Shown in pieces: positions 1 through 64,000 of a stretch of 64,000 nt of DNA. Made by a program: the position numbers and the translations under genes. Location: NCBI RefSeq assembly GCF_000284095.1, contig NC_017068.1, forward strand, positions 2,294,001 to 2,358,000, written 5' to 3'. Each line of letters begins with the position of its first letter. Position 1 is the stretch's first letter. The stretch is from Selenomonas ruminantium subsp. lactilytica TAM6421. GTDB lineage: Bacteria; Bacillota; Negativicutes; Selenomonadales; Selenomonadaceae. Below the pieces are notes generated by a model. That model worked only from the letters and a program-made list of their open reading frames with translations, did not search any database and was not told the origin of the DNA.

Positions 1-651
1 TTCGCTATAGGTTCCCAAAGCCTTGACAATGCCGGCTCCCGTGGGCGTGACCAGTTCTTTTTTCTCAGTGCCCGTTTCTGTCTGCCAGCCCAGCAAAAGC
101 TCGGCCACCGCCGGTGCCGGTACCGGCATCATGCCGTGGGCACACTGCACAAAGCCGCTGCCTGTAGTCAGCTTTGACACGAACACCCGCTCCACTTCCA
201 GATAGTCGAGGCAGATGGCCGCACCGACAATATCCACGATGGAATCCACCGCGCCGACCTCATGGAAAGCCACCTCATCCGCCGGCTTGCCATGGACTTT
301 GCCCTCAGCTTCGGCAATCTCTGTAAAGATTGCCACTGCCTGCTGCTTCACGGCCATGGAAAGGGCCGACTGTTCCAGGATTTCCCGGATATCCTTCATG
401 GTCCGATGTGCATGGTGGTGTTCGTGATGTTCAGGGTGAGCATGGTCAGCCGCTGTCAATTTCACATCTACATATACGGCATGGATCCCCTTCTGCCAGA
501 CTTCCTGAACCTCAAGGGCAAATTCATCCGCCATGGGCAGCTTCTGCAGTTCCTTTTCCAGATAAGCCTGAGGCACACCGGCCTGCAGCATGGCCCCCAA
601 AAACATATTGCCGCTGATACCGGCAAAACAATCCAAATATATCGCTTTCAT
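1..651 (-). CDS. larC: LarC, nickel-pincer cofactor cyclometallase (N-terminal 217 residues, cut by window edge)
   Basis: LarC inserts nickel into the pyridinium-dithiocarboxylate mononucleotide that becomes the pincer cofactor of lactate racemase. The visible part starts MKAIYLDCFAGISGNM, the typical LarC start, has a His-rich stretch (HPEHHEHHHAH, encoded near 410-450) suited to nickel handling, and contains HEVGAVDSIVDIVGA and the TPTGAGIVKALGTYSE region. It begins 3 nt after the larB stop, so the two are translationally close. The C-terminal half lies outside the window. In Lactiplantibacillus plantarum larC is split by a frameshift into larC1 and larC2; no frameshift is seen in this part. 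Confidence 0.95.
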   Translation of the reverse strand, partial: MKAIYLDCFAGISGNMFLGAMLQAGVPQAYLEKELQKLPMADEFALEVQEVWQKGIHAVYVDVKLTAADHAHPEHHEHHHAHRTMKDIREILEQSALSMAVKQQAVAIFTEIAEAEGKVHGKPADEVAFHEVGAVDSIVDIVGAAICLDYLEVERVFVSKLTTGSGFVQCAHGMMPVPAPAVAELLLGWQTETGTEKKELVTPTGAGIVKALGTYSE

Positions 652-654
652 AAG

Positions 655-1413
655 TCACCTCAGTTTATTGATTTTGCTGGCCAGCGCACCTGCGCCAAAA
701 CCATTGTCGATATTGACCACAGATACGCCCATGGCACAGCTGTTGAGCATGGAGAGCAAAGCCGCCACGCCCTGAAAGGAAGCGCCATAGCCTACGCTGG
801 TGGGCACGGCGATGACCGGTTTATTGGTCAAGCCGCCCACCACGCTGGCCAGCGCCCCTTCCATGCCGGCAATCACGATGATCACATTGGCCGCCTTGAT
901 TTCCGGCAGATGGGCAAAGAGACGATGGATACCCGCCACGCCGCAGTCATAGCAGGTATGGACACTGTTGCCAAAGAGATAGGCCGTAAGCCGCGCTTCC
1001 TCCGCCACCGGCACATCGCTGGTGCCGGCGGTCATGATCAGGATATTGTGCTTTTCATCCCGCTCAAGGCTTTTATCCCGGTCGAGGTAAATTGCCCGGG
1101 CCATTTCGTCGAACTGGGCCTCCGGCACCTTTTCGAGCACCTTTTCATAATGTTCCCGGTTGGCTCTGGTGGCCAGCAGATTGCCCTCGCTATGCTCATA
1201 GAGAGAGGCAAATATATCCCGCACCTGTTCCGGTGTCTTGCCGGCGGCATAGATGACCTCCGGCATGCCCTGCCGCATTTCCCGGTGATGGTCAATCTCG
1301 GCAAAGCGCATCTCCTCAAAGGGCATTTCCGCCAGCTTGTCCAGGGCTTCACCCTCGGGTAAAATTCCCGCTTTATAGGCCTGCAGGATGCCGGCTATAT
1401 CCTCACGTTTCAT
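655..1413 (-). CDS. larB: LarB, nicotinate adenine dinucleotide carboxylase/hydrolase of pincer cofactor synthesis
   Basis: LarB carboxylates and hydrolyses NaAD to pyridinium-3,5-biscarboxylate mononucleotide, the first step in making the LarA cofactor. The 252-residue protein has an N-terminal helical part and a C-terminal PurE-like domain (about 110-250) with GTSDVPVAEEA, a DCGVAGIHR segment, GMEGALASVVGGL and a C-terminal NSCAMGVSVVNIDNGFGAG stretch holding the conserved LarB cysteine. The start has an AGGTGG ribosome binding site. It follows larD after a 94-nt gap containing a strong hairpin, and precedes larC by 3 nt. Confidence 0.95.
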   Translation of the reverse strand: MKREDIAGILQAYKAGILPEGEALDKLAEMPFEEMRFAEIDHHREMRQGMPEVIYAAGKTPEQVRDIFASLYEHSEGNLLATRANREHYEKVLEKVPEAQFDEMARAIYLDRDKSLERDEKHNILIMTAGTSDVPVAEEARLTAYLFGNSVHTCYDCGVAGIHRLFAHLPEIKAANVIIVIAGMEGALASVVGGLTNKPVIAVPTSVGYGASFQGVAALLSMLNSCAMGVSVVNIDNGFGAGALASKINKLR

Positions 1414-1455
1414 CTGTCCACCTCATTTTTCTCATTTCCTTACATTATAACAAAC

Positions 1456-1488
1456 TTCGCCAAAGGATGAAAAATATCCTTTGGCGAA
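1456..1488 (-). other. Intercistronic hairpin between larD and larB
   Basis: A perfect 13-bp stem (1456-1468 with 1476-1488) and 7-nt loop lie between the larD stop and larB start. Read on the minus strand the stem is followed by GTTTGTTATAATG, which is only weakly T-rich, so it may be a leaky terminator or an RNA-processing/stability hairpin. The TATAAT just after it could also be a -10 element, but I see no well-spaced -35. It separates the enzyme/channel genes from the maturation genes. Confidence 0.6.
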
Positions 1489-1507
1489 GAAAAAACCTGT
1501 CTGCAAA

Positions 1508-2230
1508 TCAGATATTGAAGAAGGCCCGCATGAAGATGGCAGCAGCAGCGGCGCCGAAGAAGGGGGCAATGCCCGGCACGAGAATGCCATACTGCCAGTC
1601 GTTGTCCGCTTTGTTCTCAATGGGCAGCACTGCATGAGCAATGCGGGGGCCCATATCACGGGCCAGGTTCATGGCAAACCCTGTCGTACCGCCCATGCCC
1701 ATGCCGATAGCCCAGACCAGCAGGCCGATGGCAATGGGAGCCAGCATGGCTTCCGGGCCCGTGCAGGCCTTCAGGATGCCCAGGATGCCCGAAATGAATA
1801 CGAAGGTAGCGAAGAACTCGCAGAAGAAATTACGGGGCAGGTTGCGGATGCCCGGCGTCGTGGAGAAGATATTGCGGATGCGCACCGGATCGATCTTGCC
1901 CACAGAAGCCTTGAAGTGATCCGCATAGCAGAACCACATGATGGCTGCGCCGAAGAAACCGCCGGCCAGTTCCACTAGGGAGATGGGAATCACCATACCC
2001 CAGGGGATATTGCCCAGCACGGCCTGTGCCACAACCATGGCCGGGTTGATGCAGACATCACCGAAGAGATACAGGGAAACGGTGATACCGAAAGACCATG
2101 TGGTGATGGCAAAGATATGGCCCGTGCCATTGTATTTCGTGTCCACCAGCGTATCATCACAGTGCACGCCGATACCGAAGATAATCATCAGGGCCGTGCC
2201 CATGAATTCTGCTAATAATTGATGTTCCAT
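1508..2230 (-). CDS. larD: LarD, lactate/glycerol facilitator of the MIP (aquaporin) family
   Basis: This 240-residue aquaglyceroporin-family channel should move lactic acid (LarD role) or glycerol across the inner membrane. About six hydrophobic segments are visible, with the first half-helix motif N62-P63-A64 (INPAMV). The second motif is N188-L189-A190 in FAMNLARDMGPR, so the usual Pro of the second NPA box is Leu. Its place between larA and larB argues for LarD rather than a general GlpF. AGGAGTT precedes the ATG. Placing larD second in the operon differs from the L. plantarum order, where it follows larC. Confidence 0.88.
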   Translation of the reverse strand: MEHQLLAEFMGTALMIIFGIGVHCDDTLVDTKYNGTGHIFAITTWSFGITVSLYLFGDVCINPAMVVAQAVLGNIPWGMVIPISLVELAGGFFGAAIMWFCYADHFKASVGKIDPVRIRNIFSTTPGIRNLPRNFFCEFFATFVFISGILGILKACTGPEAMLAPIAIGLLVWAIGMGMGGTTGFAMNLARDMGPRIAHAVLPIENKADNDWQYGILVPGIAPFFGAAAAAIFMRAFFNI

Positions 2231-2260
2231 TAATTTTTAACTCCTGTCCTTACATTTCTC

Positions 2261-3532
2261 TCAGCCTACAATAACGGCCAGACCATCGGGGATAACGGCG
2301 ACCTTGGCATCATTGCCTTCATAGCTGTAAGCCTTGGCCAAAGCCTCATCGAAACTCTTGGCCAGTTCCATATGCATATCCGTAATGAGGTTTGGCTGCA
2401 CCAGATCCGATACCATGATCACCCGGTGATGGGCCAGGATACGGGCGAGGATCTGGGAGGTCCACTGGTCGGGAATGGTCTCCAAGCGCGGCGTAGCCAC
2501 AGCCTTGTCGAGGAATTCCTGAGGCGTCTTGGCATCGGCCAGGTTATGATAGAAACCTTCGCCGCCATGACCGTCAGCACAGCCGGCCACCATGATGATG
2601 GTGCCGCCTTCCTTGTTAGCGGCTTCGGCTGCCGTCATGCCCTTGACTGCCTGATAGATGTTCTGGTCGAGGGGATAGCCGCCATTGGTGGACACGGTGA
2701 TGTCCGCCTGCACCTTCTGCACATGAGCCAGATCCGCCACAAAGGCACAGCCCTTCTCATGGGCCCGTTCCATATCGCCGGCAAAGGCGCCGATGATCTC
2801 CTTATCCTCATTGAGAACCACGTTGAGGATGAACTTCAGGCCAGCCGTGCGGGCAGCGTAGACCATATCCCGATGGATGGGATTGTCCAGCAGGTTGCCC
2901 GTGCGGGCATGATGATCGTTGATGAACTCACCGCAGTGGTTGGCCATGATGGTCTTGTAGGAAGCCACACCGGGCAGCACGGATTTGCGGCCGCCGGAGA
3001 AGCCAGCGAAGAAATGAGACTCGATGAAGCCTTCGGCAATCAGCAGATCTGCTTCCACTGCCGTGCGGTTGACGATGCAGGCACCGCCGCTGGGCAGAGT
3101 GCCGATTTTCACCATGGAACTATCATCCGTGGACACATGCATCACGATGTTCTCGTTCTTGACGATTTCCTCACCGTACTTGTTCACCAGTTCCTCATGG
3201 GTGGAGGGACGATGGAAGCCCGTGGCGATCAGGATGCTGATATTGGCCTCCGGTTCCACAGCACGGATCCGGCGCAGCAGAATCGGCATCGTGATATGAG
3301 ACGGTACCGGACGGGTGTGGTCCGAGCTGATGATCGTGATGTTCTTCTTGCCTTTCACCAGTTCTTCCAGACTTGGGGAACCGATGGGATTGTCCAAAGA
3401 AGCTTCCACCAGTTCCTGCTGGCCCTTGTCAGCCTTGTAGGTTGCAGCCTTGGATTCCAGCACAGCCAAAACATTCGCGTCGGCAATTTCGGCTGTCATT
3501 TCCCCTTTGTCATAGGGCAGAGAAAATTTCAT
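2261..3532 (-). CDS. larA: LarA, nickel-dependent lactate racemase
   Basis: LarA interconverts D- and L-lactate using a nickel-pincer nucleotide tethered to a lysine. The 423-residue length is normal for the family. Visible catalytic and cofactor residues are D71-H72 and R75 in SSDHTRP, H107 in TGFHRPS, H173 in ESHFFAGF, the tethering K183 in GGRKSVLPG and H199 in MANHCGEF; these fall within one residue of the L. plantarum numbering (H108, H174, K184, H200). It is the first gene of the operon, 182 bp from a divergent regulator, with GAGAGG before the start. 'Lactate racemase' is favoured over other LarA-like racemases by the larB/larC/larD context. Confidence 0.95.
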   Translation of the reverse strand: MKFSLPYDKGEMTAEIADANVLAVLESKAATYKADKGQQELVEASLDNPIGSPSLEELVKGKKNITIISSDHTRPVPSHITMPILLRRIRAVEPEANISILIATGFHRPSTHEELVNKYGEEIVKNENIVMHVSTDDSSMVKIGTLPSGGACIVNRTAVEADLLIAEGFIESHFFAGFSGGRKSVLPGVASYKTIMANHCGEFINDHHARTGNLLDNPIHRDMVYAARTAGLKFILNVVLNEDKEIIGAFAGDMERAHEKGCAFVADLAHVQKVQADITVSTNGGYPLDQNIYQAVKGMTAAEAANKEGGTIIMVAGCADGHGGEGFYHNLADAKTPQEFLDKAVATPRLETIPDQWTSQILARILAHHRVIMVSDLVQPNLITDMHMELAKSFDEALAKAYSYEGNDAKVAVIPDGLAVIVG

Positions 3533-3632
3533 TTTCCAAAACCTCTCTTTTCAAATTCATACATTTCCATTACAATAGGGATAACTTTTCCTGTCCCTGC
3601 TTGCACGCATATAAGCTTAACACACGAAACAA

Positions 3633-3684
3633 CTCTATTTTCATCAATACTTGCCACAATATACGGCAAATATTGCGAATAGAG
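3633..3684. promoter_or_regulatory. Nested inverted repeat in the larA/regulator divergent promoter region
   Basis: Three nested arm pairs share one centre: CTCTATT (3633-3639) with AATAGAG (3678-3684), CAATA (3645-3649) with TATTG (3671-3675), and TTGCC (3651-3655) with GGCAA (3665-3669) around a 9-nt centre. This is far more symmetry than expected by chance and sits between larA and the divergent regulator, so it is a good candidate operator for lactate control. It could also fold in the RNA leader of the regulator gene, whose ATG is 30 bp away. Confidence 0.6.
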
Positions 3685-3714
3685 ATCCATTCTCCATAAG
3701 AAAGAAGGCTCCTC

Positions 3715-5178
3715 ATGCTCCCCATCCTGGACAAAAACCTGCAAAAAGAATATGCTCTGCTGAGCCTGCTGGATTCTGACGAACGCTATTTTTCCTGTCA
3801 GGAACTAGCCGAAAAGCTCGGCTTATCCGAGCGCACCATCTATAAATATTTGCAGAATCTCACCACACAGCTTTCCAGCTATGCCCCCGAAGAACTGGCC
3901 ATTGAACGCAGTGCCGCCTTGGGCATCCGCCTTTGCCGCGCCCTCTGGCTCAGCATCCATAGCGTCTACACCAAATTGGCGCAGCAATCCCTGACCTATG
4001 ATTTCTTCCATAATTTGTTTTTGGAGACCACGGACACGACCACGGCTTTCTGCCTGGCCCATTTCGTCAGTTCCGCCTCCCTTTACCGGACCCTTTCCCC
4101 CATGCGGGAGGCTCTGGCAGCTTTTTCCCTAACCCTTGACGCTGCCGATATGCGGCTGGATGGCGAGGAAATGCAGATCCGCTATTTCTACAACAATTTT
4201 TACCTGCAGATCTACCGGGGCTATGCCTGGCCATTTCCCTCCATCTCCCGTCAGCTGGTGATGAATGCCATCGATGATATCCTGGGCAGTCTCGATGCTC
4301 CTATGTCCATCAGTGACCGCAAGCATTTCTCCTACTGGCTGGCGGTTATCGCGCACCGCCTGAGCCTGCGCCACTGCCTAACCAAACCATTGCCGGCAGA
4401 ACTCGGTCTGGACAATGAAGCCTACAGCACCGTGTTGCCTGCCATCCAGCGCTTTTTCCAGCGGCTCCATCTGCCCGCCACTCCTCCGGAATGTCAATTT
4501 GTCTTTTACCTGCTCCACGCCTTTCCCTTTGGCATGAATGTACAGCAGCGGCTCTTTGCCGCCGCCCGGGACGTCCGGGGCTTTGACTGCCTGCCGCTGA
4601 CGGCCACGGACCATTTCCTGGCGGTCTTTGCCCGCTATTTTCCCCAGTGGATGGGCATGGGCTCCCCGAGTTTCCGCCTGAAGCTCCACCGGCTGCATTT
4701 CCATGGCGCCCTGCTCAGCGGCAGCTCCGATCTGTTGGAGCGCTATCCCTTTCTCAAGACATATCAGCAAAGCTATCCTGCCTTTGCCCAACGCATGGCG
4801 AAGTTGTTTGCCTCCCTGGCTCCCCATTCCTGCGGCCGCTGTTTTGCCGATGAGCGCTATCTGCTCCCCCATTACATCCTGCTGTGCAGCCAGTATTTCG
4901 ACCTGGCCGCCGGCGAGCCTGTCATCCGCCTCTCCCTGCTGACCGATTACGGCCCCATCTATGAAGAGAAAATAAAAAAGGAAATCATCTCCCGTTTCCG
5001 GGATGATTTCCACATAAAATTCGCACTGCCCCATGAAGGCTATGATATTCTCATCACCAATCTGCCGGTGAAGATTGTCACGCAAGGCCATTCCACCCTG
5101 TCCCTCCACGCTGCCTTCAATCAGCGGGAATGGACGCTGCTGGCCCGGCTGCTTGCACTGGCACAGCAACGCGGGTGA
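3715..5178 (+). CDS. Mga/BglG-like transcriptional regulator, probable regulator of the lar operon
   Basis: This 487-residue protein has an N-terminal helix-turn-helix (FSCQELAEKLGLSERTIYKYLQ, about residues 22-43), a long helical middle resembling Mga/PRD-type regulators, and a C-terminal region near 405-455 (YGPIYEEKIKKEIISRF, then YDILITNLPVKIV) that looks like the EIIB-like domain of Mga-family regulators. It is divergent from larA, which makes it the likely lactate-responsive regulator. It is not the Crp/Fnr-type LarR of L. plantarum. Its last 62 nt overlap tail-to-tail with the convergent MerR gene. The family call is moderately sure; the target is inferred. Confidence 0.7.
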   Translation: MLPILDKNLQKEYALLSLLDSDERYFSCQELAEKLGLSERTIYKYLQNLTTQLSSYAPEELAIERSAALGIRLCRALWLSIHSVYTKLAQQSLTYDFFHNLFLETTDTTTAFCLAHFVSSASLYRTLSPMREALAAFSLTLDAADMRLDGEEMQIRYFYNNFYLQIYRGYAWPFPSISRQLVMNAIDDILGSLDAPMSISDRKHFSYWLAVIAHRLSLRHCLTKPLPAELGLDNEAYSTVLPAIQRFFQRLHLPATPPECQFVFYLLHAFPFGMNVQQRLFAAARDVRGFDCLPLTATDHFLAVFARYFPQWMGMGSPSFRLKLHRLHFHGALLSGSSDLLERYPFLKTYQQSYPAFAQRMAKLFASLAPHSCGRCFADERYLLPHYILLCSQYFDLAAGEPVIRLSLLTDYGPIYEEKIKKEIISRFRDDFHIKFALPHEGYDILITNLPVKIVTQGHSTLSLHAAFNQREWTLLARLLALAQQRG

Positions 5179-5989
5179 TGAATTCCTCTGCATTGCTGGT
5201 ACTCATATCCTCCAACAGGCTTTCCTCATAGGAGGGCCCGGCAGGCATCAGCCCATGGTCGGACATATAGCCGCGCAGCAATTCATAGGAAGCGGTGGTG
5301 TTCATATAATTCCCGGCAAAATAGGTCACCACAAAACGCCCGGCAGCCTTCAGCCGCCGCTGGGCTTTGGGCAGGGTGCGCCATTTTTGATCCGTGGGCA
5401 CGTAAAAATAGCTTACGATCTGTTCTCCCCCCGGCCGCATAAAATCCTCAGGGGCAACCATGGCCCCGAAGGTATAGCCGGTGAGCACTTCCCCTTCCAT
5501 GATATCCCGCATATAGGTGGCAAATTTCTGTTCCACGCCATTCCAATCCTCCTGCAGGTAAAATTGGCGCAGATTTTCTGACACCACCAGCCGCTGACCG
5601 GGCATTTCCACCTCTTCCACCATGTTCAGCCTGACTTTTTCCGCCTGCTGCAGCACATGACGCTGATTGACCACAATCTGTTTCATGCGCTGCAGCTTTT
5701 TCATTTCCTGATCCAGCCATTGCTCCTGACCTGCCAGCAACGCCGCAAATTTCTCCGGCGTACGCCCTTCCATATACTCCTTGATTTCGGACAAGTCCAG
5801 GCCCATATCCCGAAACATCCGGATCATATAGAAGGGGTAGAACTGGCGGGAGGAATAGGCCCGGTAGCCATTGCTCTCCACTGCCTCGGGGCTGAAGATG
5901 CCCTCGCTGTCATAATAGTGGAGGGTACGCTTGTTCACCCCGGTCATCCGGGCAAATTCCCCCACATGGAATGTCATATGACGCGCCAT
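5117..5989 (-). CDS. MerR-family multidrug-type regulator with C-terminal GyrI-like effector domain
   Basis: This 290-residue MerR regulator has an N-terminal winged HTH (FHVGEFARMTGVNKRTLHYYD, then NGYRAYS), a coiled-coil linker around 80-125 and a C-terminal GyrI/BmrR-like effector domain that usually binds hydrophobic drugs. GGGGGAG precedes the ATG. It is divergent from a MATE efflux gene whose promoter has the stretched 19-bp spacer that MerR proteins untwist, so it most likely activates that pump on binding its substrate. Its 3' end overlaps the upstream regulator gene by 62 nt in opposite orientation. Confidence 0.9.
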   Translation of the reverse strand: MARHMTFHVGEFARMTGVNKRTLHYYDSEGIFSPEAVESNGYRAYSSRQFYPFYMIRMFRDMGLDLSEIKEYMEGRTPEKFAALLAGQEQWLDQEMKKLQRMKQIVVNQRHVLQQAEKVRLNMVEEVEMPGQRLVVSENLRQFYLQEDWNGVEQKFATYMRDIMEGEVLTGYTFGAMVAPEDFMRPGGEQIVSYFYVPTDQKWRTLPKAQRRLKAAGRFVVTYFAGNYMNTTASYELLRGYMSDHGLMPAGPSYEESLLEDMSTSNAEEFITRVAVPVQAAGPAASIPAD

Positions 5990-6001
5990 GAAAACTCCCC
6001 C

Positions 6002-6032
6002 TTGACATTACAGTTACTGTATCCTTTATGCT
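6002..6032 (+). promoter_or_regulatory. MerR-type promoter of the MATE gene with operator dyad
   Basis: TTGACA (6002-6007) and TATGCT (6027-6032) are separated by 19 bp, the over-long spacer typical of MerR-activated promoters. A perfect dyad TACAG-TTA-CTGTA (6009-6021) lies inside the spacer close to its centre. Together with the divergent merR gene this is strong evidence for classic MerR activation of the efflux pump. Confidence 0.85.
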
Positions 6033-6098
6033 TAATATACACGAGGAACCTCTACGGTTCAAGAAGTTTATTCCATATTTGCAGAAAGGAAAATCTTT

Positions 6099-7493
6099 AT
6101 GTCAACAAAAACACATAATCCCCTGGCTTATCACCACAGTATGTGGTCACTGCTGAAGTTTGCGGCCCCCTCCATCGGTATGATGATCATCATCTCCCTC
6201 TATACCGTCACCGATGGCATCCTGATTGGCCGCTACGTTGGCAGTGACGCTCTGGCTGCTTCCAACATCGTCTACCCGGCTTTCAATCTCGTATTGGGGC
6301 TGGCCATTATGCTCGCCGCCGGCGGTTCGGCATTGGTTGCCAAAACCCTGGGCGAGGGTAATCGCGAGCTTGCCAACAGACGATTTACCCTGATCACCAT
6401 CAGCGGTGCCACGCTGAGCACGATCCTGGCTCTGCTGCTCTGGCTTATGCATAAGCCTTTGCTCATGTTTTTAGGGGCCAGTCCGGCCCTTTATGCAGAA
6501 TGTGTAAATTACCTAACCGCCCTGCTGCCCTTTTTCCCCACGGCGGCCTTGATGCTGATCTTCAATGCTCTCTTCATCGCCGACGGCCGTCCCATTCAGG
6601 GCTTTATGGTCTCCGTGGTCTCTGGCGTGCTGAATGCCCTGCTGGACTATCTCTTCATGGCCCATATGGGGCTTGGCATTGTCGGTGCGGCTCTGGGTAC
6701 CGGCCTGGGCGGGACCGCCGCCGCAGTGATCGGCCTGCACTACTTCAGCTGCCGCAGCCGTCTGCTCCGCTTCTGCCGGCCTGCATGGGAATGGAAAGCC
6801 CTGGGACAGGCCATGTATAATGGCTCCTCCGAACTGGTAACGGAAATTTCCGTAGGCCTGACCACCTTCCTCTTCAATATCATCACCTTCTCCTGGGCAG
6901 GAGAGGACGGCGTAGCTGCCATCTCGGTCATCCTCTATGCCGAAATGCTGCTGACCTCCGTGCTGATGGGCTTCAACAATGGCATCGCACCGCTTTTCTC
7001 CTATCAGTACGGGGCCAAGAATTATCTGGAACTTGTGCGGCTGCTGAAAATGGCCCTGCTGGGAATTTTTGCCTTTTCCCTGGTGGCCTTTGCCGGTTCC
7101 CGCATTTTGGCAGAACCCCTTATCAGCCTGTTCCTGCCGGATGGCGGTTCCGTCTACACGCTGACCGTCAATGGCTTCCTGCTCTTCAGCTTCAGCTTCC
7201 TGCTTTCCGGCTTCAACCTCTTTACCTCGGGGTTCTTTACCGCCATTGCCGATGGCAAAACCTCAGCCCTGGCCTCCTTTGCCCGGAATCTGGCCGGTAT
7301 CGTGATCTTCCTGCTGCTGCTGCCCCAGCTGATCGGCTTCAGCGGCGTCTGGCTGGCAGTACCGGCAGCCGATATGGCCGCCGTCGTCCTATCCTGCTTC
7401 CTGCTCTATGACCAGCGGCAGAGTTTTCAGCAGCTGGGCCAGAAACGACGTCAACGACAGGGCAAGATCCATTCGCCCAAATTGCCGGCCTGA
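6099..7493 (+). CDS. MATE-family multidrug/Na+ antiporter
   Basis: This 464-residue polytopic membrane protein has about 12 hydrophobic segments in two similar halves and MATE hallmarks: MMIIISLYTVTDGILIGRYV near the N-terminus, AASNIVYPAFNLVLGLAIML, and GFNNGIAPLFSYQYGAKN in the second half. It should export cationic or hydrophobic compounds in exchange for Na+ or H+. AGAAAGGA at 6083-6090 is the ribosome binding site. Divergent from, and probably activated by, the MerR protein at 5117-5989. No terminator is obvious before the tRNA promoter that follows. Confidence 0.92.
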   Translation: MSTKTHNPLAYHHSMWSLLKFAAPSIGMMIIISLYTVTDGILIGRYVGSDALAASNIVYPAFNLVLGLAIMLAAGGSALVAKTLGEGNRELANRRFTLITISGATLSTILALLLWLMHKPLLMFLGASPALYAECVNYLTALLPFFPTAALMLIFNALFIADGRPIQGFMVSVVSGVLNALLDYLFMAHMGLGIVGAALGTGLGGTAAAVIGLHYFSCRSRLLRFCRPAWEWKALGQAMYNGSSELVTEISVGLTTFLFNIITFSWAGEDGVAAISVILYAEMLLTSVLMGFNNGIAPLFSYQYGAKNYLELVRLLKMALLGIFAFSLVAFAGSRILAEPLISLFLPDGGSVYTLTVNGFLLFSFSFLLSGFNLFTSGFFTAIADGKTSALASFARNLAGIVIFLLLLPQLIGFSGVWLAVPAADMAAVVLSCFLLYDQRQSFQQLGQKRRQRQGKIHSPKLPA

Positions 7494-7522
7494 AATATTT
7501 TTGAAAAAAATCAAAAAAACTG

Positions 7523-7551
7523 TTGACAAGCACGGTGGATATCCGTATAAT
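7523..7551 (+). promoter_or_regulatory. Consensus sigma-70 promoter of tRNA-Gln
   Basis: A perfect -35 (TTGACA, 7523-7528) and perfect -10 (TATAAT, 7546-7551) are 17 bp apart. Transcription should start near 7558, about 19 nt upstream of the mature tRNA. Confidence 0.92.
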
Positions 7552-7576
7552 ATATTTCTGTTGACAGACGTCACAC

Positions 7577-7652
7577 AGGGGTATCGCCAAGTTGGTAAGG
7601 CACGGGTCTCTGAATCCCGCATGCGTTGGTTCGAGTCCAGCTACCCCTGCCA
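7577..7652 (+). tRNA. tRNA-Gln (anticodon CTG), CCA encoded
   Basis: The 76-nt cloverleaf has an acceptor stem AGGGGTA/TACCCCT, a D arm GCC...GGC, anticodon CTG at 7610-7612 in loop CTCTGAA, a T arm with GGTTCGAGTCC, discriminator G and an encoded CCA. The body resembles bacterial tRNA-Gln (ATCGCCAAG...AAGGCA). Two oddities: the first pair is A1-U72 instead of the usual U1-A72 of tRNA-Gln, and the last anticodon-stem pair is U31-U39. It has its own consensus promoter and terminator. Confidence 0.92.
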
Positions 7653-7663
7653 ATTGAAATTTT

Positions 7664-7690
7664 GAGGAGTCGCATAGCGGCTCCTTTTTT
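7664..7690 (+). terminator. Rho-independent terminator of tRNA-Gln
   Basis: GGAGTCGC and GCGGCTCC form an 8-bp stem (one G-U) around ATA, followed by TTTTTT. Confidence 0.9.
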
Positions 7691-7710
7691 GCATGATAAT
7701 CGAAGAATAA

Positions 7711-7743
7711 GAAAAATCGCCGGCCTAAGCCAGCGATTTTTTT
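7711..7743 (-). terminator. Terminator of the DedA gene (potentially bidirectional)
   Basis: AATCGCCGGC (7715-7724) pairs with GCCAGCGATT (7729-7738) around a TAAG loop, with A-rich and T-rich flanks on the two sides. It lies directly after the DedA stop and can also back up the tRNA terminator. Confidence 0.85.
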
Positions 7744-8359
7744 ATTCCAATACTTGTTTCTGCTGTTTGCGTTTGCGATAGCGCAGGTACATCACGGCAA
7801 TCACCACGGCACAGATGCCCACGAAGATCAGGCTTGCCTGATGACCGATGGCCAGCATGATCTCCCAGCTCTTGCCCAGCATCATGCCGGCGAAGAGAAT
7901 CAGTGCCGTCCAGGGCAGGGAACCCAGGAAGGTCAGACTCAGGAATTTCTTCATGTCCACATGGGCAAAGCCTGCGGGCAGGGAGATGAAGGTGCGCACC
8001 ACCGGCAGCATGCGGCTGAAGAACACGGCCTTGAGCCCGTATTTATCAAACCAGTTCTGAGCGATATCCACATGGGATTTCTTGACGAAGAAATAATGAC
8101 CATATTTATCCACAAAAGTACGGCCGCCATAATGCCCCACAGCATAGGCGAAGATGGAGCCAGCCATGCCGCCCACCATACCGGCCACCAGGGCCCCTGT
8201 AAACGTCATCTGGTCAGCAAAGATCAGATAGCCAGCAAAGCCCAGGATAAGCTCACTGGGAATGGGAATGCAGGCATTCTCCGCAGCCATCAGGATAGCC
8301 ACCGCCACATATCCCCAGGAAGCGATGAAATCCAAAAAAATCGTTGAAAAGTGTTCCAT
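7742..8359 (-). CDS. DedA-family membrane protein (SNARE-associated/VTT domain)
   Basis: This 205-residue inner-membrane protein shows the family hallmarks: an N-terminal re-entrant region ENACIPIPSELILGFAGYL (about 27-45), GxxxG-rich helices, and FFSRMLPVVRTFISLPAG (about 113-130) with the conserved Arg. DedA proteins act in lipid-carrier or phospholipid flipping and in envelope homeostasis; which lipid is moved here cannot be told. Monocistronic, ending in its own terminator. Confidence 0.9.
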   Translation of the reverse strand: MEHFSTIFLDFIASWGYVAVAILMAAENACIPIPSELILGFAGYLIFADQMTFTGALVAGMVGGMAGSIFAYAVGHYGGRTFVDKYGHYFFVKKSHVDIAQNWFDKYGLKAVFFSRMLPVVRTFISLPAGFAHVDMKKFLSLTFLGSLPWTALILFAGMMLGKSWEIMLAIGHQASLIFVGICAVVIAVMYLRYRKRKQQKQVLE

Positions 8360-8498
8360 TGCAATCTCCTTTCTCGTATCTTCGGCTATTATACCCTAGA
8401 AACCGTCGCTATGCAATGGCAAAATGTCCCATTTACACCGTTGCGGAAAAATGATAGGATAGTTGTATTGTTTCCTATTTAATGAAGGAGTGACTCTT

Positions 8499-9452
8499 TT
8501 GGAAGGTGCATCCCTGCGTATCCTCTATGTGCTGACTGACCTGATCTGCCCTTTGGTGGTGGGCTATTTTATGCACCACCGCCACTGGGTGTCCGACAAC
8601 ATCATCAACAAGGTCATCCGCTTCAATGTCATCTGTGTCTACACCACCCTGTCCCTGCTTAGTTTCTGGGTACTGCCTCTGTCCTGGAACCTGCTGCTGG
8701 TGCCGCTGTTCGGCGCGGCTTTAGTACTGCTGCCCGGAGCCATTGGCTGGCTCGTCTTTGCCAGCCGCATGGAAAATCTCCTGGACCGGGGTGCCTTCAT
8801 CGCCAGCGCCATGCTGGCCAATCTGGGCACCCTGGGCGGGGTATGCGCCTTCATCCTCTACAACGAGCAGGGCTATGCCTATGCCCAGCTTATCGGCACG
8901 ACACAGAACATCCTGCTCTGCATCGTGGTCTTTCCCATGGCCCAGTATTTCTATCTGAAGCACAGCGCTTCCCTGCGGAAATCCAGCCCCAGCCATAATT
9001 TCCGGGAAATGTTCTTTTCCATCAACCAGCTGAGCCTGCTGGGCATGGTTGCCGGTTTGATCCTCAATGCCAACGGCATCCAGCGCCCGCCTGTGCTGGG
9101 GGAGATCTTCCAGAGCCTCGTGCATATCGGCGCCTGGATTGCCATGCTGCCCGTGGGCTTCCTGATCGACTTCCGGCAGGTGCGCCGCTATGCCCGCAAT
9201 ATCCAGACCCTTACCCTGCTGCGCTTCGTCATCACGCCGCTGATCTTCAACGCCATCACCTATTTCTTCGTCAGCGATTCCCTGCTGCGGGGCACTTTGA
9301 TGATCCTGACCTTCTGCCCCACGGCCATCAATGCCGTGCTGGCCTGCAAGCTCTACAAGCTCAATACGGATCTCTGCGTGTCCTCCTTCGTTATCACCAC
9401 GGCGGCTTTCCTGCTGGTTATTTTCCCTTTGTTATTCTTCTGCCTGCATTGA
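8499..9452 (+). CDS. AEC-family (auxin efflux carrier-like) transporter
   Basis: About ten hydrophobic segments and the two-fold 5-TM layout of Mem_trans/AEC permeases, for example LVVGYFMHHRHWVSDNIINKVIRF near the start and LRFVITPLIFNAITYFFV in the second half. Members export or import organic acids; the substrate here is unknown. I start at TTG 8499 because AAGGAG (8485-8490) sits 8 nt upstream; an earlier in-frame TTG at 8463 has no ribosome binding site. The stop lies 10 nt before the GTG of the DUF4127 gene, so the pair is probably co-transcribed. Confidence 0.82.
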   Translation: MEGASLRILYVLTDLICPLVVGYFMHHRHWVSDNIINKVIRFNVICVYTTLSLLSFWVLPLSWNLLLVPLFGAALVLLPGAIGWLVFASRMENLLDRGAFIASAMLANLGTLGGVCAFILYNEQGYAYAQLIGTTQNILLCIVVFPMAQYFYLKHSASLRKSSPSHNFREMFFSINQLSLLGMVAGLILNANGIQRPPVLGEIFQSLVHIGAWIAMLPVGFLIDFRQVRRYARNIQTLTLLRFVITPLIFNAITYFFVSDSLLRGTLMILTFCPTAINAVLACKLYKLNTDLCVSSFVITTAAFLLVIFPLLFFCLH

Positions 9453-9462
9453 GGTTTGAACT

Positions 9463-11145
9463 GTGAAGCGAATCTATATTTTGATCTTCCTTGTGCTCGG
9501 CCTGGCTTTTGCCTGCTGGCATTACGCCCTGCATCCGGCTGTGCCAGCAGGCACCATTATCCAGCCCAACACGCCCTCTAAGAGCATCCTGCTGATTCCC
9601 CTGGACGGCCGCCCGCCCTGCCGGCAATTCGTCATAGATGCCGGTGCCATCGCCGGTTATGCGGTCAACACGCCCCCCTCAGAGCTTCAGGACTATTACT
9701 CCGCCCCCGGCGATACAGCAGGCATGCGGAAATGGCTGCAGGAAAACCTGCCCCAGCAGGAAGCGGCCATTATCTCCATCGACCAGCTGCTCTACGGGGG
9801 GCTGTTGGCCGCCCGGGAAAAAGAAGCCACACCGGCCCAGCAGGACGAGCTGATTGCCTTCCTGCGCCAGCTCCATCAGGAAAATCCAAATAAGCCCCTG
9901 CTGGCCTTCAGCATCCTGCCCCGGCAGACGCCTCAGGATACCATTGACGGCTATCAGGAGAAAAAGGATCTGCTGGCCTATTCCCGCCTGAAGGGACGCC
10001 AATACGCCGGCCTTCCTGTGGACGAAGGGGAGCTCTCCCGGCTGGAACAGGCCATCAGCCCCCAAAACATGCAGAAATACCTGCAGCACTTTGATGAAAA
10101 CGAAGCCCTGAACCGCAAACTCATCGCCCTGGTCAAGGAGGGCGTTCTGACCAGATTGGTACTGGGACAGGACGATGGCGAGGAATACAGCATCCCCAAT
10201 ATCGCCAAAGCCCATCTCTGGGCCTTTATGCAGCAGGAGGGACTTCCTGAAGATAAGGCGGTCATCACCCACGGCGCCGATGAGATCGCCCTGACCATGC
10301 TGACGGCCTATCAGAATGAGTCTGCCGGTTATCAGCCCGCAATCTATATCGCCTATAACCATCCTGCCACCGCTGGCACCATCATGCCCTATATGGCCAT
10401 CGATATGGCCACTGTCGCCCGGGAAAAGATCGATTTGTCAGGCGGCCGGGAAGCGGCCTCCCCTGACGAGGCTGACCTGATTCTCTACCTTTCCGCCAAT
10501 GATTATGAACAGGATACCGTCAGCCTTCGCGCCCGCAATGTTCAGGAACTGAAAGGCTATCTGAACCAGTCAAAGCATATCGCCCTGGTGGATCTGTCCA
10601 AACACTTCATGGCACAGGAAACGCTGCTTCCCCTGCTGCTGGCCAAGGATATCCCGCTGAATGCCCTGACCGCCTATGCCGGCTGGAATACGGCCAGCAA
10701 CGCCGTCGGCACGGCAACCGCTTCGGCCAGCCTTTACCTCAGCGCACAAAAAAATGCCCAGAGTCCGGAAGAAGCCTTGGGCACCATGGCGAGCAATATC
10801 CATTTCCTGCAAAACCGCATACTGGAAGATTACTTCTATCTGAAGGAAGATATCGATACCGTCAACCATACACTCAAGAAAGCCGGCTACCGCAATACCG
10901 CCGATCTGGATCTGGAACATAACTGGCGCTGGGCCAATTCCATGCTGCAGGAGAGCATGCAGAAGCATCTGGCTGCCTATAAACAGAGCAAAGCCCTGAA
11001 AGCACCGGTAAGAATCGATACCCCGCAGGGAGCTTTCACCGTCTTTATGGACGACCTGACCATGGAACTCAGTTTCCCCTGGCCCAGGACCTTTGAGATT
11101 TATCTGGAAACCACGCCGTATCTCTATCAAACTTCAACATCATAA
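9463..11145 (+). CDS. DUF4127 family protein, membrane-anchored or exported
   Basis: This 560-residue protein begins with a basic/hydrophobic segment (KRIYILIFLVLGLAFACW) that is a signal peptide or anchor, followed by the family hallmark LIPLDGRPPCRQFV (about 45-58). Later motifs include IDQLLYGGLLAAR, LGQDDGEEYS, ITHGADEIALTML and YAGWNTASNAVGTA. The family is usually given as DUF4127 with unknown activity; the conserved Asp/His/Asn motifs look enzymatic. Starts at GTG with GAGG upstream, 10 nt after the AEC transporter stop. Confidence 0.85.
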   Translation: MKRIYILIFLVLGLAFACWHYALHPAVPAGTIIQPNTPSKSILLIPLDGRPPCRQFVIDAGAIAGYAVNTPPSELQDYYSAPGDTAGMRKWLQENLPQQEAAIISIDQLLYGGLLAAREKEATPAQQDELIAFLRQLHQENPNKPLLAFSILPRQTPQDTIDGYQEKKDLLAYSRLKGRQYAGLPVDEGELSRLEQAISPQNMQKYLQHFDENEALNRKLIALVKEGVLTRLVLGQDDGEEYSIPNIAKAHLWAFMQQEGLPEDKAVITHGADEIALTMLTAYQNESAGYQPAIYIAYNHPATAGTIMPYMAIDMATVAREKIDLSGGREAASPDEADLILYLSANDYEQDTVSLRARNVQELKGYLNQSKHIALVDLSKHFMAQETLLPLLLAKDIPLNALTAYAGWNTASNAVGTATASASLYLSAQKNAQSPEEALGTMASNIHFLQNRILEDYFYLKEDIDTVNHTLKKAGYRNTADLDLEHNWRWANSMLQESMQKHLAAYKQSKALKAPVRIDTPQGAFTVFMDDLTMELSFPWPRTFEIYLETTPYLYQTSTS

Positions 11146-11177
11146 AAGGGTAACGCTCAAACGGGCGTTACCCTTTT
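11144..11177. terminator. Bidirectional terminator between DUF4127 and MCP genes
   Basis: A 13-bp stem pairs AAAAGGGTAACGC (11144-11156) with GCGTTACCCTTTT (11165-11177). The A/T ends let it serve both convergent genes. Confidence 0.92.
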
Positions 11178-11200
11178 CATCTATATGTTTCAGGAATGTC

Positions 11201-12907
11201 TTAGAAGCGGAAGTGAGACAAGGCCGCCTGCTGGCTCTGGGCCAGCGTAGCCAGGGCATCACTGGCGGAGGCGATCTCCTCAGCCGAGGCAGATTGCTCT
11301 TCGGTAGCGGCGGATACAGCCTGCATTTCGCTGGCCACCTTGCCGCTGTAGCTATTGATATTGCTCATCTCGGCGGCAATTTCATTCGTGGCATCAGCCG
11401 TAGCGTTGATGGCTTCCGTCACATGGGTGATTTCACCGGAGACACCTGCCACCAGCTGATTGATCTCTTCGAACATGGTGCGCAGGGCTTCTACACTATG
11501 AGCACCCTCAATTACAGCCTGCTTGCCGGAACGCATGGCAATCACAGCATTTTCCGTATCATCCTGGATTTCCCGGACAAGGCCTGCGATCTTTTCAGCA
11601 GATTCCTTGGATTCCTGGGCCAGCTTGCCGACTTCTTCAGCTACCACCTTGAAGCCTCGGCCATGCTCACCGGCACGGGCAGCCTCAATGGAAGCATTCA
11701 GGGCCAACAGGTTGGTCTGCTCAGCAATACCGGTCATGGCATCCACAATCTCACCAATCTGCTTGGAGCGTTCGCCCAGTCGATCTACCATCATTGCCGA
11801 TGAAGTCACCGTTACCTCCACATCCTTGATCTGACGGACCGAATTATCGATGGACATATTGCCCTCTTCCGCCCGCTTGGCCACCATGGAGGAATTTTCC
11901 TCTACCTGAACAGATTTCTGACGGATTTCCTCAATCGAAGCTTCAGCGCTCTGAACCGACTCATTGCTCCCCATCACAGCCTGCTGCTGATGTTCCACGG
12001 ACTCCACAACTTCCGTAGCGGACTGGGCAACCTGGGTAGCTGCCTGGGCAGCCTGCCCGGCACTGGCGGTGAGTTCCTCTGAAGATGCGGCCAGCTGCTC
12101 GGAAGATTCGCTGACATGACGCATGAGCTTATTAAGGGATTCTCGCATCGCCTGCATGGCTTCACTCATATGGCCCAGCTCGTCACCCCGGGGTTCATAA
12201 TCATCATTAAGTCTGAAATCCCCATCTTTCATCCGACGGCATTCCGCCACCATCTTGTCCAGAGAGGTCATGATATCCCGGATAATGAAGGTAGCAATGC
12301 CCATCAAAACCGCAAAACACAATACGGTCGTAATGATCATCAGGAACATTTCACTCTGATTCCGCTCAGCGATCTCTTCATTGAGGGCTTCTGCATTATC
12401 ATCGGCAACTTTCTGCAATGCAACCAGACTCTTCAGGAGGTCCTGCGTCACGCCGGCTTCCACGCCTTTGTAATAGCTCCATGCCTCCTGAGTCTTGCCT
12501 GCATCAGCCAGTTTCCGGGCCTGTTCGATCCCGCTCTTATACTCGGCCCACTTTTTCTCCGTGTTGGGAATCTCCGCCGCAGCCTTTTCCGCTCTCATTC
12601 CCAAGGCCTTATACTCGGGCCAGGTCTTCTCATAACTGCTGACCGCTTCATCAATGGACGCATTGATCTTGGCGTCCTTAGGGTCCAGGATATGCTTGAC
12701 AATCCGCACCTGGATCATCCGCATATAGTTGATCTCGTCGCCCAGCATCCTCGTTGCCTTCAGCTTGCGGTTGTACATATTGTCAAGGTCATCCCCGGCC
12801 TTGCTCATAGCACTATACCCCGAAAAGCTCAGGACTGCCATACCAATGATGCCAATAACAACCAGCACCAGGATTTTGTACCCAATACGAATGTCTTTCA
12901 GTCTCAT
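11201..12907 (-). CDS. Methyl-accepting chemotaxis protein 1 (four-helix-bundle sensor), tandem paralogue
   Basis: A 568-residue transmembrane chemoreceptor: TM1 about 11-32, periplasmic four-helix bundle about 35-185, TM2 about 187-209, HAMP about 210-265 and a cytoplasmic signalling hairpin with tip [21 protein letters not shown] near 393-413. I start at ATG 12907 (AGTGAGGAA upstream), not the upstream in-frame alternative, because the paralogue at 13205-14911 then has exactly the same length. It ends LSHFRF without a CheR-binding pentapeptide. The sensor domain differs from its neighbour more than the signalling domain does, so ligands may differ; the ligand is unknown. Confidence 0.95.
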
Positions 12908-13000
12908 TTCCTCACTTGCCTTTCTGCGCAGCCGTTCCCTATGGCCGCTCGATTCCACTTACGTCTCTTCCTGTACCTTGTGAAAAAGTACGCTCTAAAC

Positions 13001-13041
13001 ATAACATGTATTTAGGACTTTTGCACTAGGAAAGTTTATTC
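13001..13041 (-). promoter_or_regulatory. Conserved upstream block of MCP 1, candidate promoter
   Basis: Read on the minus strand the block is AATAAACTTT, 12 nt, then GTCCTAAAT and CATGTTAT. The same arrangement occurs at 15003-15043 before MCP 2. Spacing and the TAAA start resemble sigma-28 (flagellar) promoters, but the -10-like part matches the consensus only weakly. Conservation between paralogues is the main evidence. Confidence 0.4.
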
Positions 13042-13074
13042 TAAATCGCCGAATTGCTTGTTATTTTCGCGTAA

Positions 13075-13112
13075 ATTAAAGAAAAACCGCCAATCCTTTT
13101 CTGATTGACGGT
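13075..13112 (-). terminator. Terminator of MCP 2
   Basis: On the minus strand ACCGTCAATC pairs with GATTGGCGGT around a 7-nt loop and is followed by TTTTCTTTAATTT. It lies about 90 nt after the MCP 2 stop and isolates it from MCP 1. Confidence 0.85.
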
Positions 13113-13204
13113 CATCTCTTGGGACATTGCTGTTTTTGTTATCTCACTGCGATATTTAGTCCTAATTTATGTGTATGATGTTTATTGTATACTTTTTTCC
13201 GGCG

Positions 13205-14911
13205 TTAGAAGCGGAAGTGGGACAAAGCTTCCTGCTGCCCTTGGGCCAGGGTTGCCAGAGCCTCGCTGGCAGCAGCGATTTCCTCGGCCGAAGCGGACTG
13301 CTCTTCCGTGGCAGCAGATACGGCCTGCATTTCGCTGGCCACCTTACCGCTGTAACTGTTGATATCGTTCATCTCACTGGCAATCTCGTTGGTTGCGTCC
13401 GCCACGGAATGGATGGCATCGGTAACATGGCTGATCTCACCGGATACGCCCACCACCAGCTGATTGATCTCCTCGAACATGGTACGCAGGGATTCCACGC
13501 TCTGAGCACCTGTGATGACGGCTTCCTTACCGGAACGCATGGCAATCACAGCATTTTCCGTATCATTCTGGATTTCCCGGACAAGATTTGCAATCTTCTC
13601 GGCGGACTCCTTGGATTCCTGGGCCAGCTTGCCGACTTCCTCGGCCACAACCTTGAAGCCGCGGCCATGGTCACCGGCACGGGCTGCCTCAATGGAAGCA
13701 TTCAGGGCCAACAGGTTGGTCTGCTCGGCAATCCCCGTCATGGCATCCACGATCTCACCGATCTGCTTGGATCGCTCGCCCAAGCGGTCTACCATCTTGG
13801 CGGAAGAAGTTACGGTTACCTCTACATCCTTGATCTGACGGACCGAATCATCAATGGAGTCATTGCCCGCTTCTGCGCGCTGGGCTACAGCAGAAGAATT
13901 CTCCTCAACCTTGGCGGATTTCTGGCGGATCTCCTCGACGGAGGCTTCCGCATTCTGCACGGACTCGTTGCTTTCCATAACAGCCTGCTGCTGATGTTCC
14001 ACCGATTCCACCACTTCCGCAGCCGACTGCGCCACCTGACCGGCGGCCTGGGCGGCCTGTCCTGCGCTGGCAGAAAGCTCTTCAGAGGAAGCGGCCATCT
14101 GTTCTGCTGAATCACTGACTGTACGCATGAGTTTGTTCAGGGAGCGGCGCATTTCCTGCATGGCAGCTTCCATCTGTCCCAGCTCATCGCCACGGGGTTC
14201 ATAATGTTCGTTAAGTCGGAAGTCCCCATCCTTCATCTGATTGCATTCCTGAACCATCTGTTCCAGCGTGGTCATGATATCCCGGATGATGAAGAAGGCC
14301 ACCCCCATCAGCGCTGCAAAGCACAGGATCGTCGTCACGATCATCATGAACATCTCATGGGCATTGTTTTCCGTAACTTCCTCATTGAGGGCATCGGCAT
14401 TGTCATTGGCCAATTTTTCCAGATTATGCAGGCTGGCCACCAGATCCTTGGTGATGCCATTCTCCATTTTCTTGTAATGATCCCAGGCTTCCTGCTTCTT
14501 GCCAGCATCTGTGAGGCGCTTCACTTCCATGATGCCCTGCTTGTACTCGATCCACTGTTTCTCCACTTCCGGAATCTTGGGAGCGATATTATCCGCCCGC
14601 ATGGCCAGCTCCTTATATTCCGGCCAGGTCTTTTCATAGCTGTCCATTGCTTCTTTGACGTACGCTATAATCTGCTCGTCCTTCGGATCGATGATGTGTT
14701 TGGTCACCCCCAGCTGAACCTTGCGGGTGTAGTTGATCTCATTTCCCAGCAAACGCGTTGCCTTCAACTTCCGGTGGTACATGTTGTCAAGGTCATCCCC
14801 GGCCTTACTCATGCCGCTATACCCGGAAAAACTCAGAATTGCCATGCCGATGATACCGATAACCACCAGCACCAAAATCTTAGCTCCAATACGAATGTCC
14901 TTCAATCTCAT
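13205..14911 (-). CDS. Methyl-accepting chemotaxis protein 2 (four-helix-bundle sensor), tandem paralogue
   Basis: 568 residues, exactly the length of MCP 1 and nearly identical to it from the HAMP domain to the C-terminus (about 210-568). TM1 is about 11-32, the sensor bundle about 35-185, TM2 about 187-209, and the tip near 393-413. The sensor part (for example [16 protein letters not shown] against [15 protein letters not shown]) has diverged. Together with the shared upstream block this marks a tandem duplication of promoter plus gene. AGTGAGGAA precedes the ATG. Confidence 0.95.
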
Positions 14912-15002
14912 TTCCTCACTTGCCTTTCTTCCTCGGCCGTATCCCGACGGCTCTTCGATACTGCTTACATCTTTAAGCGTTTGTGAATAACGCTCTTAAA
15001 AG

Positions 15003-15043
15003 ATAACATGAATTTAGGACCTTTGCACTATAAAAGTTTATTC
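15003..15043 (-). promoter_or_regulatory. Conserved upstream block of MCP 2, candidate promoter
   Basis: On the minus strand it reads GAATAAACTTT, then TATAGTGCAAAG, then GTCCTAAATTCATGTTAT, matching the block upstream of MCP 1 at nearly every position. It lies about 90-130 bp upstream of the MCP 2 ATG. Confidence 0.4.
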
Positions 15044-15074
15044 CAAATTGATTTATTGATAAATATTTTCATGT

Positions 15075-15119
15075 AAATTAAAGAATGACCACTATCCCAT
15101 CCTGGAATAGTGGTCATTC
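15075..15119 (-). terminator. Rho-independent terminator downstream of csaB
   Basis: A perfect 13-bp stem (15083-15095 with 15107-15119) is followed on the minus strand by TTTAATTT. It ends the secA-csaB transcript or a short transcript started at 15160. Confidence 0.85.
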
Positions 15120-15160
15120 CTGCAATATATTCTTTTTATATAGTCTTCTATAGTGAAGAA
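15080..15160 (-). ncRNA. Candidate small RNA between csaB and MCP 2
   Basis: A promoter candidate at 15167-15196 would start transcription near 15160, and a strong terminator ends at about 15075, giving an RNA of about 80 nt. It would contain a small hairpin (TCTTC/GAAGA) and the terminator stem and has no reading frame. The alternative is that the region is simply the csaB 3' untranslated end. Confidence 0.25.
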
Positions 15161-15166
15161 CTTTTA

Positions 15167-15205
15167 ATTATCCTGCTAAATTTTTTTATTTGTCAAGTGA
15201 CAAAT
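15167..15205 (-). promoter_or_regulatory. Promoter candidate overlapping a perfect 8+8 palindrome
   Basis: On the minus strand TTGACA (15196-15191) and GATAAT (15172-15167) are 18 bp apart. The -35 is embedded in the palindrome ATTTGTCA-AG-TGACAAAT (15188-15205), which looks like a repressor operator. It points toward the terminator at 15075-15119 and MCP 2 beyond it. Confidence 0.4.
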
Positions 15206-15251
15206 GTCATCTTTTAACGATCCGTTAGAGCATAATCATGTGATGTATACA

Positions 15252-16343
15252 TTATTTATGTGCCAGATTTACAGCCAATTCTGCATTATGGGCAGCCATG
15301 TCCCGCAACTGTGCCAGCAGTTCACCATTCCGCTGACGGAAGGTCTGCTTGTCATTCCACTTACGGCGGATCTCCTGCATCAGTTCCTCTGCCGTGACAT
15401 CCTTGAGATTGCCTACAGGTTCTTCACCGATGGAGGCCAGGAAGCGGTCAATCTTAGGATCGTAGGAAATGCCCAGCATGGGCACGCCCATCACGCCGGC
15501 GAAGATCAGCGCATGAAGGCGGATGCCCAGCACCAGATCCATATTCCCCACCAGGGACAGGAACTCGCTGGTGGTGTATTCGTCCTTCAGGACCGTGCAC
15601 TCTTCCTGCGTCAGGGCAGCAATGGCCTGGGCGGCCTTGACATCATCCGGGAACTGCATGGGGATGAATATCACCCTTGCCCCCAATTCCCGCACCACCA
15701 TATCAGAAACCTCGGCGAGGACTTCCTTATAGTGGCGCCAACCCTGCCATTCCCGCACGGAAATCCCCAGCACAGGTTTGGCTCCATCAGCATGATAGGC
15801 CTTGAAGATGGCCCGGCCGGCTTCCTTGCCTACGGGATGGATGGCCAGCACCGGATCGGCCGTGCATTCGATAATGGTCTTGTTGATACCCAAGCGGGCC
15901 AGTTCCTTCAGGGATCCTTCATCCCGGACAGTGATCAGATCCACATGGTTGCCCAGATACCCCATGGCCCAGCGGGCAATCCGCCCGATGATGGGGCCAA
16001 TGCCCTGAGCATAGAGCATCACCTTGGTTCCCAGGAAGTGGGCCAGCATGATGATGACCATGTAATAATAGAGGCTGCGGCGGCTGGTGACGTTCTGCAG
16101 AAGGCTGCCGCCACCGCTGATCAATAGATCTGCCTGCCGCAGTTCCCGGATGATGGCCGGAAAGCCCAGCCAGGAGATGGCATCTACTCCGTGACGCTTG
16201 CGCGTATCCTCCGGATCGGCAGAAATCACCGTAATATGTAGTTTGGGATCGAGATCGCCGAGGACTTCCAACATGGCGGCCAGCATGGCCTCATCCCCGG
16301 CATTTTTCGAGCCGTAGTATCCCGATACGACGATTCTGCTCAT
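15252..16343 (-). CDS. csaB: CsaB-type polysaccharide pyruvyl transferase
   Basis: A 363-residue enzyme expected to add ketal-pyruvate from PEP to a cell-wall polysaccharide, the modification recognised by SLH domains. Visible motifs are SGYYGSKNAGDEAML (7-21), LLISGGGSLLQNVTS (about 71-85), YAQGIGPIIGRI and VLGIRLHALIFAGVMGVP near the C-terminus. Its ATG overlaps the DUF5693 stop by one base (TAATG), so translation is coupled. In Negativicutes SLH domains of outer-membrane porins hold the outer membrane to the wall, so a CsaB role in envelope attachment is plausible but inferred. Confidence 0.9.
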   Translation of the reverse strand: MSRIVVSGYYGSKNAGDEAMLAAMLEVLGDLDPKLHITVISADPEDTRKRHGVDAISWLGFPAIIRELRQADLLISGGGSLLQNVTSRRSLYYYMVIIMLAHFLGTKVMLYAQGIGPIIGRIARWAMGYLGNHVDLITVRDEGSLKELARLGINKTIIECTADPVLAIHPVGKEAGRAIFKAYHADGAKPVLGISVREWQGWRHYKEVLAEVSDMVVRELGARVIFIPMQFPDDVKAAQAIAALTQEECTVLKDEYTTSEFLSLVGNMDLVLGIRLHALIFAGVMGVPMLGISYDPKIDRFLASIGEEPVGNLKDVTAEELMQEIRRKWNDKQTFRQRNGELLAQLRDMAAHNAELAVNLAHK

Positions 16344-18400
16344 TACGCTGCCTTACGCTCCTTTGCTCGTGAAATAACGGTCTGCCACAACTGTATCAGC
16401 ATCATGGCAATGGCGCCGATGCCAGCCCCCAGCACAATGCCCCCAATGCCGCGCATGAAGGACATGTAGACCGGCGTGCGCATATGGGCGAAGGTTTCCA
16501 CCATGGAACCCTGACCGATGGTGGCAATCAGCACCAGGCCGAAGAAGATCATGGTGGGCCATTTGCGCCAGAAGGCCATGACCGCCAGCATGAAGGCCGG
16601 ATGGCCGATCATGAGTTCCTTGGTGCGGGGACGGGCGTAGAAGGCCTGCTCCAAAAAGGCGCGGAACTTCAGTTCCGTTGCCGATACCGGCATGCCGGAG
16701 GTATGGCCGCTGCGGGCCACAAAGACCACGCCGGCAACGAGTACCAGGAACATCACAAAGAGTGTCTTGATCTTCACCGGCATGTCCAGGATCTTCTTCA
16801 TCTGGTTCATGACGCCTTCCGTGTCGTCCATGCGGCCGTCGAAGACATCAAAGCGCTGCAGGAAGGCAATGCCCACCAGGATCAGCGGCAGCACAAAGGT
16901 CAGCTTGATGCCCCGGAAGATCTGGAATTCCAGCAGGTATTCCGTATCGGCCAAAGAGCCGGACAGATAAGCTGCGCCCACATAGGACAGGGCCCCCGTC
17001 ACAAACAGGGCCAACACCCCCGTAACGAGCATTTTGCCAAAGCCCAGCGTCATCTTATCCCGCAGATAGCGGATACGGTCCAGCTGGAAGATGACCGCGA
17101 TTGCCGGGAACAGGTTGGCACTGGCCAGTGCTGCCAGCACGCGGATCTTGCCGCCATTGCCCATCAGTACTGGCACAGCCGCACACAGGGCAAAGATGGC
17201 AAAGAGCAGCCACTGTTTCTTCACGGAAACATTCAGCGCCGGAACCACCAGGCTCAGATAGAGCACGGCCGCGGCAGCTACACCGGCCATGACCAGAGCC
17301 CGCAGGACCTTGCTGGGATAGAAGGCGGCAAAGGTGCCAGCCGGGCCGATGGTATAGCCATGGGATACCAGGATATCATGGGTATCCTGGAAATATTTCA
17401 TATTGGTTTCCAACAGGCTCATATTGGGCGAGGGCTTGTCGTAAATGCGCAGCAGATCCACGCGGATATTGCGCTCCTCGTCCGTATTGGACCAGCGTTC
17501 CACAGCGGTATCAATCTTCAGCTTGGGCTGTTCGTCCTTCGGAATGGAATAGACGCGGGCAATCTTGTCATAGCCAATGCCCTTGGCGATTTCCTCCATG
17601 CCGTCCTGCTTGTAGAACTGCAGCTGGGTTACACCCTCGATCAGGCCCAGCGTCAGATCGCGCTTTTTCAGCTCATCGATGGTGGCCTGCAGGGCCTTGC
17701 CAGCGCCCAGACTCTGGGCACCGGAGAAGACCACTTCGGAAATCTTATAGTCATGGAGACGGTTGAAGACGGCCTCCACATCCTCTTTCTTACAGTTCTC
17801 GTAGTTGCTGGGGCGTGCCAACACATAGAAACCGGCCTTGTTGACGGCTTCCATCTCGTCCGTAGGCATGCCGATGTTCATCTTGAGGAAGGATTCGTAA
17901 TGGACTTTTACCGCCATCACTTCTTCCGTGCCTACCTGCAGCAGCTGCACCCGGTCACTGCCTAAACGGCGGGGCACATCTTCCTTGAGCTCTTTCCAGG
18001 TGCGGGCATCGTGCCCCACGATATAGACCTCATTGCCGAGGATCTTGCCCTCGGCCACCAGCTGCCGCCACATAGGATCGGCCAGCGCACCGCTATGGTA
18101 ATTGGCCAGGATCTCACTGCCGGCAATGGCCGTGGCCTTGCCGTTGGCATTGAGTTTCTTGAAGGTGGTATCGTATACCGCCAGCGAAGTGATGCCGGCT
18201 TCCTTGGCCTTGGCCAGCACCTCATCCGCGGGCAAACCTTCCCGTTCCGCCAGTTCCAGCAGGCCTTCATAGTCAATGGCCATATCCACCTGACGATTAT
18301 TCTGTTCCACCCCATGACGGGCAAAACCGATGGTCAGTGCGGCAATCAAGCCAATGATGATTACCAGCACCAATCCCCGGTTGTAGCTAAAATCCTTCAT
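16343..18400 (-). CDS. DUF5693 family polytopic membrane protein
   Basis: 685 residues: an N-terminal TM (LVLVIIIGLIAALTIGFA, about 11-28), a large soluble domain to about 365 (GLPADEVLAKAKEAGITSLAVYDTTF, FYVLARPSNYENCK), then some eight or more TM segments to the C-terminus. The family is typically found next to csaB in Firmicutes; a role in wall-polymer modification or export is inferred from that context only. AGAAGGATA precedes the ATG, 15 nt after the DUF2993 gene; translationally coupled to csaB. Confidence 0.82.
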   Translation of the reverse strand: MKDFSYNRGLVLVIIIGLIAALTIGFARHGVEQNNRQVDMAIDYEGLLELAEREGLPADEVLAKAKEAGITSLAVYDTTFKKLNANGKATAIAGSEILANYHSGALADPMWRQLVAEGKILGNEVYIVGHDARTWKELKEDVPRRLGSDRVQLLQVGTEEVMAVKVHYESFLKMNIGMPTDEMEAVNKAGFYVLARPSNYENCKKEDVEAVFNRLHDYKISEVVFSGAQSLGAGKALQATIDELKKRDLTLGLIEGVTQLQFYKQDGMEEIAKGIGYDKIARVYSIPKDEQPKLKIDTAVERWSNTDEERNIRVDLLRIYDKPSPNMSLLETNMKYFQDTHDILVSHGYTIGPAGTFAAFYPSKVLRALVMAGVAAAAVLYLSLVVPALNVSVKKQWLLFAIFALCAAVPVLMGNGGKIRVLAALASANLFPAIAVIFQLDRIRYLRDKMTLGFGKMLVTGVLALFVTGALSYVGAAYLSGSLADTEYLLEFQIFRGIKLTFVLPLILVGIAFLQRFDVFDGRMDDTEGVMNQMKKILDMPVKIKTLFVMFLVLVAGVVFVARSGHTSGMPVSATELKFRAFLEQAFYARPRTKELMIGHPAFMLAVMAFWRKWPTMIFFGLVLIATIGQGSMVETFAHMRTPVYMSFMRGIGGIVLGAGIGAIAMMLIQLWQTVISRAKERKAA

Positions 18401-18415
18401 TATCCTTCTTCCACC

Positions 18416-19147
18416 TTATTCCACATTATCTAAGCCAGCCGTAATGACAATTGCCCCCTGGGTCTGCCGGACATTTTGGAACTGCATGCCCAGGGGCAGC
18501 CTGCCGGGCGCCGCCAGCTGGATATTGCCAAACATATCATTGAGCTTTGCCGTGCCAAAACGGCTGTTCTTCATGGCTAAATGCGTCATCTGAAAATACA
18601 GGGAACCGGCCTCTTCCACCACATTGCCTTCCATCTCAATGTCCACAGTCCGGCCAAAGACCTTCGTATCAGCCGTCACCATGATGCCTGTAGGCTCAAT
18701 GGTCACCTGCACATTATCTATCCGCTCCAGTTTGCGGGTCAGAACCTCCCGCAGATTCTCCTCATCCAGGGACCCCGTCAGGGTAAGCTTGTCCGCAGAC
18801 TTCATGGCCACCTTGCCGGCAGTCCATAAGTCCTGAACATTGAGTCGCACATTCTCCCCGGTAAGGCTGATTTCCCGGAAATAGACCTGCCCCACCTTGG
18901 CCTGATGGGCCACGCCATGGACGTGCTGCACCACCCCCAGTGCCAGCAGGAATCCAGGACGGCTGTCCACGGATACCTGCGCATCATGAGTGGCCAGGCG
19001 CTCACTCATGCGCGTCTGCAGCGTCTCCTGAGCCAGCCAGGGCAACACCGTCTCACTGAACACGATTATAATTATGAATAAAGCACCTGCAATAGTCAAG
19101 CCCTTTCGCAAAATCCGTGCCCCCCCATAAGAAGGAGCCAGGAGCAT
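18416..19147 (-). CDS. DUF2993 (LmeA-like) lipid-binding membrane-anchored protein
   Basis: 243 residues with an N-terminal hydrophobic anchor (GLTIAGALFIIIIVFSETVL, about 16-35) and a beta-rich LmeA-like domain (VRLNVQDLWTAGKVAMKSAD, LTGSLDEENLREVLTRKL, MVTADTKVFGRTVDIEMEG). LmeA proteins bind phospholipids in the periplasm and act in envelope biogenesis. It lies 28 nt after prfB in the secA-csaB operon. The fold assignment is fairly sure, the function is not. Confidence 0.7.
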   Translation of the reverse strand: MLLAPSYGGARILRKGLTIAGALFIIIIVFSETVLPWLAQETLQTRMSERLATHDAQVSVDSRPGFLLALGVVQHVHGVAHQAKVGQVYFREISLTGENVRLNVQDLWTAGKVAMKSADKLTLTGSLDEENLREVLTRKLERIDNVQVTIEPTGIMVTADTKVFGRTVDIEMEGNVVEEAGSLYFQMTHLAMKNSRFGTAKLNDMFGNIQLAAPGRLPLGMQFQNVRQTQGAIVITAGLDNVE

Positions 19148-19175
19148 GCTGCATCCTGACTCCGTAAAAGATTAA

Positions 19176-20282
19176 TTAAATTTCATGGTTGGCTTTGGCT
19201 GCCAGGAACGCACGGATGAAGGGATCGATATCGCCATCCATCACGGCCTGCACGTTGCCGGTTTCCTGACTCGTACGATGGTCCTTGACCATGGTGTAGG
19301 GCTGGAATACGTAAGAACGGATCTGGCTGCCCCATTCGATATTCTGCTGATCGCCCTCGAGCTTGGCCAGTTCTGCTTCCTTCTTCTCCATTTCCAGCTC
19401 GAAGAGCTTGGCGCGCAGCATCTTCATGCACTGCTCGCGGTTCTGGAGCTGGGAACGCTCGTTCTGGCACTGTACCACGATCCCCGTGGGCTCATGGGTC
19501 ATGCGCACAGCCGAAGACGTCTTGTTGATGTGCTGACCGCCGGCACCGGAAGCGCGGTAGGTATCCACCCGGACATCCGCCATATTGATGTCCACTTCCA
19601 CCGCGTCATCGATTTCCGGCATGATATCGCAGGCCGAGAAAGACGTATGACGGCGGGCATTGGCATCGAAGGGCGAAATGCGCACGAGGCGGTGCACGCC
19701 CTTTTCCGACTTCAGGAAGCCATAGGCATTATGCCCCTTGATGAAGAGGGTGGCGGACTTGACACCGGCTTCATCACCGGGCAGCAGGTCTGCCGTCTCC
19801 ACGGTGAAGCCGTGGCGTTCAGCCCAACGGCCATACATGCGCAGCAGCATCTGCGTCCAGTCCTGGGCTTCCGTTCCGCCCGCACCGGCATGCAGTGTCA
19901 GAATGGCATTGTTGGCATCATAGGGGCCGGAGAGCAGCACTTCCAGCTGCAGGGCCTCCAGGCCTTCGGCCACTTCATCCAGCTCAGCCTTGACATCGTC
20001 TTCCATGCTGGGATCATCCTCTTCGAGGCCCATTTCCAGCAGGGTTTCTGCATCTTCATGCTTAGCCACAAGGGATTTATACTTGTCCACGCCGGATTTC
20101 AGATCCGCCAGTTCCTGATTGAGCTTCTGGGCAGCTTCTGCATCATCCCAGAATGTAGGCTCGCCCATCTTGTATTCCAGCTCGGCGATCTTCTCTTCCT
20201 TGCGGGGAATTTCCAAAGCTTCGCCCATATGGTCCAGCTTTTCCTTCAGTTCGCCCAACCGGGGTTTTAAATCTTCAAGCAT
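19176..20282 (-). CDS. prfB: Peptide chain release factor 2 (RF2)
   Basis: 368 residues, full family length. It has the RF2 stop-codon-recognition tripeptide S203-P204-F205 in RISPFDANAR and the peptidyl-hydrolysis motif G248-G249-Q250 in ASGAGGQHINK. The N-terminal domain (MLEDLKPRLGELKEKL...EIPRKEEKIAEL) is encoded in one continuous frame, so the autoregulatory UGA frameshift found in many bacterial prfB genes is absent. AAAGGTG precedes the ATG, and secA ends 14 nt upstream. Confidence 0.97.
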   Translation of the reverse strand: MLEDLKPRLGELKEKLDHMGEALEIPRKEEKIAELEYKMGEPTFWDDAEAAQKLNQELADLKSGVDKYKSLVAKHEDAETLLEMGLEEDDPSMEDDVKAELDEVAEGLEALQLEVLLSGPYDANNAILTLHAGAGGTEAQDWTQMLLRMYGRWAERHGFTVETADLLPGDEAGVKSATLFIKGHNAYGFLKSEKGVHRLVRISPFDANARRHTSFSACDIMPEIDDAVEVDINMADVRVDTYRASGAGGQHINKTSSAVRMTHEPTGIVVQCQNERSQLQNREQCMKMLRAKLFELEMEKKEAELAKLEGDQQNIEWGSQIRSYVFQPYTMVKDHRTSQETGNVQAVMDGDIDPFIRAFLAAKANHEI

Positions 20283-20296
20283 TCTTTACACCTTTC

Positions 20297-22903
<2,607 letters not shown>

Positions 22904-22924
22904 ACAAAATCACTCCTAACATTA

Positions 22925-22953
22925 ATTATAAACTCACCTATCAATATTAACAA
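22925..22953 (-). promoter_or_regulatory. secA promoter
   Basis: On the minus strand TTGTTA (22953-22948) and TATAAT (22930-22925) are 17 bp apart, just upstream of the secA ribosome binding site. The short leader argues against a long SecM-type arrest region. Confidence 0.75.
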
Positions 22954-23106
22954 AGAAGCCCCCATAAGTCAATGATACGCAGGATTCCGGGGCGCTGCTC
23001 CTGCTGCGCAAAGATTTCACTGTAACCCGCTACCTGCCGGCAGGATTTTATGATACAATGGTGAATAAGTAAAGGTAGTGATTGTATAATACTGGCGGAG
23101 GGGCTT

Positions 23107-24222
23107 ATGCGGGATTTAAGGGTGTTTGCCATTGACAACTCCATAACATTCCAAAACACCTTGGTGCAGGAGCTATCAAGACGTCTCCCCAGCGGCAGTC
23201 TGGTGGAACACGCCGCTAAGCCCGCCGAGGCCATGGATAAGCTGCCCATTTTCAAGCCCACCATCATCGTGATGAACTTTGCCCTGGGCTCTCTTTTGGT
23301 GAATCAGGAGAAATTCCTGCCCCTGCTGGTCAAGAAATATCCCCAGGTGCCCATTGTTACCTATGGCATCCTGGAAAGCGGACAAAAGGCCGCCATGATC
23401 CTGGGTGCTTCTCATTATCTGAAGAAACCCTCCATCGGGCAGCCCATGGAACCCTTCTATGAGAATCTGGTCAGTGCCCTGCTTGTATCCCAGGGAAAGA
23501 ACTCCACTGCCTCCCTTAGTTCTGCCGATATCGGCGGCGGAGCTGTGGTCACCCGGGAAATCTGGCGGGCCTCAAGACCTGCCCAGCCGCCGCCACCGCC
23601 CAAGCCGGCGCCTTCCCCCATGGAGCCCATGATCAATGTGCCGCAAAATGCAGCCCATATCGATCTGATTGCCATGGGTGCCTCCACCGGCGGCACCGAA
23701 GCATTATCCGCCATCATCACGAAGCTGGAACCGCCCCTGCCGGGCATCGTCATCGTCCAGCATATCCCGCCGATGTTCTCCAAGCTGTTCTCTGAGCGCC
23801 TCAATACGGAAAGCAAACTGACCGTCAAGGAAGCCGTCAGCGGCGATGTGGTGCTGCCTAACCATGTGTACATCGCGCCGGGAGCCAAGCATATGACCAT
23901 CTCCCGCATGGGCACCCGTTATATGCTGGAATGCAAGCCTGGGCCGCCGGTGCACAGCGTCTGTCCCTCCGTGGACGTGCTCTTTGACAGCGTAGCTGAC
24001 ATCGCAGGCAATCATGCCATGGGCATCATCCTCACCGGCATCGGCAAGGACGGCGCCGCAGGGCTCCTCAAGATGCGCAACCTCGGCTCCCCCACCATCG
24101 GTCAGGACGCCGCCAGCTCCACCGTCTATGGCATGCCCAAGGCCGCTTTTGAAATTGGTGCTGTACAGCAGCAGCTGCCGCTTCTAAGCATCCCCCAGGC
24201 CATATATAAGATCGTAAGATAG
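23107..24222 (+). CDS. CheB-type protein-glutamate methylesterase with degenerate receiver domain
   Basis: 371 residues. The C-terminal CheB domain (about 183-371) has the full triad: S193 in MGASTGGTEA, H219 in VQHIPPMF and D315 in TGIGKDGAAG, so it should demethylate/deamidate MCPs. The N-terminal receiver (1-125) has lost key residues: the acidic pair is D10-N11 and the phospho-acceptor Asp is N57 (IIVMNFAL), although K106 remains. A Pro-rich linker (PPPPPKPAPSP, about 162-172) joins the two. ATG 23107 with GGCGGAGGGG upstream; a TATAAT at 23085-23090 may be its -10. It has its own terminator and stands apart from any cheA or cheR in this window. Confidence 0.88.
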   Translation: MRDLRVFAIDNSITFQNTLVQELSRRLPSGSLVEHAAKPAEAMDKLPIFKPTIIVMNFALGSLLVNQEKFLPLLVKKYPQVPIVTYGILESGQKAAMILGASHYLKKPSIGQPMEPFYENLVSALLVSQGKNSTASLSSADIGGGAVVTREIWRASRPAQPPPPPKPAPSPMEPMINVPQNAAHIDLIAMGASTGGTEALSAIITKLEPPLPGIVIVQHIPPMFSKLFSERLNTESKLTVKEAVSGDVVLPNHVYIAPGAKHMTISRMGTRYMLECKPGPPVHSVCPSVDVLFDSVADIAGNHAMGIILTGIGKDGAAGLLKMRNLGSPTIGQDAASSTVYGMPKAAFEIGAVQQQLPLLSIPQAIYKIVR

Positions 24223-24224
24223 GC

Positions 24225-24255
24225 AAAGCCTTCCCACTCAGGGGAGGCTTTTTTT
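24225..24255 (+). terminator. Terminator of the CheB-like gene
   Basis: AAAGCCTTCCC pairs with GGGGAGGCTTT around ACTCA and runs into a T-tract. It separates this gene from the permease-kinase pair. Confidence 0.88.
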
Positions 24256-24345
24256 CATTATAGAAGGAATTTCTGCCACAAAAGGCGAAATTATCCAAAA
24301 ATATTATTTGCCTGTAAGCTCAACGAACTGGAAGGAGCGTTCTAT

Positions 24346-26799
24346 ATGGATAAGCAAACGCAGAAGAACCTGCTCTCCCCGCTGCATGTCTGGGCACTTT
24401 CCCTGGGCTGTGCGGTGGGCTGGGGTGCTTTTATGGTGCCCGCCAATCTCTTCATTCCCACAGCAGGGCCGTTGGGAACCATGCTGGCCATGGGCATCAG
24501 CACGGCGCTGCTTCTGGTTATCGGCGCCAATTTCTGCCGTCTGGCCGAAAAATACCATGACGACGGCGGCATCGTAGCCTATGTCCGCAACATCATCGGC
24601 CATGACCATGCCTTTCTGGCGGCCTGGATTCTTCTGATCGCCTATCTTTCCATTCTCTGGGCCAACGCCACAGCCACTGTGTTGCTGTTCCGCTTCCTGC
24701 ACGGAGACTTGCTCTCCTGGGGCTATCTCTATACCATTGCCGGCTTTGACATCTACTTCGGCGAGATGCTGGCTGTCTGGCTGGTCATTATCGTCTTTGG
24801 CCTGTTCACCTGCTACAGCGGCACGCTGGCCCGCTATTTGAACACCTTTTGCGCCATCCTTTTTTTTCTGTCTGTCATTATCCTGTCCGCAGCCATGTTC
24901 AGTCAGGTAGACACGAGCGTATTCAAGCCGGCCTTCCAAACTTATACCAATCCCATCATGCAGATCTTCAGTATGGTGATGCTGGCTCCCTGGATGTTCT
25001 TCGGCTTTGAGGCCGTCACCCATGCCTGCGATGATTTTGATTTTTCCAGCAAAAGACTCTTTCCCATTGTCATCGCAGCCGTGCTCAGCGGCGGACTTAT
25101 CTATATCCTGCTGGCGGCCATGGCCATCATGTCCATCCCGCCGGAATACGCCTCCTGGACTACCTATATCGCCCAGCGCCCCCATCTTGAGGGACTTGCC
25201 GGACTGCCGGTATTCCATAGCGTGCATGCCGTTTTCGGCAGAGAAGGACTGCTCTTTCTCTGCGTATCCATCGACTGCGCCATCATCACCAGCCTCATGG
25301 GACTTTACCGCACCTGCGGGCGCCTGCTGTACTTCATGGCCAGATGTGAAGTCCTGCCTGCCTGGTTCAGCAAACGGGCCGCGGATGAAACGCCCCGCAA
25401 TGCCATCATCTTTGTGATGCTTATTTCCCTGTTGATTCCCCTCCTGGGACGGATATCCATTGTCTGGCTCTGCGACGTCATCACAGTGGTCGGCTCCGTC
25501 GCCTATGGTTATGCTTCCTACTGCGCCTATCTGCTGGCAAAAAGAGAAGGCAGCCGACAGGACAAATTCAGGGGCATCTTTGGTGTGTTCATTTCCTGTC
25601 TGTTTTTCTTCTGTCCATTGCTGCCCGGGCTGTTATTGGGCGGTTCTTTGGATACAGAATCCTATCTGATGCTTTCAGTCTGGAGTATTCTGGGCTTTAT
25701 CTATTATTGGTATGTATTCAAACACGATACCCACAACCGCTTTGGCCACAGCACCTCCATGTGCATTATGATCCTGTTCCTGAATTTCTTCTCCACCAGC
25801 ATCTGGCTGCGGCAGGTTACCGAAGAGCGGCTCAAAGATGCTGCCACCGGTTCCTTCACGGGAGGCTACAGTATTATAGTCGCAGACAGTGTCGTCCAGA
25901 TGGCTATGATTATGATTATCCTGCTTTTGATGACCAATATCTTCATCACGCTGAAACGCCGGGAACACGATATGACCCGGACACTCCAACAGCAGCACGA
26001 AGTCAATCATGCCCAAAACACCTACCTGCGCAATCTGGCCCATGATATCCGCATTCCCATGGAAGCGGCCCAGCTTTCCGTCCATCATTCTTTGGAAAAC
26101 TGCACCATTTGTTCCGCCTGTGCAGTGGAATCCTGTCCTCATCGCATTCCCGACCGCCTGGCCAACTGTCTGGGACAGTTAGACAGCCACAGCCAGTACC
26201 TGATGAGCCTGATTTCCAGCATGCTGGACAAGCGTAACATGAAAATGGGCGGTATAGAAATGGGCAAAATACCCTTGGATTTTGCCCGTATGGATTGGCG
26301 GTATACTTTGCAGCATATCAAGGATATATTCGCGCTGAAAATGCAGGAAAAAAATATCTTTTTTGAAGTCTACCCCATTGAACTGCCTCACCCCCATGTC
26401 ATCTGCGATACGCAACGCTTAGAGCGCCTCCTTATCAATCTGGTCAGCAACGCCTGCGAATTCACGCCCAATGCTGGCGGCGTCATGGTAACCCTGATGG
26501 AAACAGGCCCAGCTGCCGTAAAATATCAGGGACAGGATGTGCCCGGTGCCATCTATGAAATCCATATCAACGACACGGGCACCAATATGCCGCCCGCCAT
26601 CATCCAGCATATGGCCGAGCCCTTCGAGCTCGAAACCAGCGGCCTGGGTGGCCTCTATATCGTTCAAGGCCTGACAACCCTCTTAGGCGGCAGCATCAAG
26701 ATCAACACCAACACCGGACAGGGACCGGGCAAGGATATCGTCGTGACACTGCCTCTGCCACTGGCTGAACCTCTGTTTGAACCGGCAGCAGAATTCTAG
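24346..26799 (+). CDS. APC-type amino acid permease fused to a histidine kinase core (active-looking copy)
   Basis: 817 residues. Residues 1 to about 545 are an APC-superfamily permease: LGCAVGWGAFMVPANLF near the start and some 14 hydrophobic segments. After a short linker comes a kinase module: H box with H566 (LAHDIRIPM), a cysteine group C586/C589/C592/C597 (CxxCxxCx4CP), N box with N698 and N702 (NLVSNACEF), G1 box D743-T-G745 (INDTGTNM, second Gly of DxGxG is Asn) and G2 box GLGGLYIVQGL (766-776). It probably senses amino acid binding or transport and signals to an unlinked response regulator; none is encoded nearby. GGAAGGAG precedes the ATG, and the stop is 15 nt before the second copy. 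Confidence 0.85.
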   Translation: MDKQTQKNLLSPLHVWALSLGCAVGWGAFMVPANLFIPTAGPLGTMLAMGISTALLLVIGANFCRLAEKYHDDGGIVAYVRNIIGHDHAFLAAWILLIAYLSILWANATATVLLFRFLHGDLLSWGYLYTIAGFDIYFGEMLAVWLVIIVFGLFTCYSGTLARYLNTFCAILFFLSVIILSAAMFSQVDTSVFKPAFQTYTNPIMQIFSMVMLAPWMFFGFEAVTHACDDFDFSSKRLFPIVIAAVLSGGLIYILLAAMAIMSIPPEYASWTTYIAQRPHLEGLAGLPVFHSVHAVFGREGLLFLCVSIDCAIITSLMGLYRTCGRLLYFMARCEVLPAWFSKRAADETPRNAIIFVMLISLLIPLLGRISIVWLCDVITVVGSVAYGYASYCAYLLAKREGSRQDKFRGIFGVFISCLFFFCPLLPGLLLGGSLDTESYLMLSVWSILGFIYYWYVFKHDTHNRFGHSTSMCIMILFLNFFSTSIWLRQVTEERLKDAATGSFTGGYSIIVADSVVQMAMIMIILLLMTNIFITLKRREHDMTRTLQQQHEVNHAQNTYLRNLAHDIRIPMEAAQLSVHHSLENCTICSACAVESCPHRIPDRLANCLGQLDSHSQYLMSLISSMLDKRNMKMGGIEMGKIPLDFARMDWRYTLQHIKDIFALKMQEKNIFFEVYPIELPHPHVICDTQRLERLLINLVSNACEFTPNAGGVMVTLMETGPAAVKYQGQDVPGAIYEIHINDTGTNMPPAIIQHMAEPFELETSGLGGLYIVQGLTTLLGGSIKINTNTGQGPGKDIVVTLPLPLAEPLFEPAAEF

Positions 26800-26814
26800 A
26801 GAGGAGATGTGCTT

Positions 26815-29328
26815 ATGCAGGAGCAAAAAGATACAGCAACTGCCGAAAAAAATAATGTCCGCCTGCTCTATCCCCTGAATGTCTGGGGACTGTCCTTCGG
26901 CTGTGCCGTAGGCTGGGGAGCTTTCATGATGCCGGGCAATCTCTTCCTGCCCCACGCCGGCCCCGTGGGCAGCATTATCGCCATCGCCTTAGGCAGCATC
27001 GCCATGCTGATTATCGGCGCCAATTTCTGCAAGCTGGCGCAAAAATACCGGGATAACGGCGGTTTCTTTGCCTATGTACGAGAGGTCATGGGACATGACC
27101 ATGCGTTCTTAGCAGCCTGGGCCCTGATTGTCACTTACCTGTCCATCATCTGGGCCAATGCCACCGCCGTGGTGGTGCTCGCGCGCTTCTATTTTGGCGG
27201 CGTGCTCCAATGGGGCTTCCACTACAAATTGGCCGGCTTCGATGTCTACGCTGGGGAGATTCTCACCACATGGCTGGTCCTCATTGCCTTTGGCTGCTTT
27301 TCTGCCTATGCGGGCAAGGCAAAACGCCCAGTCAATACACTGATGGCCCTGCTGCTGTTCTTCGGCATCCTGCTGCTCTTCAGCGGCGTGCTGGCCATGA
27401 GTCCCCGCCATGCCAGCTTCTATCCGGCTTTTGACCCGGATATCGGCGGCACACCTTTCTTACAGATTTTCAGTATGCTGATGGTAGCCCCCTGGATGTT
27501 TTTCGGCTTTGAATCCATCACCCATGGCGGCGAGGAATTCCGCTTTCCCATCCAGCGTACCTTCCCCATTATTGTCGGCGCCGTGATTGCCACTTTTTTG
27601 GCTTACAGCCTGCCCATTGCCATTGCCGTTATGGGCAGCCCAGCCGAATTTGCCACCTGGCACGAATACATCATTTCTCTAAGCCACTTGAAAGGCTTTG
27701 ATGCCCTGCCGGTCTTCCACGGGGTTGATGCCCTCTTAGGTCCCGGTGGCATGGCTCTTTTGGCCGCCACGGTACTGGCGGGAATTTTCACCGGCATCAA
27801 CGGCCTCTACCGCGGCTGCTCCTTCCTGCTGCAGTCCATGGCCAAAGATGAGCTCTTGCCTGCCGTCTTTGCCACCCAGGCCGATGACGGCACACCCCGC
27901 AAAGCAGTTTTCCTGATTCTCTTGGTATCCCTGCCCATTCCCTTCCTGGGGCGCACAGCCATTGTCTGGCTCGTGGATGCCATCACCATCAGCGGAGCTA
28001 TCGCCTATGCCTATGTATCCTTATGCCGCTATCGAGAGGCCAAATCCGGGCAGGATTCCACGGGTAAAACCATGGGGATTGCAGGTTTTTTACTTTCCTT
28101 GTTCTTTTTCTTCTGCCCGATTGTCCCCGACCTGCTTTTAGGCAGCACATTGGAAACCGAATCCTATCTGCTGCTGGCGGTCTGGAGTGTTTTGGGGCTC
28201 ATCTATTATTGGTATATCTTTAAGCACGACAAGCAGGAACGCTTCGGCAAATCCTTCACCCTGTGCACCGTGCTGCTATTCCTGAATTTCTTCTCCACAG
28301 CCCTCTGGCTGCGGCAGGTCATGGTCACGAAAATCCCGCTGGCCCAAATGGGCGGTTATGCCCCCATCCATGATGCGCTAAATCATTACAGCATGATTCA
28401 AATTGTACTCATCATGCTAATTCTGCTCTTCATGGCCGATATCTTCACCACCATGCGCCGCCGGGAACACGATATGAGCAAACGAGTCATCGCCGAGCAG
28501 CGCGCCAGCCATACCCGTGGCGCCTATCTGGCCAACATGACCCATGATATCAGCCTCACCATGAATGCCATCATGAGCTATGTGCATCTGGCCCGGGAAA
28601 ATGGCGAAGAATACAAAGAGAATGCCGGCTGCTGCCCGCATGAAGCCTTGAACGGACTCTACCAGAGCCTTGTCCATACCGATTCCATCAGCCATTACTT
28701 CCTCCATCTGGTCAGGGAAATGGAAAAGGTGTACCGCATCCAAAGCACAAGGCTGAAGCTTTACCCAGTACCCACAGATATCCGCTACAATCTCAAACAG
28801 GTCAAGGATATCTTCACGGAGCAGATGCAGGACAAGAATATCGACTTCATGGTTTATACCGCAGAACTGGAAAATCCCTATGTTTACTGCGACAAGAACC
28901 GCCTGCAGCGCATCCTCCTGAACCTCATCAGCCTTGCCTATATGTTCACTCCCGTAGGCGGCAGCATTGCCGTTACTCTGGCGCAAAAGGGCTTTGCCTA
29001 TCATAAACCGCCCGAAGACAGCAGCCGGCGCCGATTCCTGCTTTATGCAGATTATGAACTACGCATCTGCAATTCCGATGCCGTCATGCCGCCGGAAATC
29101 AGCAGCCAGCTCCTGCACGACTGTAATTGGGAACAGCTCTTCAAAGAGGAAGGCTCGGAGCGGGGATTGGCCATCACCAAGCATCTGATTGACCTCTTCC
29201 ATGGCTCCTTCAACATAGTCTCGGAACCGGGACAGGGCACGGAAATCATCATCAACCTGACCTTGCAGCTGGCCAAGCAGTCTGCCGTCCCCATCCATGT
29301 GGAACAGGAAGCCGCCAATATCATATAA
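26815..29328 (+). CDS. APC-type amino acid permease fused to a degenerate histidine kinase (pseudokinase-like copy)
   Basis: 837 residues, homologous over its whole length to the upstream protein (permease start LSFGCAVGWGAFMMPGNLF; membrane part to about 555). The H box keeps H577 (THDISLTM). The ATP-binding part is degraded: the second N-box Asn is L707 (NLISLAYMF), G1 reads N753-S-D755 where the partner has D743-T-G745, and G2 is reduced to SERGLAITKHL. The Cys group shrinks to GCCPH. This looks like a kinase-dead partner that may form a heterodimer or act as transporter-sensor only. I use ATG 26815, with GAGAGGAG 8 nt upstream, rather than the GTG at 26809. Co-transcribed with the first copy. 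Confidence 0.82.
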   Translation: MQEQKDTATAEKNNVRLLYPLNVWGLSFGCAVGWGAFMMPGNLFLPHAGPVGSIIAIALGSIAMLIIGANFCKLAQKYRDNGGFFAYVREVMGHDHAFLAAWALIVTYLSIIWANATAVVVLARFYFGGVLQWGFHYKLAGFDVYAGEILTTWLVLIAFGCFSAYAGKAKRPVNTLMALLLFFGILLLFSGVLAMSPRHASFYPAFDPDIGGTPFLQIFSMLMVAPWMFFGFESITHGGEEFRFPIQRTFPIIVGAVIATFLAYSLPIAIAVMGSPAEFATWHEYIISLSHLKGFDALPVFHGVDALLGPGGMALLAATVLAGIFTGINGLYRGCSFLLQSMAKDELLPAVFATQADDGTPRKAVFLILLVSLPIPFLGRTAIVWLVDAITISGAIAYAYVSLCRYREAKSGQDSTGKTMGIAGFLLSLFFFFCPIVPDLLLGSTLETESYLLLAVWSVLGLIYYWYIFKHDKQERFGKSFTLCTVLLFLNFFSTALWLRQVMVTKIPLAQMGGYAPIHDALNHYSMIQIVLIMLILLFMADIFTTMRRREHDMSKRVIAEQRASHTRGAYLANMTHDISLTMNAIMSYVHLARENGEEYKENAGCCPHEALNGLYQSLVHTDSISHYFLHLVREMEKVYRIQSTRLKLYPVPTDIRYNLKQVKDIFTEQMQDKNIDFMVYTAELENPYVYCDKNRLQRILLNLISLAYMFTPVGGSIAVTLAQKGFAYHKPPEDSSRRRFLLYADYELRICNSDAVMPPEISSQLLHDCNWEQLFKEEGSERGLAITKHLIDLFHGSFNIVSEPGQGTEIIINLTLQLAKQSAVPIHVEQEAANII

Positions 29329-29341
29329 ACAACACAAATAA

Positions 29342-29369
29342 CGGGAGAGCTGATTCATTCAGCCTCCCG
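29342..29369. terminator. Hairpin terminator between the second permease-kinase and MCP 3
   Basis: GGGAG-A-GCTGA pairs with TCAGC-CTCCC around TTCAT and is followed by CTTATTTAT on the plus strand. It serves one or both of the convergent genes. Confidence 0.7.
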
Positions 29370-29391
29370 CTTATTTATGCATATTTACGAC

Positions 29392-31110
29392 TTAATACTC
29401 AAAACGCTCCAACGAATTCTGCAAATCCTGGGCCAACTGCGCCAAGGATTCGCTGGCCGAAGCAATCTCCTGCGCCGAAGCGGACTGCTCTTCCGAAGCC
29501 GCCGACACGCTGGTCATCTCACCGGAAATCACTTTGCCATTGTCGGCAATGCTCTTGGTCTTTTCGTCAATATTATTGGCTTCCGCAGCCACGACCCGCA
29601 GTTCATCGAGCATGACTTTCGCCCGTTCGGCTACGCCATTGGTCGCTTCTTCAATCTGGGCAAAGGTATCGCGCAGATCCGAAACAGCCCGTGAACCGGC
29701 CTGTACGGCTTCGCTGCCGGATTTCATCGAAGAAACGGCCGCCGCCGTATCCTTCTGGATGCCGCTAATCAGGGAAGTGATTTTCTGGGCAGCGTTCTGG
29801 GATTCTTCCGCCAGCTTGCGCACTTCTTCAGCCACCACTGCAAAGCCGCGGCCATGTTCGCCTGCCCGGGCTGCTTCAATGGCTGCATTGAGCGCCAACA
29901 GATTCGTCTGCTCGGCAATGGCCGAAATCGTATCGACAATCTGGCCGATTTCCTGCGAACTTTGTCCGAGCTTATCCACCGTCACCGCAGAACCATTGAC
30001 AATCTTCTCGACGCTGATAATCTGTTCCACCGCTGCGTTGACATTGCGTCCGCCCTCCGTGGCCCTGCTATTGGCATGGCTGGCATAGCTGACCACATCA
30101 TCTGCCGTCTTGTTCAGGGTCTCCAGAGAATTATTCTGCTCATTGATAGCCTCGCCGGCCTCACTGACAAAATTGCCCTGTTCCGTCACGGCATGGGAGG
30201 CCTGTCCCACCGATTGCGCCACCGAACCTGCCGCCTGCGCTGCCTGATGGGCGCTGGCCGTGAGTTCTTCGGACGAAGCCGCCAGCTGCTGGGCGCTTTC
30301 ATTAGTGGTCTGCATGAGTTCACCGATAGTCTTGCGCATCTGGAAGAAGGCATCTGCCACAATGCCGAACTCATCCCCGCGCTGTACCGGATTGGCTGTA
30401 ATGCGGAAGTCGCCGTCCTTCATTTTCCGGCAGCCCGCAATCATCATCTCAATCGGCGCCATAACCCCCTTCATCACAATATAGCTGACCACCACCAAAA
30501 CCACCAGCACAATCACACATTCCAGCAGCATATCGCGGATAGCGGCGGCTGTATCGGCATCATTCTGCTTGTCCAGTGTTTCTGCCCGCTGATGTTCTAC
30601 ATCATTGAGCTCATCCAGCGTCTTGGTCAGGCGCAACATAACCGGCACGGACTTAGTCTGCGTATGCTGGAAAGCTTCGGCATTCTTGAGCTCTAACGTA
30701 TACTGAACAACCACGGCATTCTCTTTCTTCAAACTTTCCCAATCCGTCTGAATTGCCTTGGTCATTTCAATGATCTTGGGGTTGTCCTCCTTGATGGCCG
30801 CATAATCGGCTACAGCCTTATCAGCATTCTTGACCGCTTCGTCATAGGTTCCCTTTGTTTTCTTCAGGAAATCCATCTCATCCGAGGTCATCATTTCTAC
30901 CGCCAGCGCATGGGCACGGCGAATCTGGAAACGGGCCTCCTGGGCACGCTCCATACCAGTCAATGATGTGGCATACATAAAAGTCATATCACGCTGTGCC
31001 TTGCTCAGCGCACTATAGGCCGACCAGCCAATCAACAGCATACCGATGATTCCTACGGCCACCATCAATCCCAATTTTACTGGCACCTTCAGATTATCCA
31101 TCCATTGCAT
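29392..31110 (-). CDS. Methyl-accepting chemotaxis protein 3 (four-helix-bundle sensor)
   Basis: 572 residues: TM1 about 11-31 ([21 protein letters not shown]), a helical sensor about 35-190 starting [19 protein letters not shown]2 about 190-213 ([17 protein letters not shown]), HAMP, and a signalling hairpin with [21 protein letters not shown]. It is closer in layout to MCP 1/2 than to MCP 5/6. Ends LERFEY with no CheR tether. The upstream 160 bp hold the terminator of MCP 4 and no clear promoter. The ligand is unknown. Confidence 0.94.
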
Positions 31111-31191
31111 AAGACAGCACTTCCCTTCTTGATTTCGGCAGCATTATCCCTTTTTCCGCTGCCTTCTCCCACATATCAATCTGCTTTTCAA

Positions 31192-31222
31192 AATAAAGCA
31201 GGCGGCTGACTTTTCAACCGCC
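31192..31222 (-). terminator. Terminator of MCP 4
   Basis: On the minus strand GGCGGTTGA pairs with TCAGCCGCC (one mismatch) around a 4-nt loop, followed by TGCTTTATTTT. Confidence 0.7.
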
Positions 31223-31272
31223 CGCCCTGCATTCACTTTATCCACCTATTGACTTATCAAAGTCTCTGAAAA

Positions 31273-33003
31273 TCACACCTTGAACTCGCCCACAGCCGTT
31301 TGCAGGCCATGCGCCAGCTGGGCCAGCGCCTCACTTGCCGAAGCGATTTCTTCGGCGGCTGCGGACTGCTGCTCGGCGGCTGCCGATACGCTTTCCATGT
31401 CGGCTGCCACCCGGCGGCTGTTCTCGGAAATCTTGCTGGAGCGATTGCGGACATTTTCCGTATCGTCCGATACCACTTTCAAATCACCGCTCATGCCATG
31501 AGCCTTATCTGCTACAGCATCCGAAGCTTCAAGGATCTTATCAAAAGCCACTTTGAGCTGACTGACGGATTCCGTGCCTTCCTTGACGGCCGCATTGCCC
31601 TTCTGCATGGAGTTGACCGCATCCGTGGTATCGTTCTGAATGGCACCGATCAGATCCGTGATGCGCTTGGCCGCATTCTGGGACTCTTCAGCCAACTTCC
31701 TGACCTCGTCCGCTACAACGGCAAAGCCGCGGCCATGTTCGCCGGCACGGGCTGCTTCGATGGCGGCATTGAGCGCCAGCAGGTTCGTCTGGTCGGCGAT
31801 ACCGGAGATGGTCTCCACGATCTGGCCAATTTCCTGGGAGCGTTGCCCCAGCTTATCCACCGTAGCAGTAGAACTGTTGACGATCGACTCGACACTGACA
31901 ATCTTATCCACAGCACTGCCAATGGCACTGCTGCCATCCTGTGCCTGTTTATGGGATTCCGTGACATTGGCCGTGACTTCACCAGCGGTCTGATTGAGGT
32001 TGCTGATGGAGTTCATGGTGTTATCGATGGACTCCATGGCCTCCTCCACATCCTTCTGCTGTTCGATGACAGCACCGGCAGAGCTCGTCACACGCTGGGC
32101 CACCTGCTCAGAAGCCAGTGCCGACTGATGTGCCGTGGCCGTAAGCTCCTGCGAAGACGCCGCCAGCTGTTCGGTGGAGGTGATGACCTTCTTGATCAGA
32201 TTGTTGACCGTGATGCGCATATCGCGGACCGCAGCTTCCATGCGGCCGAATTCGTCGCCGCGCTCCACGGTACCGATCTTGCCGCCCGTGCGGAAATCGC
32301 CCCGGGACAGCTTCTCGCAGACCAGGATAACCAGCTGCAGCGGTCCTGTGATCTGCTTGGTCACAAAGGCAATAGCCAGCGTCAGCACCACGATGATGAC
32401 GGCACAGGTAACCACCATGCGGAAAACCGCACTGTTCATATCTTCTTCGCCCTTATCCAGTCCTTTTTTGGCATCTTCGAGGCTTCTGCCCTGGACAGCT
32501 TCCAGGTCACCAGACATGGCCACGGCCAGCGGCATGACCTTTTCCTGATAGAACATCATTGGGGCTAATTCATCTTCGCTTTCATAGGCATTCATCTGCA
32601 AAAGCTGAGCGGCATTAGCCTTGTAAGCATCAAAGTCCTTGCGCACCTTGGCCGCCATCTCTGCCCTTTTCGGATGTTTGGCATGCAGCGCTTCATACTT
32701 CTGCATGAAATCTTCCGCTTCGGCAATGGCCGCATTGAATTTCGTGACCCGCTCCTGACGGTATTCCGGCTTATTGGTATACGGCTGGAGACTGGCCTGA
32801 ATCTGCGAATAACGGGTGTTGTAGCGTACCTGAGCACAATAGTAGATGCTCATGGTATCTTCATTGTAAAGCTCTTCCATATCCGCTCGGGCTGCCCTGA
32901 TTGAAGTATAACCAACCCAGCCCACAATCAGCGTGGCAATGAAAGCCAGCACGCCGATACATGCCAGTTTTTGGGCAACACTGATGTTTCTGATGAATCC
33001 CAT
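31273..33003 (-). CDS. Methyl-accepting chemotaxis protein 4 (four-helix-bundle sensor)
   Basis: 576 residues: TM1 about 11-31 ([20 protein letters not shown]), a helical sensor about 35-185 with [21 protein letters not shown]2 about 190-212 ([18 protein letters not shown]), HAMP with [15 protein letters not shown], and a hairpin tip [22 protein letters not shown] start at ATG 33003 because GGAAGGAGA is correctly spaced upstream; a TTG at 33021 is less likely. It begins 69 nt after MCP 5 with no terminator between, so the two are probably one transcript. Confidence 0.94.
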
Positions 33004-33072
33004 GATCTTCTCTCCTTCCAACTTTATTATGCATCCCTGCCGATATGATTCGATTCGCGGAACAGGACTTGT

Positions 33073-35052
33073 TTATACGCTGAATCTGGACACGGCTTCC
33101 TGCATCTTCCCAGCCATATTGGCCAAGGCCTGTGAAGCGGCGGCGATTTCTTCATTGGAAGCGGACTGTTCTTCCGTTGCCGAAGAAATGGTCTGCATGC
33201 TGTCCGCAGTTTTCTGCGTTATGCTGTCGATAGCCTCCACTGCCGTCACAATCTGTTCAGCACCTGTAGAAACCTGAGAAACAGCATTGCTGATTTCCCC
33301 AATCTGGGTATTTATATCGTCCACCTTGCTCATGATATCTTCAAATTGTTCCCCTACATTCCGGATAGCCTTGGTTCCCAGGGTAACTTCCTGCGTGCCG
33401 CTCTGCATGGAATCCACCGCCCGGGCAGTCTCATTCTGGATGGAGGCAATGCGCTCCTTGATCTGCTCTGCCGATTCCTGGGATTCAGCCGCCAATTTAC
33501 GGACTTCCTCTGCTACTACCGCAAACCCCCGGCCCTGTTCACCGGCACGGGCTGCCTCGATGGCGGCATTGAGGGACAGCAGGTTGGTCTGCTGGGCAAT
33601 GGAGGAAATCGCCTCCACGATCTGCCCAATCTGCTGGGAACTCTCCCCTAAGGTCTTCACGACTTCCGAAGACGAAAGCACGCTCTGCTCGATGGCTCCC
33701 ATCTTGCTGATGGCCTCTTCCATCAGCCCGGCGCCCTTCTTTGCCGCTTCCGCCGTCTGTTGGGAAGCCGTGGTGATATGCCGGGCTTTGGTTGCCACAT
33801 TGGCAATATCATTATAGACACCGCCCACGCTGCTCTTGGCATGTTCGATATCGCCCAACTGCTGAGCCACATTGCCGCTGACTTCGCCCACAGTTTCCGC
33901 CACATGCACAGCTGCCTCTGCCGACTGCTGGGTATTGGCAGTAAGTTCTTCCGAAGATGCTGCCACCTGTTCCGAGGTCGTAGCCATCTGGCGGATCAGG
34001 TTGCTCAGGTTCTCACTCATGGTATTGAAAGCCTGCGTAAGAGAGCCGATCTCATCCCGGGACGTAACAGGCAGTTTCTCCTGACGCAGATTCCCCTTGG
34101 CCATCTCTCGGGCATTACCTTCCAATGCCACAATCGGATTGGTGATGTCCGCAGCCACTTTGAAACATACGCCCAGCACCAGGATCAGACCGACTACCGT
34201 CAGGATACCATATCCGATCTTCAAAGTCGTCACAGAGGAGAATACATAATCATAAGGCACACTCATAGCGAAAATCCAGCCAGTGCTGGGAACAATCGTA
34301 TAACTGCAGATCATCTTGCCATCACGGGGACTATCAAAGACGAATACGCCCTTGCCCTTTTGCTGCATTTCATCGAAATGACTGCCTACACCAGGCAGAT
34401 CCTGAAATTTGGAACCAATCTGTTCATCTGTTCCAATCCCCAAGACCACTCCACTCTTATCGGCTACAGCAGCCATACCTGCTTCACCATGGTATTTCAG
34501 CTTATCCACCTGCGTATCCACCACAGCCATGTCAATATCCGTACAGATGGCACCATAGAATTGACCATCCTTCTTGAACGGTGCCACTGCTGACACGACC
34601 ATCTTGCCCGTATTCTTGTCCACATAAGGATCCGTGAAGCTCATCTTGCCAGCCTTCTTGGCATCATTATACCAGGGGCGCGTACGGGGGTCTAAAGTTC
34701 CTGTGCTCTTGTTTTGCGTACGATAAGAAGCGAAATAACCATCTTCCATGCCGACATTCAGATCCAGGATTTCCCCATCCGAAGCACCAATAGCCAGAGA
34801 GGTAATGCTTTTGAGCCGGTTTTCATCACCATTGAACTCCGTCATCAGATCAGCTGCGTACTGCGCAGATGCCCCCTTAGCCTGCAGCCAGCCGTCCATC
34901 TGGGATGCTGCATCACCCATAGTTGCAGTAAGCTCCTGCTCCACGGCCTGTTCCAGATTCTTATCCGCCGTGTAAAAACCGATAATGGATACCACTGCCA
35001 TCAGCAAACCAACAATACCGGCCAGAACGGAAAACTTCTGCCTGATCCCCAT
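33073..35052 (-). CDS. Methyl-accepting chemotaxis protein 5 (dCache sensor)
   Basis: About 659 residues: TM1 about 6-26, a periplasmic dCache domain about 30-275 with [16 protein letters not shown] and [22 protein letters not shown]2 about 280-302, HAMP, and a hairpin with [21 protein letters not shown]. The RxWY plus downstream ICTDIDM arrangement resembles amino-acid-binding dCache domains, so an amino acid ligand is a reasonable guess. ATG 35052 has GAGAGG 9 nt upstream; an ATG at 35061 would touch that ribosome binding site. Probable operon with MCP 4. Confidence 0.94.
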
Positions 35053-35196
35053 ACCTACCATCCTCTCTTTAGTATTTTACATTTCCTTAAATCCATAAAT
35101 CTCCGTGTGTTGTTACTTCTACACCAAAGAGGCAAATCCTTTTAAAGACTAAAAATTTTCTAAAAACTAACGGGTACATCGGGTACGGAAAACAGC

Positions 35197-35245
35197 GAAA
35201 AAGATGCTGAAAAGCCTGCATCTGAGCGCGCATCTTTTCAGCATC
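35197..35245 (-). terminator. Terminator of MCP 6
   Basis: A 12-bp perfect stem, GATGCTGAAAAG (35203-35214) with CTTTTCAGCATC (35234-35245), is followed on the minus strand by TTTTTCGC. Confidence 0.9.
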
Positions 35246-35268
35246 TCCTTATATTGCCTTATTTTCTT

Positions 35269-37329
35269 TTAAAGTTTGAATCTCTGCATCCCAGCCTGCA
35301 GGTCGCTGGCCAGCTGGGCCAGGCTTCTGGCCGCATCAGAAATCTCATGCATGGAAGCACTCTGCTCCTGTCCGGCAGCTGATACCGACTGGGCTTCGTC
35401 CGAATTCTTGCCGCTGGTCTTCGCGATATTGACACTAGCCTGCAGCATCTTTTCATTTTCCTGGGCCATGGTATCGATGCCCTTGGCAATCCGCTGGATC
35501 TGTCTGGTCAGGTCATCAATGACGTTGACGATTTCCTGGAAGACGATATCCGCAGACTGAACGGTATCAATCCCCGCCTGCACGCTCTGGGCGCCACTGG
35601 CACTGGCCTCTACCGCCAGTTTCATATCCTGCAGGTTTCCCTTGACCAGATCAGCAATCTGCTGAGAAGACTGGTTGGAACTTTCAGCCAGCTTGCGCAC
35701 TTCATCGGCCACTACCGCAAACCCACGGCCAGCCTCGCCAGCTCTGGCAGCTTCAATCGCCGCATTCAATGCCAGCAGGTTCGTCTGCTCGGCAATGCTC
35801 GTAATCATCTGGACAATGTCCGAAATCTGCTTGGAGCTGTCGTTCAATTTCTCAATGGATACCTGGATGCTGTCCGTGCTGGCCGTGATATTATTCATCT
35901 GGGCTACTGCCTCCTGTATGGAGCGGCGTCCGCCATTGATTTTTTCCTTGGCCGCCACGGCATTCTGCAGCACGATATTGGTATCCTTCACGATATTCTG
36001 GGCATGCTGCGTAACATCTTCGGCGGTAGCCTGGATATTGCCCGCCTCGACGGCCTGCTCACTGGCCCCCTCGGCTATGCTGACCACGCTATCGGCTACC
36101 ATATGGGCAGCCTGGGCCGACTGTTCGGCGCTGGCGGTCAGTTCTTCACTGGCAGCGGCCACCTGATCCGACATACTGTTGACATCCCCAATAACCTTGC
36201 GCAGGTTTTCAATCATATTATTAAGCGAATCCCCGAGCGCCCCCATTTCATCACGAGCCGCAATGTTCGAACGGCCCCGCAGGTCGCCATCGGCAATCTT
36301 GCCGGCTTCCGTCATCAGATGTTCAATCGGATTGCCCACCCGGCGGTTGAATACACCAATCAGGACCACACAGAGCACCAGCATAACGACAATAGCCATG
36401 ACAATGCTGGTGTATCTGGCCTTATTGATGGGGCCGGCATAATCGGCCACAGGCGCCACGAGAACAATCTTCAGATTGTCAATGTATAATGGCGCAATCA
36501 TGATATAGCTGTCCTCACCTAAGGCAGAGGTTTCCATGAAGGTAAGCTCCTGCGCGTTGATGGCCTTCTGCCCAATAGCGGCCACTTCGGCATTGCTGTC
36601 TTCCGTTATCTTGGCCTTCATGTTCTTATTGTCATCGCGACTGGCCAGGTAATAACCATCATGGGTGACGAGGAACGCATAGCCCGTATCTCCCACCTGG
36701 ATATTCTTGACATAATCTTCGAGCTCATCGATATTCATGGTGATGGTGATGACGCCATCGATATGCCCATTCTGCAAGAAAGCCCTGGCACTGGTCATCA
36801 TATTGCGTCCGGAAATTTCTTCATGATAGGGGCCGATGACGATATTCTTGCCCGGCGAAGCCATGGCCTCTGTGTAATATTTTTCCTTCTGATAATCATA
36901 GCCCTTGCTGGTATCGCTGTAATCCATCGTGAGCTTGACCGTGCCGCCGTCACGAATCAGATAAGGACCAAAATAAGCCTGTCCCTCCTGATAGGCATTG
37001 GGTGCAAACCAATAACCGCTGCCCACTACCAGATTGTCCGATTCGATATAGCCCTTGGCCATACCGTACAGGATATCCAGATCATAGACTTTCAGCTGGG
37101 TGGCCGTCAGCTCCAGGCCGGCGGTTTTCTGCTCCACCTGCATCAGACGCTGGTCCAGCTTATTCGTGATGGCTGTCGCCTGCTGTCCTAAGCTGTTCTT
37201 GACCTGATTTTCCATGCCGTCCTGAAACTGAGCAACATTGATGAAGGTCTGAATGGTGAGCAATACGCCTGTGATGATGATGATACAGGCAATGAACAAT
37301 GTTTTTATACTGCCGTCAGGTTTTCTCAT
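35269..37329 (-). CDS. Methyl-accepting chemotaxis protein 6 (dCache sensor)
   Basis: 686 residues from ATG 37329, chosen for AAAGGAGGG just upstream. TM1 is about 9-30 ([19 protein letters not shown]); a periplasmic dCache domain spans about 35-300 ([57 protein letters not shown]); TM2 is about 310-332; then HAMP and a hairpin with [21 protein letters not shown]. It lacks the RPWY motif seen in MCP 5, so its ligand class probably differs. Its own terminator separates it from MCP 5. Confidence 0.94.
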
Positions 37330-37417
37330 ATGATGCCCTCCTTTACAACGTTGTTGAGGCAGATACAATTTCTACCTATCATTTCGTGCTCAACTGATAT
37401 TATTCCTGCCTGAATAT

Positions 37418-37463
37418 AAAAAAAAAGCCTGCGGCAAAATCACATCTGCCACAGGCTTCTTTT
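37418..37463 (-). terminator. Terminator of hpf
   Basis: On the minus strand AAGCCTGTGGCAGA pairs with TTTGCCGCAGGCTT and is followed by a run of Ts. Confidence 0.92.
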
Positions 37464-37467
37464 ATAT

Positions 37468-38010
37468 TCAGTTACCGGATTCAATCAGTCCGTAATTGCC
37501 ATCGGTGCGTTTGTAAACCACCTGCACATCTTCCGTCTCTGCATTGCGGAAGACGAAGAAGTTATGGTTCAGCAGATTCATCTGCATGATAGCTTCCTGC
37601 ACATCCATGGGCTTGACCACGAATTTCTTGGTCTTGACTACCTGATATTCCTCATCATCGGCAGGGCCTTCCACCGCAGGAGTCTTCAGTGCCTCAGCCT
37701 TGAAACCGCCACCGCGGAAACGACGGGCCAGTTTCGTCTTCTGTTTGTGGATCTGGCGCTCCAGTTTTTCCACTACCAGGTCGATTGACGTGTACATATC
37801 CATCGTGGCTTCTTCGCCGCGAAGTAAGATACCGCCCTGCACGGGAACCGTAACTTCTACAATATGGCGTCCCTTTGACACAGTAAGCAGAACTGAAATA
37901 TCACCCACATTCTCAAAGTACTTGGTGACTTTGCCTACACGTTTCTCCACATACTCGCGCAGGGAAGGAGTGATCTCGATGTTCTTGCCTCTTACATTGA
38001 ATGTTGCCAT
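37468..38010 (-). CDS. hpf: Ribosome hibernation promoting factor, long form
   Basis: 180 residues: an N-terminal S30AE domain (ATFNVRGKNIEITPSLREYV, about 2-100) that binds the ribosomal decoding region, a basic linker (HKQKTKLARRFRGGGFK), and a C-terminal dimerisation domain (about 120-178, YQVVKTKKFVVKPMDVQEAI, FFVFRNAETEDVQVVYKR) that pairs 70S ribosomes into 100S. Long HPF is the usual Firmicutes form. I start at ATG 38010 (AAGGGG 9 nt upstream); an ATG 9 nt earlier overlaps the ribosome binding site. A CCACAG/CTGTGG hairpin at 38036-38057 is in its leader. Confidence 0.95.
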   Translation of the reverse strand: MATFNVRGKNIEITPSLREYVEKRVGKVTKYFENVGDISVLLTVSKGRHIVEVTVPVQGGILLRGEEATMDMYTSIDLVVEKLERQIHKQKTKLARRFRGGGFKAEALKTPAVEGPADDEEYQVVKTKKFVVKPMDVQEAIMQMNLLNHNFFVFRNAETEDVQVVYKRTDGNYGLIESGN

Positions 38011-38035
38011 AGGACACATCCCCTTTCTTATGCGG

Positions 38036-38057
38036 CCACAGACTTATTTTGCTGTGG
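38036..38057 (-). other. Leader hairpin upstream of hpf
   Basis: CCACAG (38036-38041) and CTGTGG (38052-38057) form a 6-bp stem with a 10-nt loop 26 nt upstream of the hpf start. The role is unknown; a weak translational control element is possible. Confidence 0.35.
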
Positions 38058-38129
38058 CAATGATAGCAACTTTGGGTTGTTTATACTCCTAATATTCGCC
38101 GCTCGCTGCCAAAATCCTTCTTTTTTTTA

Positions 38130-38159
38130 TAAAAAAAAGCCTCCCCTACTGGGGAGGCT
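38130..38159 (-). terminator. Terminator of the cold-shock gene
   Basis: A 9-bp stem AGCCTCCCC/GGGGAGGCT with a 4-nt loop is followed on the minus strand by TTTTTTTT. Confidence 0.95.
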
Positions 38160-38178
38160 GTATGCACGATAATAAAAA

Positions 38179-38379
38179 TTATGCCGTTTTCACTACGTTG
38201 GAAGCCTGCGGGCCGCGGGCACCTTCCACGATTTCGAATTCAACTTCCTGACCTTCGTTCAGGGTCTTGAAACCTTCGTCATTGATTGCGGAAAAATGTA
38301 CGAATACATCGTCCCCATCCTCGCGGGCAATGAAGCCATAACCTTTTTCAGCGCTGAACCATTTAACTTTACCGACCAT
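38179..38379 (-). CDS. CspA-family cold-shock protein
   Basis: A 66-residue single OB-fold RNA chaperone with both RNP motifs: KGYGFI (RNP1, residues 12-17) and VFVHF (RNP2, residues 25-29). It should melt mRNA structure in cold or stationary phase. ACAGGAGGA precedes the ATG. Monocistronic, with a consensus promoter carrying an 18-bp palindrome over its -10. The csp paralogue letter cannot be assigned from sequence alone. Confidence 0.96.
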
Positions 38380-38432
38380 TGAGATTCCTCCTGTTGCATA
38401 AAACCTGCCGCCTAATCTTTCCGGCGACCCAA

Positions 38433-38466
38433 TAACAATTATAATTGTTACTTATTGAATTGTCAA
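38433..38466 (-). promoter_or_regulatory. Cold-shock gene promoter with palindrome over the -10
   Basis: On the minus strand TTGACA (38466-38461) and TATAAT (38443-38438) are 17 bp apart, a perfect consensus promoter. An 18-bp perfect palindrome, TAACAATTATAATTGTTA (38433-38450), covers the -10 and start region and could bind a dimeric repressor. Confidence 0.85.
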
Positions 38467-38510
38467 TGTTTTCTTATACATATATACAAATGTACACAAT
38501 CTTTTCGCTG

Positions 38511-39230
38511 TTACAATACCTTGGAGAGGAAACTTTTGGTTCTTTCCTGCTGCGGATGTTCGAAGAGTTCTGCGGGCGTGCCCTGCTCTAAGATGCCGCC
38601 GCCGTCAATGAAGAGCACCCGGTCGGCAACTTCCCGGGCAAAGCCCATCTCATGGGTGACGATGGCCATGGTCATCCCCTCTTTTGCGAGGCTGCGCATA
38701 ACGTCGAGAACTTCGCCGACCATTTCCGGGTCCAAAGCCGAAGTCGGCTCGTCAAAAAGCATGACCTTCGGTTCCATGGCCAATGCCCGGGCGATGGCCA
38801 CGCGCTGCTGCTGGCCACCGGACAACTGGCTGGGATAGTTGCCGGCCTTATCGGCCAGGCCAACCCGTGCCAGAAGTTCTTCGGCCTTCTTCCTAGCCTC
38901 TTCCTTGCTGACCTTCTTGACCTTCAGCGGGGCCAGCATGATGTTTTCAAGCGCTGTCATATGCGGAAACAGGTTGAAGCGCTGGAACACCATGCCCACT
39001 TCTTCGCGTACCTTGTTGATATTGGCTTCGCCATCCAGCGGAGTGCCAGCCACCGTGACCTTGCCGTCGGTGGGTTCTTCGAGATAATTCATGCAGCGCA
39101 GCAGCGTACTCTTGCCGGAACCGGAAGGACCAATAAGCGCCACGACTTCTTTCGGTTTGATATGAAGATTGACACCTTTGAGGACTTCCACCTTACCAAA
39201 GGCCTTATGTAAATTTTCAATGACGATCAT
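38511..39230 (-). CDS. Polar amino acid ABC transporter, ATP-binding protein (GlnQ-like)
   Basis: 239 residues with Walker [14 protein letters not shown] (about 32-44), signature [15 protein letters not shown] (about 134-148), Walker [15 protein letters not shown] and the H-loop [17 protein letters not shown], all typical of the PAAT/GlnQ subfamily. Start ATG 39230 (GTGGAGG upstream) overlaps the permease stop by 14 nt, so the two are coupled. It powers amino acid uptake with the permease and the binding protein at 40635-41420. No terminator is evident directly after it. Confidence 0.95.
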
Positions 39231-39882
39231 CTTTTGCAAACCTCCACTCCAAGAATGCCACAAAGCGGGAAATGGTCAATGTCATGACGAGATAGATAAT
39301 GGCCACGCAGGTCCAGATTTCCACCGAGGCATAGGTCTTGGCGATAATCAGCTGACCACGGCGGGTGAGTTCCTCAAAACCGATAACCGATACCAAGGAG
39401 GAATCTTTGAGCAGGGCGATAAACTCATTGCCCAGCTGGGGGATAACCCGCTTGAATGCCTGAGGCACCACGATATAGCGCATGGTCTGTACCCAGGTCA
39501 TGCCCAGAGAGCGGCCGGCTTCCATCTGCCCCTTATCGATGGACTGGATGCCGGAACGGAAGATCTCGGCCACATAAGCGCCGGAGTTCAGACCGCAGGC
39601 ACTGATGGCCGCCACGTAGGGATCGCTGCGCTGACCGGTCATCAACGGCAGAGCAAAATAAACGAGGAAAATCTGGATCAACAGCGGCGTCCCACGGAAA
39701 AAATCCACATACACCGCGGCAATCCAACGAAAAATCTTTATCCTGCCAATGCGGGCAATGCCCATAAAGAGACCGATAATGATACCCACGGCCACGGACA
39801 GTGCCGTGATCTTGATGGTAATGCCCGCTCCCAACAGGAGCAGTGGGAATGACTGTACAACCAAGTCAAAATTAAAATCCAT
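39217..39882 (-). CDS. Polar amino acid ABC transporter, permease (GlnP/HisM-like)
   Basis: 221 residues with about five TM segments and the PAAT signatures [20 protein letters not shown] and [23 protein letters not shown] loop [21 protein letters not shown] start at ATG 39882, with AGGGTG upstream, rather than the GTG at 39891. It overlaps the ATPase gene by 14 nt. Unusually it is separated from the binding-protein gene by a 610-bp repeat element and has its own consensus promoter. Confidence 0.93.
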
Positions 39883-39922
39883 GTTCTTCACCCTGCTTAT
39901 ATTTATTCATCAAACATGTATA

Positions 39923-39951
39923 ATTATAGAATAACACATTAAAAGTGTCAA
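39923..39951 (-). promoter_or_regulatory. Consensus promoter of the permease-ATPase pair at the edge of repeat copy A
   Basis: On the minus strand TTGACA (39951-39946) and TATAAT (39928-39923) are 17 bp apart. The -35 lies only about 5 bp from the terminal inverted repeat of the element. The spacer contains an imperfect ACACTTTTAATGTGT dyad that could be an operator. Confidence 0.82.
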
Positions 39952-39955
39952 CCTG

Positions 39956-40563
39956 TAAATTGCAGTTTATGAATACGAGCCAAAACTCTTTTGTTACAGC
40001 TCAGTGAGGCGGCGGTGGGAATACTTTTTCGCCGCTTCACTAAATGACCCGCCAGCAGAAGTACGCATCTTCCAGTAACCTGCGCCGGGCAAGACCGGCG
40101 GCGCGTCCATCAATGAGGCATCCAGCAAATGCTGTTTGCGGGCCAGCCTTCACTTCGTTCAGGCAGTCGTTCCGCCGGCGGAAAAGCATCCCCACCGCCA
40201 CCCAGAGTTACGTTTGTCAATGCTGCTATGTTCCGGCTGGAGGATACAAGCACATCGATGTTCTTGTTACGGGAGAACGGGGTTCGTGCCGATTGCCAGA
40301 ATCGTGGCTGGGGGCGAACGGGGGAGTGCTTTTTCTGTGGGAGCGACTGTCTGAGCGCAGCGAAGACCGGCCCGAGGTAGGCAGTTACCAGAAAGCACGC
40401 TGAAAGACGCGCCGCCGGTCTTGCCCGGCGCCATCTGGCTAAATAGCTCTAAAATTGCCGAGAGGGTCGTTTTAGCGGAAACAGAAAAAGTACTCCCCCG
40501 TGAACCCCTGACTACGTATGAACGGATACCTTCAGCACGAACCTGCCAATAAACTGTAATTAT
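39956..40563 (+). repeat. Fold-back repeat element, copy A (about 608 bp, non-coding)
   Basis: Nearly identical to 56995-57606 in the same orientation. The ends are inverted repeats (left AAATTGCAGTTTAT, right ATAAACTGTAATT). Inside, a 26-bp perfect inverted repeat (40082-40107 with 40406-40431) and further paired blocks make almost the whole unit one long imperfect palindrome with its centre near 40205-40310. A module around CTTTTTC occurs four times in alternating orientation (near 40020, 40185, 40330, 40485). A 119-codon frame exists in both copies, but compensating indels and the pairing constraint argue that it is not a gene. It lies between the amino acid binding-protein and permease genes. 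Probably a MITE-like mobile element; a structured RNA is the alternative. Confidence 0.8.
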
Positions 40564-40597
40564 AAAAGCCCGCTGAAACCTCCTTCAGCGGACTTTT
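40564..40597 (-). terminator. Terminator of the amino acid binding-protein gene
   Basis: AAAAGCCCGCTGAA (40564-40577) pairs with TTCAGCGGACTTTT (40584-40597). Its minus-strand T-tract runs directly into the right end of repeat copy A. Confidence 0.9.
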
Positions 40598-40634
40598 GCT
40601 TTCAGGGGTTATCACAGTCCCTGATCATTTCTAT

Positions 40635-41420
40635 TTATTTCTTTTCGCCAAACCATTTTGCAAAGATCTTGTCGTATTCGCCGTTTTCCTTAAGCTTCTT
40701 GAGGGCGGCGTTGATTTCCTTCTGCAGCTCTGCATTGTCCTTGTTGATGGCAATGCCGTAATCCTCAGCCGTCAGCTTCTCTTCCAGCGTCTTCACGCCC
40801 TGAGCAGCATTCTTGGTGATGAAATAGTCGTTGACCGGGCGGTCATTGACCACAGCGTCTACACCCTTAGCCTTGAGTTCCATGAAGCAGTCAGCCGGCG
40901 TATTGAGTTCCTTGACTTCTACACCTTCCAGCTTCTTGACTTCAGCAGCACTGGTGGTACCGATCTGCACGGCAACCTTCTTGCCCTTGAGGTCAGAGAA
41001 CTTCTTGATGGCCTGTTCGTCTTCACGGACAACCATGGTCAGACCGGACTGATAGTACGGATCAGAGAACAGCACGTTAGCTTTGCGCTCATCATTGATG
41101 GTCATACCGGAGATGACCACATCCACGCTCTTACCCTGCAATGCCGGGATCAGACCGTCAAAGCCCAGGTTCTGGATTTCCACATCACGCCCCATTTCCT
41201 TGCCGATGGCGCGGATCAGGTCCATATCAAAGCCCTGATATTCCTTCTGCCCTTCATCCTGGAATTCAAAGGGCGGGAAGTCGATGGAGGAACCAACCTT
41301 CAGGACTTTCGCCTGCTTGTCACCGGCAGGAGCTGCACCATTGTCGCTGCCACAGCCAGCCATGGCAAACACAGCGAAAGCACCGGCTGCCAGGAGGGAT
41401 AAAACTTTTTTCATCTTCAT
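40635..41420 (-). CDS. Polar amino acid ABC transporter, substrate-binding lipoprotein
   Basis: 261 residues: lipoprotein signal peptide MKMKKVLSLLAAGAFAVFAM with lipobox AMAGC (Cys22), then a type-II solute-binding fold (SBP_bac_3): IDFPPFEFQDEG, YQGFDMDLIRAIGKEMG, DVVISGMTINDERKANVLFS and VAVQIGTTSAAEVKKL. It delivers a polar amino acid to the permease-ATPase encoded downstream beyond the repeat element. Arg/Asp residues in the pocket fit an alpha-amino-acid ligand, but which one cannot be read. Its own terminator makes it a separate transcript. Confidence 0.95.
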   Translation of the reverse strand: MKMKKVLSLLAAGAFAVFAMAGCGSDNGAAPAGDKQAKVLKVGSSIDFPPFEFQDEGQKEYQGFDMDLIRAIGKEMGRDVEIQNLGFDGLIPALQGKSVDVVISGMTINDERKANVLFSDPYYQSGLTMVVREDEQAIKKFSDLKGKKVAVQIGTTSAAEVKKLEGVEVKELNTPADCFMELKAKGVDAVVNDRPVNDYFITKNAAQGVKTLEEKLTAEDYGIAINKDNAELQKEINAALKKLKENGEYDKIFAKWFGEKK

Positions 41421-41453
41421 AGAATAACCCCACTCTCAAATAGATTTTACAAC

Positions 41454-41491
41454 GATACAAAAATGGAGTCTGAGCGTTTCGCTCAAACTCC
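41454..41491 (-). terminator. Terminator in the leader of the binding-protein gene (zinc-ribbon terminator or attenuator)
   Basis: On the minus strand GGAGT-TT-GAGCG pairs with CGCTC-AG-ACTCC around AAA and is followed by ATTTTTG. It lies between the zinc-ribbon gene and the amino acid binding-protein gene. A promoter candidate lies upstream of it, so it could also attenuate the binding-protein transcript. Confidence 0.8.
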
Positions 41492-41510
41492 ACTCGTCAC
41501 GCACAATGTA

Positions 41511-41538
41511 AGTATATCACACTACAGAAAAACTGCAA
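41511..41538 (-). promoter_or_regulatory. Promoter candidate upstream of the leader terminator
   Basis: On the minus strand TTGCAG (41538-41533) and TATACT (41516-41511) are 16 bp apart. A transcript from here would meet the hairpin at 41465-41491 before reaching the binding-protein start at 41420. Confidence 0.45.
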
Positions 41539-41548
41539 GTGCTAAAGT

Positions 41549-41839
41549 TTACATTGCTTCGCCTCTTTTTTTGTTAAAGCAGTCACGGCAGTAAACCGGA
41601 CGATCGTTCTTCGGTTCAAACGGAACTTCCGTTTCCTTGCCGCATTCAGCGCAAGTCACCTTGAACATCTGGCGGGCTTCACCGCCATCACGGCTGCGGC
41701 GGCGCTTGTCGCGGCAGTCACGGCAACGTGCCGGTTCGTTCTCAAACCCCTTCTCAGCGTAGAATTCCTGCTCACCAGCAGTGAACGTGAATTCCTTCCC
41801 ACACTCTTTGCATACCAAAGTCTTGTCTTCAAAAGCCAT
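41549..41839 (-). CDS. Zinc-ribbon protein with two CxxC-type metal sites
   Basis: 96 residues with four CxxC pairs: CKEC and CRDC in the N-terminal zinc-ribbon domain (CKECGKEFTFTAGEQEFYAEKG), and CAEC and CRDC in the C-terminal domain (CAECGKETEVPFEPKNDRPVYC). Between them lies a basic stretch (RRRSRDGG). The domains match small zinc-ribbon proteins common in Firmicutes; nucleic-acid binding is likely but the function is unknown. It has its own promoter and terminator. Confidence 0.85.
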   Translation of the reverse strand: MAFEDKTLVCKECGKEFTFTAGEQEFYAEKGFENEPARCRDCRDKRRRSRDGGEARQMFKVTCAECGKETEVPFEPKNDRPVYCRDCFNKKRGEAM

Positions 41840-41949
41840 ACGATAATCCCCTTACCTAAAAAGAAAAATAATATTTAGATGTCCCTGTATCCCTGAGTCC
41901 CCTAGTTTACCATTAGATTACGCCAAGAAAAAGAACGTCCATGTCTATT

Positions 41950-41978
41950 AGTATATATTGTTTTATACAAAAAAGCAA
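41950..41978 (-). promoter_or_regulatory. Promoter of the zinc-ribbon gene
   Basis: On the minus strand TTGCTT (41978-41973) and TATACT (41955-41950) are 17 bp apart, directly after the stop of the glycosyltransferase gene. Confidence 0.6.
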
Positions 41979-41985
41979 GTGTTTT

Positions 41986-43704
41986 TTATATTGTGCAAAA
42001 ATTTCGCCATATCGTACAATATCCAGATTCCAATTCAGCCATGTACCCTTTCACATCCATAATAGGGGATTTGAGCATATTCGCCCTGAGTCCCGAATGA
42101 TACGCGCCGATGAGTTCCGGACTGTTGCCCAGCTGCACGGCCCGGCGCACATAGTTGATGTCATTCTCCACCACCAATTCCTTGACACCGGCATTCACGA
42201 GGATGGAAGCGCCAAAACGGGAACCATGACGGCGGCCCCGGATGCTGACCACGGGCACGCCCATGAAAAGCGCCTCGCAGGTGGTCAGTCCTCCATTATA
42301 AGGCATGGTGTCCAGGGCAATGTCAATATCCCGATACTGTTCCATATAGTCAGGGCTATAAGGACGCATCTCCACTTTTGACAAGTCAAAGCTCAGCCGT
42401 TTGAGCCGGTCACGCAGGATGGCCCGCCCTGACTCAATGCTGCAGATTTTCCCCTTGAGCACCAGTTTGGAACTACGCACCTGATCGAGGATTCCCCGCC
42501 AGAGCAGCAGGGTTTCATCGGTGACTTTCGCCAGATTATTGAAGGAACCAAAGGTCACATAGCCGTTCTTGAGGCAGGGTGCCTCCGTGCCGGCGGCAGG
42601 AATCTCCCGCACTGCCCCGGGCACATAGCAGAGATGAGAATGAGGCAGACGCAGGATCTTTTCCGTAAAGCCTTGAGACGCCTGTTCCCCCGTCGGCAGA
42701 CATACCTCATCGGACAGGAAGTAGTCAATGGTGGACAGGCCCGTGGTATTCATATAGCCGATGCCGGCCACCTGTACCGGCGCCGGCCGCAATGCCATAA
42801 TGGGCATCGCATTGTTCTGGCTATGACCGGAAAGATCCACCAATATGTCAATCTGATCTTCCGCAATAAGCCGAGCCGCAGTCCGTGGATTCCTGCCCCG
42901 CAAATCCCGCCAGGTCACCGGTGAAGCCATCAACCGCTTGGTCACAGCATCTCTTTGTCCTGTGGAATAGGCATAGACCGAAAAACGGCTGCCATCAAAA
43001 TTTTTCAGCAGCGGCGCCACAAAATTAGCTACAGCATGTTGACGGAAGTCCGGCGAAATATAACCAATCCTGAGTTTTTTCTCCGGTAACTTCTTTACCT
43101 GTTCATGCAGATATGGCGTAACATTCAGCATGGGCTCATATTTAGCAGCCAGATCACGCCCCTCCAATGAGCCAAGCTCCCGATAATTGCGCATAAACAG
43201 GAACTTGCTGTAGGCTGAGGCCTTTTCCTCATCGTCAGCAGCATGATTGCTGTAGGACAACAACATTTCTGCCGCCTTGTCCGGCTGCGCCGCCAGATAA
43301 TAGCCGTCCGCCAACCAGCCCCTGGCCTTCTGGATCAGGTAAAGGACTATCCTATAATAAGGTTCATCAGGAGTCAGCGCCCAAAGTTTGCGCTCCAGTT
43401 CATGGATCAGCTGCGAAAGTTTCGGGATTTCCTCATCGAGGCGAAACTCTGCCGCCGCCAGGCCTGCCTCCACGAGACGCCCCCGCAGATGACAGGGCTT
43501 CTTGCGCAGGATTTCATCCAGCAGGGCACGGGCTTCCTCATAATCCCCGGTATACAGGGCAGCTTCCGCCATAACTGCTGCCCCGTCCATACTCTCTGCA
43601 TCTATGTCCCAAAGTTCCCGCGCACATGCCCGCATCCCCTTCAGGTCGCCATCATTGGCAAACTTGTCGGCCAGATTCAGCCAATTTAACGTATCATGCT
43701 CCAT
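41986..43704 (-). CDS. SPINDLY/OGT-type O-linked GlcNAc transferase with TPR-like N-terminus
   Basis: 572 residues: a helical TPR-like N-terminal part (about 1-230, for example MAEAALYTGDYEEARALLDE) and a GT41 catalytic region with LRIGYISPDFRQHAV, DILVDLSGHSQNN, VQVAGIGYMNTTGLSTIDYF, VTFGSFNNLAKVT and DTMPYNGGLTTCEALFMGVP. GT41 enzymes put GlcNAc on Ser/Thr; beside fliB the probable target is flagellin. I start at ATG 43704 so that the gene begins 41 nt after the fliB stop; an upstream extension would overlap fliB. It ends unusually with Cys-containing GYCTIWRNFCTI. Confidence 0.9.
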   Translation of the reverse strand: MEHDTLNWLNLADKFANDGDLKGMRACARELWDIDAESMDGAAVMAEAALYTGDYEEARALLDEILRKKPCHLRGRLVEAGLAAAEFRLDEEIPKLSQLIHELERKLWALTPDEPYYRIVLYLIQKARGWLADGYYLAAQPDKAAEMLLSYSNHAADDEEKASAYSKFLFMRNYRELGSLEGRDLAAKYEPMLNVTPYLHEQVKKLPEKKLRIGYISPDFRQHAVANFVAPLLKNFDGSRFSVYAYSTGQRDAVTKRLMASPVTWRDLRGRNPRTAARLIAEDQIDILVDLSGHSQNNAMPIMALRPAPVQVAGIGYMNTTGLSTIDYFLSDEVCLPTGEQASQGFTEKILRLPHSHLCYVPGAVREIPAAGTEAPCLKNGYVTFGSFNNLAKVTDETLLLWRGILDQVRSSKLVLKGKICSIESGRAILRDRLKRLSFDLSKVEMRPYSPDYMEQYRDIDIALDTMPYNGGLTTCEALFMGVPVVSIRGRRHGSRFGASILVNAGVKELVVENDINYVRRAVQLGNSPELIGAYHSGLRANMLKSPIMDVKGYMAELESGYCTIWRNFCTI

Positions 43705-43745
43705 AAACAGACTAACTCCCAAATGATTTATTATTCCCCAATATC

Positions 43746-44816
43746 TTACGCACGCAAAAGCTTCATCAGGACCTCTCTTGCGGCCGTATAATGATTCAAC
43801 CGGGAAGCCAGCCACTGCGCTGTTTCCCGAATCAACTGCGGCACTGTCTTGTTCTCCTCATTGTTCAACAAAACAATCCGCAATAAGAACTGCCATATTT
43901 CCCATTGTACCACAAAATACATGCCATTATAAGCAAAAGTACCCAAAACCGCACAGGGATATAATTCCTTGAACCACTCATTGACCAGATAATTTTCCAG
44001 CATATAGCTGTAATCCTGCCATAGTTCCTGCGATTCCAGACTGGCCGCACTGCCGGCAATAGCCAGAGCTTGCGCCCGTTGCAGATAATCTGCCGTCTGC
44101 CCGGTATTATCCTCGATACCCGTTACGAACTCCCGGAAGAACTGATATTTTTTCGCCCAGTCCCATTCCTGCCAGATGATTCCGTCCATATCCCGTCCCC
44201 AAGGCAGCTCCTCATCGGCTTTTGTGAGCACCCGCAGGAGTTCCTGCAGGCGCTCGGACAAAGTATGCTGCCGATCCTGCAGGATTTCGATGCCCTTGAT
44301 CTGCCAGTCGAAGAACTTCAGCTGCGCCAGCACATCCGCATCCCCTGAGGGCAGGAAGTAATCCTGCCGGTCCGAACGCAATTGCCGCTGCACCAAGGTC
44401 AGCGGTTCCGGCGAATCCATGATCAATCCTGCGGCCACAGGACAGGTCACGCATAGAGCCCGCTCCACCATATGATGCGGAAAGAGCCGCGTCTTGCGGG
44501 GATATTCCGCGCAGACATCCGTGAGCATTCCGGCCCCATATTTCTTCTGCAGGCCGCAGAGCCCGTCTTCCCGCAGGAAAACACAGTGATCGTCCTCATG
44601 GAGGAAACCAAAGCCTTCGGCCTCCTCCAGATAGATCAGGCCCGCCCGCAGCCGTTCGCCTTCTTCCCCTGGCAGCGAGCGATAGCGAAAGAGGGCTTCT
44701 TCATCCAAGATCTGCTGCCAGCCATAGCAGCAGAGCGAGCCGCACTTGCTGCCATCGCAGAAAAACTTCTCCAGGTACGAAGGTTCAATACAAGTGAATT
44801 CAGCCTGCGCTCCCAT
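43746..44816 (-). CDS. fliB: FliB, flagellin lysine-N-methylase
   Basis: 356 residues with the FliB cysteine-rich pattern: CDGSKCGSLCCYGWQ (about 20-34), FLREDGLCGLQKKYGAGMLTDVCAEYPR (motif spans about 80-107) and a C-x2-C pair in ERALCVTCPVAAG. FliB methylates surface lysines of flagellin, and the cysteines are thought to hold a metal or iron-sulfur centre. GGAGGTG precedes the ATG and lies inside the end of the upstream glycosyltransferase gene, whose stop is 1 nt away. Good evidence that the neighbouring transferases act on flagellin. Confidence 0.9.
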   Translation of the reverse strand: MGAQAEFTCIEPSYLEKFFCDGSKCGSLCCYGWQQILDEEALFRYRSLPGEEGERLRAGLIYLEEAEGFGFLHEDDHCVFLREDGLCGLQKKYGAGMLTDVCAEYPRKTRLFPHHMVERALCVTCPVAAGLIMDSPEPLTLVQRQLRSDRQDYFLPSGDADVLAQLKFFDWQIKGIEILQDRQHTLSERLQELLRVLTKADEELPWGRDMDGIIWQEWDWAKKYQFFREFVTGIEDNTGQTADYLQRAQALAIAGSAASLESQELWQDYSYMLENYLVNEWFKELYPCAVLGTFAYNGMYFVVQWEIWQFLLRIVLLNNEENKTVPQLIRETAQWLASRLNHYTAAREVLMKLLRA

Positions 44817-44817
44817 A

Positions 44818-45498
44818 TCACACCTCCGGATTCAGCTCCCGCCCATACTCCCGGATAAAGGCCTTCTGATACCCTTTATACTCATAAGCCAGCGGCTTTT
44901 CCTTGGGACAGTGGATGCACCAGAAGTCCTTCTCCTGATTGGGCACCACCACCTTATAGCCGGCCCGCTGCATTTCCTTGCAGATGGAAGTATCGTAAAG
45001 ATGCCAGCCCGTGAAGATATCCTCCCGCCACCTGATATCATATTGGGTGGCGATAAAGAGTCCGTCCACCGCCTCCACCTCCTGATATGCGCCCTCCGGC
45101 TCCCGGCAGTGGGAATCCACCACGCTTTCCGGTTCACAGGCATGAAGCACCCGGCCATAGGTGCGCAGACCATCCCACCAGACGCCACTATAAGGCAGGC
45201 TGCGGCAGCCGATAACGCCTACGGCACCAATCGATTTATCCGCAAAAATATCCAGCAGATCCTGCACGATATCTTTATTGACCACCAAAGTATCCTGATG
45301 AAGATAGACCTTGTATTTGGCCTCTGTTGCCGCCATACCCTGATTGTAGCCGGCGCACATGGAGGCCGCGCCCCTTACGGGAATCAGCTCCGCCGTCATG
45401 CCTGCCGGAAGCCGCAGGCTTTCCAGATACAAGCGGCATTCGCTGTACCAGTCCTCACTATTGGTACAGGTGATAAAGGCAATTTTAGACTCATCCAT
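44818..45498 (-). CDS. GT2-like glycosyltransferase, probable flagellin glycosylation
   Basis: About 226 residues with the start of a GT-A fold (IAFITCTNSEDWYSECRLYL), an ASMCAGYNQGMAATEAKYKV segment and the acidic YLHQDTLVV in place of the DxD of GT2 enzymes, later VDGLFIATQYDIRWRED and GWHLYDTSICKEMQRAGY. I prefer ATG 45498 (AGAGGG about 9 nt upstream) to ATG 45504. The start overlaps the preceding gene by 8 nt and the stop is 1 nt from fliB, so all four genes form one operon. Confidence 0.85.
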   Translation of the reverse strand: MDESKIAFITCTNSEDWYSECRLYLESLRLPAGMTAELIPVRGAASMCAGYNQGMAATEAKYKVYLHQDTLVVNKDIVQDLLDIFADKSIGAVGVIGCRSLPYSGVWWDGLRTYGRVLHACEPESVVDSHCREPEGAYQEVEAVDGLFIATQYDIRWREDIFTGWHLYDTSICKEMQRAGYKVVVPNQEKDFWCIHCPKEKPLAYEYKGYQKAFIREYGRELNPEV

Positions 45499-46441
45499 TC
45501 CCATCTTCCCTCTCCTGCCATTCCTGCCATAATTCCTGCAACATCGCATCTTCCTCTGCCGAAGTGACATTATGCAGGGCGGCCTGCAGCATCTGCCCGA
45601 TTTCCGCCCGCCTCTCCGGCGAATGCGCCAGCAAATGCCGGTAAAAATCCTGCGGATGGAACACCGCCTGCTTGATGAACGCTGCCGTATAGTCGGCAAA
45701 GAGCCCTGTCTCCTGATAGAACTGCCATAGTGCGCGGCAGTTCTTTGCCGTTTCCACGCCATACTCGATGCGATGCAGATACAGCGAAAGCCGCCGCCGC
45801 GCATCCTTGGTATACATGGACTTCAGCAGGGCCATTTCCGGCATGGAACGGTCCGCCCGCACCAGATAGAACTCCGTATTGAGGTCATCCCCTTCATTAT
45901 CAAAGCCTGCCGCCAACAGCTTCTGCAAAGTCTTTTCATCAGCCGCCCGCTTCTGGCTTTCCATAAAGACCATCTTGTAATAAGAAGCGTATAACAGCCG
46001 CTCGAATTCCTGCCGGGCAAACAGCCGGGCCACCACATTATAGTAATGCCCGGCCAACAAATCTTCCAGCTGGCTCCAATGGCGGATATTGCGGAAACTC
46101 GTCAGGAAACTGCCCGTTTCTTTCAGGAAGCGGGAAAATCCCGCCGCAATATCCTGCGGATGACCGGCCTGCTCCAAGGTCAGGTCCGAGATGATATAGT
46201 CAAAAAACTCCCGCGGATAAGGCAGCGGCGCATCCAGATAGTTGAGTTCCGTAAAGGCAACATCCAGCCCCTGATAGTCCAGCATCGCATCTTTATCCGC
46301 CGTCACCGCATAAAGGCTGGCCTGCGGAAACATCTGCCGCAGCTCCGGCAGATAGACCAGGCTTTCTACCACGAGAATCTTCAGGGGCAGCTGCCCCGGT
46401 TGTAAGAATTGCAACAATTCAGGTTTGATTTTTTCCGGCAC
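45491..46441 (-). CDS. Methyltransferase-like protein of the flagellin-modification cluster
   Basis: 316 residues. The N-terminal half resembles a class I SAM methyltransferase (ILVVESLVYLPELRQMFP, ASLYAVTADKDAML, FDYIISDLTLEQAGHPQDI), but the glycine-rich SAM loop is not recognisable, so it may be inactive or very divergent. The C-terminal half is helical and unrecognised. As first gene of the glycosyltransferase-fliB operon it probably takes part in modifying flagellin or its glycan; that is inference. Confidence 0.6.
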   Translation of the reverse strand: MPEKIKPELLQFLQPGQLPLKILVVESLVYLPELRQMFPQASLYAVTADKDAMLDYQGLDVAFTELNYLDAPLPYPREFFDYIISDLTLEQAGHPQDIAAGFSRFLKETGSFLTSFRNIRHWSQLEDLLAGHYYNVVARLFARQEFERLLYASYYKMVFMESQKRAADEKTLQKLLAAGFDNEGDDLNTEFYLVRADRSMPEMALLKSMYTKDARRRLSLYLHRIEYGVETAKNCRALWQFYQETGLFADYTAAFIKQAVFHPQDFYRHLLAHSPERRAEIGQMLQAALHNVTSAEEDAMLQELWQEWQEREDGNG

Positions 46442-46499
46442 GCCAAGACCTCCCTTTCCCGTTTGTTTTTATATTCTACCCATAACGCCTTCTCTCCTG

Positions 46500-46557
46500 C
46501 AAAAGAAAAAAGGGCAACGCCCTGTCAGGATGATGATCCAAAGCAGGGGTTACCCTT
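46500..46557 (-). terminator. Terminator of the nucleoside salvage operon
   Basis: On the minus strand AAGGGTAACCCCTG pairs with CAGGGCGTTGCCCTT and is followed by TTTTCTTTT. Confidence 0.85.
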
Positions 46558-46569
46558 GTATTATTTCAT

Positions 46570-47769
46570 TTACCAGATAAACAGGCCGGCGATACCTGCG
46601 GACAGCAGGGATACCAGGATACCGGACAGCAGCATATAAGCTACGTTACGGGAGATGAGTTCATTCTTGTCCTCATCCACCATGCCCTTGAAGCAGCCGA
46701 TGATCATACCCAGCGTAGCGAAGTTGGCAAAGGACGTGACGAATACCGTCAGCACGCCCTGCATATGACGGCTGAAGGTGGTCAGCGTATCCTGCACGCT
46801 CAGCATGACCACGAATTCGTTGGTCACGAGCTTCGTGCCCATGAACTGTGCCAGCTGGAAGGCTTCGCCGCTCTCGAGCCCCATGAGCCAGGCGAACGGG
46901 AACATGATGCAGCCCAGGATGTTTTCCAGCGTAATGGCCGGATGGATCAGCACGAGCAGCATATCGATGAGTTTGGCCAGCGCCACGAAAGCGATAACGT
47001 TGGCGCAGATGATCAGTACCAGACGGCCGGCACCCAGGATGGAGTTGCCCAGGAAGGAGAAGAAGGGCTCTTTTTCCGTGCCGCCCTCGCCTACCGTTGC
47101 GACGGTATCTTCGGATTCCGCAATCTTCACCGGATGCAGGATGTTCGTGACAATCAGGGCATTGATGACGTTCAAAGGAATTGCCGTCAGGATGAATTCA
47201 CCGGGCATCATCTTGATGTAGATACCCACCATGGCTGCCGTGATGCAGCTCATGGACATCATGGCCAGCGTCAGGCAGCGATCAGCCTTCATGCGCTTGA
47301 GCTGCAGGCTGGAAACAGCTAATGCCTCCGTATTGCCCAGGAACATCATTTCGATAGCAAAGAAGGATTCGAACTTCGGTGCTCTGGTCAGGAAGGCCAG
47401 CAGCTTACCCACCCATCTGATCACGAAGGGCAGTACCCCGATATAAGTCAGGATATCGAACATCGGCACCACCAGCAGGATGGGCAGCAGGGCCGAAGTG
47501 AAGAAGTTCATCTGCGGTACATGCACCCAGTCCGGGAAAGCGAAGGCAATACCTTCATAGGCCACGCTGACCAGCCAGTTGAAACCGGCAGCCGCCGCGA
47601 CGATAATCTCACGGCCAATGGAAAACGAGGTCAGGAACCAGGCCAGGAACACATTGAGGGCCAGCAGGGCACCTACGCAGCGCCACTGGATGGCTTTACG
47701 CTTCTTCGAGAGCAGGACACCAATGGCCACAAAGACCAGGATGCCGATAAGGTTGACAAAAAAATACAT
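46570..47769 (-). CDS. NupC-type concentrative nucleoside transporter
   Basis: 399 residues with about ten hydrophobic segments and CNT-family motifs: FFTSALLPILLVVPMFDILTYIGVLPF, FFAIEMMFLGNTEAL and the C-terminal EFVVMLSVQDTLTTFS...SFANFATLGMIIG. Imports nucleosides with H+ or Na+. It is the last gene after deoC-deoB-pdp-cdd and supplies their substrates. The 107-nt gap upstream has a TTGACA at about 47864-47869, so an internal promoter is possible. Confidence 0.9.
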   Translation of the reverse strand: MYFFVNLIGILVFVAIGVLLSKKRKAIQWRCVGALLALNVFLAWFLTSFSIGREIIVAAAAGFNWLVSVAYEGIAFAFPDWVHVPQMNFFTSALLPILLVVPMFDILTYIGVLPFVIRWVGKLLAFLTRAPKFESFFAIEMMFLGNTEALAVSSLQLKRMKADRCLTLAMMSMSCITAAMVGIYIKMMPGEFILTAIPLNVINALIVTNILHPVKIAESEDTVATVGEGGTEKEPFFSFLGNSILGAGRLVLIICANVIAFVALAKLIDMLLVLIHPAITLENILGCIMFPFAWLMGLESGEAFQLAQFMGTKLVTNEFVVMLSVQDTLTTFSRHMQGVLTVFVTSFANFATLGMIIGCFKGMVDEDKNELISRNVAYMLLSGILVSLLSAGIAGLFIW

Positions 47770-47876
47770 GATTTCATTCCCCTTTTAGAGAGTACAACGC
47801 CTGTATGGCGTCTGATAATTTGTGTTATAGGACACTTGACCTATTTTCGCACAAATCCCCCATCATTGTCAATATA

Positions 47877-48257
47877 TCAAAATTCCGTGAAGGCATAGGG
47901 CATCAATTCTTCGAGCCTGACGACCTGCACATCGCCCTTCATATTGGCCATGATGATCTTCGGAATCTTGAACTCCACCATCACCTGCCGGCAGGCACCG
48001 CACGGAGAGCAGGGTTCCGGGGTATCGGCAATCAGGGCAATGGCCTCAAACTCCCGCTCCCCTTCCGAAACTGCCTTGAAGATAGCCGTACGCTCAGCAC
48101 AATTGGTCATGGGGAAGCTGGAATTTTCCACATTGCAGCCCCCATACACATTGCCCTTCTTCGTAAGCACCGCCGCGCCTACCTTGAACTTGGAATAGGG
48201 ACTGTAGGAAAACTCGCGGTATTTCTTCGCCGCCGCGATCAGTTCTTTATCTTCCAC
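47877..48257 (-). CDS. cdd: Cytidine deaminase
   Basis: 126 residues, the homotetrameric short form. Zinc and catalytic motifs are CNVENSSFPMTNCAERTAI (with C-A-E) and PCSPCGACRQVM. It deaminates cytidine and deoxycytidine to uridine and deoxyuridine for the phosphorylase encoded upstream. It starts with GTG (AAGGAGTG upstream). A strong hairpin lies in the 95-nt gap between pdp and this gene. Confidence 0.97.
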   Translation of the reverse strand: MEDKELIAAAKKYREFSYSPYSKFKVGAAVLTKKGNVYGGCNVENSSFPMTNCAERTAIFKAVSEGEREFEAIALIADTPEPCSPCGACRQVMVEFKIPKIIMANMKGDVQVVRLEELMPYAFTEF

Positions 48258-48305
48258 CGTAAAAACACTCCTTCAATACATAATTGTTTGACAACTTCGT
48301 GGAAC

Positions 48306-48336
48306 GATTTGACTGGTCAGTTTGACCAGCCAAATC
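48306..48336 (-). other. Intercistronic hairpin between pdp and cdd
   Basis: GATTTG-A-CTGGTC (48306-48318) pairs with GACCAG-C-CAAATC (48324-48336), 13 positions with a G-U on the minus-strand RNA. No T-tract follows, so it is more likely an RNA stability or processing element than a terminator. Confidence 0.65.
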
Positions 48337-48352
48337 ATTCAACCGTAAAACC

Positions 48353-49675
48353 TTAGTACTTCTCTACTTTATCTTTTTCCACGCGGGCATAGACCAACGG
48401 TTTCTTTGCCGGAGCCGTGCTGCCAATGACGACGGATTTGCGATACAGAGCTTCAGCACTCTGCAGGGCTGCTTCCTTGGAAGTGTACAGCGTTACCAGT
48501 ACATCGCCCTTCTTGACTTCGTCGCCGTATTTCTTGTGCAGCATCAGGCCGGCGGAGAAGTCGATATCACTTTCCTTGGTCTCACGGCCAGCGCCCAGGA
48601 TTACAGACATCTCGCCGATGGCTTCGGCATTCATCTTCGTGATGAAGCCATCGCTCTCAGCCTTGATTTCTGCCTTATACGGAGCCTGGGCGAATTTCGT
48701 GTAATCGCGCAGCACGCTGTCGTCGCCGCCCTGTTCCTTGACCATGGTGCAGAAGGTCTCAAAAGCAGAACCATCCTCGATGGATTTTTCAGCCATCTTG
48801 CGGCATTCATCCGGTTCACCTTTGCCCACGAGATAGAGCATATTGGCGGCCAGCTGCAGGGAAACTTCCGTGAGGTCAGCGGGACCATGGCCTTTGAGGA
48901 CATCCATGGATTCGATGACTTCGAGGCTGTTGCCAATGCCGAGGCCCAGCGGCGTATCCATATCGGTAATCAGGGCAACCGTGCGGCGGCCGGCACCTTC
49001 GCCGATAGCCACCATGGTCTGCGCCAGCTTGATGGAATCATCCAGCGTCTTCATGAAGGCGCCGCTGCCCGTCTTGACATCGAGCAGAATGCAGTCGCTG
49101 CCTGCTGCCAGTTTCTTGCTCATGATGGAAGAAGCAATCAGGGGAATGGAGTCAACGGTAGCTGTCACATCCCGCAGGGCATAGAGCTTCTTGTCTGCCG
49201 GGGCCAGGTTGCCGGACTGACCAATCAGGCTGATGCCGCATTTGTTCACCGTATCGAAGAATTCCTTGCGGTCAAGAGCGGTCTTATAGCCCGGAATGGA
49301 CTCCAGCTTATCCACCGTGCCGCCGGTATGGCCGAGGCCGCGGCCACTCATCTTGGCCACCTTGCCACCGCAGGCAGCTACGATCGGGCCGACGATCAGC
49401 GTGGTCTTGTCGCCTACGCCGCCCGTGGAATGTTTGTCAACCTTCTTGCCGGCGATAGCGGACAGGTCGATCATATCGCCGGATTTTGCCATGCACATGG
49501 TCAGGCAGGTGATTTCATGGTCATTCATGCCATTGAACCAGATAGCCATGAGCATCGTGGACATCTGATAGTCGGGAATCTCACCTTTGACGTAGCCGTC
49601 AATCATGAACTGGATCTCTTCATCCGTCAGCACTTCACCATGTTTTTTCTTGGTAATCAGGTCATACATTCTCAT
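48353..49675 (-). CDS. pdp: Pyrimidine-nucleoside phosphorylase
   Basis: 440 residues. It splits uridine, deoxyuridine or thymidine to base and (deoxy)ribose-1-phosphate. The start MRMYDLITKKKHGEVLTDEE, KHSTGGVGDKTTLIVGPIVA (phosphate site), MSGRGLGHTGGTVDKLESIPG and LDVKTGSGAFMKT mark the thymidine/pyrimidine phosphorylase family. Length and N-terminus match Firmicutes Pdp better than proteobacterial DeoA. Lies 39 nt after deoB. Confidence 0.96.
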   Translation of the reverse strand: MRMYDLITKKKHGEVLTDEEIQFMIDGYVKGEIPDYQMSTMLMAIWFNGMNDHEITCLTMCMAKSGDMIDLSAIAGKKVDKHSTGGVGDKTTLIVGPIVAACGGKVAKMSGRGLGHTGGTVDKLESIPGYKTALDRKEFFDTVNKCGISLIGQSGNLAPADKKLYALRDVTATVDSIPLIASSIMSKKLAAGSDCILLDVKTGSGAFMKTLDDSIKLAQTMVAIGEGAGRRTVALITDMDTPLGLGIGNSLEVIESMDVLKGHGPADLTEVSLQLAANMLYLVGKGEPDECRKMAEKSIEDGSAFETFCTMVKEQGGDDSVLRDYTKFAQAPYKAEIKAESDGFITKMNAEAIGEMSVILGAGRETKESDIDFSAGLMLHKKYGDEVKKGDVLVTLYTSKEAALQSAEALYRKSVVIGSTAPAKKPLVYARVEKDKVEKY

Positions 49676-49714
49676 AATGGAATTCCTCTTTTCATTTTAT
49701 AGTATAGTCAAAGG

Positions 49715-50896
49715 TCAATCCTTGATGAAACGCGGGAGCAGGCTCTCGCCCTTGGTCTTCAGATCACAGCCGAACATGTCGGAAATCGTAGCACCAATCA
49801 TGGCAAAGGTCGGATAGGTGCCAAGGTTCACGCCAGCCTTGACCTGCTTGCCATAAATCAGCAAAGGGATGTATTCGCGGGTATGATCCGTGCCCGGTGC
49901 GCCGGGATCGCATCCATGGTCCGCCGTGATCATGAGCACATCATCATCGCGCATCTTGGCCATAAACTCGCCAAGCTGTTTATCGAAAACCGTAGCAGCG
50001 TTAGCATAACCGTCAATATCGCGACGATGGCCATACGCCATATCAAAGTCAACGAGGTTTACGAAGCACAGGCCTTCAAAGTCCTCGTCCATGAGCTTCA
50101 GCGTCTTTTCCATGCCATCCACATTGTCCTTGTTAATGCCCAGGGAACGGCTCACACTGCGGCCGGCGAAGATATCGGAAATCTTGCCCACACCGATGGT
50201 TTCGAGCCCCTTGCGGTGCAGGGCATCCAGCATGGTATCGCCCGTGGGATCGAGAGAGAAATCGTGGCGGCGGGACGTGCGGGTGTAGTTCGGATACTCG
50301 CCTACATACGGACGGGCAATCACGCGGCCTACGCCATGCTCCCCCTGCAGGATCTCGCGGGCCGTCTTGCAGTAGCCGTAGAGTTCGTCCACAGGCACAT
50401 CCGCTTCATTTGCCGCAATCTGGAACACGCTGTCGGCAGAGGTATAGACAATCAGGCCGCCGGTCTTTTCCTGTTCCTGACCATAGTCATGGATGACTGC
50501 CGTACCGGAATAGGGCTTGTTGCAGAGAATCTTCTTGCCAAAGGCTTTTTCGAGCTTCTCGATGAGGTCAGCCGGGAAGCCATTCGGATAGGTCGGCATG
50601 GGACGCTCGGATACGATGCCGGCGATTTCCCAATGCCCAGTCGTGGTGTCCTTGCCCCGGGAAAGTTCCCGCAGGCGGGCAAAGGAACCCAGTGGCGCTT
50701 CCACCGGCTCGCCGCAGTCTACGCCATCGATATTGAAGAGGCCCAGCTTCTTCATATTCGGCGTGTCGTATTTATCCGAAGCCACGATGGATTTCAGGGT
50801 GTTGCATGCCCCATCGCCGAATTCTGCAGCATCCGGTTCCTGGCCGATGCCGTAGCTATCCAAAACAATAACAAACGCTCTTTTGAACTTACCCAT
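49715..50896 (-). CDS. deoB: Phosphopentomutase
   Basis: 393 residues. It converts (deoxy)ribose-1-phosphate to the 5-phosphate. An alkaline-phosphatase-fold enzyme with metal-site motifs VLDSYGIGQEPDA near the N-terminus, TTGHWEI (activated Thr) and DMAYGHRRD, MITADHGCDPGAPGTDHTRE near the C-terminus. ATG 50896 overlaps the deoC stop by one base (TAATG), with GAGGTGG 8 nt upstream, so translation is coupled. Confidence 0.97.
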   Translation of the reverse strand: MGKFKRAFVIVLDSYGIGQEPDAAEFGDGACNTLKSIVASDKYDTPNMKKLGLFNIDGVDCGEPVEAPLGSFARLRELSRGKDTTTGHWEIAGIVSERPMPTYPNGFPADLIEKLEKAFGKKILCNKPYSGTAVIHDYGQEQEKTGGLIVYTSADSVFQIAANEADVPVDELYGYCKTAREILQGEHGVGRVIARPYVGEYPNYTRTSRRHDFSLDPTGDTMLDALHRKGLETIGVGKISDIFAGRSVSRSLGINKDNVDGMEKTLKLMDEDFEGLCFVNLVDFDMAYGHRRDIDGYANAATVFDKQLGEFMAKMRDDDVLMITADHGCDPGAPGTDHTREYIPLLIYGKQVKAGVNLGTYPTFAMIGATISDMFGCDLKTKGESLLPRFIKD

Positions 50897-51555
50897 TATT
50901 TGTCCACCTCGTCTTTCAGCACCTTGACTGCCGCGCTGGCCCCCAGACGGGTGCACCCCGCTGCGATGAAGGCTTCCATTTCCTCGCGAGTATGGATGCC
51001 GCCAGCGGCCTTCATCTGCACGCCCTCACCGATGTTTTCCTTGAAAAGTTTAATGTCTTCGAGAGTTGCGCCCTTGGAGCCAAAGCCCGTGGAAGTCTTG
51101 ATGAAGTCTGCACCGGCTGCCGTCACGCAGTGGCAGGCGGCAATCTTCTCGGCTTCCGTCAGGAAGCAGGTCTCGATGATGACCTTCAGGACACGGTCGC
51201 CGCAGAGATTCTTCAGCGCCTTGATCTCATCGGTCACGAACTGCGTTTCGCCGTCTTTCAAAGCGCCGATATTGATGACCATATCGATTTCCTGTGCACC
51301 ATCGGCCAGCGCCTGCGCCGTTTCCGCAATCTTGGCGGCGGTGTTGCAGTTGCCGTTGGGGAAGCCGACCACGCAGGCCACCTTGAGCTTATCGCCGTAC
51401 TTGGCGACAATCTTCGGCACATAGCAGGAAGGCACCATCACCGTAGCCGTCTTGTAGGCCACTGCCTCCTCGCAGACAGCCTCGATATCCGCCCAGGTGG
51501 CGGTCTGTTTCAATAATGTATGGTCAACTTTGGCCAAGATCTCTTTTGCGTCCAT
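50896..51555 (-). CDS. deoC: Deoxyribose-phosphate aldolase
   Basis: 219 residues. It cleaves deoxyribose-5-phosphate to acetaldehyde and glyceraldehyde-3-phosphate. Visible are VDHTLLKQTATWADI, VVGFPNGN, EIDMVINIGALK, VLKVIIETCFLT (Schiff-base Lys in KVI) and GADFIKTSTGF (second Lys). First gene of deoC-deoB-pdp-cdd-nupC, a full route from imported deoxynucleoside to glycolysis. Confidence 0.97.
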   Translation of the reverse strand: MDAKEILAKVDHTLLKQTATWADIEAVCEEAVAYKTATVMVPSCYVPKIVAKYGDKLKVACVVGFPNGNCNTAAKIAETAQALADGAQEIDMVINIGALKDGETQFVTDEIKALKNLCGDRVLKVIIETCFLTEAEKIAACHCVTAAGADFIKTSTGFGSKGATLEDIKLFKENIGEGVQMKAAGGIHTREEMEAFIAAGCTRLGASAAVKVLKDEVDK

Positions 51556-51599
51556 TGTACATCCTCCTATGTAAATGTCAGTAACTATCTTGATTGGGG

Positions 51600-51622
51600 G
51601 GGAAGCAGCAATCCTGCTTCCC
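51600..51622 (-). other. Leader hairpin upstream of deoC
   Basis: GGGAAGCAG (51600-51608) pairs with CTGCTTCCC (51614-51622) about 45 nt upstream of the deoC start. No T-tract follows on the minus strand, so it is a leader structure rather than a terminator. Confidence 0.45.
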
Positions 51623-51635
51623 TCTTGTTGCTCTT

Positions 51636-51660
51636 ATTGTATCGCTTTTCATCGTACAAT
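51636..51660. promoter_or_regulatory. Palindrome upstream of the deo operon, candidate operator
   Basis: ATTGTA (51636-51641) and TACAAT (51655-51660) flank a 13-nt centre with CG-rich symmetrical positions. On the minus strand a TACAAT -10 candidate falls inside it. A repressor site for the deo operon is possible. Confidence 0.35.
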
Positions 51661-51687
51661 AAAAGGACACATGTCTAAATGTGTCCC
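51656..51687 (-). terminator. Terminator of nirJ2
   Basis: On the minus strand GGACACAT pairs with ATGTGTCC around TTAGAC and is followed by TTTTATTG. Confidence 0.88.
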
Positions 51688-51713
51688 GATTGATAATAAT
51701 TGGATAATATTTT

Positions 51714-52712
51714 TTATTCTCCACGGCGGCCATGATAAAGGCACCAGGGTTCCTCGGCCATATAGTCGCCGCCATGGTAGTAAGCTGCCCTGGCCCGGCA
51801 GCCGCCGCAGATGCCCTTGTAGTTGCATGAACCGCAACCGCCGCTGTATTCGAGCGTGCGCAGCTTCTTGAGCACTTCGCTGTCCCGCCAGATCTCATCA
51901 AAAGGCGTTTCGCGCACATTGCCCAGCTCCATATTGAGATAGGCGCAGGGCTGCACCTTGCCCCGCGGGCTGATGATGCAATAGGAAAGCCCTGCCAGAC
52001 AGCCGCGATGGAAGCGCGTCTTGACGCCTAATTGGTCGGCAATGCGCAGGAACTGCGGCGCGCAGGTCGGCTTAAGCTCGATATCCACTTCCTGCTGCTT
52101 CTTCATGATGCGCGTGAGCACATCTTCATACTGCTCCGCCCGCAGGGATTCTTCCTCAATCGTAGCCGCTCTGCCTGTCGGCACGAGGAAGAAGAAATGA
52201 TGGGCCTTGGCGCCGATTTCCACGGCAAAATCCGTCATGGCCTCAAGTTCATGCTGGTTCCAGTCCATCACCGTCGTATGGATCTGGAAGGGCAGGCCCA
52301 CTTCCCGGCAGTTCTTCATGCCCTGCACGGCCCCTTCCCAGCCCCCCGGAAAGGAACGGAATTTGTCGTGTTTATCCTTGTCCAGGGAATCCAGCGAGAT
52401 GCCCATGCCCTTGGCCCCGGCCTCTTTGAGGGCTTTGGCCATTTCCAGTGTAATTAGCGTGCCATTGGTGCCAAACACCGGGAACAGCCCCAGCTCAGCG
52501 GCATATTTTACCAGCTCCACGATATCGGGACGCGTCAACGGCTCCCCGCCGGAGAAAATCATGATCTTGAAGCCGGCCTTGGCAATCTCGCGCAGGAGCT
52601 TCTTGGCTTCTTCCGTGGATAGCTCATCCTCGGCCTTGCAGCCCGCATCACGGTAGCAATGGGCGCAGTACATATTGCAGTTATTGGTGGTATTCCAGGA
52701 TACGATTTTCAC
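51714..52712 (-). CDS. nirJ2: Radical SAM/SPASM protein NirJ2 (AhbD/NirJ-like)
   Basis: 332 residues. The radical SAM cluster motif is CNMYCAHC (Cys 12, 16, 19), with MIFSGGEPLTRPDI and GISLDSLDKDKHDKFRSFPGG following. A C-terminal SPASM domain has C-x8-C-like spacing (HRGCLAGLSYC, GKVQPCAYL) and GGCGSCNYKGICGGCRARA. The pattern matches NirJ2-type proteins implicated in heme d1-like or siroheme-derived heme synthesis (AhbC/AhbD relatives). It follows nirJ1 by 12 nt. The exact reaction in this organism is unknown. Confidence 0.8.
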   Translation of the reverse strand: MKIVSWNTTNNCNMYCAHCYRDAGCKAEDELSTEEAKKLLREIAKAGFKIMIFSGGEPLTRPDIVELVKYAAELGLFPVFGTNGTLITLEMAKALKEAGAKGMGISLDSLDKDKHDKFRSFPGGWEGAVQGMKNCREVGLPFQIHTTVMDWNQHELEAMTDFAVEIGAKAHHFFFLVPTGRAATIEEESLRAEQYEDVLTRIMKKQQEVDIELKPTCAPQFLRIADQLGVKTRFHRGCLAGLSYCIISPRGKVQPCAYLNMELGNVRETPFDEIWRDSEVLKKLRTLEYSGGCGSCNYKGICGGCRARAAYYHGGDYMAEEPWCLYHGRRGE

Positions 52713-52724
52713 TTTGCGCCCTCC

Positions 52725-53906
52725 TTATTTGATGCCAATCTCTTCATCGGTCAGATAGCAGGAAGGATCGGACTCCCAGAAATCCCCCGTGACCGCCTCG
52801 GCCCGGGTACGGAAATTGCCATTGCAGTTGTCCAGGAACTTGCACTTGGCACAACGCCCCTTCAGGAGCGGCTTGCGGTCTTTGAGTCCGGCCAGGATCG
52901 GGCTGACCGAGGTATCCGACCAGATATCGCCGAACTTGCGCTCCCGCACGTTGCCGAAGGTATGATGCTGGGTGAACTGGTCCGGATGCACATAGCCCAG
53001 GGGATCAACCTCACCAAAGGCAATGCCGGAGCGGTTGCCGCCATTCATCGAGATATATTTCTTGATCTGTGCAGCGGCTTCATCCCGGCCTTCAGCCAGG
53101 GCCTTGAGATACATATAGACACCATCGCAGTGATTGTCCACGGTCAGGATTTCCTTCTCAAGCCCTCGCTCCTCGAAATCACGGGTGCGGCGGATGATCG
53201 TATCCATGGCCTTGCGGCTCTCTTCCGGCGTCACATCCTGATTGACCATCTTCTCCCCACGGCCGGAGTACACGAGATGATAGAAGCAGACGCGGTTGAT
53301 GCCCTTTTCCTCGATAAAGTCAAAGATATTGTCGAGTTCGGCGATATTATGGTGATTGATGGTAAAGCGCAGGCCAACCCGCTGGCCAACCGCCACACAG
53401 TTCTCGATGCCCTGCATGGCCTTCTCGAAGGAACCTTCCACCCCGCGGAACTTATCATTGACATCCTTGAGCCCATCCAGGGAAATGCCCACATAGCCCA
53501 CGCCGATATCCTTGATACGCTGGGCAACTTCCCGGGTAATCAAGGTGCCGTTGGTGGAAAGGGTCGGGCGCACCCCCTTCTTCTGGGCATATTCAGCCAG
53601 CTCAAAGAAATCCGGACGGATCAAAGGCTCGCCACCGGAAAACAACAACACCGGCACATGGAAGTCGGCCAGGTCGTCAATAAACTTCTTGGCTTCCTCC
53701 GTGGTCAGTTCATCCTTGTACTTCTGGGCATCAGAGCCCATATAGCAATGCATGCACTTGAGGTTGCAGGTCTTGGTGGAATTCCAGACCACCACCGGCC
53801 CCATCCCTTCAGCGGCCCCATTTCTCATGCTATGGGCGTTCTTCGTATAGCGCAGGTTATCCCCGTAATATTCCCGCGCGAACAACAGCTTCGTTACACT
53901 AATCAT
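52725..53906 (-). CDS. nirJ1: Radical SAM/SPASM protein NirJ1 (AhbC/NirJ-like)
   Basis: 393 residues. The distinctive start MISVTKLLFAREYYGDNLRY and GMGPVVVWNSTKTCNLKCMH lead into the radical SAM motif CNLKCMHC (about 47-54), followed by LLFSGGEPLIRPDFFELAEY and GISLDGLKDVNDKFRGVEGS. The SPASM region has GRCAKCKFLDNCNGNFRTRA. This architecture is that of NirJ1, which together with NirJ2 modifies siroheme-derived tetrapyrroles. GGAGAGAAG precedes the ATG. It lies 27 nt downstream of a TetR gene and 12 nt upstream of nirJ2. Confidence 0.82.
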   Translation of the reverse strand: MISVTKLLFAREYYGDNLRYTKNAHSMRNGAAEGMGPVVVWNSTKTCNLKCMHCYMGSDAQKYKDELTTEEAKKFIDDLADFHVPVLLFSGGEPLIRPDFFELAEYAQKKGVRPTLSTNGTLITREVAQRIKDIGVGYVGISLDGLKDVNDKFRGVEGSFEKAMQGIENCVAVGQRVGLRFTINHHNIAELDNIFDFIEEKGINRVCFYHLVYSGRGEKMVNQDVTPEESRKAMDTIIRRTRDFEERGLEKEILTVDNHCDGVYMYLKALAEGRDEAAAQIKKYISMNGGNRSGIAFGEVDPLGYVHPDQFTQHHTFGNVRERKFGDIWSDTSVSPILAGLKDRKPLLKGRCAKCKFLDNCNGNFRTRAEAVTGDFWESDPSCYLTDEEIGIK

Positions 53907-53933
53907 CCGACTTCTCTCCTAAACCACAATACA

Positions 53934-54545
53934 TTATTTTTCCGGCTGCGCTTTTATTCCATCCAGCAGCAGCCGCATCTTCATGGCCACATTCTCCTGA
54001 AAGGAAATCTCCAGCTTGCTGAAGGCCGTGGCCTGATAGATGGAATGGAACATCTCCGTAATCAGTTCCGCCGGCACATCGTCACGCACCTCACCGGACT
54101 CCTGCCCTTCCTTCAAAATCCGCTCAAACAGGGGCTTGAAGCCCGGCGTAGGCACGGCCTTGCGTTCCTCAGCGTCCTCCGGCAATCCCGAATGATCAGC
54201 CGCCGCCAAAAACAGGGGCAGCACATAGCGGTTCTCGTCCAGAAATTTCGCCGTCAGCATGCAGGCCACAGACAACTGCTCACAGGCAGGGCGCTTATCC
54301 TCCCGCAGCTCTTTAATAGTTGCATTAACCTCTGCCACCAGCCGCCCCAGCAGCTGCACCAACAGTTCCTCCTTGGACTGGAAGTAATTATAAAATGTTC
54401 CCGTGCCCAAATCCGCCCCGTTCATGATATCCGCAATGGAAGCCTCCCGGAAGCCCTTCTTGCTGAACACCACCACTGCCGCATCCAATATCGCCTGTCG
54501 GGATAACATCTTCTTCCGCTCCCGGCGGCCCATTTTTTCTTCCAT
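53934..54545 (-). CDS. TetR/AcrR-family regulator
   Basis: 203 residues: HTH at about 16-60 (AILDAAVVVFSKKGFREASI, MNGADLGTGTFYNYFQSKEEL) and a helical ligand-binding domain. It lies 27 nt upstream of nirJ1 on the same strand, so it may control itself and the nirJ genes in response to a tetrapyrrole or other small molecule; target and ligand are inferred. Promoter candidate at 54587-54615. Confidence 0.9.
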   Translation of the reverse strand: MEEKMGRRERKKMLSRQAILDAAVVVFSKKGFREASIADIMNGADLGTGTFYNYFQSKEELLVQLLGRLVAEVNATIKELREDKRPACEQLSVACMLTAKFLDENRYVLPLFLAAADHSGLPEDAEERKAVPTPGFKPLFERILKEGQESGEVRDDVPAELITEMFHSIYQATAFSKLEISFQENVAMKMRLLLDGIKAQPEK

Positions 54546-54586
54546 AAGCCCATCGCCCCGTTTCTGTGGATTTCATTCTGTTTACT

Positions 54587-54615
54587 ATTATAGAGGATTT
54601 TTTTGTTAAAGTGAA
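54587..54615 (-). promoter_or_regulatory. Promoter candidate of the tetR-nirJ1-nirJ2 unit
   Basis: On the minus strand TTCACT (54615-54610) and TATAAT (54592-54587) are 17 bp apart, about 40 bp upstream of the tetR start. Confidence 0.55.
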
Positions 54616-54665
54616 GAAAAAAATGAATTAGATTCATATTTTTCACAGGAAACGCTAAAACATCG

Positions 54666-54740
54666 CAACCAAAAAGGCTGATAATTTTTTCCACAGCGTT
54701 TGGCGCTTTGCGTCTCAGCGGAGGAAAAATATTATCAGCC
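54666..54740 (-). terminator. Large terminator hairpin of the amino acid permease gene
   Basis: On the minus strand GGCTGATAATATTTTTCC pairs with GGAAAAAATTATCAGCC around a GC-rich inner loop and is followed by TTTTTGG. The stem is unusually long for a terminator (about 17 bp). Confidence 0.85.
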
Positions 54741-54774
54741 TCAGGGCGTCTTACCATATAGATGTAAACAAACT

Positions 54775-56142
54775 TCAGCGCGCTAATGCCGCCCGCCGGC
54801 GAGCCCGCAGCTTATACCAAACCATCGGCGCAATCAGCATGGGCACTCCCGTAAAGAATGCCTCCCGCAGATCTGGCATAAACACCATGATCACCAGGCA
54901 GATCACCTGGGACCAGATGCCGAACAACGTCACATAAGGGAAAAGCGGCGTCTTATATTTAAGGCTCCCTTCCGTCCCCTCCGCAATCTTGGCCTTGCGG
55001 CTGCGATACTGGCTCCAGCAGATGGAAATCCAGGCAATGGCCCCGGTAAAGCCCGACACTGCCAAAAGATACGTGTAGATCACCGAATCCGGATTGAAGG
55101 CGTAGAGCATGATGACCGCCCAGCAGGCGCAGATGGAAATCCAGATGGCATGAGCCGGCATGCCGTTCTTATTGAGCGCCCCCAAGGATTTCGGTGCCAT
55201 ATCCATCTTGGCCAGAGCATGCATAGCCCGGGCCGCACCATACAAACCGGAATTGGAGCAGGAAATCGCCGCCGTCAGGATGACAAAGGCAAAGAACGCG
55301 CCAAAGCCCGTGAAGCCATACTGGTTGACTGCCGCTGCAAAGACGCTTTCCTCAAGGGATGCCTTGTCCCAGGGCAGGATGGAAACCAGCAAAGTAATCG
55401 GAATGATATAGAGCGCGATGATCCGCCAGGTCACATTGCGCACGGCAATAGGAATGCTCTTGGCAGGCTCCTTGCACTCGCCAGCCGCCAGACCGATGAT
55501 TTCCGTGCCCTGGAAATTCACAAGGATGATCACCATGGTCAGCACGATGGACCAATAACCGTTAGGCGCAAAACCGCCGCTGCCCAGAAGCACGCTGGCC
55601 CCGATATAACCCTGATCACCAATCAGGCCGAAACAGATCAATGCAGCCACCACACTGAAGGCCATCAGCGCGATGATCTTGATCAGCGCCAGCCAGGATT
55701 CGCTCTCACCGAATTTATCCACATGAAAGAGGTTGATGCAGGTCACCAGCAGGCTGAAAAAGACCGCCCACCATAGCTGGCTCACCGCCGGCAAAAAGAG
55801 ATTCATGATGATGCCCGCGGCAATCATTTCCGAGGGCACATAAGCTACCCAGGTCAGCCAATAGGCCCAGCCTACCCCGCAGGCCCAGGTCGGCGAGATA
55901 TGCTCCCGGGCGTAAGTGACAAAAGAGCCGGAGATGGGTTTTTCCACTGCCAATTCCGCCAGGCAAAGCATCACGCAGAGCACGATGATGCCCCCCAGCA
56001 GATACGCCAGCACCGCCGCAGGCCCCGCCTGCTCCAGCACATATCCCGTCCCCAGGAAATAGCCGCTGCCGATGACCCCTCCCAGGGAAATCAGCTGCAA
56101 GTGCCTGTTCTTCAGACCTCTGTTCATTTTCGTTTCGTTCAT
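54775..56142 (-). CDS. APC/AAT-family amino acid permease
   Basis: 455 residues with 12 hydrophobic segments. Family motifs are QLISLGGVIGSGYFLGTGYV at TM1, ELAVEKPISGSFVTYAREHI after TM2, and VNFQGTEIIGLAAGECKEPA. It takes up an amino acid by H+ symport; the substrate cannot be read from these motifs. Unlike the permeases at 24346-29328 it carries no kinase domain. Start ATG 56142 has a weak ribosome binding site; ATG 56127 is an alternative. Confidence 0.92.
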   Translation of the reverse strand: MNETKMNRGLKNRHLQLISLGGVIGSGYFLGTGYVLEQAGPAAVLAYLLGGIIVLCVMLCLAELAVEKPISGSFVTYAREHISPTWACGVGWAYWLTWVAYVPSEMIAAGIIMNLFLPAVSQLWWAVFFSLLVTCINLFHVDKFGESESWLALIKIIALMAFSVVAALICFGLIGDQGYIGASVLLGSGGFAPNGYWSIVLTMVIILVNFQGTEIIGLAAGECKEPAKSIPIAVRNVTWRIIALYIIPITLLVSILPWDKASLEESVFAAAVNQYGFTGFGAFFAFVILTAAISCSNSGLYGAARAMHALAKMDMAPKSLGALNKNGMPAHAIWISICACWAVIMLYAFNPDSVIYTYLLAVSGFTGAIAWISICWSQYRSRKAKIAEGTEGSLKYKTPLFPYVTLFGIWSQVICLVIMVFMPDLREAFFTGVPMLIAPMVWYKLRARRRAALAR

Positions 56143-56345
56143 GGACTTAATAACACAACCTTTCCAGCACCGCTGCTTTCTGTGATTTGTATAGCGTCTG
56201 CCATCCGCGATGCTTATATAATAAGCTAAGAATACTACAAACAGCTGGGAATTACCATAGAAAAATTGCGAAAAAATAACTTTTTCTCATGTATACAATC
56301 ATGTATAATAAAAGCAAATGTTTTTTCGCGAAATAAGGAGACATT

Positions 56346-56993
56346 ATGCATAGTTACCGCACCATCGAGGAAATCGACGACAGAGTCGAAACCCTCTACG
56401 AAATACAGAAATCAAAATTCATCACCCACCTGCGCCATGTGGACACGGAAGAAGATGCCCGGGAATTCATCACCGCCATCAAGAAACGTTATTTCGATGC
56501 CCGCCATAACTGCTCTGCCTATGTGCTGGGGGAAAAAGCCGACAAGCAGAAATCCAACGATGATGGTGAGCCCGGCGGCACGGCGGGCAATCCGATACTG
56601 GAAGCCATCAAAAAAAACGGGCTGACCAACATCGTCGTAGTGGTCACCCGTTATTTCGGCGGTATCAAATTAGGAGCCGGCGGCCTGATCCGCGCCTATT
56701 CCCACGCGGCAGCCCTCGGCATTGAAGCCGCCACCGTACTGGAAATGACACCCTTTGCCCAGCTCGATGTGGCTGTCGGCTACGAGCACTTGGCCACCAT
56801 CGAACACTATATGCGGCAGAATGAACTGCGCAGCCTGGAAGCTGACTACGGCGAAGGTGTCACCCTGCACCTATTGATTACTCCCGCTGACCTCGAAAAA
56901 GTCAGCGAAGATATCACCAATATGACCGCCGGTCGGGCAAAACTTTCATCCGAATCCGAACAACGCATCCCCATCCGCATCGAAAAGCCATAA
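56346..56993 (+). CDS. YigZ/IMPACT-family protein
   Basis: 215 residues. The N-terminal UPF0029/Impact domain has KSKFITHLRHVDTEEDAREF, ARHNCSAYVLGE, SNDDGEPGGTAGNPIL and VVVTRYFGGIKLGAGGLIRA; the C-terminal DUF1949 domain (about 140-205) follows. Proteins of this family are linked to translation control; the bacterial function is unsettled. AAGGAG is 5 nt before the ATG. The stop codon is directly followed by repeat copy B, with no separate terminator. TATAAT at 56304-56309 may be the -10. Confidence 0.95.
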   Translation: MHSYRTIEEIDDRVETLYEIQKSKFITHLRHVDTEEDAREFITAIKKRYFDARHNCSAYVLGEKADKQKSNDDGEPGGTAGNPILEAIKKNGLTNIVVVVTRYFGGIKLGAGGLIRAYSHAAALGIEAATVLEMTPFAQLDVAVGYEHLATIEHYMRQNELRSLEADYGEGVTLHLLITPADLEKVSEDITNMTAGRAKLSSESEQRIPIRIEKP

Positions 56994-56994
56994 A

Positions 56995-57606
56995 ATAAAT
57001 TGCAGTTTGTGGATACGAGCCAAAACTCTTTTGTTACAGCTCAGTGGGGCGGCGGTGGGAATACTTTTTCGCCGCTTCACTAAATGTCCCGCCAGCAGAA
57101 GTACGCGTCTTCCAGTAACCTGCGCCGGGCAAGTCCGGCGGCGCGTCCATCAACGAAGCATCCAGCAAATGCTGTTTGCGGGCCAGCCTTCACTTCGTTC
57201 AGGCAGTCGTTCCGCCGGCGAAAAAGCATCCCCACCGCCACCCAGAGTTACGTTTGTCAATGCTGCTATGTTCCGGCTGGAGGATACAAGCACATCGATG
57301 ATCTTGCTACGGGAGAACCGGGTTCGTGCCGATTGCCAAAAACGTGGCTGGGGGCGAACGGGGAGTGCTTTTTCTGTGGGAGCGACTGCCTGAGCGTCAG
57401 CGAAGGCCGGCCCGAGGCAGGCAGTTACCAGAAAGCACGCTGAAAGACGCGCCGCCGGTCTTGCCCGGCGCCATCTGGCAAAACAGCTCGAAAATTGCCG
57501 ATAGGGTCGTTTTAGCGGAAACAGAAAAAGTACTCCCCCGTGAACCCCGGACTGCGCATGAACGGGATAATATTCAGTACGTACTGACCAATAAACTGCA
57601 ATTTAT
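56995..57606 (+). repeat. Fold-back repeat element, copy B (about 612 bp, non-coding)
   Basis: Second copy of the element at 39956-40563, same orientation and almost identical in sequence. Its terminal inverted repeat is a perfect 14 bp: ATAAATTGCAGTTT (56995-57008) and AAACTGCAATTTAT (57593-57606). The internal inverted pair is 57122-57147 with 57446-57471 (one mismatch). It begins 1 bp after the yigZ stop and ends 2 bp before the terminator of the convergent gene at 57655. Small indels relative to copy A shift the reading frame and back again within the 119-codon frame. A TA dinucleotide flanks both ends, which could be a target duplication. Confidence 0.8.
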
Positions 57607-57608
57607 CG

Positions 57609-57643
57609 AAAAATCCCGCTGCCAAAATTGCCAGCGGGATTTT
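57609..57643 (-). terminator. Terminator of the gamma-carbonic-anhydrase-like gene
   Basis: AAAAATCCCGCTG (57609-57621) pairs with CAGCGGGATTTT (57632-57643). The T-tract side abuts repeat copy B. It can also end transcripts coming out of yigZ and the repeat. Confidence 0.9.
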
Positions 57644-57654
57644 GACTGTCCGTT

Positions 57655-58212
57655 TCAGATGATTTTTTCCCCGTGATAGACTTCGCCTTCGATATCCGGC
57701 TTGACGCCGTAGCCGATGGCCCATTCGCATTTATACTTGATGGCCTGGGCATGGATGCTCTTCATCCTGTCCTGTGTGCGCACAATCTTGCCCGGCACAC
57801 CCACTACCAGGGAATTGGGCGGAATCACATCATTCTCCTTGACCAGTGCCCCGGCGGCGATAATGGAGCCGCGGCCAATCTTGGCCCCGGTCAGCACCGT
57901 GGCACTCATGCCGATCAATACATGATCTTCAATCTCACAGCCATGGAGCACAGCGCCATGACCAACCGTCACATAATCACCGATGATGCAGGGATTTTCA
58001 TCCGCCACATGCAGACAAACCAAATCCTGGATATTGCTGCACTCACCAATGGAGATATAGTTCACATCCCCCCGGGCCGATACCCCCGGCCAGATACTGG
58101 AAAATTTCCCCACCCGCACATCACCGGCCAAAAATACCTGCGGTGCCACAAAAGCCTCGGCATGAATCTGCGGGCGCATGCCCTGAAATACATCATCTTG
58201 TAGCGTATACAT
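57655..58212 (-). CDS. Gamma-carbonic anhydrase-like left-handed beta-helix protein (YrdA/PaaY-like)
   Basis: 185 residues built of hexapeptide repeats (FVAPQVFLAGDVRVGKFSSI, ISIGECSNIQDLVCLHVA, CIIGDYVTVGHGAVLHGCEI, VLIGMSATVLTGAKIGRGSI). The three zinc-site His are in LHVAD, VGHGAVLHG, as in gamma-class carbonic anhydrases and PaaY-type proteins. Whether it hydrates CO2 or acts on another substrate is not decided by these motifs. GGAGGAGGT precedes the ATG; last gene of a three-gene unit from 59385. Confidence 0.9.
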   Translation of the reverse strand: MYTLQDDVFQGMRPQIHAEAFVAPQVFLAGDVRVGKFSSIWPGVSARGDVNYISIGECSNIQDLVCLHVADENPCIIGDYVTVGHGAVLHGCEIEDHVLIGMSATVLTGAKIGRGSIIAAGALVKENDVIPPNSLVVGVPGKIVRTQDRMKSIHAQAIKYKCEWAIGYGVKPDIEGEVYHGEKII

Positions 58213-58238
58213 AAAAGAAAGTTACCTCCTCCCAAAAA

Positions 58239-58541
58239 TCAGTCTCCCACCTGATTTTTGGCAAGTTCTAGGATATCTGCCTGATTCTTTGTACGGTCAC
58301 CGGCAATCCGAGCAGCAATATCTTCCGGCGAACCGGCCTCCCTGGCAGGTTCCTCTGCCGGTGGCGGTGCCTGTTTCGGCATCTTGCTGTTCATGGCCTC
58401 CATGGCTTCAGCTTCCATTTCCTCCTGGGTAAGGTTCGAACCCGGAGTAGCCACGTAATAAGGCTTTACCGTGAGCATTTCCATGTTCATTTTATTGTTA
58501 CCGAGATACACCTTATGTCCCGTCTGAATCGGCTCCGACAT
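58239..58541 (-). CDS. Unrecognised 100-residue protein
   Basis: Not recognised. A mostly polar protein with an N-terminal part that may be beta-rich (GHKVYLGNNKMNMEMLTVKP), an acidic Met/Glu-rich stretch (EEMEAEAMEAMNSKMP), a Pro/Ala-rich linker (QAPPPAEEPAREAG) and a helical tail. No signal peptide or membrane segment. AGGAGGAG precedes the ATG. It lies 26 nt upstream of the carbonic-anhydrase-like gene and 79 nt after another unknown gene. Confidence 0.75.
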   Translation of the reverse strand: MSEPIQTGHKVYLGNNKMNMEMLTVKPYYVATPGSNLTQEEMEAEAMEAMNSKMPKQAPPPAEEPAREAGSPEDIAARIAGDRTKNQADILELAKNQVGD

Positions 58542-58620
58542 GATTCTCTCCTCCTCCTGTCAAAATCCCCACATCCAGTGTAGAGTTCTTCGACAACGAA
58601 GGAGCTGATTCCTGCCAGCT

Positions 58621-59385
58621 TTAAAAGATTCTTCCCCGCACATTACCGGTGAAGCGCCCCACCTCTTCCATAAAATCCTTCCAGGCCTCCGGCATCGCAT
58701 CTCCGCGCAAGGTGTAACTGCCCACATTCTCGGAACCATCCCGCCATTGGAACTTCCACTCCACCCGTGGCAGGTAGTCATCCGTCACACTGTCCTGCTG
58801 ACACTGCCATTCTGCAGCATGTTCCCCGATACGTTCCAACAGCAGGGGCACATTACGCACTGAATCAAAGGCATGACGCTCCGTGCCCAGCCCCTGTTTA
58901 TGTCGGGTAAACACCAGGATATGCTTGCCCCGGTTGATGATCAGCTTTTCCACCAGGCTGATCTTTTTTTGTTTCGGCAGATAAATATTGCCCCGGGGAT
59001 TATCCAAGGTATCATGCAGGATAATCGACACCTGCTCCAGCTGCCGCACCCGGTTGATCTCCACCCCGGGAATCTCATTCATCAGGTCGATGAATGCCGC
59101 CCAACCGCCGGGATAGGCGTTATCGCCCACAATGCGTCGATACCCCATCTTGCTGTCCTTGAACGCAATATGCCACAGGCTGTGTACCGCAGGCGGTACT
59201 GGGGGCTGATAGCTGGCCCGCCAGCCTCCCAGATGCAGCTTTTCCAAACGCCGCAGCCAGCGCCGTCCGCCCTCCAGCACTGCATCCTCTCCTTCATTCA
59301 CTTTATAATGCAACTGGCGCTCCCGCACCACGATTTCTACCTTTAATTTTAGTTCCTCTAACTCAAAACTAAGATGTTCTAACAA
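58621..59385 (-). CDS. Unrecognised 254-residue protein
   Basis: Not recognised. A soluble protein without signal peptide or TM. Notable stretches are LHLGGWRASYQPPVPPAVHS, WAAFIDLMNEIPGVEINRVR, INRGKHILVFTRHKQGLG and a C-terminal VGSYTLRGDAMPEAWKDFME. It starts at TTG 59385, supported by GGAGG 8 nt upstream, and has a plausible promoter at 59418-59446. First gene of a unit with the 100-residue protein and the carbonic-anhydrase-like protein. Confidence 0.78.
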   Translation of the reverse strand: MLEHLSFELEELKLKVEIVVRERQLHYKVNEGEDAVLEGGRRWLRRLEKLHLGGWRASYQPPVPPAVHSLWHIAFKDSKMGYRRIVGDNAYPGGWAAFIDLMNEIPGVEINRVRQLEQVSIILHDTLDNPRGNIYLPKQKKISLVEKLIINRGKHILVFTRHKQGLGTERHAFDSVRNVPLLLERIGEHAAEWQCQQDSVTDDYLPRVEWKFQWRDGSENVGSYTLRGDAMPEAWKDFMEEVGRFTGNVRGRIF

Positions 59386-59417
59386 TTCCTTTGCCTCCGT
59401 AAAAAATTCTCTCTACC

Positions 59418-59446
59418 ATCATAGTAAAAAGAAGACCTCTTTACAA
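59418..59446 (-). promoter_or_regulatory. Promoter of the unknown-gene unit
   Basis: On the minus strand TTGTAA (59446-59441) and TATGAT (59423-59418) are 17 bp apart, about 33 bp upstream of the TTG start. Confidence 0.6.
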
Positions 59447-59480
59447 GACCTCCCCGAAAGAATTATTCATCTTTTTATAC

Positions 59481-59517
59481 AAAAAGGGCTTATCAACCCA
59501 GGATGGTTGATAAGCCC
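59481..59517 (-). terminator. Terminator of tsf
   Basis: A 13-bp perfect stem GGGCTTATCAACC/GGTTGATAAGCCC with a 6-nt loop is followed on the minus strand by TTTTTG. Confidence 0.95.
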
Positions 59518-59530
59518 TGAAATGATAAAA

Positions 59531-60397
59531 TTACTTGAGCTGAGCAGCAACTTCTGCAGCGAAGTCGTCCTGCTTCTTCTCGATGCCTTCGCCCAGCTGG
59601 AAGCGGGTGAATTCGGTAACCTTAACGTCGCCGAGTACATCTTTGATGGTCTTTTCGGAATCCTTAACGAAGATCTGTTCGTTGAGGCAGACTTCCTTGT
59701 AGAACTTGTTGATGCGGCCTTCTACCATGCGTTCGATGATGTTAGCCGGTTTGCCTTCTTCTTCAGCCTGCTTGCGGAGAACTTCCTTCTCGTGTTCCAG
59801 AGCGGAAGCATCAACACCAGCGCGGTCAACAGCCATCGGAGCAGCTGCAGCAATCTGCATAGCTACATCCTTGCCCAGCTGCTCGTCGCCACCGGTCAGG
59901 TTAACGAGAACGCCGATCTTGCCGCCCATGTGGATGTAGCTGGCCAGGCGGCCTTCCGTTTCGTAGCAGGCGAAACGACGCAGGGAAATCTTTTCACCGA
60001 TCGTAGCCGTAGCTTCCGTGATCAGCGTAGCAACCGTCTTGCCTTCGATTTCGCTGTTGTTCAGAGCGTCGAGGTCAGCCGGCTTCGTAGCCACGATGTG
60101 CTCAGCAACCTTTGCGAGCAGTTCCTTGAACTGGTCGTTGCCAGCAGCGAAGTCGGTCTCGCAGTTGATTTCAACTACGCAACCCGTCTTGCCATCAGCA
60201 GCAACGAAAGCGCCTACAGCACCTTCAGCAGCTACGCGGCCAGCCTTCTTTTCAGCTTTGGCAATGCCTTTTTCACGGAGCCAGTCAACAGCCTTGGCAG
60301 CGTCACCGTCGGTAGCCGTCAGAGCCTTCTTGCAGTCCATCATGCCTGCGCCCGTCTTTTCGCGCAGTTCTTTAACCATTGCAGCCGTAATTGCCAT
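59531..60397 (-). CDS. tsf: Elongation factor Ts
   Basis: 288 residues. It exchanges GDP on EF-Tu. The N-terminal UBA-like segment AAMVKELREKTGAGMMDCKKAL and core motifs EGAVGAFVAADGKTGCVVEI, ETDFAAGNDQFKEL and GKIGVLVNLTGG are typical. It follows rpsB after an 87-nt gap holding a terminator-like attenuator. AGGAGGAAAT precedes the ATG. Confidence 0.98.
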   Translation of the reverse strand: MAITAAMVKELREKTGAGMMDCKKALTATDGDAAKAVDWLREKGIAKAEKKAGRVAAEGAVGAFVAADGKTGCVVEINCETDFAAGNDQFKELLAKVAEHIVATKPADLDALNNSEIEGKTVATLITEATATIGEKISLRRFACYETEGRLASYIHMGGKIGVLVNLTGGDEQLGKDVAMQIAAAAPMAVDRAGVDASALEHEKEVLRKQAEEEGKPANIIERMVEGRINKFYKEVCLNEQIFVKDSEKTIKDVLGDVKVTEFTRFQLGEGIEKKQDDFAAEVAAQLK

Positions 60398-60421
60398 TTA
60401 TATTTCCTCCTAAGTGTCAGA

Positions 60422-60456
60422 TAATAATAAAGGGTAAGGGATAATCTCCCTTACCC
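60422..60456 (-). terminator. Attenuator-type terminator between rpsB and tsf
   Basis: A 10-bp perfect stem GGGTAAGGGA/TCCCTTACCC with a 5-nt loop is followed on the minus strand by TTTATTATT. Partial termination here would lower tsf relative to rpsB. Confidence 0.85.
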
Positions 60457-60484
60457 CACAAGTTTTACCTTTAGCGAGTATGAA

Positions 60485-61201
60485 TTACTCAGCGGCAGCT
60501 TCTTCAGCGTCGCCGCCTTCACCCTGACGACCTTCCATCACAGCGTCAGCCATGCGGCCCGTCAGCAGTTTCACAGCGCGGATAGCGTCATCGTTACCCG
60601 GGATTACGTAGTCAACTTCATCCGGATCGCAGTTCGTGTCAACGATAGCAACGATAGGAATGTTGAGCTTGCGAGCTTCAGCAACAGCGATACGCTCTTT
60701 GCGCGGGTCAACGACGAACAGAGCACCAGGGAGCTTGTTCATTTCTTTGATACCGCCGAGATACTTCTCGAGCTTTTCCATTTCATGACGGAGGCCCTGA
60801 ACTTCTTTCTTCGTCAGGACTTCGAACGTGCCATCAGCTTCCATAGCTTCGAGTTCCTTCAGGCGGTTAACGCGCTTCTGGATCGTCTGGAAGTTGGTCA
60901 TCATGCCGCCCAGCCAACGTTCGTTCACATAGAACATGTTAGCGCGGAGAGCTTCTTCTTTGATAGCTTCCTGAGCCTGCTTCTTCGTACCAACGAAGAG
61001 GATGCTCTTGCCTTCAGCGGCAACGTCACGCAGGAATGCGTATGCTTCATCAACCTTCTTAACGGTCTTCTGCAGGTCGATGATGTAGATACCGTTACGC
61101 TCCGTAAAGATGTATTTAGCCATCTTCGGGTTCCAACGGCGGGTCTGGTGTCCGAAATGAACACCTGCTTCAAGTAACTGTTTCATGGAAATAACTGCCA
61201 T
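60485..61201 (-). CDS. rpsB: Ribosomal protein S2
   Basis: 238 residues. The start [20 protein letters not shown] and motifs [44 protein letters not shown] and [12 protein letters not shown] are characteristic. I start at ATG 61201 because CAGGAGGTG is optimally placed; an upstream in-frame extension has no ribosome binding site. It has a leader of about 110 nt. Ends with an acidic Gly/Glu-rich tail. Confidence 0.98.
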
Positions 61202-61315
61202 GTTGGTGCACCTCCTGTTTTTTTCTTCTGGGCTCCTCATCTTCTGCACCACCTCCATACCAAGAGGCACAGGGCAGATATCGAAAACCCATGCTTTTTT
61301 CTTACACCGCGAAAA

Positions 61316-61344
61316 ATTATATCATAAGTAAAAAAGGGGCGCAA
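61316..61344 (-). promoter_or_regulatory. rpsB promoter embedded in the bglA terminator
   Basis: On the minus strand TTGCGC (61344-61339) and TATAAT (61321-61316) are 17 bp apart. The -35 lies within the descending arm of the upstream gene's terminator. Confidence 0.75.
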
Positions 61345-61372
61345 GTAGGAAAATGCAATTTTCCCGCGCCCC
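61330..61372 (-). terminator. Terminator of the GH1 gene
   Basis: On the minus strand GGGGCGC-GGGAAAAT pairs with ATTTTCC-TACTT-GCGCCCC and is followed by TTTTTTACTT. Confidence 0.92.
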
Positions 61373-61379
61373 CTGAAAA

Positions 61380-62798
<1,419 letters not shown>

Positions 62799-64000
62799 TT
62801 ATGCGATTACAGTCAATAAGTTTGCTTCTTCTTCTACATCTTTTTCATCGGTCAGCACCACATCCATATACTGGGCATGGTTGGTCACGATTACCGGGGT
62901 AATGGTGTTGAACCCTTCGGCAGCGATCTTTTCCTTGTCAAATTCAATCAGGGTGTCGCCTGCTTTTACATGGTCGCCCTGTTTTACCTTGGTCGTGAAA
63001 TATTTGCCTTCCAGCTTCACCGTATCCATGCCGATATGGATGAGGATTTCGGCGCCTTTATCCGTCACCAGACCAATGGCATGGCCCGTGGGGAACATGG
63101 TCATCACCGTGCAGTCAGCCGGTGCCACCACCTTGCCGTCGCTAGGTTCGATGGCAATGCCCTTGCCCAGGAGGCCCATGGCGAATGCTTCATCAGGAAC
63201 ATCTTCCAAGGCGACCAGCTTGCCAGCCAGCGGAGCCTTGATGATTTCCCGTTCCGCCTTGCCATCAGCAGCTTCTTTGACCACCGTCAGCTTTTCAGAC
63301 GGAGCAGCATCGCGATACACGACAGCCGTCACGGCCAGACCAAAAACAAAAGATACTGCGGAAGCAATCATGCCGCCGTACATACCAGCCAGATCGCCGG
63401 TTTTCGGATCAATGAAAGTGGGATAACCGAAGATGCCCAGACCGCCAAACATATAGAGGTTGACGGACAGCAGAGCCATCAGCGCGCCGCCGATAGCACC
63501 ACCGATGCAGGAAATGATGAAATATTTCTTGCGGGGCAGGGTAATGCCGTAAATGCAGGGTTCCGTAACACCGAAGATACCGGAGATAAATGCCGGCAGG
63601 GAAATGCTCTTGAGCTTTGCATCCTTCGTGCGCAGGAAAATGCCGAGCACAACACCGATCTGAGCAAAGGAGCAGCCGAAATAAGTAACAACCAGCGGGT
63701 CATAGCCATACACCGAGATATTGTTGATCATAATGGGCACCAGACCCCAGTGCAGACCGAACATTACGAAGACCTGCCAGAAAGCGCCGATAAACAGTCC
63801 GGCCACCACGGGGCTCACATTATAGATGGCCATGGCAGCTGCACCCACAATCTGGCCAGCCCAGGTTGCCACTGGGCCGATGGCCATAAAGGTCAGAGGT
63901 ACCACAATCAGAATCGTGAAGAACGGCGTCAAAAAGCTCTTGAGCATGGTGGGCATGGCCTTGGCCACTGCCTTTTCCACCTTGGCCCCGAACCATACAG
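62799..64000 (-). CDS. Beta-glucoside PTS permease EIICBA, C-terminal part (cut by window edge)
   Basis: The frame is open to the window edge (reading VWFGAKVEKAVAK...) and at least 400 residues are visible. They cover most of the EIIC membrane domain (LTPFFTILIVVPLTFMAIGP, MFGLHWGLVPIMINN, FISGIFGVTEPCIYGITLPR) and a C-terminal EIIA of the glucose type (GHAIGLVTDKGAEILIHIGM, phospho-His in LIHIG). The N-terminal EIIB and first EIIC helices are outside. It imports and phosphorylates aryl-beta-glucosides or cellobiose for the downstream GH1 enzyme. Confidence 0.94.
   Translation of the reverse strand, partial: VWFGAKVEKAVAKAMPTMLKSFLTPFFTILIVVPLTFMAIGPVATWAGQIVGAAAMAIYNVSPVVAGLFIGAFWQVFVMFGLHWGLVPIMINNISVYGYDPLVVTYFGCSFAQIGVVLGIFLRTKDAKLKSISLPAFISGIFGVTEPCIYGITLPRKKYFIISCIGGAIGGALMALLSVNLYMFGGLGIFGYPTFIDPKTGDLAGMYGGMIASAVSFVFGLAVTAVVYRDAAPSEKLTVVKEAADGKAEREIIKAPLAGKLVALEDVPDEAFAMGLLGKGIAIEPSDGKVVAPADCTVMTMFPTGHAIGLVTDKGAEILIHIGMDTVKLEGKYFTTKVKQGDHVKAGDTLIEFDKEKIAAEGFNTITPVIVTNHAQYMDVVLTDEKDVEEEANLLTVIA

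Follow-up and report, generated by a model that had tools for sequence, protein, structure and literature searches.

What is a histidine kinase for once it can no longer bind ATP? The question is raised by a locus of the rumen bacterium Selenomonas ruminantium subsp. lactilytica TAM6421, where two tandem genes each join a permease to a kinase-like transmitter and the second is predicted to have a dead ATP site. We call the first gene copy A and the second copy B. An earlier note on this DNA took B for a likely pseudokinase that is phosphorylated in trans by an active first copy or that modulates it. Here we follow up that proposal in a window of 64,000 nt, meaning the whole stretch of DNA that was analysed (NC_017068.1, positions 2,294,001-2,358,000; assembly GCF_000284095.1), and in relatives of the pair gathered from whole genomes (100 relatives and 189 of the family). 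The features of the pair are these:

24346..26799, + strand: copy A, an APC-type permease with a histidine kinase, 817 aa; N box and G1 Asp kept, lid shortened, G2 eroded (Pfam, alignment).
26802..26806, + strand: AGGAG, likely ribosome-binding site of B (sequence).
26815..29328, + strand: copy B, an APC-type permease with a HisKA-like DHp and an ATP-site-dead HATPase_c, 837 aa; a predicted pseudo-histidine-kinase (Pfam, sequence).
28540..28563, + strand: H box of B, THDISLTM; H577 and D578 kept, Thr at H+4 replaced by Leu and Pro at H+5 by Thr.
28921..28947, + strand: N box of B, NLISLAYMF; the second Asn is L707 (Asn in 0/14 B).
29071..29088, + strand: G1 box of B, NSDAVM, with N753 and D755 (sequence, alignment).
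29149..29175, + strand: degenerate G2 region of B, EGSERGLAI (second Gly in 0/14 B).

The best start for B is ATG 26815, preceded by AGGAG and lying 15 bp from the stop of A. B accompanies A in all 16 A-bearing genomes, either adjacent or cut by contig ends, and the two genes are very probably co-transcribed. Their products are 45% identical across 819 columns. Both match AA_permease_2 (A 70.5 bits, B 62.3 bits) and HATPase_c above its cut-off of 26.4 (A 56.3, B 36.6). HisKA scores 16.3 bits in A, below the cut-off of 26.9, and no match for B is listed by Pfam at E<=10. The membrane part of B matches two APC-type permease families at E<=10 and otherwise DUF6688, weakly and below its cut-off; the SLC5 membrane domain is absent from the Pfam matches of B at E<=10. 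Among solved structures, the permease of B has one match, a weak one to Y+L amino acid transporter 2 (E 0.0041).

Are the losses in B shared by its relatives? The protein alignment holds 61 sequences: 16 A and 16 B (window included), 19 singles chosen from many single-gene matches, and X1 and X2, five proteins apiece, which are the members of a more distant tandem pair in genus g3. Two singles are permease-GGDEF proteins, leaving 17 that are counted as canonical. As a separate observation, two adjacent permease-GGDEF fusions occur at L101:2803-9157, with the same type of permease on a diguanylate cyclase and not on a kinase. Counts for B are out of 14, since L019 and L089 stop at a contig edge before the kinase region. 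One A orthologue (G017/L098), which its contig splits into two frames, still has the kinase part and so stays in the A count. Loci L038-L050 come largely from the same genomes as other loci and were counted once. The 14 B sequences form a single clade with some near-identical rows and are therefore not 14 independent losses. In the records, named relatives that bear the pair carry the labels Selenomonas ruminantium, Selenomonas sp. and Anaerovibrio, and the window genome falls in the same genus group (g1) as several of them.

The phospho-His and the adjacent acid are present throughout: in 17/17 singles, 10/10 X, 16/16 A and 14/14 B. The second Asn of the N box, which is a Mg ligand in histidine kinases, is likewise found in 17/17 singles, 10/10 X and 16/16 A, and in none of the 14 B (13 Leu, 1 Val). 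The first N-box Asn is as invariant in B as the His and its acid. The loss of the second Asn is fixed across the clade and is the strongest sign that B does not bind Mg-ATP. The second Gly of G2 has also gone from every B (0/14), the window copy having GSERGL against a canonical GxGL(G/A). The G1 box varies. Its Asp is kept by 17/17 singles, 10/10 X, 16/16 A and 5/14 B, those five (L083, L084, L087, L098, L116) retaining DSGTG, DSGNG or DSGFG. The window reads NSDAV against DxGxG, and the change at D755 is confined to it and its nearest relatives, L081 and L082. G1 is truncated in the near-identical B of L088 and L091, and the lid is deleted in that of L086. The distance from G1 to G2 is 31-33 residues in singles and X and 25-27 in A; in B it is mostly 30, once 29, twice 14 and once 8.

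Changes in the H box extend to both members of the pair. Thr at H+4 is found in 17/17 singles, 0/10 X, 0/16 A (all Ile) and 0/14 B (all Leu), and is thus missing from all 40 pair members having the region. Pro at H+5 is kept in 17/17 singles, 8/10 X and 16/16 A, and lost from all 14 B; the window B has HDISLTM where canonical relatives have HDIRTPM. In the HisKA proteins tested, Thr or Asn at H+4 is required for phosphatase activity and dispensable for kinase activity, whereas the acid at H+1 is required for kinase and dispensable for phosphatase activity (PMC3510030, in excerpt). Since the pairs lack this Thr and keep this acid, we argue that phosphorylation of the His probably persists and that dephosphorylation of a regulator has been lost.

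Copy A shows erosion of its own. The Lys three residues past the N-box Asn is present in 17/17 singles and 5/5 X2, and absent from X1 (0/5), A (0/16, all Glu) and B (0/14). The GxG of G2 has gone from 16/16 A. Scores for HATPase_c fall in the same order, from 90-100 bits (nine singles) through 46-79 (six X) and 45-56 (three A) to about 37 (three B). As a control within the genome, six of its eight other kinase matches were aligned, and in each of the six the H, N, G1 and G2 boxes are intact.

These counts change the earlier picture of the pair. The residues reported for window B (H577 kept, L707, N753, D755, a reduced G2) are exact in the 837-aa product read from ATG 26815. Conservation of the losses among orthologues holds for the N-box Asn and the second G2 Gly, both lost in 14/14, and fails for G1, where 5/14 keep DxGxG. 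Loss was said to be confined to the ATP site, with the H box kept; this is wrong in part, for the Thr at H+4 has gone from A and B and the Pro at H+5 from B. Of the proposal of a kinase-dead B beside an active A, the first half survives: B has a predicted dead ATP site and is maintained. With its shorter lid, its Lys-to-Glu change and its lost G2, features that erode the ATP site in 16/16 sequences, A does not support the label of active copy.

That B is maintained rests on selection and on predicted structure. Between window B and its four nearest orthologues, dN/dS (Nei-Gojobori) ranges over 0.102-0.147 for the ATPase domain and 0.045-0.064 for the permease, with silent sites near saturation in two of the four pairs. 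The ATPase domain of A gives similar values, 0.118-0.172, in its four nearest pairs. More distant B pairs, at or near saturation, give 0.17-0.19 where a value is given. The reading frames of B are unbroken across the kinase region wherever the contig includes it, and simple decay is unlikely, as the earlier note also held. Taken with the six intact kinases elsewhere in the genome, a dN/dS well below 1 in the ATPase domain of B places the losses beyond chance. In the AlphaFold model of the B transmitter (mean pLDDT 80), the DHp part forms two long helices and the ATPase part a sandwich; the model of A is weaker (pLDDT 70.7). The solved folds nearest to the model of B are kinases: GacS (Z 21.2, 155 aligned, rmsd 2.0) and, level with it, RetS (Z 20.6, 158 aligned, rmsd 2.6), the phytochrome A of a plant, and ETR1. 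By the match to GacS and the HATPase_c score, the Bergerat ATPase fold is retained. A pseudo-histidine-kinase is a protein that lacks one or more kinase functions and still takes part in a signalling network (PMC12632262, in excerpt). In B the sequence loss is conserved and the ATPase domain is under purifying selection, and we consider it highly probable, judging from sequence, that B is a maintained pseudo-histidine-kinase with a dead ATP site.

How did the pair arise? All 17 canonical singles have the hybrid architecture permease-kinase-receiver, as found by Pfam for nine and judged by eye from their tails for eight. Pfam found no receiver domain in the two window copies or in ten other pair members scanned. 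Trees were built on the permease and linker only, the first with 60 of the 61 rows and a second, under a mixture model, with 38 of 61 (12 near-identical or partial A/B rows and 11 singles were left out). A and B each form one clade (100/100). X2 groups with B, with support of 93/82 in the first tree and 90/90 under the mixture model, and two receiver-bearing singles (L099, L100) are nested within the pair clade. Topology tests rejected a single tandem duplication in which A is orthologous to X1 (p-AU 0.0003) and did not reject an independent duplication giving A and B (p-AU 0.19). From these trees, X2 is likely orthologous to B.

X2 also bears on what the earlier note would have counted against a pseudokinase, namely B orthologues whose N and G boxes are intact. 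The objection holds in part: the N and G1 boxes of X2 are intact in 5/5, its G2 is decayed and its orthology is only probable. Since these probable orthologues keep N and G1, pseudokinase status would be derived within the Selenomonas ruminantium-Anaerovibrio lineage. The simplest order of loss would have the receiver and the phosphatase Thr go first, and the ATP lid of A and the N box of B later. Living relatives retain what appear to be earlier steps: a canonical receiver-bearing single, a pair whose members have no receiver and keep their N boxes intact, and a pair in which the second copy is ATP-dead. This makes it possible to test in what order the losses came and what use each step had.

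If the pair has no receiver, where might a signal go? The genes on either side suggest chemotaxis:

23107..24222, + strand: CheB-like methylesterase; its pseudo-receiver has Asn57 in place of the phospho-Asp and Asn11 at the second acidic site (Pfam, alignment).
24225..24251, + strand: terminator-like hairpin between cheB and A, an 11-pair stem followed by a T run (sequence).
29392..31110, - strand: methyl-accepting chemotaxis protein, convergent to B and first of four in a row (MCPsignal 142 bits).

CheB scores 198 bits for CheB_methylest and 15.7 bits for Response_reg, the latter below its cut-off of 30.2. In S. ruminantium and Anaerovibrio its gene adjoins A upstream at all 15 of the 15 loci that have flank, the window among them. 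Asn occupies both the phospho-Asp and the second acidic position in 14/14 aligned CheB found beside A, and the Ser, His and Asp that are the catalytic residues of the enzyme are kept in the same 14/14. In a wider alignment of 21 CheB (window included), the further sequences chosen from the best full-length matches, the phospho-site is Asn in 18, Ser in 1 and Asp in 2, which look canonical. Pseudo-receiver CheB (L153-L172 among the loci) is spread over several genera of the family. It is present without A or B in G011, G005, G015 and G008, and at L165, L166 and L172 it is followed by a kinase gene on the same strand; by Pfam, those of L165 and L172 are canonical hybrids of HisKA, HATPase_c and receiver. 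A match to the window CheB was absent from the flanking stretches examined of the five genus g3 pairs. One of these receiver-less pairs adjoins a flagellin gene (L092:4967-6937).

The gap between cheB and A is 118-130 nt in the S. ruminantium group and contains the hairpin and T run. In the Anaerovibrio group it is 39 nt in L087 and 12 nt in both L088 and L090, and none of these three gaps has a hairpin with a T run. Given that CheB occurs without the pair and that, in the S. ruminantium group, cheB and A have the hairpin between them, the link to CheB is not obligatory. Judged by eye from coordinates, cheB and A share one frame that no further stop interrupts, both in the window and in roughly half the loci. 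A readthrough fusion of cheB, A and B was considered and dropped; in the window the terminator-like hairpin also lies between cheB and A. The leader of A, some 120 nt (24223-24345), contains the hairpin and an imperfect inverted repeat, AATTTC..GCC / GGC.GAAATT, and other loci of the S. ruminantium group resemble it in part. On the other side of the pair, a chemoreceptor gene lies beside B in 11/13 loci with flank (window included). In L090, one of the two exceptions, its place is taken by a hybrid kinase that carries a solute-binding domain (L090:2767-5787) and is convergent to B. The window holds five chemoreceptor genes, one at 13205-14911 and four in a row at 29392-37368 (-).

We propose that A and B may form a heterodimeric transporter sensor that lacks phosphatase activity, in which B is the pseudokinase and the output falls on the local CheB. 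We hold this reading, as a whole, to be about evenly balanced. A and B would pair through their DHp helices, and the shared four-helix bundle would shift with the ligand of either permease or with its transport state. That the heterodimer is the working form we somewhat favour. B would keep its ATPase fold without binding Mg-ATP, and any phosphoryl group on H577 would come in trans from the weakened ATPase domain of A. A protein with a phospho-His and its acid and no ATP site fits a His phosphorylated in trans, and A, its ATP site eroded, may be unable to phosphorylate it; trans-phosphorylation of B is possible, and we lean modestly against it. Because both proteins lack the phosphatase Thr, no reversible kinase and phosphatase action on a normal response regulator is expected. 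Output would instead be local, through the pseudo-receiver CheB to chemoreceptor methylation. The neighbouring CheB as the target of the pair is a tentative suggestion, and the most doubtful of these parts.

The rival that survives best removes the phosphoryl group altogether. A and B would be a ligand-driven scaffold on whose DHp bundle the CheB pseudo-receiver docks, so that transporter conformation gates CheB. CheB has Asn at its phospho-site in 14/14 aligned sequences, the N box of B is lost in 14/14, the lid of A is shorter and its N-box Lys is Glu in 16/16, and the Thr is lost in 40/40; the 12 pair members scanned have no receiver, whereas the scanned singles have one. Such a module has difficulty with the His and acid that kinase activity requires, invariant in all 30 A and B and hard to explain without phosphorylation, and with the occurrence of CheB without the pair in other genomes. 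We judge it unlikely. Its full form, a two-component system without phosphate in which paired transporter-kinases, having neither a working ATP site nor the phosphatase residue, are ligand-gated scaffolds for a dead-receiver CheB, is slightly less likely still. If true, the conformation of a nutrient transporter would set chemoreceptor methylation directly.

Alternatively, B could be a former kinase that now serves only as a histidine phosphotransferase, passing phosphate from A, or from another kinase, to a distant response regulator. ChpT, Spo0B and RcsD are phosphotransfer partners of this kind, and B keeps the His and acid and has lost the ATP site. It also matches HPTransfase (PF10090), weakly: the score of 12.4 bits lies far under the cut-off of 22.9, and a canonical single scores 20.3. 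That score is too low for a ChpT-like identity, which we rejected. No ChpT chain is among the structural matches listed for B, an absence that excludes nothing. B moreover keeps its permease, and the product of cheB, the receiver-like neighbour of the pair, has no phospho-Asp. The transferase role seems improbable.

Equally improbable, in our estimate, is that B acts on A in the manner of RetS, the heterodimer lowering the activity of A and the His of B being a relic. The folds closest to B include RetS and GacS, and heterodimerisation with RetS lowers GacS signalling (PMC12189002, in excerpt); yet 14/14 B keep the His and acid, more than an inhibitor should need. Ordinary decay, with the kinase domain of B adrift since the duplication and nothing but the transporter part of importance, would suit a lid and G1 that are variable or deleted among B and an ATPase domain less conserved than the permease, but we hold it very unlikely given the low dN/dS of that domain (0.102-0.147 in the four nearest pairs), the unbroken frames and the invariant His, acid and first N-box Asn. 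The heterodimeric sensor remains our preferred reading.

How does this sensor compare with known systems? In the open literature we found no paper on APC-type permease-kinase fusions, including a tandem pair with an ATP-dead second member, none on CheB with a pseudo-receiver, and little on kinase-dead heterodimers. Treatment of pseudo-histidine-kinases as a class has only just begun, and pseudo-receivers, about 2% of receivers (3,111 of 152,269), switch in a way that has been called a mystery (PMC12632262, in excerpt).

B differs from DivL in what it has lost: its His is retained and its ATP site is gone. DivL has no phospho-His, carrying Tyr in its place. The likeness is that DivL too is a pseudo-histidine-kinase that has kept the kinase fold and lost the catalytic role (PMC4211667 and PMC9491836, in excerpt). 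Like B, the ChrS of an evolved Corynebacterium glutamicum is an ATPase-dead kinase that works with a paralogous kinase; unlike B, it arose by a frameshift truncation in the laboratory, and its His is not needed (PMC9491836, in excerpt). By two-hybrid assay the native kinases of that system form heterodimers and the truncated pseudokinase does not (same excerpts), which we count against the A-B heterodimer.

RetS and GacS are not known to be transporter fusions or a tandem pair. They are two histidine-kinase homologues that signal by heterodimer (PMC12189002, in excerpt), and the model of B finds them among its nearest folds. Transporter folds have been recruited to kinases elsewhere. The ammonium sensor kinase of Kuenenia uses one as its sensor, as A and B would, with an Amt fold and not an APC-type one (PMC5764959, in excerpt). 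The SLC5-STAC kinases CbrA and CrbS also carry a transporter-like membrane domain on a histidine kinase (PMC13022988 for CbrA, in excerpt). A and B are unlike them in matching an APC-type permease, in being tandem paralogues and in that one of the two has no ATP site. The pair would be a transporter-fold sensor tied to chemotaxis, with a predicted pseudokinase, a partly eroded partner and a pseudo-receiver CheB all at one locus.
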